From Mugil cephalus (Eukaryota; Chordata; Actinopteri; Mugiliformes; Mugilidae), in NCBI RefSeq assembly GCF_022458985.1, contig NC_061785.1, positions 2,039,816-2,103,815 on the forward strand: a stretch of 64,000 bases of DNA, in the 5' to 3' direction. Each line of letters opens with the position of its first letter. The first letter of the stretch is position 1. Below the pieces are notes generated by a model. That model was not told where the DNA came from and did no database searches. It worked only from the letters and a program-made list of their open reading frames with translations. This document shows positions 1 through 64,000 of the stretch, piece after piece. The position numbers and the translations under genes are program-made.

Positions 1-613
1 AGTCCGTGTCAACACATGGTTCTATCAGTCTGATCCGGATGTGTTTTGCTCTGGGAGACGTCTGCTGGAACTTCTCAAACAAACGGTCCACATAAAGTGA
101 TTTTCCTAATAGTGGAAAGATGTGTAGAAAATTATTGTATAGAATAAATTTAATATCCATTGAAAACTAGGGATGTCCCGATCCAATGCTGCTGTTGTTT
201 TAATATTCAGTATCCGCCGATAGGAGTCCCAATCAGATTTTAACTAAATTTATAAATTTCTGTCTGACTGATTCATTTTCCAGACTACAGTTTAGTCTGT
301 CATACATGTTTTGGTTCCGCTTCTTCTTCTTCTGGTTTATAGCAGACCTAAGATAAATAACTACAAATGCTCCGGTTTTGCCGAAGTTTGATACGCATTC
401 GATCATTTTAAAAATGCAGATATCGATCAGAACATCCTTGCACAAAACCCCACTTTGTAAACAATCTGTGTATGGTTTTGTTAGAATAAAAAGGATAAGG
501 TTTATTAACATTTAGGATTCTAGAAATGTGCAAAGGGGCAGCACATAACATACCAAGTTAATTCCATACTTAAGTATTTCTATAAAGAGATGCCAGTAAG
601 GGGCTATCCTTAC
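1..613. other. rnf213 intron sequence at window edge
   Basis: Minus-strand intron following the GTAAGG donor at 608-613. I see no further exon, tandem repeat or regulatory motif here. The next rnf213 exon, completing the GVGK-like motif, should lie outside the window. Confidence 0.6.
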
Positions 614-3600
614 CAACTGCAGGCCGTTCAGATGACACTATCCACACTGAGAGCCGAGCAGGAGAAACTAGCGAGACGGGATCTGGCTGGGGGGTGTTTC
701 GTGTGAAGTGGTGTTGTAGGTATTTCCGGGCAGTATCTGCTGTTAGACTCACTCCAGCCTGTACTTTGTGACTGCTGAAGAAAGAGGGCACATACCTGTG
801 CTGGTGCACAACTGGACTGACCACTACTAACCGATAACAAGGACCGGTACTCCTCTCGAGAGCATCAAAACGATCCCCTAAAGCCACACTGACATCATAT
901 CCCAGAAGCCCTGGGTTGACCAGACAGTATATCTTCAAACAGGCTTGTGCGGTGTCTTGACCAAGAGCTCTGCGCAGGAAGATCTCCACCTCCTCTTCTG
1001 TGGTTTCCTCTCTGCAGACTAGAACCTCGTCAGCAGACGGCAGAGGCTGCTCTGGACTGTGCATGTAAAATGACAGGGTGGTGGTGTAAACCTCTGCAGC
1101 AGGACAAAGGACAAGATTGGGCTTTCCTTCCTGCAGAGCCGGTGGGAGGTTTCTGATCATGTGTTGCTGGTTCATTTCAGAGAGACATGAGAGGAAGTGG
1201 GCTAGAGTTAAGATGTCCAGGGATTCACTGAGGTACTGCGGCATGTCTCTCTTGAATCGCTTCCAGAGGTTCTCAAGCTCGCTGTCGCCAGGGTGATCGC
1301 ATTTCATGACGTCGTCATCGTCTGAGGAAAACTCCATCAAATCACGAGCCTCTTCGATGTCCTCTTCAATGTCCTCTTCGGAGTCCGTATGTGGGTCGTA
1401 ATACTCATCTTCATACTCCATACTTTCTGCATTAGTGTAAGCGGCTCTGACATCAGTTAGCGTGCACTGAGGCTTGATGGGAAAAAGTAGGTGCCACAGC
1501 TGTTGAGGAACCGTCACATGCCGTTGACACACCTTCTTTACCCAGTGACACAGGTAGACCATCTGCTCCGAGGTGTAGTGGTTGAGCAAGCTGAACTTGG
1601 AGCGCATCTCGCTGACGAAGGAGCACCATTCTTTCTGGCAGCTGTCCATGGAGTGGGCCAGGTTTTCCAGCTGCTCGGTCACCTCGCCGTAGTACGAGAT
1701 CTGTTTGGCGTTCAGGGATTGGAAGGTGACTGTGATGCACGGTTGCTGTTGAGGGCGACACTGGATCTCAGCACGCCAGTCCCTGAAGAGCATGTTGCCG
1801 GATGTTTGCATCTGAACAAGGATGGTCCCCAATCTCTGAACTCCCTCAAAAACCTGCAGGGCAAGTGGACACAAGTTAAACTAGTGCAGGTTAGAGCAGA
1901 AATCTTTTTTATTTATTTAACCAGAGAGAGCTTGTTCTGATCGAGATCTCGTTTTCAAGGGTGACCTGGCCAAGAAGTCGGCATCATACGTTGTTAACAA
2001 ACATTGATAAGTTACAGATATAGTGCAATAAATAGAGCAACATAAGTAAAGACAGAGTGTGATGGGGTCGTGGTAGCAGAAATACTTCAAAACAGACGCA
2101 CTGCCCAGTTAGTACATGCTGACAACTCTTTAGGAGACGATGGAAGTCATTAAGAGATACAAGTTCCGTCATTTTCAGGTCTGTCTGAAGTCAGTCAGCT
2201 CCATGTTGATGGAGCAGCAAAACTGAATGCTTTTTTACCCTGTTCAGTCCAAACTTGTGAAATGTTCAAACAGTAAATATCATCAGTTCTCTGGTCTCCA
2301 AAGGGGCGGACATAAATAAGGAGGGACCAGACCAAGGAGAGTAGTTCAAATTTCAAAGTTAAGTAAGTCTTAACATGAAAGCAAAATAACTGTTCATAGG
2401 TAGGTGTAGCTGCTGGAAGAGACATTCTCTAAGAAGTGGCTTAAACCAGACCCGTCCACTTTAAGTGCAAAATAATCCATGAAATATTCATAATGTTAAG
2501 GATCAGTTTCTCTACAAAGTTGCAGGAAACTAAATTTGATCAAATCTAGAAGAGGGATTCCACAATCTCTTCCAGGACTTTCCGGATTTCACAAAGTTAA
2601 AGACGATTTCAATCTGAGTTGAGTAACGATTGATAATGATCCCTGACTGATCTCATTTATGAATCCTCTCCAAAGAGTTTCATTTGCTGCCAAGGTTTCC
2701 TTTTTAAGTGTAATGAAAGCCACTGACCTCTGTGAACCTGTTGACTTGTTCCCGGCCGTGCTCCCCCTTGGACGACATCAGCATGAGTTTGTTTTGCAGC
2801 TCCAGTAGCTCCTCGAGCTTGTAGCTCTTGTCCACTCGGTCTTTCTTCACTATGACTTGCACCATGTTTTGCAGACATCTCTGAAATCACCAGAAAAGAA
2901 ACGTGGGAAATGATTTATCTGAATTCAGGCAGCTATGTTTCATCTTGTTTTGGAGACTACTTGCCTTCTCTGTGTTTTCATCAGACCATCCTACGAGATA
3001 AACTCCATCAGCATTAATAGATGAAGCCAAGGAGAGGGAGGACTGCTCCACAGAGCCGTGAGTCTCCTTCAGCGCCATCAGCCAGTTCAGCAGTCGGGTA
3101 GACTCTCTCTGGAAAACAGACCCAGCAACATCATTAGCTGGAGTTTTTCCATAAAATAAAAGCGGTATTTCTGAAATTCCAATTAAGCTTTGTACTGAAA
3201 GGTGTTTTGTGAATGAGTTGTAACTCTCGTAAAGTCACAATTCTCTTAAATTCTCGTCACATAGCGAGACTTCACTTTGAGGAAGATGGACTTTAGCTGA
3301 ACTGGAGCTAAATCAAAGTGTGGCTGAACACTGGGAAGTTGCGTTTTCTGGAAAAAAAAGCTGGTTGGTAAAAGAAAAGTTGGTTGTACCCTTGAGATGT
3401 CACGAATGTCTTCCAGGCACAAGTACAACTTCCCAGTGTTCAGCCACCCTTTGAATATTGTTAATAGAGCAAACAGTTACGGTAATTTAAAATCGCTGTG
3501 CTTTGACAGATTGCCAGCAATCCCTTCAGGCTTTAAAGGGTCCAACAAATAGAACAGTAAAGAGGTTCTGGAGGTAGTCCTAGTGTTCTCGTAGGGATTT

Positions 3601-6600
3601 TGAAGTCATTTAAGAGGTCCTGTAGCATTTGTTTATGGGATCCAAACATCCTTAATTATAGGGTTCTGTTAGTTTTCGTGTTAGTTATTGTGTCCACAGC
3701 GTATTAATCTATAACTAACGACAACTCCAGATGCTTCCCTTGTGTTTTGTGCCTAAACATGAAGGAGGAGGTGTACACACCAGTTTGTCGGGGAGCTTCT
3801 CATCTCTACTCTGGGTCTCCCACACCTGCTGAGCAGATCTCATGAACTCGTCAAAGCCGGCGTGAGGTGTGAGGGAGTAGAACAGGGGAGCGTAGCCCAT
3901 CACTGCGTCGTGGAAGCAGGCCACCTGGTCGATCTCCTTGTCATTCTCTCCAGCGGATATGGAGGCCAGGTCCACGTAAACCTTCACATCGCTCATATCT
4001 GTGGACGGGACAGAGAAACGTGAGCAGGCGAGCGGCAAAAGTAAAAAAGTGATGGGGTTTGTTTCACGAAAGCGTCTCACTCTTGAGGTTTTCTTTGACC
4101 CAGCGGATGAGGGTCTGGCTCTCTAGGAACTGCTCCAGACAGGCCGTGTTCTGCTTGGTGACCTTGGAGAGCTGCCGCCCGGCACGAAACAGGTCATCGC
4201 TGAGAGTCTCCAGGGCACGCTGCTTAAAGCTGTCTTCCTCCTGTTAAACAGTCAAGAACATCAATTAACCCACAAGCTCCCTGGAAGCCTCATGAGGCTA
4301 GCTGGAGAAAGCTTCTTTCAAAGGAGCATTTCTTTCAAGAGCATTTAAAACTTTAAAAGTGAGGCACACATCCATGAAAATTTGGTAGCTGTCTAGGTCA
4401 AGAACATCAAACTTTTTTTAGGATATTACAGTAATGAAAATGAAGAAAATTTTAACAGTGACTGTGTGAATGGGTGTGAATCTTTTATGTAATTTATCTA
4501 ATGCACAGTTCAGATGTATAATTTCGTTGTGCTGATGTGAAATGACAATGAATTCAAAGTTTAATGTCAGACTATGAGACTTTACCAGTTGGCTGAGGGT
4601 TTCAATTTGAGAGAAGTTTCCAGAGAGCTTCATTTTCTCAGCAATCTTCAGCACGGCGCTGGCTGCAGCCGCCGCCTCATGCAGCTTCCGATACTTCTGG
4701 ATCTGATCGAGTCTCCGTTTCACCCAGTTCCTCTCGGCCCTGAACCCTCCTGCCTCAGAAAACGTCTCAGACATCAGTTCCAGCTCCTTCCTCATCAGCT
4801 TCCCGTCCCCGCGGTCGTCAGACTCCTTCAAAACCTGATCGAGCTGCATGAATGTGATGGTTGCTTCTGCGATGCTGACGCCGAGCTCACGGAACTCCGC
4901 CACCAGGGGGCTCCAGATGCGGTTGTAGATTTGAATTAGGTCCACATGGACCGGCGCCGGGGAGGTATGCCCTTGTGCCAAGGATGCCGCTCCCTTCGCC
5001 CAGGAGGACAGAATGAGGTTGCTGTGCTGCAGTCTGTGCATCTCCCGGGCCATTGTTAAGTTATTCATGCTGATTTTGTACCAGAGGACCACAGGAGGAC
5101 CCGACATCTTCGTCTTCCCCTCACCGTCAAAGGACTGAGTCTTCACCAGTTGGTTCAGACTTACAGACTGGAGATCGGCATCATGGTGCTCCTTCAGATT
5201 CACTATATCAGGAACTGGTCCAAAGAAAATACATGTCAGTATAGATAGATAGATGGATGGATGGATGGATGGATAAATAGGGAGGTAGGTAGATACCTGT
5301 GATGCTTTCTGTAACCTTTGCTACCATCTTTATCAGTGCATCTATCTGATCTTTCTTCTCCATGAACGCTTTCAAATCCCCCTCTCTCCGAGCCAAAACG
5401 TCGCCTGCAGAGACAGGCGCCGTCTCAGATTTGGTGTTTTTCTTGTCTGTGGAAAACACAGCGCAGCCATTAATATTAATCATCACCATCTCTGTGAAGC
5501 CGTAAATGATGCTGAAGCCTGTGGAGGTTCCTACACTGCTGGTAGAGCTTCTTAAACTGCTCTCTGTATTCCAGGCAGGTCTGGAGGTGACCCAGCGGGA
5601 TGTCTCCTCGAAGCAAAGACTCCACCAGAGACCGTACCCCCTCCACAGAGCTGTGGACCACCTGCCCCGCAACGTCATCCACCTGGATCGACTTCCATTC
5701 ACCTGCACAAAACCATAACACGGCGGTTGTTGAATAGCCGTTAAGAAAGGTGACATAAAACAACATAAACAAGCGATTAAAGAGTGTACCGTGAGACAGT
5801 AAGTGGTTCACAGCCGACTGTGGATTGAGAAGCTGTGCCACCATGTTGTCTTTGAATCGCGCTGCTGACTCGACCACGATGGCAGACAAGATGGCAACAT
5901 GAAGATCTTTCCTGTTAGAGCTGAGACGTTGCATCAGGTCTCCCTCCTTCTCTGCCTAAATACAGAGTAAACACAAACTAAAAAAACAACACCAAAAATG
6001 TGGAGCTCCCCCTGGTGGCTGGAGGCTGCAGTACAGGTCGTTCAAGGAAGTGACATCATGATGACTGTTGTTTGTTTGAGGGAATATTTTAAATTCGATA
6101 CAGCGCAGCTTTAGAAAAACAGAAGACGTGATCCGTACCTGGCAGATTGTCTTGATCGCTGAGTGACACATCTCGTCGAAACATGTCCGTACAACCTCGG
6201 CGCTTTTCGTTATAGCTGCCAGGGACGACGACTCACGACAGTAGAGGAAAACTTTGTCCTCATCGCTTGTCTGTAAATTAAAAATAAAAACTCAAATGAA
6301 AAGGTAAACATCAACTTCCTGTGCCTCGTTAAAACGTCCGATAATACTTTGACTTTGATTAACACAAAGGATATCAAAATGAACACGTTAATGCAGATTA
6401 ATCCATCATCATGATTAATCTGATAAATAATTTCAATGCAATGAACCTGGAATCTCTGGCATTTTGGGCATTTTGTCCAAGTAGAGTTACCAATGGCCAT
6501 GTTATACAATACAATAAAAATACATAGATTCCCTTCTTTCTTGAGTCTGTTTGCTCATGCAAAACAAAACGTGATTAATAGAGATTAAAAATTTACAATA

Positions 6601-9600
6601 TTTAATCGCGATTAATCGAAATTAAACCACAGCAACCGTGTGATTATTCTGATTAAAAAGTTTAATCGTTTGACAGAACTAATTAACACATATTTACTGA
6701 CCTTTGAAATTCTCTTCTTCAGGTCTTTTTTCAGGCTTTCCGTCCAGCGGGAGGAAACGTCCTCAAAAGAGCAATCCACCTTCAGCAGCGCATCCCACAT
6801 CTGATAATTCAACAGACTTTATTACAAGAGGCAACATAGTAAACAGAACGTACTGAGAATACAAGGTTTCAAGGTTTATATTTGTCACATGATCGAATTA
6901 GAAATGTTTGTGCAAGTCTATTCAAGTCAAGTAAAAGATTAATCCCCATTAATGTACAAATAAATACGAGCTAAAATAGGCAATAAAACTTCAAATAAAA
7001 CAAAAGTAAAGCTGTCAATAAAAAAAGGAGTTTGCATGATAAAATCCAAGATGCTCTACTTGGACTGAAGATATTATCTGTGCAGATATTTCATATACTG
7101 CGTAAATTGTTTTTAAATGATGGCGTAGCATGATAATTAGGGATTTGAATTTCCCCAATGGGGATCAATAAAGTATAATAAAGTATTATCTTATCTTAAG
7201 ATAAAGTATTGTATCAGAAACTCACATGACTAGAGTCTATTAATGACCAGATAACCACCTGTTGTTGGAGGAGACTGTTTTGAACCTGTTATTTAAGCCC
7301 TAACTCCTCATTGGTCTTTAAGACCCAAAGATTTGAATGAAACGTCTTGAAAAAATCCTGGTGTCTCTGTTTTTATTTTTTGTTTTTTGGCTACAAGATG
7401 CCGTGGATGACTGTGAACATCCACAAGTATAAATAAACATTATTACAGTGTAATTGTGTCGTCTGTGTACCTCTATTTCCTTTGGGTAGGTGAGTAGCTT
7501 TGAAGGTATCACAAAAGGTTTCTCCAGCAGTTCATCTCTGAACTTGTGGATTTGCTGTTGCACGTTAAACAGTTCCTCAAACAACTTCTGCTTTAAGTTT
7601 TCGAACTCATCTTCTTTGGACTAAAAGACAAAGAATGATATGTATTTGTAGTTAATGGTTCACACTGTAGAAGCAAAGCAACAACAACAAAAAAAATATT
7701 GTCACCTCTTTTCTTAGGTTGGATTCCATGATCTCTGCCAACTTCAACAGCAGCTGGTAGGACAGGACTACGGCCGGGTACCCTGGGACAAGACGCACAA
7801 TATCGCAGGAACTCTTCACCACATTGATGCTGCTGAGGAACACCAGCTTGATGTCTGCAAACTGAGTCATTCTGTGGACACAGAGCTGAAGTTACAGGTT
7901 GTAAATGGAATGAGTGGAAGACGAGGCGTATTTGAGATGTTGTTACCTGTCCTTCTCTTTGTCCACCTTCTGCAGTATGTGGGTTAAGGCTTGTTGAGCA
8001 AGCTGCACAAAAAAAGAAGAAACATTGTCAAGACAATCATCATTTTAAAGATAAATATCATAATTTATTGATTGCTGCACCTTTGTGTTCTCCTCCCATC
8101 TACTGAAGTCCTTTATCTCTCTACATCTTCGCAGTCTGTACATCAGACTCTGGATCAGGTGTTCTGAGTGTATTCCTGTCACTTCTGAAAATTCAGGGAG
8201 ATCCTCAAATGCGACCAGAGCTAACCAGCTTATCAGGAGCAGAGGACTCTCTTTAGCCTTTGATGAGTGGGTCTTGATCAAGCTGAGCATCCTCCTGCAA
8301 CAACAAAAAAAGGTCCTTTGATAAATTCAATTTGGGAAAAATAAAGAAAGTGGTTTAGAGGTGGACTCACTGTCTTTTGTCAGGGTAGAGCCGTATAGTT
8401 TCTCTGAATCTGGTGAAATTGAAGTCATTAAGTCCTGACCAGTCCTCTTCCTCAACAGCTGGACCCACTTTTTGTGCGTTAGCTCCTGGTTGTCTGAGTC
8501 TGAAGAGCAGAGGAACGAGGAGGACGAGCTCAGACACTTTGGCGCAGTGGTTCATCAAACCCAACACGGTACTGAAGAGAAGAAACAAAAATCAGTCAGA
8601 TCATTAAACAGAGATCATGTCTGGAGGGTTTAATTCCTTTAATTAAAGGTTTACAAGGTAAAACGTGTCAAATAAATGCTAGCTGTGGTTTAGTTTTTCA
8701 AAACCACGTTCTTTAGTTGTTTACGTTGGCTTCAAAAAGCTGAATGGTGCTGCTTTGAATTTACTTCTTAATATAAATGAGTGTCTGCACTTCTCAACTG
8801 CCGCATAAAGCTTTGATTTAGCTTTGATTTGCTGGAAATGCTAAGTAGCTGCTAAATGCTAGCTAATAAAAACTGACTAAAAGTACAAGCTGCTCAAACT
8901 TGGCCGTTTCCCATGACAAGTGTTAAGGAAGACCAAGAGGAATGACTTTAAAACTTACTATTGTGCATTTTCCAGAGAAGAACACAACTCCTCCAGTTTT
9001 TTCTTGTCCATCGCAGTCTCTGAGGACACTAGGTGACACAGCTGAGCCAAGCCTCTAACTCCCAGGTTGATTTCACATTTTCTTGTAACCATGAAAATAG
9101 AAAGGCCCAGAATGAGAGGATTCGCGCTCCTGCAGCTCTCTGGGATTTTCTCCTTGGGCTCTCCTTTTAAAATCTGCACCAGATGCTCTGAGATCAAGTC
9201 TCCTGTCTGTAAATACAAACATTTGGTCACCGGTGGAATAGTGTGGGTATTAAAAGCATGCTCTAAAACACAGTCTTCACACTGTACAAACCTTGACCAT
9301 GGGAGGCTGTGAATTATCTGGGTAGTTAATCCTTGTATGAGCAGAACCGAGGCTCCAATAGAAATAATTCAAGTCGCGACAGAGTTCCTCAGTGCTGCGT
9401 TTATCTGATGGAGTCCATTTCTGGAAGATTCTGTCCAGCAGAGTTGTAGCTGAAGTCTGCCAGGTGTCTGAAATCTCCACACCTTTCGATCTCGTCAGGC
9501 CCACCATTTGAAGGCCAGCTCGGACCAAACTTGGTGGGTCATAACGACAAATGAAGCCTTCGTAAAGATGCAGCTCTAGATACAACACAAGCATGATCAT

Positions 9601-11401
9601 GATCAGTTTATGTAAAAAGCCAGCAGCAGAGTCTTGGCATTATCAAGTGGGTAGTTTGCCTCACCTTTAATGTTGGCTTGTGAAGGGGTTAGAACATGTC
9701 TTGTAGCAGTTTCTGTAAGTTCTTTGTGTCTTTGCTTTACACCATACCTATATTTGAACCATGTTCCTCTCTGTATGGTGCTTTCCAGAACAGAAAGTCT
9801 TGCTTCTATGATATAGCCTTCCTTTTTTTGACCACTAAACATAAAACAATAAACATTTGTTATGGTTTTATTGAAGCAGACAATCTCACTGCACTCTGAA
9901 GATATATGGACAGGATTTTAAATGAAACTGGAGACAATAGTTTGGGCAACAAGACAACCATGACTAGGCTGAGTTTTAGCTTAGTTGTCACTACAGATCT
10001 CAAACCTATAACTGAAGGAATTATGACCAAAAATACCAATGTCAAATACAAACTGTAGTAAATCGTTGTAACTGGGCCAAATATTTTCTGTCTAATAAAA
10101 TTGGGCAATGTAATAATAAGGACTACTGTTAAGTTGGTTAAAGCTAGCGTGCAAAGCTATTACAAAATCACTTCTGTCTGTATTGTACAGCACACTGAAG
10201 TGGATGACCACCTTTAATACTCACAGAAAATATGTCATTTCAAGGGGGACACATCTTTGATCATGATACAGCACAAGTGTGTCAGTTTCGTTGTTGAATC
10301 TGAACTTCTTGTCCAGCACAGCGTAGATGTAAAAGGTGAACATGGGAGCACCAGGTGGAGCTCTCACTGGGCTTCGATCACTGTTCAGATATCAAAAATA
10401 AAATAATAACACGTTAAGCCGCCAGGTTCAGACTGGTTCAGACTCCCAGTGTTGGATATAATGTTGATGTCAGTCTTACCGTGTGCTTGCTGGCGTTTTG
10501 TCTGAGGCTTTTTTTCCTGACACAGCTTTGGCGTAGGTCGAAGGTTTGGAGGCTGTTTGTGACTGAGATGCTGCAGCATCATCACCAGAGGCTCCGGCAG
10601 CAGGTTTCTCCTCCTCAGGCTTCGACTCGCTCTCAGGTTTCTGGTCGTTGGCTGGTTCTGCTGCTGCCTCGTCTTTTTTCTCTGACAGCGTCTGAACAGC
10701 GTTGTCGTCGCTTGGTTCCGACGTCTGTTTGTCTTGTTTTGGCGCTGTCTTCTCTTTGTTGGTGTCGTCTTGTTTTGGCGCTGTCTTCTCTTTGCTGGCG
10801 TCGTCTTGTTTCAGCTCTGTCTTCTCTTTGCTGGCGTCGTCTTGTTTCGGCTCTGTCTTCTCTTTGTTGGTGTCGTCTTGCTTTGGCTCCTGGGCGTCCG
10901 TCTGAGTTTCCTGGTCCCTCTGACTGATTCCAGTCTGTGTGGATTTGTTGATGCCTTGGTGTTTCTTCGTTTGAGTATGAACCGCTACCATCTTGGAAAC
11001 TCGTTGGTGTGGTGCAGCTCGCTCTTCTTCTTTCTGCTGAGGCACGTCGGCCTGAGTCTGGCTGCTTGAAGTCTCCCCAACCTCCATCTTGTCTTTTCCT
11101 GTGTCTTCTCTTTGGACATTTTGTTTTGCTTTTGAAATGTCCCTTTTCCTCCTTTGGTTCCTCCTTCTTCTCTTCTCTTTCTCTTTGTCTTTCTTGCTGC
11201 GGTTTCCTGCACCGTCCTCCTGCAAAATAAAAGAAAACATTAGCAACATGACGACTCAGATACACGCAGGAAGTTGTTCTTGTGACTGCGCGTCTCTACA
11301 TTATCTTTATTCCGTGGTCTTTTGGTTGCAACATCCTCTGTTCCCTTGGAGTTGTCCTGTGGTCCAGAGGAACCGCGGAGACTTCCGGCTCCGTCCTCCA
11401 T
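614..11401 (-). CDS. rnf213: RNF213 (mysterin) E3 ubiquitin ligase, N-terminal part, 22 coding exons, partial
   Basis: RNF213 is a giant cytosolic AAA+ ATPase and RING-type E3 ligase linked to lipid droplets, angiogenesis and antimicrobial defence. Only the N-terminal third (about 1911 codons) is here; the AAA core and RING lie beyond the left edge. Coding exons, 5' to 3': 11401-11300, 11219-10480, 10380-10225, 9834-9665, 9575-9292, 9206-8959, 8571-8371, 8294-8081, 8002-7947, 7871-7706, 7620-7471, 6800-6702, 6270-6139, 5955-5790, 5702-5535, 5446-5297, 5202-4586, 4240-4081, 3998-3781, 3108-2965, 2880-2728, 1853-614. Phases agree at every junction. Diagnostic matches to the human protein include VDLASISAGEND, ETHGSVEQSSLSLA and SAGNMLFRDW-like blocks. 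Residues 35-281 are Lys/Glu-rich with 12-aa repeats; about 281-390 form the CBM20-like carbohydrate-binding region. The start ATG follows an in-frame TAA at 12518-12520 in the upstream exon. The last exon stops inside a Walker-like SERPAVG motif. I cannot tell which fish paralog this is. Confidence 0.95.
2881..2964 (-). other. rnf213: GC-AG intron in rnf213
   Basis: The 84-bp intron between exons 3108-2965 and 2880-2728 starts with GCAAGT rather than GT, after a consensus AAG exon end, and ends in TTTCAG. The flanking frames join in phase 0 (...NTEK/RCLQN...), so the GC donor is needed; no nearby GT keeps the alignment to RNF213. Confidence 0.8.
5241..5275. repeat. GATA/GATG microsatellite in rnf213 intron
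   Basis: Tetranucleotide run (GATA)n passing into (GATG)n within the intron between exons 5446-5297 and 5202-4586. Confidence 0.9.
10735..10895 (-). repeat. rnf213: Coding 36-bp tandem repeat in rnf213 exon
   Basis: About four to five copies of a 36-bp unit encode the 12-residue repeat PKQDD(A/T)(S/N)KEKT(E/A). Copies differ at a few bases and keep the frame because 36 is divisible by three. The repeat lies in the charged, probably disordered N-terminal segment before the CBM20-like region. Confidence 0.85.
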
Positions 11402-11808
11402 CTGAAGGGACAACTGTCTCCGGAGAGTTCCTGGTCCACTGCAAACGTTCTCTAAATATAAAAACAAAAAGCTGCAGTTACATCCTCCGGGAAACTCACT
11501 ATTCAAGTTAAGTGAGTTGCTTTACAGTCAGTGAGGGAGTGGCCAAACGAGTGCACGTCTCAAGATAATTTTAAAAATTAAAAAAAAAATTAAATTCACA
11601 GATGAGGATTAAAATGTTAAAATTAATATAATATTTAAAAAATATATATATATATAAATTATAAATACATACATTTATTAAATAATCGATATAATAAAAA
11701 AATAAACAAAAAACATTATTATATCTATTTATTATATTAACTGAATTATTTTATTGTATTAAAATAGTAAAAAAAAAATGTGTAAAACTTTTTTATTCCT
11801 CTGGCCAA

Positions 11809-11809
<1 letters not shown>

Positions 11810-11868
<59 letters not shown>
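11810..11868. repeat. TA dinucleotide repeat
   Basis: An uninterrupted AT/TA run of about 58 bp in the first intron of rnf213, inside a wider AT-rich stretch (11570-12050). Confidence 0.95.
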
Positions 11869-11871
<3 letters not shown>

Positions 11872-12498
11872 AATAATAAATTGCATAACCAAAATTATTA
11901 TTAATTTTGACAAGCAAAAAAAAATAGTAGTTACTTTCCTGAGTGATCATTTTATTTTATTTTATTTTATTTATTTATTATATTTATTTTATTTTAGAAA
12001 ATGTTGCATTTCTCTGCAGCAAATAAATAAATAAATAAATACTTTTTTTCCCCATCCTCCTGTGAGACTTTGTACAGTCATAAATAACTGCAAATAATTG
12101 ATCAAATTAAAACATTTTTTGCAAGAAGTTTCCCATAAAATCCTCGACTTACCATAAAATAATAAAATAATCAGAACAGAGAGAAGCAGCAAAAAGGCTG
12201 ATGACAGTTTAACGGCTGGAAGCAGCAGATGTTTAATCGATCCATAACTTGGCTATTGGTCCAATATTAATTCAAAACCAGCACAAAGCAGCAGCGACGC
12301 ATCTGTTTGTGCAGCTACTGAGACACTGAACCAGGAAAAACCATCTAATTTAAGCTAACTCATCCCAAACTAGCGCCACTTCTCCGTCAGTAAAATAAAC
12401 GTATTATTCGTAATATTCTGCTGGAACATTCACTACATCCAGACATGAATGCGTTGATTTAAGTGGTAAAAGAGAAGTTTTGTGCTGCTTCCTCTTAC

Positions 12499-12580
12499 CT
12501 TGTCTGTCAGTTTGTTTTTATCGGACTCTACCTGCTCGTCCCTCCTAGTGCCAGATTCAGGGACCGTCCGCTAATTCAGC
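12499..12580 (-). other. rnf213: Probable 5' UTR exon 1 of rnf213
   Basis: On the minus strand a GTAAGA donor (plus 12493-12498) follows a short CpG-containing stretch. Joining this exon to the acceptor at 11452-11453 gives a leader with a TAA at 12518-12520 in frame with the ATG at 11401. That supports both the non-coding nature of the exon and the start codon choice. The 5' boundary near 12580 is a guess. The intron 11452-12498 is AT-rich and holds a TA repeat. Confidence 0.55.
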
Positions 12581-12771
12581 GCCTATTACACAAGCGTTAA
12601 TCTGTCTTTACCTCCAGTTTATTACCGGTTACTTAACTGTACATCATAATAATATTGTAATATTATTATAATTATCTATTTGTTTAGTTATTGTTTATTG
12701 AATGTGCTGTTTTGTAGTTTTTTTCTCTTTTTATTTAGGACGTAACTTTGAGACGGTCCCTAAAATGAAAA

Positions 12772-12784
12772 CGTTTCGTTTCTG
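12772..12784 (-). promoter_or_regulatory. ISRE-like interferon response element upstream of rnf213
   Basis: The minus strand reads CAGAAACGAAACG, matching the core GAAANNGAAAC bound by IRF/ISGF3 factors. It sits about 190-270 bp upstream of the putative rnf213 first exon. RNF213 is known to be interferon-inducible in mammals, so the site fits; binding here is an inference. Confidence 0.5.
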
Positions 12785-12986
12785 TTTTCGTCAAATCAAA
12801 CAAGAAACTTATGCTGCGTTTACGTATTAGTTTCGATAGCAGTGAAGAAGAATCCCAGAGACTTTTTTTGTTAATTTAGAAATATAAAAATAAATATTTT
12901 CGAGCTAACTTTCAGATTTACCCAGAGATGAGGGTCAAGAGGGATAAAAATGCTTCTTAGACGATGATTAGTTCCTGTTGTTGGCT

Positions 12987-12997
12987 GAAACGAAACT
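12987..12997 (+). promoter_or_regulatory. Second ISRE-like element upstream of rnf213
   Basis: The plus strand reads GAAACGAAACT, a full match to the ISRE core, about 400-490 bp upstream of rnf213 exon 1. ISREs act in either orientation. It could also serve the secreted-protein gene, whose 3' end lies to the right, but that is less likely. Confidence 0.45.
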
Positions 12998-13063
12998 TAT
13001 AAAGGTTTTATTTTGATGGAATAAATGAAAAAGTATGAGATGCATGTGGAAAATACACAGCAC

Positions 13064-13255
13064 TTATTTAATTTATTTATGTGATTTTATTTTAGTTTAG
13101 TTTATTGGTTTTATTTTACTTATTTTATTTTATTTTATTCACTTTATTTTAGTTTCATTGATTTATTTATGTTAGTGTATTTTATTTTGTTTTATTTTAG
13201 TTTTTTTCATTTTATTTTATTTTATTTTACTTTGTTTATTCATTTTATTTTATTT
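13064..13255. repeat. TTTTA-rich low-complexity tract
   Basis: Degenerate TTTTA/TTTA repeats between rnf213 and the 3' end of the next gene. No reading frame or conserved motif is visible. Confidence 0.8.
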
Positions 13256-13526
13256 CCAAAATAAGAGCTTAAAACAGGAAAGAAAACATTTTAAATTTAG
13301 GGGCTTTTATTTTGAAGAAACAGACCAAAACACGTTTTTCTATTTCTAAACTACACAAAGACAAACATACAAAAAGAACCAGTGAAGATCAGCTGTATTT
13401 GGAGTGTAGATTTTATCACAAACCTTTTTCAGACTCAGAAACGATAATAAAAAGAAAAAATCAACAGGATAAAAGTAAAAGAGCAGAAAGTTATTTATCA
13501 GATTTAAGAAACTGTACATCATACAG

Positions 13527-13582
13527 ATTCAGATTCTGATTCAGATACAGATTATACAGATACAGATACAGATACAGATACA
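13527..13582. repeat. ATACAG/ATTCAG hexanucleotide repeat
   Basis: Short tandem run of CAGATA/CAGATT units, probably in the 3' UTR of the minus-strand secreted-protein gene. Confidence 0.8.
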
Positions 13583-13647
13583 GGTTATAAAGTAGCGTTT
13601 TTCTAAAGCTTCGTCTCTAATAATTCCACCGTGTATGTGGGACGTCT

Positions 13648-15394
13648 TCAGTCCTGTTTGGTCGCAGGTTTCATGACCCTCCGGACCACGACCCTGGTCC
13701 TCCTCCTCCCCTGAACCCGAGGCTCCTCCCCCTCCAGCGGGGGCCGCGGGGGCCGGGGTTTGTTCCTTCCCGACCGCACCTCGTCCACGAAGGCCTCCAC
13801 CCCCTCGAAGTTGGCGCTGAGCTCGGACAGACGCTCCTTCAGGGCGTTGAACTCCTTGTAGAGGTCACCGAGGGCGTCGGACAGGGGCTGGATCCTGGAG
13901 GGAGGGGCGGGGGGGCAAAAAGACATGGGTTAGGGTTCGGGGGGGGTTAGAGAGGAGATCATTAGATTTATTCACATCAAGGTTAAGGTTAGGCTGTAAT
14001 TTGAGCAGATTTACTCAAAAACAACACAAATACACATCATCATCAGCCTGTTTCTACGTAAACCTGCTCAGACCGGAGCCCCCGTGTTAACATGCTAACG
14101 TGCTAACGTGCTAACATGCCGGAGGCGGAGAGGCTCCTGACCGGCCGTAGTCGGGCAGCACCGTGTTGTGGTCGTGCAGCAGCAGATCTTTGACCTGCGT
14201 CATGATGGCGTATTTCCAGTTGTCTAAAACCAGCGTGAGGTTGGCGCATCCTCTGGGGTTCGTCTTCTCCTCTGCATGGAAATAAAGCAGCAGCAGCATC
14301 ATCAACTCAAACCTGTGACAGGCTCAAGAAAAACACATCAGAAATACAATGAACCTCTTTCTGGGCTATTTTATTCTGTTTCATTCATCTGTCAAAAGAG
14401 CAAAAGAGCAAAAGAACTCAGATCAGTTCCTTCAGAAAAAGTAAAACTACTCAGTAATATGTAGATGTCTTTTTAATGAAAAGTAAAAAATAAAGTAGGT
14501 TTATTCCACGAAACATAAAGTATAAAAGTGTTGTTTTAAAACTAGTGATCATGTTAAGGTCAGATCATTTCTTTGACTGACTGATTGATTGGCGAGTTCG
14601 TACGAATCTAAACTTCAAAATGTCAGATTTAAGAAGCTGTAAATCTACAGAAAGTTTCATCTGTCTGGTAGTTTAGTTCATAACAAAGCAAAATGTTTAA
14701 ATATGTGTTTGGTTCATTTATAACTGGTAAATAAACGTGAAAAGTGAAGCAGAAGCAAGTGGTAGAGCTCCCCCTGGTGGCTGGAGGCTGCAGTATAGCT
14801 CATAAGCTCCGCCCCCTGCCCCCTACATGTTAAAGACGGTTTCTGTCATTTTAGCTGGTTATTATAATGTTGATGAATGTTTAAGTGACAGAATAAAAAC
14901 AGGATGTGACATAACTGTGACCATCTGTTGCCATGACGAAGTTTATCTGGAGTCCCTCCGTCCAGCTGAGTTTGATTGAGTTTTTTTAGTTTTTTTTTCA
15001 CTCATCAGAATAAAATCCAGATGTTACCAGATGAGGCAACAACATAAAACTGAAGAAATCAATCCAGATGTAAATTAGAGGTAAATTACTGGCTCTCACA
15101 CACAGATGCATGCAACATGTACACACATATATATATAAATCTAAAATCTAAAAACAAAATGACTCATTATCAGTGACTCAGAGCTGAAAACATTTCAGCA
15201 TCAGCTTAGAACTAAAGTTACTGATACTTGACTTATTCTTGATGCATCCAGGAGGGTTTTTTCCTACAGTTCCTACCTTCGTTCCTGTCGTCCCACTTGG
15301 TCTTCGGGCTGATTTTCTGTTTCTGAGCGACGCTCAGAGCAACGACCACGACGAGCAGAGCTGCAGCCGTCCTCATCCTGGAGACACGGACCAT
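13648..15394 (-). CDS. Unrecognised small secreted protein, 164 aa, three exons
   Basis: Exons 15394-15277, 14271-14142 and 13894-13648 join in phase to a 164-residue protein ending in TGA. All borders are GT-AG. Residues 1-23 form a signal peptide (short basic n-region, AAALLVVVVALSVA core, likely cut before QKQ). The mature part has one cysteine, an N-glycosylation sequon (NLT, about residue 50), a helical region rich in L/K/E that could be a coiled coil (about 85-120, DLYKEFNALKERLSELSANFEG), then a proline- and arginine-rich basic tail. The coding exons are GC-rich relative to their flanks. I do not recognise the family. A secreted extracellular protein is the most that can be inferred. 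It lies between rnf213 and nploc4, all three on the minus strand. No TATA box is obvious. Confidence 0.75.
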
Positions 15395-15698
15395 CGCTCC
15401 AGCTTCATCTGGCTCCCAGATAAAAACCTCTGGACCAGAGGGAGGGGTCTCACATATCAGGATTTAACTGAAACCTTTTCCATCCGTCTTAACGCGAAGG
15501 GGGTGGAAAAGGAGGAGAAAAATGGGCCGAGCTGTCGGTTCAGGATCAAGATTTAATGGCGAGGAAAGAGCTCGGTCCTCTGGGAGCGACGGCGCCGAAC
15601 GTTTGATGTTTGAGGGTCAAGGCCGGCGTTCGCATTCCTGCTCTTCATCTGTCGTCCATGTGCAGAGAGACGGAGACAAACAGGAGACAAACGCAGAT

Positions 15699-15751
15699 CC
15701 TTCCTTCCCTCCTTCCTTCCTTCCTTCCTTCCTTCCTTCCTTCCTTCCTTC
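15699..15751. repeat. TTCC microsatellite
   Basis: (TTCC)n run about 310-360 bp upstream of the start codon of the secreted-protein gene. Confidence 0.95.
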
Positions 15752-15887
15752 TCCATCAGTCAGGATTTATTTCTTCCTGGTAGAACATGGTTCTCCACTG
15801 TCCTTCCAGTCTGGAATAAAGGTCTTAAGCCAGTTTTAGTAGTTTCTAGATGTTTCCTCTGCTTGATGCAGCCAATGATTTGACCCT

Positions 15888-16396
15888 TCTCCACCAGACT
15901 AACATCTCCTCCACCAGACTAACATCTCCTCCTCCACCAGACTAACATCTCCTCCACCAGACTAACATCTCCTCCATCAGACTAACATCTCCTCCACCAG
16001 ACTAACATCTCCTCCTCCACCAGACTAACATCTCCACCACCAGACTAACATCTCCTCCACCAGACTAACATCTCCTCCACCAGACTAACATCTCCTCCTC
16101 CAGACTAACATCTTCTCCACCAGACTAACATCTCCTCCTCCACCAGACTAACATCTCCTCCTCCAGACTAACATCTTCTCCTCCACCAGACTAACATCTC
16201 CTCCTCCAGACTAACATCTTCTCCTCCACCAGACTAACATCTCCTCCTCCAGACTAACATCTTCTCCACCACCAGACTAACATCATCTCCTCCACCAGAC
16301 TAACATCTCCTCCACCAGACTAACATCTCCTCCTCCAGACTAACATCTTCTCCTCCACCAGACTAACATCTCCTCCTCCAGACTAACATCTCCTCC
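15888..16396. repeat. Minisatellite, ACCAGACTAACATCTCCTCC unit
   Basis: About 25 imperfect copies of an 18- to 21-bp unit of the form (CTC)CACCAGACTAACATCTCCTC. Copies vary by gain or loss of CTC or CAC triplets. It lies upstream of the minus-strand secreted-protein gene. It contains no open frame of interest. Confidence 0.95.
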
Positions 16397-18463
16397 ATGT
16401 GTCTTTACACATGGTTGGTGAAGAAATGAGAAGCTCCTCATAAATAACTTGTTGAATAGCAGCAGAAAGATAATCACCATGAACTGATGATCCACCAGGA
16501 GGCGCTGGACTATGAGCTCAGTTACATCCAGGAGACCTTTATTTGAGTGTGGTTCAATCTTCACAAGATTCCCAGAAATAAACATGGTGTATTGTTTGTG
16601 GTGGAAGACGGAGAAGAAAGGAATGAGAGTTAAACCAGGTTCATTAACTGCTCATTAAAATTCTGACCCAACGATGGTTCTGGAGAATAATTGTATAAAC
16701 TGTTCGTCCTCAGAGGAATGAAGACGCTGGAGTTAATGTCAGTGTGATGGACGGTGAGTTCAGCCTTTGACCTGCTGTCAGGAGCTTTAATCATCAGGAC
16801 TCATCCTCTGGGGAACAGAGGATTTCATGCTTTAAGTTTGTTAATTGAAAACACTTGATGTCCAGATGTTGATATCACCAAACAGACGTACAGTTAATAT
16901 GAAACGCTAGACGCATTCGAGTCGTTTGGATTCATCCTCTGAGGAACCTTTTTATTCACAGGTTTATTAGTTTTTCAGAGATATCACGAGTTTAAACTTT
17001 GAAATCCTGGAAACTCATTAAAAGTCGCCAGGATTCAGTTTTCTTGGTGCATTAATTTTAATTTAAATGAAAATCTTTGGCATTTTTAATTTTCTTTTTC
17101 TAAAAGGATCCTAATCTGCGTCATAGGATCAGTTTGAACCGTGCGTCTACATTTAATTAAACATTCTTCTCTCATTCATTCATTTTTTTTTTTTCCAGCA
17201 AGATTTTCTAAATCCTGATTCTTGGTCTTAATATTTATTTCATCTTTCTTTCTCTTGTACATTATTTGCTTTGCTTCAAGTCCTTTATGGAAGAACATGA
17301 TTATTTGGCACTGTGGCATTTTTAATTTTCAAGATGAATATGAACCTGCAGGTGGCGCTAAAAATGTTTTTATGTTCATGTTTTTACAAAATCCTTAATT
17401 ATTTATCATGGAAACAAATAAAAAAATGACTGATTTCTACTAAAATGTCAACGAATTCAATAACAACCACCTTCTAATTGGCTAAACAATAATAAAATGT
17501 TGAGATATTTTTTTGTTAAGTTGAGATAATCATGACCGACGATTCTTTTTGGCAACATATCAACTTTTTATGTGGAAAATAACGAACTGTATCCGAGTCC
17601 TGGAAATAACTTTCAGCTGAGTTCCTCATTATAAACAAGTTAAACCCAGATCATGACCTGATCCGAGGTTTGTTCTTCCTCCTCTTTAGTTATTTAAAAT
17701 GAATTAATGTGGATTTATCGCATCTTTTATCGGCGGCCATGTTGGTTTTAGGCCTGAAAACAGGCACAATGTGTGAAACATGACAAACTACAGGAAATAA
17801 AACCCCGAATAGAAACAGACCAATAAAATCAAACACATCGTCTGGTTTTTCTTTCTCTGTTGATTTTGTTTTTTATTGTTTTGTTTCAAATCCAGGTCAA
17901 CAGCATTTAACGTTCAGGGTTTCGTCCGTTCAGCTCCACGTTCAGTCCAAAGAGCATCAGCTCGCTCAGCAAACGGCCCCTCGGATCAATACAAAAGGAA
18001 AAATAAAGGTCGGCGTCCGTTAGCGTTGACATCAGAGGAAAAAAAAAAAAAAAACAATAATAATAATCAACTCTGCAAATCCACACGAGGGGCGAGAGCG
18101 ACGGCCACCGCTTCGTTTCCCGCTCGCTTCTCTTTTTTTTTTTACCAGGCAAATGAATCTAAAACTAAAAAGATTTTCTCACTTCATCGATGGAATCAGC
18201 ACACGTCTCATAAATAGCAACCAAACAAAAAAAAAAGGCCCGTTTCCTCCCTGTCAGCGTCTGACTGGTTTGGATCATCGCAGCAGAATGAAGAGAGATC
18301 AGGGAACACGAGGAGATTCAGAAATAATGAAATTAAATAAAAACATGAGCTCACAGGTTTTGGTCCCAGTGTTTTAACCTTTAAGTGCCTCTGCAGCCTG
18401 GATGTGTTAAAGGGTCGGACACAGCTGGACTTTAATCAGGTGGTTTTGTGTTTTTTTAAGAGC
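16397..18463. other. Gene-free stretch between secreted-protein gene and nploc4
   Basis: Mostly AT-rich unique DNA. I see CTCF-like core matches at 16492-16506 and 17345-17359 and no credible exon. Its right part may be nploc4 3' UTR or downstream sequence. Confidence 0.5.
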
Positions 18464-18523
18464 GAAGAAGAAGAAGAAGAAGAAGAAGAAGAAGAAGAAG
18501 AAGAAGAAGAAGAAGAAGAAGAA
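18464..18523. repeat. GAA microsatellite
   Basis: (GAA)n of about 20 copies; a shorter (GAA)n follows at 18652-18677. Both lie downstream of nploc4 on the transcribed side, possibly in its 3' UTR. Confidence 0.95.
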
Positions 18524-19230
18524 GCGTCTCAGGCCTCGTCCTGGAGGGTTTCAGATCCGCCACCATCACAGCTTTCAGAGGCAAAACGTTTGAGTCTGTA
18601 AAGGCTGAACGATGGGATAAAAACCTGCAGGGGGCGCTCCGTCGGCGGAGAGAAGAAGAAGAAGAAGAAGAAGAAGAACGATGGGGGGGAAGGTGAGAGC
18701 AGCGAGCACCAGTTATTTCTAAAGCACCTCACGATGACGAGGATGAAGTTTAAGCTACATATCGAGTTCAAAGCTCCAAATCCAAACGCTACGAATCCAA
18801 CAAACCAGCAGGAACCTTCAGGGACCTGCTCGAAAAACCTTCCACATCTGGGACACGTTTCAAATTTAATACTGAAAATATAAACTCTACCAAAAGAGGG
18901 AAGCGCTCGGGAGCGACTTCAGGTCCGAGCTCTGACCCGTGATTGTACTTTCTCTTTTTTTTTGTGTGTTTTTTTTTTAAGGGGCTTCGTCAAAGAGACC
19001 TAGAAAAAACCTGACTGAGCAGAGTCCACGCGGAGGATTCAGAACTTTAAGGAACACGCTACAATCGGATCATAAGAAAAATTAAAAAAAAAAAAAAAAA
19101 AGGAGAAGAAGAAGAAACTTAATTAAATAACAGCGTCGATCCTCCGATGGGTTCAGATTATTTTCCAGGAGACGTGGTGAGAAAACGTCCAGACACTGTG
19201 AGTCTTTGCTGTCGTCCTGAGTCACAGCAG

Positions 19231-19560
19231 GATTTATTTATGGGGGTGGAGGAGGTGGGTGGAGGAGGAGGGTGGAGGAGGGAGGAGGGCAGGGACCAAA
19301 AAAAGTGCTTCACCTAAACTCGTACCCCGCCTCTCACAGGAGCGGCCGCGTGGAAGGACGCAAAAAAAAAAACAAAAAAAAAAAAACAACATCAGTCTGG
19401 TTAACTTTATTTTAATTGGATGTAAACGAGCGCATCCGTCCGAGAGTCGCAGCCCTCAGCGAGGTGGGGGGGGGGGGGTGGGCGAAGGGAAACACAGAGG
19501 ACCCCCCCTCGCCGCCCCCCCCCCTCGCCCCAGTGATGACGGGGGGTGGGGGGGGGCGTC
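19231..19560 (-). other. nploc4: Probable nploc4 3' UTR with a candidate poly(A) signal
   Basis: Immediately after the nploc4 stop the minus strand carries C- and T-rich, low-complexity sequence. AATAAA-like signals occur on the minus strand at about 19231-19238. The true 3' end could be farther left; transcript data would decide. Confidence 0.35.
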
Positions 19561-22500
19561 CTAACTGCGCGGCAGGCTGCACATCTCGCAGTGCTCGGTG
19601 CCCGGCTGGTTCATGAAGGTGCAGTGGAGGCAGGACCACATGGCCGAGGAGGAGGCGGGGGCCGACGGGCCCCCCCCCCCCATGGCCCCGTAACCCAGGG
19701 AGCTGGAGGGCTGCCCCCCCACGGTACCTGGGAGGACGGCAGAGGACACACCGTCAGACAAACACACACTCACCTGGACAATGTGACTTCAAGTTTCTGT
19801 TAAAAGTCGATAAATTCATCCGTTTAGACCAGAGATGAAATGATTAAAGAATTATTTAAGCATATATGTGTGAATGTGGAGCTGATTTAAATATTTGTGT
19901 GTGTATGTTGATGTTTGGATGCATGTGGGTTTATTTTTTTTATTTACTTATTTATATATTTACTTTTTTTAATGTTTTTTTTTTTACTGGTAACTTTACT
20001 GCTACACGGCCGATAATTAATTTATTATGTCAAGTCATATTTTATCCTTTTTATTTATTTACTTTTTTAATTTATTTGTTTATTTTTATTTATTTATTTA
20101 TTTTTTCATGATAACTTATACAACTATATGACCTGTCATTCATTTATTATATGAAGTCATATTTATTTTTTTATTTATTTATTTTATATGGTAACTTATA
20201 CTATATATATATATATATATATAGTCATACTTTTTTAAATTTATTTTATTTATTTCCTTTTTTATAGTAATGTAAACTGATAAACTGCCTGTAATTTAAA
20301 AAAAAAAAAAATCATATTTTTATTTATTTATTTATTTATTTACATGGTAACTTGTATACTGATACACGGTCTGTAATTTTTTATAGATTTATATTTTTAT
20401 GTTTTTATTTATTTATTTACTCATTTTATTGATTTATTTTATTATTTTTTATTTATTTATTTTATATGGTAACTTATACAACTATGTGGCCTGTCATTCA
20501 TTTATTATATTGTCATATTTTATTTTTTTATTTCCTTTATTTTAATGTATACTGATACACAGTCTGTAATTTCTTATAGATTCATATTTTTATTTATTTA
20601 TTTATTTTTTCATGGTAACTTATACTACTATATGGCCTATCATTCATTTATTATATAGTCATTTTTTATTTTTTATTTTATTTATTTCCTTTTTATAGTA
20701 ATGTATACTGATACATGGCCTGTAATTTTGAAAAAAAAATCATATTTTTTTTATTTATTTACTTGTTTTATTTATTTATTTATTTTATATGGTAACTTAT
20801 ACAACTATATGGCCTTTCATTCATTTATTATATAGTCATATTTTATTTTTTTATTTCCTTTTTTATTTTAATGTATACTTATACACGGCCTGTAATTTCT
20901 TATAGATTCATATTTTTATTTTTTATTTATTTACTTGTTTTATTTATATATTTTTATTAATTAATTTATTTTTTCATGGTAACTTATACTATTATATTAT
21001 ATATTATTTTATTTTTTATAGTAATTTATACTGACAGACGGTCTGTAGTTTCTTATAGATTCATATTTTTATTTATTTATTTTTTTTATTCCTTTTATAT
21101 GGTAACGTATATTGTTTCACAGCCTGTCATTCATTCATTATATTTTAACAACATCTATATTAATAATATATATATATATATATTCTAATTAAGGTAATAA
21201 ACGTGGGCGTGTGGCTGTGAACTCACTGCAGAGCTGCTCGATCGTCGCCCACTGCTCCGACTTCTTCCAGGTCTGAGCCAGGTCCTCGTTGGACGTCTTC
21301 ACGGCGTCCAGCAGCAGCCCGATGCTGTCCTGCAAAAAACACACAACGACGACAACAACAACAACAACAACAATCAGCCACGAGGAACCGGGGGAGGAAA
21401 AGTCTGAGGCCCGACACTCACTCCCAGAGGCATCACTTCGTTGGTGACGAGGAAGAGCAGCAGGTGGAAGTCGGACACGATGTCCAGGAATGAGGTGGAC
21501 GTGCACTGAGACAGGTACGTCGCTAAGCTGTGGAAATCCTGCACAAAAAAAAAACACAGAAGAAGAGCTCAGCGACACGTTTACCTGCACGTCTGATCCG
21601 TTACGATTTAATTTAAGTCATTTATTCATTATTATTTTATTCATCATTCGTCCTGTGACTCAGATTTTTTCTCCTGCGTCTGAGTTTAATTTGGCTCCTT
21701 CACATAAATAAACTGTTTCTCCTCTAATTTACTACATATTTACACTTTAACGTTTAATAAAATGAAACTGATCTTTGAGACGATTGATCCCTGAGAATAA
21801 ACAAGTATTTAAACTGGTTAAAGGCAGAAAAAAAAACAGAGAATCAAACTAAAACGTCTCGACACAAACACGTCACTTCACTTTATTCCATCACTCACAC
21901 GTCCCAGTGTTTTATTTCCTGGTGGATCCTGTGTGAAGCTGTAAAGGTTTTTCATTTCATTTAGTTTAATCTTTACATTTTATTTAGATTTTATTTTATT
22001 GCCGATTTGTTATTATTATTTTTTTCAATGTGCAACTCAGACTTTAATGATCGTGAGGGAAACGACTCGGTCACAGTTTAAATAAAATAAGATTCTTTTC
22101 ACTGATTTATATGGATCTAATAAGAGGTTAAAATCATCCTGATGATGTAGTTTTTCTACAGTGTAGTTGACGTCCACATGTATATTATTATTAATAATAA
22201 TGATGATAATGAACATGTGGCTGTTACTTGTGTCTCTCCCAGGATCTCGCGGTTCTCGATGGGGAAGCGTTGTGTGGAGGAGAACGTGTACTGTGGGTCC
22301 TTTGGGAAAGTTGTTGTTATCTGCAGAAGAAAAGGAGATAAAATAAAATAAAAATGTTGTTGGTGATTTAAAAGAAACGACCTTAAACGGTTTAAACGTG
22401 AACGTCTTACGTCTATGATCAGATACTCGACAGGAAGCGGCCGAGCCAGAAACGTGACGTCGTTTCCAAACTTGTCTTTGTCCTGTTGGATGAAGCATTA

Positions 22501-25500
22501 AAACGTCGTCATCATCATGAGACGTGTGAATGAAATGAGGACGTGTCCTCGGGGACGGACGGTCTCACCTTGTAGAAGACGTCCGGGACGTACTGCTCGG
22601 GACAGGACTCCTTAGCGAAGCCCAGCTCGGGGGCGTCTTTGCAGGGCAGGAGACAGTCGTCCCTCACCAGAGCCATGCACTGGTTGGACACCTGGTAGCC
22701 TTCAAAGTGCACCTGGTTATCTGGACCACCTGGGACACGGGGACACGGGGACGCAGAGACACGGGGACACGGGGACACAGGGACACAGGGACACAGAGAC
22801 ACGGGGACAGAGGGACACGGGGACAGAGGGACACGGGGACAGAGGGACACGGGGACACAGGGAGACAGGGACACAGAGACACAGGGACACAGGGAGAGAG
22901 ACACACAGACACAGAGACAAAGGGACACAGAGAAAGAGAGACACAGGGACACGGGGACACAGAGACACGGGGACACAGACACAGAGACACAGGGACACAG
23001 GGACACAGGGACACAGAGACACAGAGACAGATGGACACAGGGACACAGGGACAGAGACACAGAGACAGAGACACAGAGACAGAGACACAGAGACAGAGAC
23101 ACAGGCACGCAGAGACACAGAGACACAGGGACAGAGACACAGAGACACAGAGACACAGGGACACAGAGACACAGAGACACGGGGACAGAGACACAGAGAC
23201 AGAGGGACGCAGAGACACAGAGACAGACAGACACAGGGACACAGAGACAGAGAGACACAGGGACACAGAGACAGAGACACAGGGACAGATGGACACAGAG
23301 ACAGATGGACACAGAGACACAGGGACAGAGACAGAGACACAGAGACACAGGGACACAGGGACAGAGACAGAGACACAGGGACAGAGACACAGGCACGCAG
23401 AGACACAGAGACACAGAGACACAGGGACAGAGACACAGAGACACAGGGACACAGAGACACAGAGACACAGGGACACAGGGACACGGGGACACGGGGACAG
23501 AGACACAGAGACAGAGGGACGCAGAGACACAGAGACAGACAGACACAGGGACACAGAGACAGAGAGACACAGGGACACAGAGACAGAGACACAGGGACAG
23601 AGGGACGCAGAGACACAGAGACAGACAGACACAGGGACACAGAGACAGAGAGACACAGGGACACAGAGACAGAGACACAGGGACAGATGGACACAGAGAC
23701 AGATGGACACAGAGACACAGGGACAGAGACAGAGACACAGAGACACAGGGACACAGAGACACAGAGACACAGAGACACAGGGACACAGAGACACAGGCTT
23801 CAGTTCTGTCCTTCAGGACAAAGACAGGAAACTGAAACGTCTTTGTGGCTCAAGAGTCGTCATCCTGTTAAAGTCACGTTTCATTGTAACAGAACCAAAC
23901 AGAGAATAAGTTGTGATGATGTGAGTCTCACGCTGACGCTAACGCGCCTGTTTTTAATTAGCTTAATTAGCTTAATTAGCTTAGCTTCCTTAGCTCTAAT
24001 GCTGCACGGACGGAAGAGACAAAACGTTTGTCACGTCTAAAGAGGCGACGAGGAGGAAACACCTGGAATTAGACTCAACACCTGAGCACACGTAGCATTA
24101 GCATTAGCATTAGCATAAGCATAGCATTTCATTAAAGAGCAGAGATGTAGCGTCTCTGATGAGACAGACCCACCACACTGGTTTAACATTTATTTCTTAG
24201 TCTTAGTTGTATTTATATTATTTAAATTAATATTCTGTTTAACAAATAACTTAGAAATAAAAAGAAACAGTTTTTAGACAAAGTTTCCAAAATAAATAAA
24301 ACCTTAACGCTGCCACAGAGAGTGTGTGATTATTCTCAAACCACAGCTCTTTATTAACTGTAAATACCTGAGTTCGTTCTTCTCTAATGTCTTTATTCTG
24401 ATTTAATCTGAATAATTATTTAAGTGCTTGGTCTGGAGTTAAATTCCTTCGTCCCACATACGAGGAGCCACGAAATAAAAAGGAAGCGTCACATGACTCA
24501 TGTTTAGACCGGTTCATTGGGTCTAAAGGCTGCGACGCGCCGAGCTAACAGGAGGCGTGTCTTTGGTGCTAGCTCGTCTGTAGCTACGTCAGTTAGCTTG
24601 TGTGTTTCATTGCTGACGTCCTTCTGAGACGTACCTGTCGCCACCACCGTCACAAACTTGGACCCGAAGTGTCCGTCTCGGGAAAGTCTGCAGGGGTTCG
24701 AGTATTTGTTCTGGAAGTGTCCGGCCGTGATGCACTCCTCCGCACTCAGGTAGTGAGAGTCCTGGCGTGAGACAAGGACGTTAGAGACACGCGGGGGGAG
24801 GACGAGGACGAGGACGAGGAGCCGTCCCCCGACTCACCTGGTTCCTGGTGTAGCGGACGGTTCCTATCCTCGTGTCCTCAGACAGCAGGTCCGTGAAGAT
24901 CCAGCCCACCTGCAAAACCAGCAGCAACAATCAGCTCCACAACCTTCCACTAACTTCTTTAAACTGTTCCCTGCAGAGCTTCAGGTGTTATTTACGTCTC
25001 TATATTAATATTAATTAATAACGGCTACAGATGGAGACTCTCTGAAAGGTGTTAAAGGCTCATTTTCTGTCCTACTGAATTAACTTCACAGCATTTTGTT
25101 ATTTGTTTGATTCTCTGCTGTAACATTCAGTGTGAAGCTGCCTCTGAAATCGCTTCATGTGTCATTTAACTGCCTCCTTTCCTTAAGAAAAACTGGTTTT
25201 TCACATCAAACCTCCAGCTCTGAGAGCAGCAACTAGAGGGAGACGATGTAGAAGTAAATATCTCTAAACGAATCACATCCAATCAGGAACTCGTGGTGAG
25301 ACTTTGCAGGAATAAATCCTAGTCTCAGTTTAAAGTGAGACACAGAAGCTAAAACACTTGTTTTCACCCACTGATCAATTCTGATATTTTGCTTCATTAA
25401 CTTGTCTTATATCAAACTAGTTTTTTTTTTAAAAAAAAAGTGGTCAAAATGCTCATTTCTCTGCACTTTGTCTGTGTTACGGCTCGAATTTCCTCCTAAA

Positions 25501-28500
25501 TTCATTAAAAGTCGTTTCTGCTTTGAGCCTCGTCTCTGTCTGTAAATGAGGAACTTTTGTGAAGCTCTTTATCTCCTGCAGACGTTTGTCACGTCCAAAT
25601 ATGGTCACATCCTTTTATCGGTGAATGGTGAAAGTAGAAAGACGTCTCATTGGTTGGTGATTAATTAAAAAGTGACCGGATATTCTCCTGATATTCTGTG
25701 TTTATCTGAGAGCGACATTTAAAAAATGTCACGACGTCTTCCAATAAAAATATACATGATTTTACAATGTAAAACTTTAGTTTTTCTGCTGCTCTGACTC
25801 AGAAATCTCCTCTGACACAAACCAAACGTTACACTTTTATTCCTAACGACGTCCTGCAGGTTTTATTATATATCATTCAGAGCCTCATTTATAGAACATT
25901 TTACTCCTAAAAACATGTAAAAATCAGATTTTTCTTTAGACTGTTGACAGTATTTTGTGATTAATGTAGTAATGTTAAAATCCCCTCTGGAAATACCTGG
26001 AAATCTAATATGTTAACAAAATGAAACAAGAATTTTGAACCTCACTTTGCCCATTATTCAGATTTATGGTCTGGAAAAATATGCAAATTAGTGCATATTT
26101 AAATATAAATTCACAGGAAACTTGTATTTATGTAAGTAATCAACTGTAGAAGTGTCATGTTGATATCGATTAGTTGAAATTTTTATCCGAATGAAGTGAA
26201 ATTTTGCAAAGAAAAAAAAGAAACACTGCAGCATCTGAACTCGTGCAGAGAGAAGAACCAGTTTTGAAGCTCAAACTTCAGCCTCTGTGAGAGAAAAGCA
26301 GTAAAAACGGACCTTGCACAGCCCCAGTTTGGCGGCGATTTCGTCCACGGCTGCAGCTTTGGGGTCGTCCACCAGCTCCAGGCTGTTCTGGGTGGCGTTC
26401 TGAAAGCGGGACACGACACCACGTTTAAACCACCAGGTTTTTAAAACCTGAGCGGGACGTCTACACCGGGGCCGAGGCTCTGACCTGCGGGGGCTCGTAG
26501 ATGGCGGCCACCTCGGCGCGGACGCCCAGCGGGATGTCCGTGTGCTCCGTGTACCGGCCGTACAGGTAGCCCATCCGCTGGCTGCCCGTCTTCCTCCAGA
26601 AGTCCAGGAAGCGGTCGGCGATGGTGTGGTTCTCAAACATGATGTTGTCCACGTGTCTGTATTTCTGGGAGGACGGAAGACAAACGTACGTGTTGAGTGA
26701 AATCTCTCGTACGATGGAAACACTAGAGCGGCGTCTGATTTACTCCACGTCTCACCAGCTCCAACTCAAAGACACAGAGGAAAGATTCAACCCAGATCCA
26801 GTTCATCAAAGCTTCTTAATTTAGAAAAGACTCAATGGTTTCAGTCACATGTTTCCTTGGCTTGTTTATCAGATTGACTGTGTTTGGGTTTACTGTGCAT
26901 GTTAGCATGTTAGCATGTGGAAAAGCTGCAAATGAATGAAGGGATAAATAAAGTTCTCTGGATCTCAGTTTCTATACGTGATAGTTTAAATTTACAAAAA
27001 GGTTTTAGTTAGTTTTGGTTAAAGTATGAGTCTTTTATGGGGTGAAAAATAATAATTCTCTCAGTAATTTAACCATTTAATTCAGTTTCAGACTGTGGAT
27101 CATATTCTAACTCTAAACTTACATCCTAACATTTAATATTAGTCGTTGTTTTTAACACATTCAGTGACTTCGATGAAAATAAACGCGCTCGGATGTTGCG
27201 TTCACTGAAACTCAGAAATTCTATTTTCCAACTCGAAACATTTCCTGCTTCCATGATCAGAGCATTAACTCAGGAGATAAGATCAGTTTGTTAAACTGTC
27301 ACTAAAACATGTTCAGCACAGATTTATTTATTTTTTATTCTGGAAGCAGTAATTTCCAGGTTTGACAACTCAGAGCTCATTTTTTCCCACGTTGCCTGAA
27401 TGTTGCATGACCCACCCGACCCTTTCTTCTGATTGGCTACTGATGTTAGTTACTCTCGTTCTATTGGTGGATGAACATCACTAACTGCTCCAACCTGTTT
27501 TTTTTTTTTTTTTTTATTGTAATCTAACGCCACATGCTGGAGATTTAATACTTTTTTTTTATAATCCACTAAAATCTTCTAAATTAAACACATACTCAAA
27601 GAGTAATTAGAGTAATTAGAGTAATTAGTTAATGCTTCACCAAAGGATTAATCAGGGATTAATCGAGATATTAATCGAGATAAAGCCATGAATAAAATCC
27701 CGGCTCCGTCCACACGCTAGCAACAGAAACATGAGGGGTTACCTAGGCAACCAGAGTCCGAACCTGTATGTGTGTTTAGTTCAGGGACCCACCTGTCTGT
27801 TGAGGGTGATGGCGCTGGGCTGACACTTGGTGCAGATGCCCTCGGGCCAGGGGGGGTGGCCCTCGCAGCCCGACTTTATCTTACAGCTGATGTTCTCCAG
27901 AGCTGCAAACTTCCCCCTGGAAGAGGATCAGAGCTCCGCTCTCATTCTGTCACCAGGATCAGAAGATAAAAATAAAAACAACAAACATTTAAATCGAAGC
28001 GCTCACTTGTCGGCGCCGCCCGTCAGCTTGCGAAGGTACGCGTGGAATGACATGTGCTTCACTGGCGGGTCCAGGTGATTCAGGTAGTCTTCGTCAAAAG
28101 GCTGCAGAAGAAAAAAGAAGCTCCGTTAACTCTGCACGAGGATGAATAATCTGAGAAACAACACGTTTAAACGCCTCTTACCTCTAACGGTACACAGTGC
28201 ACACACTTTCCAAGGGCACTATGGCGACATCTGGAACGAGAGGAGGAGCGTTTAGAAACAACACCTGCATTTAACCTGCGTCTAACCCGCGCTCGCTCGC
28301 TCTTACAGCTGAGGGTCTTTGTTCCTGTAGATCTTCCCGTCCTGCTTGGCCAGATACTGATCGATCTCGTCCTCCTGGACCTGGGGAGCCGAGAAGGAGC
28401 GAGGGATCATGGAGGAGGACGACGAGGAAGAGTGCGACGACGAGGAGGACGAGGAGGAGACGGACGGTAGCGAGGAGGACGTGTGCGGGGTGGCCGTGTC

Positions 28501-29952
28501 CATCACCTCCCCGGAGGAGGAGGAGGAGGAGGAGGCCGAAGGGAACAGGAACAACATGTCGCCGTGCCTGCGAAACCAAAGAGACGGAACCAGATCATTA
28601 AAAACGCCTGTTTTTAGCAGCAAAAACTACACAAATAATCGGCTTCACGGCTCCAGTCAGACCCTGTTATGATATTAGCAGAAGTTTTGATGCCTGAATG
28701 AACGGAGACAAACATCCCTATGACGAACTCAGCACAAAAAAAGAAGTTTTGCCACTTATCCACCAAGGTTTGGAAAGATGTTGGAAGCAGCAGAAAAACG
28801 AATGAAATAAACCTTTTATTCCCCTGTAACCGGGATATGGTTCATTTTTAGTGTTGGACACTAAAAATGACAAATTTGACCATTTTTCTCATAAACTAAA
28901 CTGGAATATTTCATTACATGTCGTTATAATGGGACATTTTTGTCGTAAATTTAAAAATTTTCATGTTTTTCTTCGTAAAAAACAACAGTGACTTCGATGA
29001 ATCAAACTGGGATTTAAAGGGTTAAAACTTTTTGGTAGTTTTTAAAGCGACGCGCTGGTTTAACACACAGACACAGAGAGATAATACAAACTCATCTGAC
29101 GATTATTTCCATCGGTATCATCTGTATTTTTATTGCACTACTTTTAAGCAAACGAACTGTTTTCAGTGAAAAATTTAACTTTAATGATAAAAAATGAAAT
29201 TTACACAGACGTGGATTTGGCCTTTGCCCACATTCATTCCTCGTACTTTAGTTTGTGGTGTTTTTTTAGGGGATTAATTGTGTTATTTTACGGCGCAGAC
29301 ACGTTTCTGACGCAGTCTGCTGCATAAAACCTGTTCTCGTTTCACGTCACTCGCCCTAAATCCAGAACAAGTCCAGACAACGGACGTGGATCCTTGTTAT
29401 TCAGGCGGCTGAACGAAGCCTGACCCACGCGTTCGCCCCCTGGTGGTTGGATGACCACTGGAGACGCAGCCGAGGCTTCATTTTAAACGTGAATAATGAA
29501 TTAAATCGTGTCAGTCGCAAACATTGAACGTGTGTCTTACTCACTTGATCTTCAGCAGACTCAGCGCTTTGTTCTGGGAAACCACCTCTCCGGTCTTGTC
29601 GCGGTTCACGTACACAGAGAACCCGTTGGAGTTGAACCCAAACTCTTTGGCCACCTGAAGGAGCCGACATGTTTTTATTCCATAACTGGAGACAAACAAA
29701 CCGGTGCTTTTAAAACGGTGCCTTTTTTTTTAAATTTTATGGCATTTTGTGACGTGCAAGTTGAACAGAATTAAACAGAAACAGAATTAAAATAATATAA
29801 ATACAACTAAGACAGAAATTCACAACAAACCGTCATAATTCCATAACCATAATAAACTATAAACCCTAATTCTCCTAATTAAAGCAGTGGCCTGGCAGCA
29901 AAGACGGTTCATTTCTAAGCTTTAAAAAAATGTTTATTCAGATTCGAGGTGT

Positions 29953-30038
<86 letters not shown>

Positions 30039-33000
30039 CCTTCAAGCACTTGTTGCAAGTTGCCAAGTCTGCATCTTTTGACTATTTCACTTTATCCCAC
30101 ATTTGCACCGGATGGCACAGCAACAGAGCTAAAGGTGCTAAGCTAATCAAAAAATGAAGCACCTAAATCAGAGCAGCTTCTCAGTGTGTTTACCAGCGTC
30201 TGTGTCCATCTCTGACCATGTTGTCGAACTGTCTCATCACACATGCTCGTGTGAAAAGCTCTTCTCTCTCCTCTCTACTCCAGATTAGCACCAGAGAAAC
30301 TCAACTTGCAGGAACAAACTCGTTCTGATTTTCCAGGCCCAGTGATTAAAAACAGTCTGAGCCTATATGTGCTTATTGTCCTGGATTAACTTTGTTCAAC
30401 AAACCATTAGAGGACGTTTGGTTTGTTATCAATTTATCCACGTTTTCTTTTTTTTCCTCCAAACCCTGAGACGTTCCAGACACAACATCAGCCTCTTTTT
30501 TATTCGTGTTCGGCTGCAGAAACGTGACCTGCAGAGCTCGTCCTGCCTCCTCCCGTGGGTTTCGGGCTCCACCCGGAATGAAAACGACTCCTTCCATCGA
30601 TCTGCAGGCTACACCGTCCTTCCTCCACGCATCCATTTTTGATGAGCTGCTGCTGCTGCTGCTGCGGCAACGCTCCACTGTTACCAGCGCTCTGCTTCTA
30701 TTTTAGGTGTTTCCCGACACTTTAAATGCCTCTGTCATTATTTTAAGAGCTCACGTACGAGTGGAGCAGACGGAAACAAGTATTAGACCGTAACTAATCA
30801 TGACTCCCAGAGATGTTTTGCTCTAAATGAGTGCGTTTATTTTTCTAATGCAAATAAAAACCAAAACAGTGACTTCTCTGCTCGCCGCTAATTAATGCAG
30901 ATAATTTAGTTCTTGTCGAGAGAAGCTTTCAAGAGACGTTTTATTGTTTACTAGAATTTTATTGTAATTTAATTATCTTCTTACTTCTCTTTTCTACTTT
31001 GACTGACTGCTGTCGTCTTAAAGCTACTTTATAAATAAAGCTATGGAGATTTGATGCCAGGTATTACTGCACTATTCGTTTCATATTCTGGTGGCTTTCC
31101 ACGGGTACTTGCTAGTTTTCCCTCGCATCAAGTGCATCAAGGTCATAGCGACAGAACGAGATTGTGTTAATCGCACATTAAAAAACAGCACTAAGTTTGA
31201 AAAACTAAAACGTTTCAGAACAACAGCACACGTAGTAAATCTCAGCCTGTCTGTCTAAAACTAAAACCTCCTGCAGTTTTCATGTCTCCTGCACCAAACT
31301 GCTCATGCAAACTGTCCTTCATTACACAACATGAGCCAAACATGAGCAGCTGCAGGTATAAAACGCACATTTAACCTGGAACAAATGTGTGAACTGTGTT
31401 GTGATTAGTTCAGGTACCTTTTTCAGGAAAGCAGCGGCGGTTTCCCTCTTGGTAGCAGGGATCTTCTTCATCCCGTCTGGGGATTGTACCCTGATGATCT
31501 GAACAACACGCACAGAAAACAAACAAACAAAAACAAACAAATTAAGCTGCATTCAGTTGTAATTTCTGTAAAACTCTGTGTATTAGATGTGTGTGTCTGC
31601 AAAATTTCTGATCCTTGATTTAACACAACGATGACAGTGCAACTTTTATAAGACATTTTTATTCCAGCGTCTGAGCTTCAGTCAGTAATGAAATGTTTTG
31701 TTTTCTGGTAGATTCCTTAATATGCACCTCAGACATATTTAAAACTCGTCTTAAAACTCATTTTCACTCACGTTGTTTGGTGCATTTAGTGTTTTTATGT
31801 CTGATGTTGTTATTTCTCCTGTGTGCAGCACTTTACTTTGGCTGTGATCGTCCTTAAAGCGCTTTACAAATAAAGATGAGTTGAGTATGTGCAATATTAT
31901 CAGACCATATTACAACACTTTCTCTATTCACCACAGTAACTTGTCCCACTACGCTGCAGGACTGAGACGTTCAGGACGTCCTTCGCCCTCACAGACATCA
32001 AACTCTTTAAATGTTCCCTTTTAAAATCGCCCGAGTACCTGAACATAGTTTGGAACCACCGTCTTTTTTTGCACTCATACGTTCAAGCTTTTTCACAGCC
32101 ACATCTTTTTCTGTTTCTGCACATATATTCACAATCTAACGTTACATATTCAGCCTATTTTAACTCACGGCTAAATGTTGTTGTAGTTCTCCAGACACTG
32201 TTCTCTTCTCTCTGTTTTAGATGATTTATTTTAAGTTCAAGTGGTTATAAAACTGCTGTTTTTGATGTTAGAAACTTCAGCGAAGCTTTAACAGGAAAGA
32301 AATGATCCTCTTTGTAAAAAAACAAACAAAAAAACAAAAAAAACAACTGATGTTGACATTGTTTTCTTGTAAGAAACTCACTCTTGTGATACAGACGGTA
32401 AATTCAATGGGAGGATAGAGCGTATTTTTATTATCTCTCACTCTGCAGGTGTTGCTCTTTTATTTAATAAGTTTACAGGATATATTGTAGACAAATTAAT
32501 TTCTGATGATGGCAGGTGGATTATAGTGATTGTAAATGTAGAGGTCTGTTCCTTTTTAAAAACGCCTGCTTACCTGTGGATAGTTTGAAACCACCAACAC
32601 TTATTTTGCTCTTTATTTTCCCACTCTGGCTTTTTCACAGCCATATATTTATTTCTTTTATTACATAAATATATACGTATACATATATATATATATTAGC
32701 TGCTATTACTTATGTTATGTTGTGTTGGTGTTGATGTCTGTGTATGTTTGTGTACAAGCTCCTGGAAGCTCAAACTTCCTCCCGGGGCCATGAACGAAGT
32801 ATTTTCTATTTTATTCTATTTCTATTTACTGTGTTTATCTTTATAACCTAGTTACAGCTGGTGTATCAATACTGTCTGTATATATATATGTATATCTTTA
32901 CTATTTTATACCCTACACTCTTTACTCTTCACGTTATTCTTCTATTAAATTGTCATTTCCCCACTGAGGGATAAATAAAGGTTTATTTCTAATTCTCATT

Positions 33001-33896
33001 CAGATGCCGTCAGTTAGCCTCGGAGCTAACGTTAGCTCCCTGTTAGCATCACAGGCCCCGCTCACTCATAAAGCCTTTTCACACGGGACTGGTTTCATTT
33101 GGGACCTCTGGTAATTTAGAACAATGTCTGGGCTCGTCTGTGATCTTAACCCTGTGTGAATCATATGTGTCTGTAATTTGTAGTAAGTCAAAAAAAAAAA
33201 AAAAATGACACCGCAAATGACCTGAACCCTGTTTGTAGTAACACAGATAAAAACTAATCCAGTGTGAATCAGCATCTCTGTCATTTAAGGGGGAGTGTGT
33301 TTACTTTTTAGAGACTTTTTTCTGCCTCTTTCCACTTAGGAATTACAGATAAACATCTGCCCAGGTTATAATTCAAAGTCTGGACAAATGTTTCTGTGTT
33401 TAGTGAAAATATCTCTGACTCATTCACCCATTTAGAGCAGGGCTGAAATCATTACATCAAGTATTTACATGTTAATCTGCGAATAACGGAGACGATTTAA
33501 ATACGGACAGGTCGTTCGTAATTTCTTCCCCGGGATAAATAGCATCAAATATATATATGTTTTATTAACAATTAGAATTTGCAAAGTAATTAAAGCTGTT
33601 TGTGACATGTAGCAGAGACAGAACTATGGATCGTAAATTAGTATGAAACACGTTTAGTTTGTTTGTGTGAATGAGCCGCGTTAAACTCAGACGTAGGGGC
33701 CGATATGTGAATCACAGGACGTCCTCAGGTAAAAATAATCCCGTGTGAATGGGGCTTTTGCCAATGGGAGCTAGTTAGCCGTTAGCTGCTAATTCTGCTG
33801 CCTCATCACTCCGGACTTCGGCTACGAAGCTAACTAGCGGTTAGCCTCGTTAGCTTCACTACGACCGGCCGTTGTACTCACAATAGCGTCCGCCAT
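19561..33896 (-). CDS. nploc4: NPL4 homolog, p97/VCP ubiquitin-recognition cofactor, complete, 17 exons
   Basis: NPL4 pairs with UFD1 on the p97/VCP segregase to unfold ubiquitylated substrates (ERAD, chromatin extraction). Exons: 33896-33882, 31498-31418, 29654-29545, 28567-28307, 28230-28182, 28101-28007, 27916-27793, 26664-26485, 26399-26313, 24909-24838, 24761-24635, 22729-22569, 22482-22411, 22320-22228, 21538-21422, 21329-21227, 19727-19561. All are GT-AG and sum to 1914 nt, 637 aa plus TAG. The N-terminus [14 protein letters not shown] begins the UBX-like domain. The NPL4 zinc finger (CRH..GKCVHC, then GICTKC) spans about residues 156-245, followed by the MPN-like domain ([12 protein letters not shown] onward, about 246-470). 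A C-terminal NZF finger ([17 protein letters not shown]) binds ubiquitin. It is longer than the human protein mainly through a serine-rich insertion encoded by exon 4. Confidence 0.97.
19880..21180. repeat. AT-rich tandem repeat, 150-190 bp units, in last nploc4 intron
   Basis: The segment ATGGTAACTTATAC recurs at about 20187, 20465, 20611, 20788, 20976 and (variant) 21097, each followed by a CTGTCATTCATTTATTATAT-like block. It alternates with TGTATACTGATACACGG-CTGTAATTTCTTATAG blocks and TTTA-rich spacers. The whole stretch fills the intron between exons 21329-21227 and 19727-19561. Confidence 0.8.
22735..23797. repeat. 8-bp minisatellite GACACAG(G/A) in nploc4 intron
   Basis: Over 1 kb of units GACACAGG, GACACAGA, GACACGGG and GACAGAGG, about 130 copies, starting five bases upstream of exon 22729-22569 on the transcribed strand. 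Because 8 is not a multiple of 3 and the unit lacks stops, long frames stay open on both strands (350-420 codons). These are not genes. Blocks of about 400 bp also recur at higher order (for example 23186 onward and 23500 onward). Confidence 0.97.
23798..24634. other. nploc4 intron with TTAGC motifs
   Basis: Unique intron sequence carrying clustered TTAGC motifs: TAATTAGCT repeats near 23958-23990 and GTAGCATTAGCATTAGC near 24091-24120. No exon is visible. Confidence 0.6.
28375..28545 (-). repeat. nploc4: Serine-rich coding expansion in nploc4 exon 4
   Basis: Runs of TCC/TCG/TCT codons encode several blocks of five to eight serines between the UBX-like domain (ending near [10 protein letters not shown]) and the conserved [10 protein letters not shown] segment. 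On the plus strand this reads as GAGGAC/GAGGAG repeats. It is a probably disordered linker. Confidence 0.85.
29954..30037. repeat. CA dinucleotide repeat
   Basis: (CA)n of about 41 copies in the nploc4 intron between exons 31498-31418 and 29654-29545. Confidence 0.97.
32640..32995 (+). mobile_element. Probable LINE 3' end (L2/CR1-like tail)
   Basis: The block runs from TTTTCACAGCC through TCCTGGAAGC and CCCCGGGGCCATGAACG-like sequence to CCCCACTGAGGGATAAATAAAGG. That tail (stop-like leader, then GGGATAAATAAAGGTTTAT) is typical of 3' ends of fish non-LTR elements. No reverse transcriptase frame remains. It lies in nploc4 intron 1. Confidence 0.45.
33071..33762. mobile_element. MITE-like non-autonomous DNA transposon in nploc4 intron 1
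   Basis: The left end (AAAGCCTTTTCACACGGGA, from 33073) and the right end (TCCCGTGTGAATGGGGCTTTT, to 33759) are imperfect terminal inverted repeats of about 20 bp. Several internal GTGTGAAT motifs occur. The element is about 690 bp, has no transposase frame, and ends about 120 bp before nploc4 exon 1. I could not settle a target-site duplication, so the superfamily is open. Confidence 0.55.
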
Positions 33897-34822
33897 CTTG
33901 TTCGGCTCCGTCTAGATATTTATTTCTGTGTTCGCAGACAAACACGTTGAATATGAAAAAAAATAAAGAAATCGCGCAGTGTTACTGTCCCGACTCTCAG
34001 CGAAACTCCATCACACAAACTCAAACACCGGGTGTTGCAGATATGACTGTCCGACTGGTATCTTTCCCCTCACCGGTCCCACGCCGGAGTGACCACGACC
34101 ATAAACAAGGAGATGAACCGGGAAGGTTCCGCGTTTTATTTATTTTATTTATCTTGTGTTAAACGTGTACAAATAACATATAGTAATCATAGCATGATAA
34201 GTAAACAAACAACGTGATAATATTATGCAACAATAACACAAATAAGTCTTCAAACATCGGGATTAAAGAATAATTACACTCATTTGTAAAATTCCCTAAA
34301 ATGTAAATATAGAACAGAATATTTGGGGGAAAAAAGAACAATGAGAAAATGGATAATTAATAATTCGATTAAAAAAAATACAGGAGGTCAGGATAAATCC
34401 ATTTTTTTATATATATAAATTTGTACAGTCTATTTGCCTGGATCTGGACACCTTTGTAGAGAGACTGTGACTAAACACTGCCTGGACAAAATAAATAAAT
34501 AAATAAACAAATATCCACATGTATATATTGCATATAATGTTCAGTTATTGTGCTACTCATCACATTTTTTTTTCTTCTCATTTATTTCATGTATATATTT
34601 ATTCCAGTTTGTTTATCCCATGTTACTTAAATTTTTAACTGAGCTTTTCCACTCAGTCTTATGAAGTTGTTGCTCTGTTTGTCCTCACTTGCCTCCGGGG
34701 AACAAATAAAGTGTTGTGAATATGAATTATCTATATGTAAATGCATGTAAACAGAGATGTACACATGAGTTACTGTGCTAAATAAATAAATAACCCCGTA
34801 AGTAAACAAGACGATGATTAAA

Positions 34823-35075
34823 TTAGATTAGATTCAACTTTATTGTCATTACACATGTGCAGGTTCACAGCAACTAAATGCAGTTTCTTATCTAACCGGA
34901 AGTGCAATGGTACAGGTTGTTTTTATAGCATCTGGACAATATTTACAGATGGAAACCTGTGCACAGATGAGACCATGTGCATCATGACTGATATGAACAT
35001 ATTATAAAGATGTATCTGTGCATTAAATGTAAGTAGACTATACACAGGAAGTAAATGGCAGATGATTAAATAAAC
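34823..35075. mobile_element. Dispersed repeat, LINE-tail like, copy 1
   Basis: Begins ATTAGATTAGATTCAACTTTATTGTCATTACAC and continues with a tract matching the sequence at 50760-50930 (ATAAGATG.., GGCAGATGA). The shared start and shared interior over more than 150 bp show two copies of one interspersed repeat. Confidence 0.6.
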
Positions 35076-35129
35076 CATAAGAGTTTCTACATTATTGACG
35101 TGATGATGGGGAAATTTTTAATTTTAATT

Positions 35130-35240
35130 TTATTCTGTGCTAAACTGTGACCCAGTAGATGGTGGTAATGCGCATTTAAGACGGTTAAACAGCATAAAAT
35201 AAAGAAGAAGAAAAGCTAGAAGCAGAAGAAGAAACAGGAA
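35130..35240. repeat. Dispersed element upstream of zinc-finger gene, copy 1
   Basis: Reads CCCAGTAGATGGTGGTAATGCGC, then a TTAAGACGGTTAAACAGC block, then AAAGAAGAAG repeats and AGGAAGT. It shares this order with the block at 36525-36610. Confidence 0.5.
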
Positions 35241-35669
35241 GTGGATCAAAAAGCAGAAGTGTTTTAAAAATCTAAAAAAGTGTTTGTTGGAGTTGAGCTG
35301 CAGTAGAAACAAGCGAGGAGACGACATTTATACAAGAATGAGGTTTGGAAAACAGGATTAAAACGATACGTTAGTTTTAATAAATACGCATAATGATGGT
35401 TTATGTGTTTTAGTCCAGAAACTATAAAACATGTTTATAGAGGAGTTTTACGCGTCATCATTCCGGAAGTTGCGATGTTGGAGGCGCTTGGTCATTATTG
35501 ACTAATATCACATTTATTAATAACATGGTTCTTAAAATGTAGAGAATCTAAAATCAGATGTATTTGTCATTTTATAAAAAGTCTGATCTTTATCTAAAGG
35601 ACGTATTTATTAGATTAGATTTTACGCTGCAGGCAGGAAATGCTGCTTTAGTTGAGACCGGAAGAAGCT

Positions 35670-35670
<1 letters not shown>

Positions 35671-35714
<44 letters not shown>
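35671..35714. repeat. TTA/ATT trinucleotide repeat
   Basis: (ATT)n run of about 14 copies in intergenic DNA upstream of the zinc-finger gene. Confidence 0.95.
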
Positions 35715-36524
35715 TAACAAATCAGGTATCATTAAAAATTTTAATTACACTTTACAAAACACATTCAGTAAAACTATAAGAATAGTTAAATTTAACATTG
35801 TAAAGCAGGTAAACAATCTTAAAGTGATGGGTCTTTATGTACGTTATATATATACATATATTATATTATATATATAATGCAAATGTCATTATTATTATTA
35901 TACTGACAGGAAGCAGAGATTTATATATATATATTATCATTGATCTATTATGAAGGGGAGGGATAAAATAAGTCTTTTCTTCCTCCGACTCCTTTTCTCC
36001 TGAACATGTAGAATGTGAAATATTCAGGTTATGTTCACTTTATTTTTATTTTGTGTTATTTATGTCCACTGTGTTTATTCCTGTATTTGATTATTTTGTT
36101 GCTTTTCACATGACCAAAATTAACCAAACATTGTTTTCACTGTGCTGTGAGGGATCACAGTTACTTTTCTTTCTTTGTATCCTTATTACTTAATACCATT
36201 ACATGTAATCTGTTACTCTTAGATTCACTAAACACGAGCGCCTCCTTCCTTCTGAAAACTTTCGTCTATAAAATTCCAAATGTTTTCCATATTCTGCCCG
36301 GTTGGTTCAGCCGACACACGTCAATAATTCAGCATTTCCACCTTCAGTCTGTGCGCTTTGTTACCGAGTGCCTCCAACATGGAGACTTCCACAACAGATC
36401 TCATCGCTTTATCACTGAAAGAAAAGTTAGACTGAAAATATCTGACCTGTTGTAAAGATACACTGAAGAAAATAGTTCTTTCTTCGGGGTTTTATTTTTT
36501 GTTAATCCAGGTCCACACTTAGTG

Positions 36525-36610
36525 GCCCAGTAGGTGTCGGTAAATGCGCCTGAAAGTTGCTTTTAAACCGTTATTTAAAAGAGGAAGAAGAGGAAGTAGA
36601 AGCAGCTGAG
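36525..36610. repeat. Dispersed element upstream of zinc-finger gene, copy 2
   Basis: Reads CCCAGTAGGTGTCGGTAAATGCGCC, then TTTTAAACCG, then GAGGAAGAAGAGGAAGTAG. It lies about 100 bp upstream of the first coding exon and could overlap the promoter or a leader exon. Confidence 0.5.
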
Positions 36611-36702
36611 ACAGAATAAAGTCCTGGTTGATGGTTGATAAATGTTTATTTCCCTTCAGGTCGTGACGGACGTGGACAGAGTCCTGGGATCACGGCTCCA
36701 AC

Positions 36703-39578
36703 ATGGGTACGTGCTTTTAGTCCTTAATAAATGTAATAATAATATAATAAAGTCATTTTATTTGTCATTATTTACATAATCTCACACACAAAAAAACAGC
36801 TGAGAGTGTAAATGCAATAATAATATTAACTCCTGATTTAGTTCAGAGGGACTTTATAAAACACACTGTTCTCTGTTTTATTTATGTTTTATTTTTTCAG
36901 AAAATAGTTTATTTTAACGTTAGAGGCCTTCAGGATAGATTTAAAAGCAATGTTCCTCTTTTTACTCTCTTTTAAATATGTAAAGTTTATGGTCACAATG
37001 AGACGACACATGAAAAAAAAAAGTCTGCTCAAGTTTATTCAAAGTGAAATATTTCACAAGAAAAATACAAATATTTAATTATAGGACGTTAATGATGCTA
37101 CAAATGATTTGCCACAACTTATGTGAGTGAGAAATTCTCTTTAACCTCAAAGGCAACTTATATCTGAAGTTATCTGATAATAAGATGATGTCAATACATT
37201 TACTAATAATAATTAAACTAATAAACTGTTGATATGATACATGTTTAAGGAGGAATAATGCACAAGTTTCCATTTTATCTTTCTAGTCTGTGATTATTTC
37301 ATATTCTTGTTATTTTAGAATTTATTTTATTTTATTCTCACTTATACAAGTTTTTTATTATTTTATTATTTTAAAATAAAAATGATGTAGTTCACACACA
37401 GTCTGTTTTGTAGGATATTTAATGCAACTATTTAAATCCATAATGAGCATTTATCCCTTTAAAAACTGCATTTTTACTAAAACAGTCTCAATGAAATATA
37501 CACAAAATAACCTGCAGTTCAGATTCTATTTCAGCAAGTTTCATTATACGTGTCTAAACAAACTTTAAGAAATATGAAAAACTAAAAAGAAAAGAAAAGA
37601 AAGAAAGAAAGAAATGTCTGCTGTCAGTTCTTCCAGGTGTATATATGTTTATATATCTGTCAGGATGTTTAAGGGACATTCAGCCAGAACCACGGTAATA
37701 ATAATGTGGTAATAATAGTAATAATGTAAATGTGAAGGTGCAGTCTGGGAATGTTCATGTTTTCCACAGATATATTATAAAATAATGCTTCATACGACTA
37801 AACAGAAATCATGTTTCAACTTTTCACAACTCGTAAACAGCTTGAGAGACGCCTCCTTTCATCCTTTCACCTTTGAACGTCATGTAATTGATGCTTCATT
37901 AGGATTTAAAGTCCTTTAGTGACGTGACTCTAGTTTCTCTAAGTTAAACACATATTTTAATCTACACACGTTTATTTAGTTTGTTATTTGGACATTTAAG
38001 TTTGACTTGTTTCTGGAGAATCTGAAACCTTTTTGTTTTGAGGTGTTTAGATGAAAGTGACGTCTCCACGTTTCGCTGTTGTTTCCCTGTTGTTTCCCTG
38101 TTGTTTCCGTGTTGTTTCCCTGTTGTTTCCGTGTTGTTTCCCTGTTGTTTCCCTGTTGTTTCCCTGTTGTTTCGCTGTTGTTTCCTGTTGTTTCCCTGTT
38201 GTTTCCCTGTTGTTTCCCTGTTGTTTCCCTGTTGTTTCGCTGTTGTTTCCCTGTTGTTTCCCTGTTGTTTCTGTGTTGTTTCCCTGTTGTTTCCATGTTG
38301 TTTCTGTGTTGTTTCCCTGTTGTTTCCCTGTTGTTTCGCTGTTGTTTCCTGTTGTTTCCCTGTTGTTTCCCTGCAGACGTCCAGCATCTCCCTGTGATCA
38401 AGGACGAGTTTCCCGTCCACATAAAGGAGGAAGAGGAGGACGTGTGGACCGGTCAGCGAGGAGAACATCTCACCGCTGCCGGCGTGAAGAGTGAAGATGA
38501 CGAGGATAAACCTCAGGTTTTACTCCATCAAAGCCAAACTGAAGCCAGAAGCGAAGCCAGCAGCTCGCTTCAACCGGCGAAAACCGAGCGTGAAGACGTC
38601 GACTGTGGAGGAACCGGAACAACCAGGAACCCAGATCCAGACGTACGAGCAGATACCGACAGAGACGCTTCAGACTCTTCTGACACCGACGCCACCGATG
38701 ACGACGACGACTGGGACGAAGCTCTGTCAGATTCTGCGTCTGAAAGCGAAGAGAGCGACGACGACTGGAAGGACACGGGGATAACGCGGAACTCAAGAAA
38801 ACCTTCCTCCAGCTCCTCGGTTGATAAGAAACGTTCGAGGCGAAACGTCGACGCAAAGAAGGGAGCTCACGCACAAGAGCAGCCGTTTCACTGTGACGAT
38901 TGCGGTAAAAGATTCAAGCAGAAGACGCAGTTCGTCACGCACTTGGCGGCGCACACGGGAGAGAAACCGTACGGCTGCGACGAGTGCGGGAAAAGATTCT
39001 GTACCTCGTATTACCTGAAGCTGCACAAGGCGTCGCACAAGGAGGAGAGACCGTACGGCTGCAGCGAGTGCGGGAAGAAGTTCAACACGCAGTCGGTTCT
39101 GAACATGCACATGACGATTCACACGGGAGAAAAACCTTTCAGCTGCAGCAGCTGTGGCAGGAAGTTCAGACTGAAAGGTGACCTGACGTTACACATGATC
39201 ACACACTCAGGGATCAAACCGTTCGGCTGTGGCGACTGTGGCGCCAGGTTCAGCCGACAGAGCAGCCTGCAGAGACACGCCCGGCTTCACGCCGGAGAGG
39301 ACGGCAAAAGGTTCGTCTGCGACGACTGCGGGAGGAAGTTTTACCGGAACTCGCACCTGAAGAGGCACGTGGTGCTTCACAAAGCGGCGCCAAGAGTCGA
39401 CACGGGAAAGAGGCCGTTCTCCTGCGACGACTGTGGGAAAAAGTTCAAGCGGAAGACGCATCTCAACGCGCACACGGCGCTTCACTCGGGAGAGAAACCG
39501 TTCGGCTGCACGGTTTGTGACGCAAAGTTTTCCCGACCGGACAGTCTGAGGAGACACGCGAAAATCCACGCGGAGTAG
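36703..39578 (+). CDS. C2H2 zinc-finger protein, eight fingers, 401 aa
   Basis: Exon 1 contributes only ATG G (36703-36706, donor GTACGT). Exon 2 is 38377-39578 after a CCCTGCAG acceptor, giving MDVQHLPVIKDEFPVHIKEEEEDVW..., the N-terminus usual for fish multi-finger ZNF genes. Residues 1-170 are acidic and Ser/Asp-rich, with no KRAB, SCAN or BTB domain seen. Eight C2H2 fingers follow (about 172-400): FHCDDC, YGCDEC, YGCSEC, FSCSSC, FGCGDC, FVCDDC, FSCDDC and FGCTVC, each with the paired histidines. HTGEKP-type linkers occur after fingers 1, 3 and 7; others are altered, and a longer linker (HKAAPRVDTGKRP) separates fingers 6 and 7. It is a likely nuclear DNA-binding regulator; target and orthology are unknown. 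AATAAA at 39601-39606 is a likely poly(A) signal. The frame stays open through the upstream repeat, so a longer start at 38079 is a false extension. Confidence 0.88.
38078..38372 (+). repeat. 11-bp minisatellite TTTCCCTGTTG at the zinc-finger gene acceptor
   Basis: About 26 copies of TTTCCCTGTTG, with TTTCGCTGTTG, TTTCCGTGTTG and 10-bp variants, run into the acceptor CCCTGCAG. The unit is pyrimidine-rich, so it supplies the polypyrimidine tract. It lacks stops, giving long false frames on both strands. Confidence 0.97.
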
Positions 39579-39600
39579 AAGCTAATGTGGTGAACGACAG

Positions 39601-39606
39601 AATAAA
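39601..39606 (+). terminator. Poly(A) signal of the zinc-finger gene
   Basis: AATAAA lies 23 bases after the stop codon of the zinc-finger frame. This is close but usable; a second AATAAA-like run occurs near 39858. Confidence 0.5.
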
Positions 39607-39999
39607 CACCAAACAGCTGCAGCTTTTTTTTATCGTCTCGCTTTATTGTGCTTCATTTTCATATTATATTTGCAGCCACGAGAACTTTTAGCTTTGACTG
39701 AAGTCTTCCCAGTTTATTTAAAAGTCAACTATCGATTGATTTCACAGGATTATCATGATGTTTATGTCGTCTGATGTGTACAGCATTTAAATTGGTTTTT
39801 AAAATGAATGCTTCACTACTTGGCCATCAAGTCATGACCAGTGTTACGTTCACAGACAATAAAGTATAATAATGTCAATAAATTTATTATTTTTAAAAAC
39901 ATCTTTTGTACAAGTTGTTGTTTTTTTTTGTCCCACAAAAATGAGAAATTCTAATTATCAGACAGACGTGTTTAATTTGGGCGAGTTATTTTGTATTTG

Positions 40000-40195
40000 C
40001 TAACAGCTACTCCACCTAGCTTCCCGGCTAATAGCTCTTCATAGTCTCCCAGCTAATAGTAGGTACTCCTAGCATCCAAGCCTCCTGGCTAATAGTAGCT
40101 ACTCCTAGCCTCCAAGCTAATAGTAACGCTCCATAGCCTCCCAGTTAATAGTAGCTTCTCCTAGCTTCCTAGCCTCTCAGCTAGCAGTACCTTTT
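40000..40195. repeat. Degenerate GCTAATAGTAGCTACTCC repeat
   Basis: About six degenerate copies of a roughly 30-bp unit (AGCTAATAGTAGCTACTCCTAGCCTCC). It resembles in motif content, but not in length, the 34-bp arrays at 45.6 and 51.6 kb. Confidence 0.7.
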
Positions 40196-40412
40196 CCTAA
40201 CTTCTTTGCTTTTTTTCCTCTTTTGAATAATGAATACCGACTACTGCCACCTGCTGTTATAAAGAGTTATTTCCTCTCAGGTGCAGAGTTTATGTACGAG
40301 CTGTCTCTAGTCTCTGTGGTGCATTCAAGTGCAACTTTCTGGGCGACTGCATTTAAACCTCTTTGATTCTGGTGGCGTCTCTTTGGCGTCGCTGCTCTGG
40401 CCGTTAGCTGCA

Positions 40413-40475
40413 GTATCTACGGTGAAGCACGGCGGTGGCAGCATCATGTTACGGGGCTGTTCTCCAGCAGCTTTT
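40413..40475 (+). mobile_element. Tc1/mariner transposase relic
   Basis: Translates to VSTVKHGGGSIMLRGCSPAAF, matching the conserved KHGGGSIMxWGC block of Tc1-like transposases. The frame does not continue as transposase on either side, so this is a short decayed fragment. Confidence 0.6.
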
Positions 40476-41242
40476 GTGTACGAATGATGCGTGAACTGGA
40501 AAGTTTGATGTGTGTGAAGATCTACTGAAGCTGTAGCGACACCAAGGATGGATTTGACTGGAAGAAACAAAATCTCCTTATTTATTTTCCTGTTTTTATG
40601 CTTTATTGTTTTTTTTCCCTCGTCCTGTAGAGAGGACAAAAGCTCCGTCACACATCTGTGCAGATGTGACGGCGGCGCTGAAACATCCGACCGCTCCTCG
40701 TCCCTCTGCCGCCTTTAAACACCTCCTCTAACCTCTGACCATGAAGAGGGCAGCAAAATAAAACAAGCACTGAACAACTGGTGATAGATGAAGGACAGCG
40801 AGGGAAAAGTTGGAAAAAAAAAAAAAAAACGGCTTAAAAAGACAAATATAAACACACATGGTACAATAGTGTCGCATTTGAGACAGAAACAGCAAATAAC
40901 ACACAACATATATGAATCAAATATGGTACAAATACGAAGAGACGCTGATGTTGGAACAAGCTTGAATGGAAGTGCGACGTGTTTGGATAATTTGAGACCC
41001 AGGATTTGGAGACGGAGGGAGAAGAAGACGAGCTGGTGTCGTCTCTCTACAGAAGTCAGGGCTTTAGTTTTTTTGTTTTTTTTCACTTCTTCGGTGTGGA
41101 TGGAGAAGCCTCCGCGACGGCGTCAGGATGCACCGAAGCACGCGCAGTGGGAACCCACCCACTCCACGGGTTCGTCACTTAAACTCAACGTGAGGCTGCC
41201 TTGCTTGCGTAGGTTTCTGGTTTGGTTTCGTGAAGAGAACAG

Positions 41243-41277
41243 AGGAAGAAGAAGAAGAAGAAGAAGAAGAAGAAGAA
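41243..41277. repeat. GAA microsatellite
   Basis: (GAA)n run just downstream of pde6g on the transcribed strand. Confidence 0.95.
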
Positions 41278-41587
41278 CAGAGCGTGAGAGGAAAGAGAAG
41301 AGAGCGGCTTATTTATTCATGTTTTTCTTTGAGGGAGCGACGGAGCGGATCCTAAGTACGAGCAGATGTTTGTGTGTGAGAGCGACAGAATCAGAATCCA
41401 GAGATAGAAAAACAGAAAGTTTTTTTTTTTTTTGTAGAATTCTTTTTTCTCTTTTTCCATTTTTTTTTTTAGTGTTTGTTACAGTTTGTTTCGGAGTAGT
41501 TCCACGTGAAGCCTGAGGCAGACGGTTTGAAGAGCAGCATGGGCCTTTAAATCCTCGGAGGAGGTGGGAGGAGGAGATGCAGGAGGC

Positions 41588-42024
41588 TCAGATGATGCCG
41601 TACTGAGCCAGCTCGTGCAGCTCCAGGTGGTTGAAGGCCTCCCAGGGGCAGATGACGGTGATGTCTGCAAAAACAGAGAGAAGACGAGGGATGTTGAATT
41701 CGTTCGGGCGCCGAACGGGTGAAAAACGCGTAAAAGCCGGGAAACGTGAGCTCACCTGTGCCTAAGCCCTCCATCCCAGGGATGTCGTCTCCAAAGCTGC
41801 AAAGAGAAGAAACCGTTACACACCAGAACGTCTAGAAGCTGCAGAGTAAAGAAAAGGATGCGCGGTTTGGAGGCGTACCCCTGGATGCCTTTCTTCGGGG
41901 GCTTGCTCTTGAACTGGCGGGTCTGCCTCTGCTTGAACTTGGGGGGCCCCTTGCGTGGGGTGGCGGGGCCGCCGGTGACGCGGGTGGCCGACTTGATCTC
42001 GGGTTTGGGCGGCTCGAGGTTCAT
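41588..42024 (-). CDS. pde6g: Rod cGMP phosphodiesterase inhibitory gamma subunit, complete, 87 aa
   Basis: PDE6G holds the rod PDE6 catalytic dimer inactive until transducin binds it in phototransduction. Coding exons 42024-41879, 41796-41756 and 41664-41588 sum to 264 nt: 87 residues and a TGA, the exact family length. [25 protein letters not shown] starts the protein; the basic [21 protein letters not shown] segment (residues 26-46) binds PDE6 catalytic and transducin subunits; the C-terminus [24 protein letters not shown] blocks the catalytic pocket. The match to mammalian PDE6G is nearly complete. The first coding exon starts at acceptor 42091; a 5' UTR exon lies at about 43419-43515 after a 1.3-kb intron. 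The cone paralog pde6h is less likely, given the N-terminal sequence and the nploc4-oxld1 context. Confidence 0.97.
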
Positions 42025-43418
42025 GTTGGGCGCGAGTGCGGAGCGTTGGCCTCAGAGACGCCTCTCTGGAGCGCAGTCGTCGTGGTGAAACCTGGAGACG
42101 GAAGCGTTTTGATTTAAGAACGAAGCTCCCGTCACCTCTGTCTGACATTACAGCCTCTAATCCTCTTACCGACGCTTCCAGCTCCAGATTTATGCTCTGT
42201 GTATTTCTGTGGAACCGTGGACTGAGAGGATGACCCAGTTTTCCCCCGTAATCCCCAGGTCGAGTTAATAAGAGCTGCACCTTCTCACTTTCAATCAATC
42301 AGTTCGTGCAGATAATCTCGTTAAAGCAAGGACGACGCACCAGAAACGCTGAGCTACGCACCCAGAGTCTAAACGATCAATCCTCTCAGAGCGTCCCAGG
42401 ACAAATGACGACCTCCTCCCCACGACGTGGAAACGCACCACAGAAGAAGAAGAAAATAAAACTTTGATGCTGCGTTTCCTGATTTAAATCTGCAACTTTT
42501 TTAGGACGTTTTGTTTCTGGCAGCGAGTTACTAGTTTACAAGCTGGTGAAAATATCCATGAAGCCACTGAATCAAACTCATATTATTATAAATATTAATC
42601 AGATGTTTGTTCACACTAACTCATTTACTTCCACTTGTCTGAGGCCAGAAGCATTTAGCACAAAACTGAAGACAAAATCTATTTTCTCGTGTTTAATCTC
42701 GTGTTTAAAATCCCGCTGGTATTTTATCATGAGATTAAACACATCCAGCGTATAAATAAATAAATAATAAATAAATCCCTCTTGTCTCTAAACCTTAAGT
42801 AACAAATCATTTCAGAAGCAGAGATACTGTGTAAAACACAACAGCTACATTAAGTGAATGTTCCCTTTAACTCCAACAGTCGTGGCAGTTTTGTTTATTT
42901 TTAATATTTCTTGTCTGTGTTTGATGTTTATTTAACTCATGAAATCTAGAGGCTGCTGCACTTTCACATTCTTTAATCAGACACAACTATTGCCATAAAT
43001 AAAAGTGGTGATATCAGACCGTTGAACCTGGACTCTACAAAAGAGGATTAAACCGCGATGTTACAACGTCAGCACAAATACTGGCACCACAAGCAGAATG
43101 GATGAAAATTTAAATCTCCTCCTCTCTAAGTAAAACAAGTGATGAATTTCTGTCGAGACGTGAGTTGAATTTAAATAGTTCACACAAACACAAATGAACC
43201 ATTAGTCGGCAAAATGAGAAATAAAGGCAGAAACAAAAACACTGACTTTAAAAGACTAATTTAATTTGCTATAGCTGAATTAAGCTGATATAAATAACGT
43301 GACCTGATATTAGTGACTAATACGTCTTAGCGTTCTGAACTTCCTTCAGCTTGAGTTTCCTCACATCTTTAAGTTTTATTTCTAAGCTGCACTGACTCCA
43401 AACTGTTGGTCTACTCAC

Positions 43419-43515
43419 CGGCTGATTGGGTGAAGAACAGCCAGACGAGCGGGTGTGAACGCAGCACTGGTCGGTCTAGCAGATGAGTGGACTTCTATGC
43501 TAGGCTTTGCTGTGA
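43419..43515 (-). other. pde6g: Probable 5' UTR exon of pde6g
   Basis: A GTGAGT donor (plus 43413-43418) ends a short exon without an ATG that starts a useful frame. Its 5' end is placed about 30 bp downstream of the TATA box at 43541-43546. The spliced product joins the acceptor at 42092-42093. Confidence 0.55.
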
Positions 43516-43540
43516 GGGCCAGCGGGGGCTGAGGGCCCCT

Positions 43541-43573
43541 CTTATACGCTGCACGAGTCCTGCAGGAGATTAG
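43541..43573 (-). promoter_or_regulatory. pde6g: pde6g core promoter: TATA box and CRX/OTX-like site
   Basis: The minus strand carries TATAAG at 43546-43541 and, about 20 bp upstream, CTAATCT at 43573-43567, a match to the (C/T)TAATC(C/T) element bound by CRX/OTX homeoproteins in photoreceptor promoters. Spacing and gene identity agree. Binding is inferred. Confidence 0.5.
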
Positions 43574-43579
43574 GAAGAC

Positions 43580-45625
43580 GCCGCCTCCCTGCGCCGGCGT
43601 CAGCGCCTCACACGTTTCAGATAAAGTAACCGAGCAGTTCATACACATGGCACATATACAAACATGTGACATTTACCCACATGAAAACATCCAGCACATA
43701 TAATATATATCCACCACCGTCACCGTACAAGCTGCACAAAAACAGCTGCAGACGGTCACAGGGTCAGCGCTCGTCTCTGGAAGGTGGTTTTTTGTTCTCA
43801 GCTCTGAAGTAGCAGTAAGGACAGTCAACGTAAATCATCCCACAAGAACCATCACAACCGTTTAGGATGACGTCTGGGACTTCTGCTGCTCTCCTGTCCA
43901 TCGCCACATTAAGCCACAGAGAAAAGGGTTTCACTGGCCTCATCAGGTCTTTGCTGGAGCAGGATCAGTTCCCAGCGGAGAGACACCAGACCAGTGCTCA
44001 TCAGGAGAAACTACACAAACGTTTAGACTCATAAACAGTAGCTTTACCTGAGGAAATGCATTCTGGGAAATCTGACTCCTCCACCCTCCAGGCAGGTCCT
44101 CGATGAAACGGGACGGAGGACGAGAGGACACCGGGGCGTCTGGACCAGGATTTACATCGTTTTATTATTACATTTATTCAGTGTTTATCTCCGTCAGATC
44201 CTCCGTCCAATGAGGATTATTTACCTGGTGATGCTGTGATTAAAGTGGATGTTCTGCTTCATTAACAGGTTTATTATTCAGGTTTAACAACATCCCGATG
44301 CACAGAACCTAGAACCTGAGCCGGTTCTGACTGGAAACTGAAATAAAATAACTTCTTATGAGTGTTTCTTATATTTTAAATGCAACATTTGCGTGTTTTT
44401 GCAGAGTGATGCCAGTTCCTGATCCTACATTTCATAAAGTCTAATTTAACCTTTAACTGGAACCATTTAATGTTTGAGCTTCAGTTTGTAGACGTCTGGA
44501 AAACGTCTTCAACCTGAGAATAGAACCAGCAGCTGCATGTGTGCGATATTTGTGTGATGGTTTTGGTTCATTCTCACACTGTAAAGTTTAATCATATTAT
44601 TGGCGCGTTGTAATTTTAATTAATTTTTAAGTATTTATGTAGATAAACATTACATTACATTAGGAGCACGTTACACACTGGGTTTGTGTCTAGTGTTTGT
44701 GTGTTTTGTGCGACGCTCGTAGCATGGTGAACTTAGAATTACTAAAATACATATATATATATATATTATACTTTAGGTATACTTGTAAGTTTGCTTAGCT
44801 TGTTACTTGTAGCATATTATATATATATACTTGAAATATACTTGTTAAAGTATTTCTAAACACATATTATGTGTACACTAGACTGCAGCGTATTTACAAT
44901 ATCACAACACACACATCTACAAATACCTGCTTAAGTCATTAAAGATGTGAATTACTACCTAGTACTGCAACTACTACTGTAAAACTGTAACTCTAAACGT
45001 TTAAACTCTGTTTGATTTGATCTTGAACGTGTGCGTTTATATCAGGTAATATCTCAAAGTAAATGTGTTCAGGTAACACAAGTAAACTTCATGTAAACTG
45101 CCTCAGTTTTACTATAAAATTACTTGTAGTAAACTTGAATAAACTACTTTTTGCTCATTGTCCATAAACTTAATAAAGTATTGAAATAAAGGAGACGCCA
45201 GAATTCTGCAGAGTCATGAATTATTTCATTTCTTAATATTTGTGATGCGTCTCTTCCAGAAACGTCTCCAGGAACCTCGAGTCTAATTAAACCAGAGGCC
45301 TGAGGAGGAATGTGTCGCTGCAGATTATGGATGCGACGGGAAGATTCCCTGTTATGCAACGGTCTCACCACCTGCCTCCAATCCTCCTGATAATGATCAT
45401 ATGAGTCTAATAATCTGCAGCAGGGAGGCATCATCCAACCTGAGGCCGAGGAAAAGAAACAGAGTTCAGCACCTTCACATGCTTAATATCTGATTATTGA
45501 TTAATGCTTAAATATCAGGTCATTAAATGTACAACAGAATAAAATAAAAAAAATAAACTATAAGTAGCACAAACAACACGTTAAGTTTGAGAAGAGGTTG
45601 AATGACAACCTGCAGAGATGGACAA
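43580..45625. other. Gene-free stretch upstream of pde6g
   Basis: Unique and mildly repetitive DNA. A segment at 43880-43920 (CTGTCCATCGCCACATTAAGCC) resembles one at 56953-56975, suggesting an old interspersed repeat. TA-rich motifs occur at 44750-44860. No exon is visible. Confidence 0.5.
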
Positions 45626-45628
45626 CAG

Positions 45629-46488
45629 CTGTAGCCTAGTCTACTGCTAACTAAACCGCTAACTTTAGCTTATTCTACTGCTAATTAAACAGCTAACTGT
45701 AGCTTATTCTACTGCTAATTAAACAGCTAACTGTAGCTTATTCTACTGCTAACTAACCCGTTAACTGTAGCTTATTCTACTACTAACTAACCCGTTAACT
45801 GTAGCTTATTCTACTGCTAACTAAACCGCTAACTGTAGCTTATTCTACTGCTAACTAAACCGCTAACTGTAGCTTATTCTACTGCTAACTAAACCGCTAA
45901 CTGTAGCTTACTCTACTGCTAATTAAACCGCTAACTGTAGCTTATTCTACTGCTAATTAAACCGCTAACTGTAGCTTATTCTACTGCTAACTGTAGCTTA
46001 TTCTACTGCTAATTAAACCGCTAACTGTAGCTTTTTCTACTGCTAATTAAACCGCTAACTGTAGCTTATTCTACTGCTAACTAAACCGCTAACTGTAGCT
46101 TATTCTACTGCTAACTAAACCGCTAACTGTAGCTTATTCTACTGCTAACTAAACCGCTAACTGTAGCTTACTCTACTGCTAATTAAACCGCTAACTGTAG
46201 CTTATTCTACTGCTAATTAAACCGCTAACTGTAGCTTATTCTACTGCTAACTGTAGCTTATTCTACTGCTAATTAAACCGCTAACTGTAGCTTATTCTAC
46301 TGCTAACTAAACCGCTAACTGTAGCTTATTCTACTGCTAACTAAACCGCTAACTGTAGCTTACTCTACTGCTAATTAAACCGCTAACTGTAGCTTATTCT
46401 ACTGCTAATTAAACCGCTAACTGTAGCTTATTCTACTGCTAACTAAACCGCTAACTGTAGATTATTCTACTGCTAATTAAACCGCCAA
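45629..46488 (+). repeat. 34-bp minisatellite, array A
   Basis: About 25 copies of GCTAACTGTAGCTTATTCTACTGCTAATTAAACC. Variants include CTAACTAAACC and a shortened unit (CTGCTAACTGTAGC) at about 45988 and 46248. Variant positions recur 260 bp apart (45901/46161 and 45961/46221), showing a higher-order duplication. Its reverse complement matches array B near 52 kb at about 31 of 34 positions. Confidence 0.95.
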
Positions 46489-46899
46489 CTGAGAACCATC
46501 AATCAACAGATCAGAAGCCAGCAGAGAAATGCTTTTTACTATTATTATTTTAATGCAAATACAAAAAGGAAAATCCCCAAATAAATATAATCAGTGATAT
46601 AAAATATTAAATTACGTTCTGTGGAATCATGGTGCACGTTTTACACCAATGTCCTGATGCAGAGTGACTGCAGCCTTCAGGCGTTTCCATGGCGTCAGAG
46701 TCACAGGGTTCAGGGTTGTGAGTGAAAGGCCTCCATCATAATCCAAAGCATAACCCAGACCCAGTCATCAGGACCGGTCCCTAAAACCAGCCGAGTGCTG
46801 AGTCCGTCAGAGAGATCGGACTGAACGTGTCCTGCTTGTTCTCTGACATGTTCATCAGGTCTTTACTGGACTAATTCATGTTCACCTCATCTCTGAAAC

Positions 46900-47095
46900 A
46901 CTGGTTTCACTTCACTTACACTTGTACATATTGTTATATATATATATTTCCTATGTTTTTTATATTTGCTTACGTATCCTTATTGTCTCCTATTTATTCT
47001 GATTGCTCTTTGTAAAACTATCACACGTTGGGTTGTAGCTGCTGTAACGAAAAGTAATTTCCTCCTGGGATCAATAAAGTGATTCTGATTCTTTT
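46900..47095 (+). mobile_element. LINE 3' tail
   Basis: Ends in CTCCTGGGATCAATAAAGTGATTCTGATTC, the tail shared by many fish non-LTR retrotransposons. It is preceded by AT-rich sequence and no coding frame. A weaker similar tail, GGGGATCAATAAAGTA, is at 7158-7173 in an rnf213 intron. Confidence 0.5.
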
Positions 47096-47528
47096 GACAT
47101 AAATCATAAACTGGACCTCGACATATTTAACCTCTTCTCATTCTTATCATTCCAGCTTTAAGCTCATTTTAAATTGTGGTTATTTTAACATAATTGTGGT
47201 TATTTTAACATAATAAACAGTAAAAACTGAGAGAGCACGTGCAGCATGAGTAGTTAAATAAGGTGCAGTAATTTAATGCGCGAGCGGCGCCACCTGGTGT
47301 CAATCACACAAACTCAGAAGATTGTCATTTAGTTTTGACCGATCACTGTGGAAAACAACAACGACAGGAAAACAAAGTGATTTAAACTGAACAGAAAGAG
47401 CATTTATTTAAACATTTCAAGCACATTATTTAAATAAACTCTTAAATACAGAAACGGATCTGACAGGCGAATAAATTGTGCGTTTTCAGTTCAAACTTCA
47501 AATGTGCAAATGTGCAGTAAAGAAAAGT

Positions 47529-47555
47529 GATGAATGAATGAATGAATGAATGAAT
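47529..47555. repeat. GAAT tetranucleotide repeat
   Basis: (GAAT)n of about seven copies downstream of oxld1 on the transcribed strand. Confidence 0.9.
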
Positions 47556-48370
47556 CTGGTCCTGGACGTGATATATATTATTCATAAAACAAACACCTGT
47601 TGCACCACATATGTGTAACTGGGATGGATGGATGCTGAGTTTTTTTGTTTTTTAAATGTTTGCACGCTGGGAGAGAGAGGCAGGTGTCCAGGTCAGTGTC
47701 CAGGTACCTGAAGGACTCAGACCCTGGTTTAATTGGTTGGTTTAAACTGTAGGTACTGACTCTCTGTTTAGGAGACATTTAACTCCAGGGAGAGCGGGTT
47801 AAATGTCTGGGTTCCAGGTTTCAGACTGGATTGGCATATTTAAAAAGGTTCAGTCCCTCACTGTCACAGGTGAAGAGATAAAAAGAGATAAAAGGGATAA
47901 AACACAACATCTGTGTTTATCGTCAGCTTGTCTGATTTAAAACCATTAAGAAGGACCAGTTGTGGCGTCTCTTTTTAAAAAGGTCCTGATCCATAACCAG
48001 TGAGGGATGAACATGAAGGTCTACAAGGCCAAACAGCAGCGTATCTATGCGCCACATCTGGCAGCTCGCATCAGCTTCCTAAAATACTCTCCACATGTTA
48101 ACACAGTGTGAACCACAGCAGCAAAGGTCTAAAGAGAAGGAGGAACAACGACTGGTGAACGTGTGACGTTCTACTGCCACGAATCCTTCACGTCTTCCTT
48201 CGGAGTCTGATCTCCATCTTCAGGTAGGCTTTAAGATTCTCATCCAGGACGTTCTCCTCGATGGCGGCGAGCGCTCGGTCTCCCCCGTCCTGGTAGAACG
48301 CCAGCAGCTGCTCCGCATGTTCGATCCACACACAGTTGTGGCAGCCGCTCATGCAGCAGTGGGTGGGGGC

Positions 48371-48502
48371 CGGCGGGGGCCCCTGATCCGGGGACCACGG
48401 CGGGGGCCCCTGATCCGGGGACCAGGCGGGGGCCCCTGATGCGGGGACCAGGGCGGGGGCCCCTGATCCGGGGACCACGGCGGGGGCCCCTGATCCGGGG
48501 AC
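48371..48502 (-). repeat. oxld1: 27-bp coding minisatellite in oxld1
   Basis: Four to five copies of a GC-rich 27-bp unit (on plus: CCACGGCGGGGG, then CCCCTGATCCGGGGA). The copy starting near 48422 is 26 bp (CCAGGCGG against CCAGGGCGG) and carries a second change, GATGCGG. In frame it encodes SPDQGPPPW. Confidence 0.9.
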
Positions 48503-48959
48503 TCAGAGGACTCGGAGGACTCGGCCGCCGCGAGGGGGGAGGACGGGGAGCCGTGAGCGTCCGAGAGGCAGCGGACGAGAAGACGAGTCGTCCATGGACG
48601 CTGAGGACAACGACAGAAGGGATGTGGGGACATGTGGGACAGCGAGAGGAGGCACAGCTGGAAAACAGAAAAACAATACAATTACATTAAAATGGATTAG
48701 AAAGCATCAAAAACACAAACTGATTTCATTTACACACTTATACACCACAAGTTTTAGATCAGCATCAGTGACCTCTGGTATTGTTGCTTCATCCTACAGC
48801 GAAATAATGACACAAAACTTTAGTAGACAAAGATGGCTACTGTTCTGAGCTCCCTGTCTCCTCCGTATATATTTACATATATTCTGTCAATATATATATA
48901 TGAATAAACAAATAAGACACGTTTCGGTGTTAAAATAGCACTAATAGAGCAGGATATTT

Positions 48960-49048
48960 ATTAAAATATTAACAACAGAGCTGCTAAGTGCCTAGCTACC
49001 GTTAGCTTAGCTACCGTTAACTTAGCTACCGTTAGCTTAGCTACCGAC
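48960..49048. repeat. Short GCTACCGTTAGCTTA tandem repeat
   Basis: About four 16-bp copies of TTAGCTACCGTTAGC-type sequence directly after oxld1 exon 1 on the transcribed strand, running up to the splice donor. Confidence 0.75.
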
Positions 49049-49099
49049 CTTTTGTAAGGTTACCGACGATCTCGCGGCATTTACAGCCACACACAGCAT

Positions 49100-50759
49100 C
49101 GTCGGAGCCGACGAGGCGCAGACTTTATGTGATAAAAGTCACATTTTAATCTAAACCAAAGGTTTAATTAAGTCGCTTCCTCCTCTGATTCGTTTTAGTC
49201 CAGTTGGAGATGATTTACAGACAGTTACGTCACTTCGACCTCTGCGCGTCATCGTAAACAGAGAAGTTGATTGGCTGAGGGGAAATACAGTAACCAATCA
49301 AATAGCAGTCTTTTAGTTTGTGGGCGGGTCAAAAACGAGTTGTAGCTTCCGCCTCTGGCCGCTAAGTGTCCGCATCGTACATCTACTTCCAACGTAAAGA
49401 CACAACGGCAACAGGATCTCACAAATAAATACACACATTAAAGAAGAACAACAACATATTTAAACTATTATGTAGAATCGTGTAAAACTCGCTATTTATC
49501 CTCATAACTAAGTGAATTTACTGCAGGTAAAAAGTTGTCCACGTTGAGCAGCTCTAAGGAAATGCAAATAATTTACAGTAATAAATCCTTCACATCTGCA
49601 TTTGTCTACAGGATATTAGACACACTTTGAATATTCCTTTAAATACATTATTCACCGTGGCTACAAAAGAGGTCACTGTAATCCAGCTCCATGTTTATTT
49701 TCTAACATTTCCATCGTGCTTGTATTTCCAGTGAGGAGAGGAAATGGAAACAGGATCTCACAAATAACAACTTTGACTAAACATCATAATGTAACACGGC
49801 TATTTACCCTCATAGCTCATAACTGAGTGCGTTTATGGATTACTGTTGTGTAACTTTAATAAAATGCAAATTATTCTCAATAATAAATCCCTCATGGGGG
49901 CAATTTGTCTGCAGAATATTAACTCTGAACATTTCCTTTAATATATAACACACAAAAGAAGTCAGTGTAACCCAGCTCCATGTTTATTTTCTATCATTTC
50001 CATGCAACGCTTAACAGTTCAGGTAATTGCCCTGCGCTTGCTAAACACAATGCGCAGTCATCAAGCAGGCGAGCGAGCAAACAATTTCTATTCTGCTAAG
50101 ATCAACACTTCGTCCCGGGCCTACCTGGTCTGTGTTTGCAGTTTCCTTTACTGTACATGCATCGTGCTCCTTTCCTCACACTGTTTCCAGTTTATTTTCA
50201 TTTAAAGACGCAGCAAGGGAGAGGTTTTCTGGGGGAGGTTAAGGTCAGGGGTCATAAAACGCAGCCCCTCAGTCTGAGACATGTCAACTTTAGAGCAGCA
50301 AGAACAGCGGATATGATTTATCAGCTTAATTATTTTTAAATGTTTGTTTTTCATCCGACTGAACGTAAAAACAGAAACGATCCACTTGGACTGGCTGGTT
50401 TTGCTAACTAGCCTTTTATAGTGAGTGAACGTCCTGCAGAGGACAGAGGTGTGAACTGGAATCATCTGATGACTGTAAACACAGTCACACAATCCAAGAA
50501 AAGGTTCGGCCATTAGCTCATAACGTCACACAGACATTAGCCGTGTGAATCAGAATTGACTTCATTACCAGCCCCAGAAATAAGAACTTGTGACATGAAT
50601 AAGTGAACAGGGAGTGAAATCATTAGCGTCCTGCAGCAGCTACCAGACCAGAATAATCAGAGGTGAACTTGAAGAGTCTGAAACATGAAAAATATTCAAA
50701 GTTAAAACATTTTCAGGGCTTAAATCAGAGAGAAGGGGACCGGTTTATGACTTGGAGCA
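49100..50759. other. Gene-free stretch right of oxld1
   Basis: The first 300 bp are probably the oxld1 promoter. Two related segments follow: 49670-49760 and 49965-50010 share GTAACCCAGCTCCATGTTTATTTTCTA-like sequence, and 49560-49590 resembles 49860-49890, so a tandem duplication of about 300 bp is likely. No exon is visible. Confidence 0.5.
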
Positions 50760-50935
50760 GATTAGATTAGATTCATCTTTATTGTCATTACACAAGAAAC
50801 AGGGTTTAGAATATTTCCATTAGTGTGTTATATAAGATGTGACCATATCATACAGGTGGATCTATAGACTATAAATAGGAACTATGACATAATTTACAAT
50901 AAAGGTAATGGGCAGATGACACAACGCTGAAACTT
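50760..50935. mobile_element. Dispersed repeat, LINE-tail like, copy 2
   Basis: Begins ATTAGATTAGATTCATCTTTATTGTCATTACAC and continues with motifs shared with 34823-35075 (GACTATA.., GGCAGATGA). Same orientation as copy 1; no coding capacity. Confidence 0.6.
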
Positions 50936-51432
50936 GGCTTGAAACTTGTCATGTTACATAACTAACTGTTACCTAAATCTGACCCAGATACGGATGCAGT
51001 ATGTTTTACAGAGTATTTTAAAGCAGTAAAGCAGATCTGGAGCATGAAACGGCTCCTTCATGTCCCTCCTCGTGTCGTTCTTCTTTGTGGGATCTAATCA
51101 CGCTGCAGCTTTCTGAAGAATCCGACCGAGTCTCCGATGCACAAAGAGCCGCATGTGTCGCGTCCCCGCAGACCTCAGTGTTTGCAGACCTCGCCCATGG
51201 TAACCTGGTGTGGAAACACAGCAGCTGCTCCGCCTGGCAGCAGATACCAGGTGTGTGGTGGAGCATGTTGTCTCACCGGAGATTCCCCCCGGGACAATCC
51301 CAAAGACAGGCGCTCCCTCTTCATTCTTTAAAGGCAGCAAACAATCACTGAACGGCAACAATAAGACTCCGCAGGGCTGATGTTTCAACAGTGAGTCGCA
51401 CCAGTGACAATGTCCCTGTTGTCTCCATAATC

Positions 51433-51473
51433 CATAACATAACATAACATAACATAATATAATATAATATAAT
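51433..51473. repeat. AACAT/AATAT pentanucleotide repeat
   Basis: (CATAA)n changing to (TATAA)n, about eight units. Confidence 0.9.
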
Positions 51474-51564
51474 GTACAGTGGTCTGTTAGAACCAGGCAA
51501 CGTGGCTGAGGGCTCATGTTTCAACGTAAATATACAAAGAACAGAAGAGATTTAAGTCTATTCA

Positions 51565-52510
51565 TAATAGATAGGCTACAGTTAGCAGCTTAGTTAGCAA
51601 TCAGTTAGCAGTACAGTAGACAGTTAAGTTAGCAGTTTAGTTAGCAGCAGCAGCAGAGGCTACAGTTAGCAGTATAGTTAGCAATCAGTTAGCAGTACAG
51701 TAGACAGTTAAGTTAGCAGTTCAGTTAGCTGTAGAGTAGGCTACAGTTAGCAGTATAGTTAGCGGTTTAGTTAGCAGTAGACTAGGCTACAGTTAGCAGT
51801 TTAATTAGCAGTAGCGGAGGCTATAGTTAGCAGTATAGTTAGCAGTAGACTATTGTACAGTTAGCGGTTTTTTAGCAGTAGCGGAGGCTACAGTTAGCAG
51901 TATAGTTAGCGGTTTAGTTAGCAGTAGACTAGGCTACAGTTAGCAGTTTAATTAGCAGTAGCGGAGGCTACAGTTAGCAGTATAGTTAGCGGTTTAGTTA
52001 GCAGTAGAGTAGGCTACAGTTAGTATAGTTAGCGGTTTAGTTAGCAGTAGAGTAGGCTACAGTTAGCAGTTTAGTTAGCAGTAGAGTAGGCTACAGTTAG
52101 CAGTATAGTTAGCAGTATAGTTAGCGGTTAAGTTAGCAGTAGACTATGCTACAGTTAGCGGTTTTTTAGCAGTAGCGGAGGCTACAGTTAGCAGCATAGT
52201 TAGCAGTAGAGTAGGCTACAGTTAGCAGTTTAGTTAGCATTAGAGTAGGCTACAGTTAGCAGTTTAGTTAGCAGTAGACTAGGCTACAGTTAGCAGTTTA
52301 GTTAGCAGTAGAGTAGGCTACAGTTAGCAGTATAGTTAGCGGTTTAGTTAGCAGTAGACTAGGCTACAGTTAGCAGTTTAGTTAGCAGTAGAGGCTACAG
52401 TTAGCAGTTTAATTCATAGCAGAGTTAGCATTTAATCAGTACAGTTAGCAGTTTAGTTAGCAGTAGACTAGGCTACAGTTAGCAGTTAAGTTAGCAGTAG
52501 AGTTAGCGGC
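51565..52510 (+). repeat. GTTAGCAGTAGA minisatellite, array B, inverted relative to array A
   Basis: Many copies of CGGTTTAGTTAGCAGTAGACTAGGCTACAGTTAG, interleaved with shorter CAGTATAGTTAGC segments. The unit differs from the reverse complement of array A at about three of 34 positions. The array is more irregular than A. Confidence 0.95.
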
Positions 52511-55500
52511 AGTGTTGAGGTAGTTACTGAGAAAGTAAACCATTACACATTACTATTTAAAAATGCAATGCCTTACCCGGTTACTTGCTGCTTACTGTAA
52601 TTAGTTACACTGCTAGTTACATTACTTTTGTATTTTCACTCCATGACATCACATGAAGTGCACCACACCTTAATTACCAATTAACACTATAAAATTAAAC
52701 AATATGCCTAAAGAAGCATTAATCTTTATTCTACAAAGAGAACATGAACACCATCTCTTTAACGCTCTTTAATTTAAACAAACTTTTACTGAAATGTGTC
52801 AGTACAAGGCTACAGCACTAACAGGTCGCTTCATTTCAATCAGCATTTATTTCGTGTCCATTAGATGTGAATCATCAGACTTAACCGAACTTTAATTTCT
52901 TTACAATAGAACATTTAGTGTAATTATGCATTTGTTAAAAATAAATTGAAGATAAAGAAACATAGAACGCTCGTGAACTCTACCAGTGACTGACAGTAAT
53001 TAATAATGTTCTATATTGAATCTAGTGGAGGTTCAGCTTGTTAGAATCTCTGAGTTATTCCAGGTATGTGAGGAGGCCGGCGACGGGTCAGTTTTCTTAC
53101 CACCGACACCCCCACCCCTCCAAAACACCAGCGGCACCACCTGAGGTCGGCTCCTGGATTAGGTTTCTCTCAGCACCTTTTCCTTTGAGAATCCTGGAGC
53201 CCTGCGTTACCTCCGCCAGGCGTTTCCTGGGGGCCCCAGCTCTTACAGACCCAGGCAAACGTAGCTTAATACCACTAATACTAGGGCACATGACAAATAC
53301 TTTAAGAAAAGACACTCGGGGGGGAACGGGGCTATTTTAGAATCAGTTTTATACTATTGGAAAGTTTCACACGACCTGAAGTGCAGCCTGGAGACTCCCT
53401 GGGGCTTCATGGGAACTCCTGGAGGACGCATTCAGCATTAGCTTTCTCCCTCTCGGACATTTACAGTTGAGTGAAACTTGAGTGCAATTTTAATATCTGG
53501 AGGCGACAAAGCTGCAGAAAAAGTTTTTAGTGAGATGAAAATGCTGCGACATAAACAACACGGCTCTGCCCTGGTCGCAGGCTTTCTGCAGGATTAGCTT
53601 CATAATCCTGCCCAAAGCCTGCACGCACAAAGAGCCCGGCAGCTTTTCTAACAACTTGTCAAACATTCACCAGCTCTGCACCGTCCCTCTACGTATGTGG
53701 GAAAGATTTGCCAAGCTTGCAATGTAAATCAGAATCTCAGACGTCCACCACTTTGTTTTCTGACCTCAGCTTATGAGACAAATCACGCGTTTTCCGTGTT
53801 TCAGGGTTTTCCCGGCTCAGCTATCGTGTAAAGCAGCTGTGATACAGCAGAGGTGTCTGGATGGAGTTTGTGTGTTTTCATGCTGCAGCTGTGTCAACAC
53901 TGTGGTCAAAAAGCTTCCCCTGCAAAACGGGAAGAAAAGTGGAAAAAGTTGCTTCAGTTTCTCTGCGACTCGTCCTAGAAGTGAAGCGTCGTGATAACTG
54001 CTGCTCTGAAACCTCAGAGCTGTGAGGATGAGCTGAGGCGCCGCTGAAAAGGAAGCAGGGAGGTGTTTCGCTGCTCAGGTGTCCTTCGCCGAGGTAACTC
54101 CTGGCCCGACTCACAGCGCCGGCTTTGTCCCGAGCGCACAAAGAAAACACTGTTCACACTCAGCAACAGAAACGACAAAGTCAGCGACGCACCTCCTCTG
54201 ACTCGTCATCACGGGCCCGAAAACATCAACGGGGGCGAAATCAGTTTGTGACCCAAAAACATGAACCCAGCGAGTCCTGACAGGTGTAAATGAACAACTA
54301 AAACCCAATCAGCCGTTACATTATGACCGCTGACTCTGTAGGACACAGAAAACTGAACCCTGTTCATGAACATGTTGGAGCTCATTCGTGGTCTTGGTCT
54401 CTTTTTAAAGACAAGATTCTGAAGTTTCTATCACAAAAGTTGGAACACGGTTAAAAAATAACAAGTTATTTTGAAAAGAAAAATGTGTTGGTTGAATCCT
54501 ATAATGACTTTTATCAATGAAACTAGAAGAAAAAGACATATTACATCATGCAGCATTTACTCAAACACAGCTGGTGTCCAGAGCTCTGATTGGTTCATAA
54601 AGCTGCTGCTGTCCCTTATAGACCCAGTCACCGTTTGTAAACAATGTGGCGTTTTTTGAGGGGCGGGGCTTAACTGGAGGCAAAACATCTCAAACACTGT
54701 AGCCTGTAAACGGTAGTTAGCATATTTCAATGGACGAGGGAAACGCATATTTTAGAGAATATACTTATGAACTCACTCTCTGAGACCGTGAGTGTTATTT
54801 TAAATAGTTGACTGATGGGACTATATTCACCGACTCCTACACTCTCACTCAATAGATGGACAATTTGACCAAAGGACACAGAGGGGACGAAGTCTGGTCT
54901 GTCTTTAACAAGTGAAGCCTCTAGAACAAAGATATTACAAGAAGTAAGAGGAACCACTGTGGAGGGGAACGTAGTAAATGCAACTTCTGCTTGGACACCC
55001 CTGAAACACACAGCTAAGCCGTTAGCATTAGCATCAACATGTAACAATTTATTGTAACCTATAACAGGTGGTTGTTGATTGTCTCTCTCCAATCCTTTTT
55101 TTTAAAGTCACTGTGACTTAGACTTAGACTTTTACTAACTTTATTGTCATTTTGTTTGCACAGGGTGTAAACAGAACAAAATTTCATTTCAACGCGGCTC
55201 GGGACAAAAAATACAATATAAAGTGCAGCAGTTAATTTACCCCCCAAATTTTTCTATCACAAATTTAAATTTCTTAAAATACACATTAACATGAATCCAA
55301 CGTACGAGGTCCAATTTTACACTGACTCTGTCCATTCAGTCCTCAGGTAAAACCCCGGAGGCTGCAGCATTAGCAAGGGAGAAGCTAACAGAGCAGCTAA
55401 CTACTGAGGTCAAAGTGTTTTGGTGATTCACTGTCCTGCTACATTCAGCTGTGTTTAACGATAAAACCTGAACCTGTCAATTATTGTCTTTAAAATACAC

Positions 55501-58280
55501 CAGACAGACAAAAATAAAAGTGATTTGTCAGGTTTGGTCTGTTTGAACGTCTCCGTGGAGATGAACTAGAGATATGTAATAAACATACTTATATGTGAAG
55601 TATATTGTTTATCTTGTATATATTTTATGTTTACCTTATACATTCTAAGCTTCTATGCTCTAATTATTATGTTTTTTTCATGACTGGATAAATAACCGGT
55701 GGGTTGATGTGTTTGTTTGTCAGAAATCTAAAATCTAAACAAGGCAAAGGACAAAAATAACTCGGTAATTTGGATAAATATTTGAATAAAAATGTCCAAC
55801 GTAAGTGCAAAAATAAAAATGACACCACAAACTTCACCACTCACATTGCAGCACACTGTAACCATGGCGACGCTCTGCTTCTACTGTTCACATGAGTCCA
55901 GACGAGATAAAACAAATCACTTCCACGTTCCTCTTTGAGATTCTCAGTCAGATGTTTGAATCGACACAGATGATTAAAAATGTTCAGGAACAAGAGTTTA
56001 CAGGTTTGTTTCAGTTTGTCTCACACCTTAAAAAAAAACGTGAAGCCTTCGTGTCCTCACGGCCTCAGCGCTGAGCTGTGGTGTGATAACCTTCACAACA
56101 TGAGGAAGACTTCGTCCTCTGAGGACGAGGCCGTAATGAGGCAAACAAGGACGAGCCGTCGGTGGAAGCGTCTAATTAAAACCGAACGAACTGGAGGCTG
56201 TTCCAGGAAAGTCAGGTCAATGTAGGAGAAATGAAACTGGAAGATTCACCTGGAAACTCCTGGAAAAAACATTTATGGTAATAAGATGAAGAGTTAAACG
56301 GAAATGTAAATAATCTAGAACAAACAATGAAAAATAGGGACCTCATTCAGACGCTTTTAATAATCTCACACTCAAAAGAGACAAATTATATTGACCGTGA
56401 TTCAAAACATCCAATTTTGTTTTTTGCACAGAAGCCAGCCTTGTATTTGGTGTCACTTTTATTCATCCTGTCTTCAGAGATCTACAGCAGTAAGTGCATC
56501 GACGGGTTAAAGGATGGACCATTGCAAGTTTTGTAAGGAACTGTGTCGCTGCAGACTAGCTATGGTGTAAAGGCTCTTTTATAGGACTTTAGGACATAGA
56601 CGCTGTAACTTATGCACTGAAACATTTGACACAAACACTAGTCAAACCAAACTTCCAAACCTCGTCTGGGTTCCATCTTTATTGATTCAGAACAACCAGA
56701 TAATGGCAGAGATGGAGAAGCAGCTGGAAATATGATGCGCTCTGTGTAGTAGTTAAATGTCAGGGTAGATGTGTTATGGTCTAGATTTTGTGTTTCATCC
56801 AAAACTGAGAAGAAAAATCCCTGCACACTATTGGAGACGACTCCAGCCAATCAGAGCATCAAACTACGTCACATTAACGTCTGATCGCTTCATCCTTTCT
56901 GCAAAGAAAAAACAACAAACTCTTATTTAGGGCAAAGTACTGTTGCTCTTCTGTCCATCACTACATCAAGCCCCGCCCCCAACGCGATCTGATTGGCCGA
57001 ACAGATCTTTACTGGTCCCAGCGGAGAGAGTCCAGACAAACCTCTGACATAAAAAGTATTTGTGGGTCTGATGAGAAGAATATGAAGACGGGGGTCATAA
57101 TGTTATGGCTGATTTTTACAACAACCCAAAACAGCTGAAAATTTGAAATAAATAAATAAATAAATAAAAACATCCACAAAGAAGAAGTGACAGTTGTGAG
57201 CCGCTGAGATTAAAACCACAAACCCACTTATTTTTCTCTGGTCGTCCTGTAAATGTTTAACTGGGGAGAAACCGTGCGGATAATTCAGAGTGAACCAAAC
57301 TGTTTACCCCGAGAGCGGTCAATCATTCTCTAGTTCAGCTGCAGAGGTCAGGTGGAGGTGTGCAGGGGACGGGGAGGGTCCTGAACGCATCGTCCGGTTA
57401 AAGGTTAATCTGTGGGGCCGCGGTTTTAACACAAACGTGAACGTGAGTCTCCGGCGCTGCAGGGTCTGGATGGGGGGGTGGAGGGTCTGGATGGGGGTGG
57501 AGGGTGGAGGTGGGTGGAGTAGGGGGGTGGGGGGGTGACTTTTGGATGTGTTTTGACTGTGAATTTCCAGAGCTCGGGGCTCTGGTGCTGCTGCCAACTA
57601 TGCAGAGTCTATCAGTCAGGACGGAGATAAACAACGGACGGAGCTGAACGTGGCAGCGGAAAATAACAGGAAGCACTTTCTGCTCTGAAGCTGCACAAGT
57701 TGCACTCTGCTATTTAACATTCTCACACGTTATTTATATCATTAGTTTGGCTTCGACTTATCATCTCACACGAGGTTTCTGCATAAAAACGACTCGTAAG
57801 CGCGTCCGGTCGATGCCTATTCAGTGGATATGCAAAGATTATTCATTGAGCTGAAGTCGAATATTCCAGCGTCATGTGTTTGACTCTTTGTCTACATCTA
57901 CCGCACCACTTCTCAAACCTTTACCTATAAACTGCTGCTTTACAAAAGTGCGGAAGAGTAATTATTCATTGATTAAATCGTTATGACGCCCTGAGGACGA
58001 CAAACTGCTGCTCAAACTCTTTAATCAGTTCAGATTTCAGACTCATGAACGTTGCTCCAATGTTATCTCTGTTCTACTTATTCATTATTCGTCATTTTCC
58101 TTGTTTAAATACTTTTTTTTTGCATATTTTTCCAATGAATGACTGTTTCATTGTGCCGGGAGTTAAATAAAAGGGAAAAGTTTCCTGAACTGAACTGAAA
58201 TTGTTTACGTCTGGAACTTTTCTGACGTCAAGGAGATTTCCACAAAAAGTCCCAGAACACGTCAGGACACATGAAAGAAA
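52511..58280. other. Gene-free stretch with old repeats
   Basis: No supported exon. GCCATAACATTATGACC-type motifs appear in opposite orientation at about 54310-54330 and 57082-57105, marking an interspersed fish repeat. A LINE-like tail (TTATTGTCATTTTG then TGTAAACAGAACAAAATTTCATT) is on the minus strand at about 55110-55225, and another (GTGCCGGGAGTTAAATAAA) is near 58153. The G-rich tract 57460-57540 is low complexity. Short open frames here look like chance. Confidence 0.5.
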
Positions 58281-58286
58281 AGAACG

Positions 58287-58354
<68 letters not shown>
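58287..58354. repeat. ATCT tetranucleotide repeat
   Basis: (ATCT)n, about 16 uninterrupted copies. Confidence 0.97.
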
Positions 58355-58356
<2 letters not shown>

Positions 58357-58870
58357 TATATGAAAATAACTTCTATCCAGTGTTTTAGTCACAGAAATGA
58401 ACAGACCACAGGACTGAACGACAGACAGACTGCGTTTTAAATCTCTCTGAGGTATTTAGGATCAGTGGGACATAAGATGTATAAAAACTAAGCATCATCA
58501 TCATATTATAATAAAGTTACCAATGTAAAAATGTATATTTTAATGCCTGATCATGGCCGAGCAAAGACTGAACAGTAAAGTCCCAACGTCCTCAAACGAG
58601 TACTTGCTAATTAGCGACATCGTAGCTCGTTGTTATTGATAAAATTGTTAAATGTTTGAGTTGTATCAAACAAAATAAACAGAAATAAATAAGTCCAACC
58701 GTAAACTTCTAATGAATCGTGTTTTTAGACCGACGACTGTATTGACCCTTTTCCACCACTAGGTGACAGACTAAAGCGTCCACTAATGAGGACAACAGGT
58801 TTAAATGAAGCGGAATCAGCTGATATAAAACCTAAAACTTAACGTATGAGGACGCTGAGGCTGGTCTGTG

Positions 58871-58979
58871 TGTTCATGTTCAGGATGCGTTCATGTTCAG
58901 GATGTGTTCATGTTCAGGATGTGTTCATGTTCAGGATGTGTTCATGTTCAGGATGTGTTCATGTTCAGGATGTGTTCAT
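58871..58979. repeat. 17-bp minisatellite GTTCATGTTCAGGATGT
   Basis: About six near-identical copies of a 17-bp unit. The short open frame through it (MCSCSGCVHVQDVF...) is a by-product. Confidence 0.95.
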
Positions 58980-60204
58980 GCCCCGGAGGCTTCCTCTGCA
59001 TCCTGGGAAAAAAAAAAGATAAAATATTAGCAAGCGGCAAAACAAATGTTTAAATCTTAGACAAATATACGAAACACAAACAACAAAGCCGAGAGTCACG
59101 AAGCAAAATATTGGACTTAAATACTGGTTTTTAGCTCCGGGACAAACTGAAGAAATCCTCAACGTGGTGTGAAAGAGAAACCGTCACCAGAAAAGAAAAG
59201 AACAGGATTTAGGAAAAGTTAAAAAAATAAATAAATAAATAAAAACAAGGGTTGAACTACGACAACTAACATCTGAGGTTTAGAGTTTAGTAAATTAGCA
59301 AATATTAAACATTTTCTGTTCGTTGCTGTAAGTCAGGATGTTGTGATTTCATTATTACAGTCACACATCACAAAACCTTTGGTTGATTCGACTTTATTTA
59401 TATAGTTTTTTTTATTTTACCCCATATTTTTTATCTTTTTTTTTTTTTAAATACACATTAACACGAATTCAGGAGCTGAAATCAAAAGGCAACAAGAGCG
59501 TTTTGCGAGATTTATTTGTGTTTTAAAATTTTTTTATTTAATTGCAGATTTGCACTTGTTTGTTAAGAACTTTGTGATTGTGATACAATAGAAATAAAAT
59601 TAGTTTCTTACTATTTTTATTGTTCCTTGTTACATTTATTATTATCATTACTTTAATCTTTTCTTCTTGTGCTGTGACTGGATCCCACTGCTTAGTTTCA
59701 TTCCCGTGGAAGAGCTGCACCAGTTTTCAGTGAAACATTATCGTTGTGCATCTAATTCCATCGTGAAGTATTTTCAGTGTTTTCTGAGAGAAGCAGGAGC
59801 AGCTCGTTGTTCTAATACAAACAGAGGCCGAGTCTCAGGGTCGTCGTAACCCGACATCATCACGGAGGAGGCGTTTTCCATCGGTTTTGTCACGTGTCTT
59901 ATCTGCTCTGCAGCTGCACCTATTTAAGACTTATTTTCCTTTAACAGGATCATGTGTAAGTGAGAATCTCTGATAAAACCCGTGTGAGAGTCGAGGCCCT
60001 GTGAGCCTGAAATAGACGTAGCATCAGCTCCTGAGAACACTCGGAGGTTATCAGGCCGCAGCAGTCGGCTCGGTCGTAAATCAGAGAGCAGCTTCGGTAA
60101 AGACCAGTGAAACACGAGGCGACGCGTTCAGGACCCGCAGGGAAACTCTCAGAACGACACAATGAATAATGTATTAACCAACAGTCGCTGATAATAACTG
60201 AAAA

Positions 60205-61215
60205 CAGAGTTAAATACATGTAATATCAGTTTTATCTTCACATCTGTCACTAAAATGAATAAACCCTCAACATTGACCGTCTGGACTCTTGGTTTTACCT
60301 TCACATTTCCTCTTAAAAACAGTTTGGTTTAATTCTTTTCAACATAACCTCGTCTGTGTCATTTTACACTTATTTTCTCATTCTGACAAACTGTTTTAAC
60401 ACTAAAACCAAAAGAAAAGGTTTAATTTTTCTCTGTGAAAACCGTAAACATGGTGCATGAACCGTTTTTATAGCAATAAAGTGTAAATCTAAAGTGTAAA
60501 TTTCAAAAGCTCACGTACAAATTCAGCAAACAACAAAGTTATTTTTAACTATTTACATTAAAATGCAGGAAAAGCATCGCAAACTGTCCTTAGTAACTAT
60601 GGACTGATGCATTTTTTCCACCAATATTTTATTTTTTAGGCTGGGGATCTCCTCTTGCCAGCTTTTTGCTTTTCATCATTTTCTCCCGTGCACCAACATG
60701 ATGGAGATATTCAGGAAAAAGTTTGGCGTAAATTATTTATAATGAGTCTCAGTTTAAAACTGGTTTATAGTTTGAAGTTTTCACTTCAGATTCAGTGACG
60801 CTGCGTTTTGCTGCTACGTCGTCTTAAACTGGTCGTGTGATTTTGACGCATTTAACAGTAAAAAGGACTCAAACTGAGTCAGGTCTCCATCATGTCAATG
60901 ATACTAGCGCACAGACACATAAAAACACATCTTATTTATGCCAGTTCATTAAGTACACGAGTTAAATACATTTAATATAAGAGCCTTGCACTAAATATTA
61001 TCCTCACATCTGTCACTAAAATGAATATAAACCCTCAACTTTAAAAAACAACATTTAAATAAAGAGGACTATATTTATACGATTTTGCCAGTTCATTAGG
61101 TACGCTAGTGAAATGCATTCTAATATAAGAGTCCTGTTTATTTTATGTCACTCTGGATGAACCTGCATGAAACACCCACCGGCCAGTTTATTAGGTACGC
61201 TAGGTAGAACAGATC
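60205..61215. repeat. Duplicated interspersed segments with CCAGTTCATTAGGTAC motifs
   Basis: A block of about 70-85 bp (GAGTTAAATACAT..AATAT through CACATCTGTCACTAAAATGAAT and ACCCTCAAC) occurs at about 60207-60275 and again at 60960-61040. CCAGTTCATTAGGTACGCTAG-like motifs occur at about 60940, 61088 and 61181. This looks like a degenerate local repeat family. Confidence 0.6.
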
Positions 61216-61640
61216 TAATGTAACGTGTCCTGCTCTAAAATCCTCCTTCATGACTCTTCAAATGTGCAGCTGATGTTGAAACAGCGTCAAAAAGGTGCTA
61301 ATCCCATTAGCTTAGCTCCGCTAAATACAACACGTGTCAATTCAAACCACAATGAAAACGCACACACAAGAACTTTCATGTAAATGTGATTTAGTGCAGG
61401 ACGGTTATATTTCTGCTCTAATTTATATGATCTGGCAAATAAAACAGCTTTCACAGCTTATTCTAAAATATGTATCATGTCCCCAAGTCATGACACCGTG
61501 TGTCTGTTATTCTGAACTAACACTGAGCTGCAGACCTTTCATGGAGCTCGTGTTGTGTGTATACAGTCTTTTAAATGACACATGGTGTGTTCGCACAGTG
61601 TTATTGTATTTCAGCTTTGAATAAATTGTGATGTTTGGCT

Positions 61641-61671
61641 CGTGTGTGTGTGTGTGTGTGTTTGTGTGTGT
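61641..61671. repeat. GT dinucleotide repeat
   Basis: (GT)n with one interruption, about 15 copies. Confidence 0.9.
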
Positions 61672-61689
61672 GGTTTGATTTCTTCCAGG

Positions 61690-63755
61690 TCTAAAATCCA
61701 TCTGTCAGCACGTCAACAACACCAGCGACGCTCTGACTCTGGACTTCACCACGTTTTGTTTTGTGAAGGATCTGAGGTGAAGATGAGTTATTTCCCAGAG
61801 AACATGTAGCAGCTGAGACGACGCTGACCTCCTCTCAAACAGACGTCCTCTGAGTCTATTCGATGGAAAATGTCTTGGTGTTTAAATAAACGCTCTCTGC
61901 TCTGCATCATTCCCCCCTCAGCGCTGAGAGGACGTGCAGTGATTTAAATGCAGCGGCAGCAAAGAGCAGAACGTTGCAGCTCATCTGATCTCGTGGGAAA
62001 CCAGATAACTGATCAATTATTTCCTCCGATAACCTCGGTGAGTTCTGCCCACGGACGTCGGCATCGATCAAACCGCCTCATGAACATGATTGAGTTTGAC
62101 GTCCTGCTGTTATTTCCTCTCAGGTCTCGACCACACGGACCGATGCTGTTAATGTTGTTTAATTCTATGCAAAACACGCAGTCATGCAGCGACACATCTC
62201 CTCAGTCAGGGATTATTTTCTATTATACAAATAGATCAAACATATAAACAGAAAACTTTTCTTTAACTAAACTGAACTATAAATCATTTATTATTTAGAC
62301 TATTCTCCACACTGACCTATAAAGTGTCTTCATCCTCTCTCTTTCTATGTCTCTCTCTTTATTTCTTTCTCGTCCACCGTTCATTACAGGAACCAAGGAA
62401 ACGCACCTTTTTAATCCATTTCTCTCATGACCCGTCTACAATAAATGCATTTGTATGAATGAAGATGTGGTCGTTGTTGGTGAATTATGAATAAATATCT
62501 ATGATCTGCTGTTTGTCGAGTGTCGCTCAAACACAGCATTAAAGGATCAACAAACCTTCACACTTTCTGCAAGTTAAAGCCAGAAATACACAATAATCTG
62601 CAAAGAAACAGACACAACGCTGGGGTACCATGTTCTGTATTTCAGAAATACTTGGAAATAAAAGAAACCTACGCGGAATTAAAGATGTGCATCGTGGTAA
62701 GTGAGTGAAACAGACTGGATTTCATCTAATCTCGTGTTTGTTATAAATTATTTCAAATAATCGAACAGCACATAGAAGTGCTTTAAATATCAAGTACACA
62801 CATTCACACAATACTTGGATGCAGTGGAGGCCACAGAAGTGACATCGTACTAATTCATTCAGCTTTATGTGTTTGTGGTTATTAACAATATTCACACAAA
62901 AAAAAAAAAAACACATTGAAAATTTAAACTTAACTGTGCAATAATCTTAAAGTTAACTGAATGCATGACTTCTCATAGCTTGGTGCCACGTTTACCCCGT
63001 CAGTCCCGACATTAGCAAGGATTTTCTCTGCCATTGTTTCTGTGCCATCAGCAGGTCGAGGTCCAGCAAAGCGCTCACGGTTTAACTGTCAGCAAACGTT
63101 CGACCATTGTAAAAATAAAACAAAACAAAACAAAAAAAAACTCTTTGTTCTGCAGCAAAGCCACAGCTTCATCCCCGCGCTTCGACTTCCAAATGAACCG
63201 CGTCGCTGTCTGATACCACGCGGAGAGTCGGTCAATAGGAGGTTTATCTGTTATTCATCGTGCGGAGGCTGGAGGTTCCCCTCAGATCCAGCTTAGGGAA
63301 CCACCAGCAACGGCAAACGTGCACAGTCACAGGCAGCAGATCAGAAGACGCGAAGTTGTTTCGACTTGAAGTTGTTCACCACCGAGTGTTTGTCCTGTGC
63401 ACATCATGACCCTGCAGGAGAGAAAAACAGTGGATGAGTTTCATCTTTTTTTTTTTTTTTTATGCATTAAATAAAGGTTTAAAATGTGGACATGAAAGTG
63501 CAGCTCGCTCAGGAGTGGAGGACTAAAAACATTCTCATTTTCACACACTGTGACACGTTTCCTCCGTTTGACTTCTGCTAATAGACGTAAAAACGACAAA
63601 TGTGACCATTAATTCATCCTAACAATGAATCAGTTCAGTGTCATCGTTCATCCAGTGAAACAAAAGCTGGAATTGAACTCGTTAAGATGTTTTCATCCAC
63701 GTAGCTTCTTCAGTTCTGAGAAACATCAACTGAACTTAGATTCAAGAAGTTGCTT
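61690..63755. other. Gene-free stretch near the right edge
   Basis: Mostly unique DNA. Two spots look weakly exon-like (61689-61771 plus strand, 63345-63413 minus strand) but neither can be tied to a gene. An A-rich AAAAC run lies at 63117-63142. Confidence 0.4.
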
Positions 63756-63759
63756 TTGA

Positions 63760-63820
63760 TTCAGGTTGTTTCAGGTTGTTTCAGGTTGTTCCAGGTTGTG
63801 TCAGGTTGTTTCAGGTTGTA
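63760..63820. repeat. 10-bp tandem repeat TTTCAGGTTG
   Basis: About six copies of TCAGGTTGTT with minor variants near the right edge. Confidence 0.9.
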
Positions 63821-64000
63821 CTGCCTGCACAAAGATGGACGAACCCTAAATGAAGGTGGTTTTGAAGCGAAGTGGTGTCACTGGTTGTCGCCATCTTGTG
63901 ACTCCACTGAAACAAAGGCATCTGGTCTCCAGTCGATGTTTTTGAGAACTGAAGAAGCTGCTTGGATGAAACATCTTGAAGGATCTTATTTGAGGAACGA

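Follow-up and report, generated by a model that had tools for sequence, protein, structure and literature searches.

The closest described counterparts of the locus reported here are coding repeats in which a single base is gained or lost, and they are given here as described in excerpts of the papers cited. The CEL VNTR (CEL-MODY / MODY8) consists of coding units whose length is divisible by three, and in its deletion variants one unit lacks one base, which shifts the frame from there onward (PMC8692231). Among the single-base deletions in this 33-bp repeat, DEL9 was reported with a carrier frequency of 0.0023 (3 people) and DEL13 with a carrier frequency of 0.0008 (1 person; n=1287) (PMC8692231). 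A cytosine duplication in the MUC1 VNTR is likewise a frameshift in a coding VNTR (PMC7248079). With regard to ADTKD-MUC1, the likeness to our locus extends to a GC-rich coding repeat and a one-base frameshift that is hard for short reads (PMC7248079, PMC5843638), and the GC-rich coding VNTR of MUC1 is said to escape massively parallel sequencing (PMC5843638). False indels correlated with GC content, which break coding frames, have been described in older vertebrate assemblies built on Sanger or Illumina data, the rise with GC being smaller in an Illumina-based hummingbird assembly (PMC9516821). PCDH17, for example, showed false frameshifting insertions in its GC-rich first coding exon (PMC9516821).

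A comparable configuration was observed in the window, which is the whole stretch of 64,000 nucleotides of Mugil cephalus DNA that was analysed. Here, a repeat unit of 27 bp, which is divisible by three, occurs in the coding sequence of an OXLD1-like gene, and one unit differs in length by one base. The features of this gene are the following.

49049 to 49099, minus strand: candidate OXLD1 exon 1, with the ATG at 49099 (MLCVAVNAARSSVTLQK).
48188 to 48657, minus strand: OXLD1 exon 2, 470 bases, from the acceptor TTTTTCTGTTTTCCAG before its first base, 48657, to the stop codon at which the domain frame ends.
48503 to 48657, minus strand: upstream frame, LCLLSLSHMSPHPFCRCPQRPWTTRLLVRCLSDAHG..., presequence-like as judged by eye.
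48503 to 48505, minus strand: TGA upstream of the array, which closes the domain frame.
48369 to 48502, minus strand: coding minisatellite of five copies, unit peptide WSPDQGPPP, supported by splitting of the minus strand, Tandem Repeats Finder and lag self-match.
48476 to 48502, minus strand: copy 1, 27 bases.
48449 to 48475, minus strand: copy 2, 27 bases.
48423 to 48448, minus strand: copy 3, 26 bases, one base short; the frame changes here.
48396 to 48422, minus strand: copy 4, 27 bases.
48369 to 48395, minus strand: copy 5, 27 bases.
48349 to 48422, minus strand: reading of the upstream frame after the short copy, ending at the TGA 48351-48349.
48188 to 48368, minus strand: Oxidored-like domain and C terminus, no stop, matching PF09791 and PDB 7zm7 chain o.

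The frame at 48188-48502, hereafter the domain frame, matches the Pfam family PF09791 (Oxidored-like) with an E value of 8.1e-10 and 38.7 bits, above the curated cut-off of 24, and the match covers positions 10-37 of the 46 positions of the profile. In a sequence search, the same frame matches PDB 7zm7 chain o, 'Oxidoreductase-like domain-containing protein' (E 2.4e-4), the sequence of which is also present in 7zmb and 7zmg. We take these three entries to be fungal complex I, and 7zm7 to be that of Chaetomium thermophilum. The resemblance to OXLD1 and PF09791 proteins resides in the domain, which reads CCMSGCxNCVW here and is matched by both Pfam and 7zm7 chain o. In contrast, the WSPDQGPPP array that stands before the domain sets this gene apart from them, the array being known here from one sequence. 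The neighbours of the gene are NPLOC4, recognised by a match to a PDB sequence, and PDE6G, recognised by Pfam. This fits what we assume to be the neighbourhood of human OXLD1, which presumably comprises NPLOC4 and PDE6G. The domain match and the neighbourhood bear out the gene identity proposed in the earlier note, and the host gene of exon 2 is, judging by its sequence, OXLD1-like and otherwise intact-looking. None of the literature matches listed for OXLD1 or C17orf90 was about a repeat in the gene, and none of those listed for OXLD1 with mitochondrial terms was about such a repeat. The one paper matching OXLD1 and zebrafish concerned pigmentation, none of the papers matching coding minisatellites and frameshifts was on OXLD1, and none of the matches listed for Chaetomium complex I proteins was about this protein. 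These negative results, judged by titles and the openings of abstracts, are no proof that such a case has never been published.

Tandem Repeats Finder reported the minisatellite at 48371-48502, with a period of 27, 4.9 copies, 95% matches and a score of 243. When the array was compared with itself, 89 of 110 positions matched at a lag of 27 and 67 of 111 at a lag of 26. As both values exceed those at the 12 other tested lags (20-25 and 28-33), where 20 to 49 of 104 to 117 positions matched, the periodicity is not due to chance. The GC content of the array is 81%, compared with 41% for the window. Read on the minus strand, copies 1 to 5 measure 27, 27, 26, 27 and 27 bases, which confirms that the frame is broken by one 26-bp copy in a 27-bp coding minisatellite, as previously claimed. 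Two other long arrays flank OXLD1, at 45629-46491 and at 51573-52507, with 34-base and related units on GCTAAC / GTTAGC; by eye, the second seems to belong to the same family as the first, in the opposite orientation.

The end of copy 3 reads CCGCC-TG, compared with CCGCCGTG in copies 1 and 4 and CCGCCCTG in copy 2. On the plus strand, this corresponds to a GG at 48425-48426 instead of the expected CGG or GGG, in agreement with the place given for the lesion in the earlier note (near 48425). Copy 3 exhibits a second difference, GCATCAG in place of GGATCAG, which changes D to H. Since the G5, C4 and G4 tracts do not vary in length among the five copies, the missing base sits in a run of two to three bases and not in a long homopolymer. 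The suggestion of an assembly error in a homopolymer is thus right in a loose sense only, because the run concerned is two versus three bases long and the longer tracts are unchanged.

As recorded, OXLD1 does not have one continuous reading frame, as it is broken at copy 3. From the splice acceptor, the upstream frame encodes WSPDQGPPP (once WSPHQGPPP) through copies 1-3, and the domain frame encodes the same WSPDQGPPP in copies 4-5 and then continues into the Oxidored-like domain. The stop-to-stop frames involved, 48349-48681 and 48188-48502 on the minus strand, overlap at the frame switch. The two halves are therefore in different frames with the switch at the short copy, and the domain frame has a TGA just upstream, at 48503-48505, both as the first reading of this DNA had it. 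No other stop was found within the two half-frames of exon 2. Because only one of the five near-identical copies is short and the half-frames have no other stop, the lesion is most likely younger than the array expansion, be it a change of the genome or of the record. The one copy of the gene examined has a broken frame, as it would if the lesion were real and OXLD1 were a dying pseudogene in this lineage. However, we consider this very unlikely, as there is no sign of decay: besides the stop-free half-frames, the domain scores above the cut-off and the acceptor is good.

The acceptor of exon 2 scores 7.19, which corresponds to percentile 99.2 among 4111 minus-strand AGs; all splice scores given here derive from a matrix of base frequencies and not from a trained tool. 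Candidate exon 1 has a donor, AAG GTCGGT, and a shorter alternative, TCG GTAACC, with 49064 as the last exon base. These donors score 1.78 and -0.54, respectively, compared with 8.32 and 0.67 for two NPLOC4 donors in the window, and both are in phase 0, so that exon 1 would join the upstream frame of exon 2. With such mediocre donors, the exon 1 model is put forward as a proposal. Introns are short, the one measured having 76 bases. A 15-base repeat, TAGCTACCGTTAGCT, with 3.6 copies at 48993-49046, adjoins the candidate exon 1 donor. The first 32 residues of the upstream frame include neither D nor E and, judged by eye, this start suggests that the N terminus is a putative mitochondrial presequence. 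Neither the upstream frame nor the third frame gave a Pfam match. The openness of the upstream frame was rejected as proof of coding, given that its 51 codons were also open in 2947 of 5000 first-order resamples; across the array, all three minus-strand frames and one plus-strand frame are open. The case for the upstream frame lies rather in the agreement between the register of the repeat, the acceptor, the phase of candidate exon 1 and the presequence-like composition.

These phases also bear on the possibility that a genuine, fixed lesion is bypassed by splicing, either through an acceptor in copy 4 or 5 or through a phase-1 donor joined to copies 1-3, the repeat being partly skipped. Every copy contains CAG GGG, and in copies 4 and 5 (48409 and 48382, respectively) this site is in phase 0 in the domain frame. 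As exon 1 has phase-0 donors, the phases agree, and a transcript joining exon 1 to 48409 or 48382 would continue in frame through the domain. A real NPLOC4 acceptor in the window scores only 2.94, which is near the 1.33 of copy 3, so the scores are compatible with splicing at these sites. However, the in-array acceptors score from -2.11 to 1.33 (-0.39 for copy 4 and -2.11 for copy 5), compared with 7.19 for the ordinary acceptor, and they owe their existence to a chance CAG in the repeat unit. The phase-1 donor, at 49045, scores -1.53. Such a bypass is thus unlikely, and the previous statement that no continuous frame exists is correct for ordinary splicing, whereas the in-array acceptors, which are weak sites, do give one on paper.

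Alternatively, the domain frame could be restored during translation by minus-one ribosomal slippage. Beyond the short copy, the heptamer G GGC CCC (X XXY YYZ) occurs twice in the phase needed, at 48409 and at 48382, ahead of the stop at 48351, and the sequence downstream is GC-rich. Nevertheless, the heptamer belongs to the repeat unit and is brought into phase by the very shift in question, the slippery codon is a poor one with Y = C, and folding of the array as RNA does not surpass that of its shuffles (z -0.36), so we regard slippage as extremely improbable. As DNA, the array also folds no better than its own shuffles (z 1.11), and strong secondary structure of the array as the cause of the lesion was not supported by either value. 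That the frameshift is tolerated because the array's own escape routes, i.e. the CAG acceptors and the in-phase G GGC CCC, let some domain product form seems distinctly unlikely as well.

The explanation that we favour, with somewhat better than even confidence, is a consensus or base-calling slip of one base in a GC-rich repeat, the gene of the animal itself probably reading through. According to this explanation, the linker between the presumed presequence and the Oxidored-like domain would have grown into a five-copy in-frame minisatellite of 27-base units, and base calling or consensus building would have dropped one base in copy 3 of this near-identical repeat with 81% GC. We thus infer that the missing base is probably technical in origin. 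In favour of this, only copy 3 of the five is short, the domain half is stop-free before 48188 and matches PF09791, and the upstream frame is stop-free from a strong acceptor into the repeat, in the register used by the domain half. The GC content of the array, far above that of the window, the GC-linked false indels of other vertebrate assemblies (PMC9516821) and the difficulty of sequencing the MUC1 VNTR (PMC5843638) point the same way. Against it, the affected run has two or three bases, which is untypical of homopolymer failure, the NPLOC4 and RNF213 frames are clean where checked, and the folding results offer no special structure that could have caused a slip.

With regard to these neighbouring frames, residues 30-608 of human NPLOC4 are entirely covered (579/579 residues) by 16 alignment segments in the window, two of which score low when taken singly (1.7 and 11.6 bits). 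The frame changes at 10 of the 15 steps between segments, and all 10 have room for a GT-AG intron, although the test accepted any GT-AG pair at least 60 bases apart near the step, which long stretches pass easily. Two of the frame-changing steps were viewed base by base and are plain introns. The RNF213 match extends over 418 aa in one unbroken frame; in this control, one of the three frames gave no match and much of the RNF213 part was left unaligned. As NPLOC4 is covered with intron-compatible steps and the RNF213 frame is unbroken, a generally error-rich stretch is not supported. Nevertheless, a few kilobases of clean NPLOC4 and RNF213 frames are compatible with a local error in the array. 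No Pfam match was found in 570-1880 (an RNF213 exon), 10476-11255, 38400-38800, 40385-40714, 43415-43672 or 45144-45482.

Several other low-complexity stretches were observed in the window. At 22700-23850, a repetitive stretch leaves very long frames of the DTGTQRHRD and SLCLCVPVS types open on both strands, the longest having 474 aa, and abuts an NPLOC4 exon at about 22569-22733. The NPLOC4 exon frame 28303-28626 contains, in frame, a serine-rich stretch at which the alignment with human NPLOC4 splits. At 38061-38400, a VVSLLFPCCFP repeat shares its open frame with the C2H2 zinc fingers of 38061-39578.

The main alternative to a slip in the record is a real and recent one-base deletion, heterozygous or homozygous, that arose through slippage or unequal repair and gave a null allele. 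Such an allele would encode the presumed presequence followed by three repeats and, up to 48351, a GPRIRGPRR tail, and the domain would be lost. Comparable events have been described in coding VNTRs, namely CEL (PMC8692231) and MUC1 (PMC7248079), in the excerpts cited, and no frame break inside an exon was found in the conserved coding sequence checked in the window. In contrast, null alleles of a conserved gene are expected to be rare, and the reference would have had to sample one. We regard a real deletion as a serious possibility but a clearly less probable one than an error: as a reference carrying a null allele is less expected than a slip in a repeat, the error was given more weight than the real allele. 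Both weights are a matter of judgement. The alternatives listed in the earlier note, i.e. a damaged or polymorphic gene or an assembly error, are therefore supported as a list.

The comparison with the described systems also reveals differences. The CEL repeat lies in the last exon and its deletion variants keep enzymatic activity, according to the excerpt cited (PMC8692231), whereas the OXLD1 array precedes the sole recognised domain, which would be lost. Moreover, the CEL cases were shown in people, whereas the OXLD1 case rests on one assembly. In MUC1, the event is the gain of a base in a 7-C run within a 60-bp unit, as far as described in the cited parts (PMC7248079, PMC5843638), compared with a deficit in a run of two to three bases of a 27-bp unit in OXLD1. 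The false indels of vertebrate assemblies resemble our case by the frameshift in the GC-rich 5' part of a gene; in the excerpted text, those cases were judged by a second assembly and reads (PMC9516821), whereas the OXLD1 case is known from one assembly sequence.

The finding is of an ordinary kind, probably either a slip in sequencing or assembly or a private mutation of recent origin. By analogy with the known coding VNTRs, the suggestion that the repeat may act as a mutational hotspot is plausible. If the lesion is an error, it illustrates that a single base in a GC-rich repeat is enough for a gene to appear lost. If it is genuine, a vertebrate gene that has been little studied would be knocked out naturally, and OXLD1 would be another example of a gene made fragile by a coding minisatellite. 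If 7zm7 is indeed complex I, the match to its chain o hints at a link between OXLD1 and the respiratory chain, and the gene may bear on respiration.
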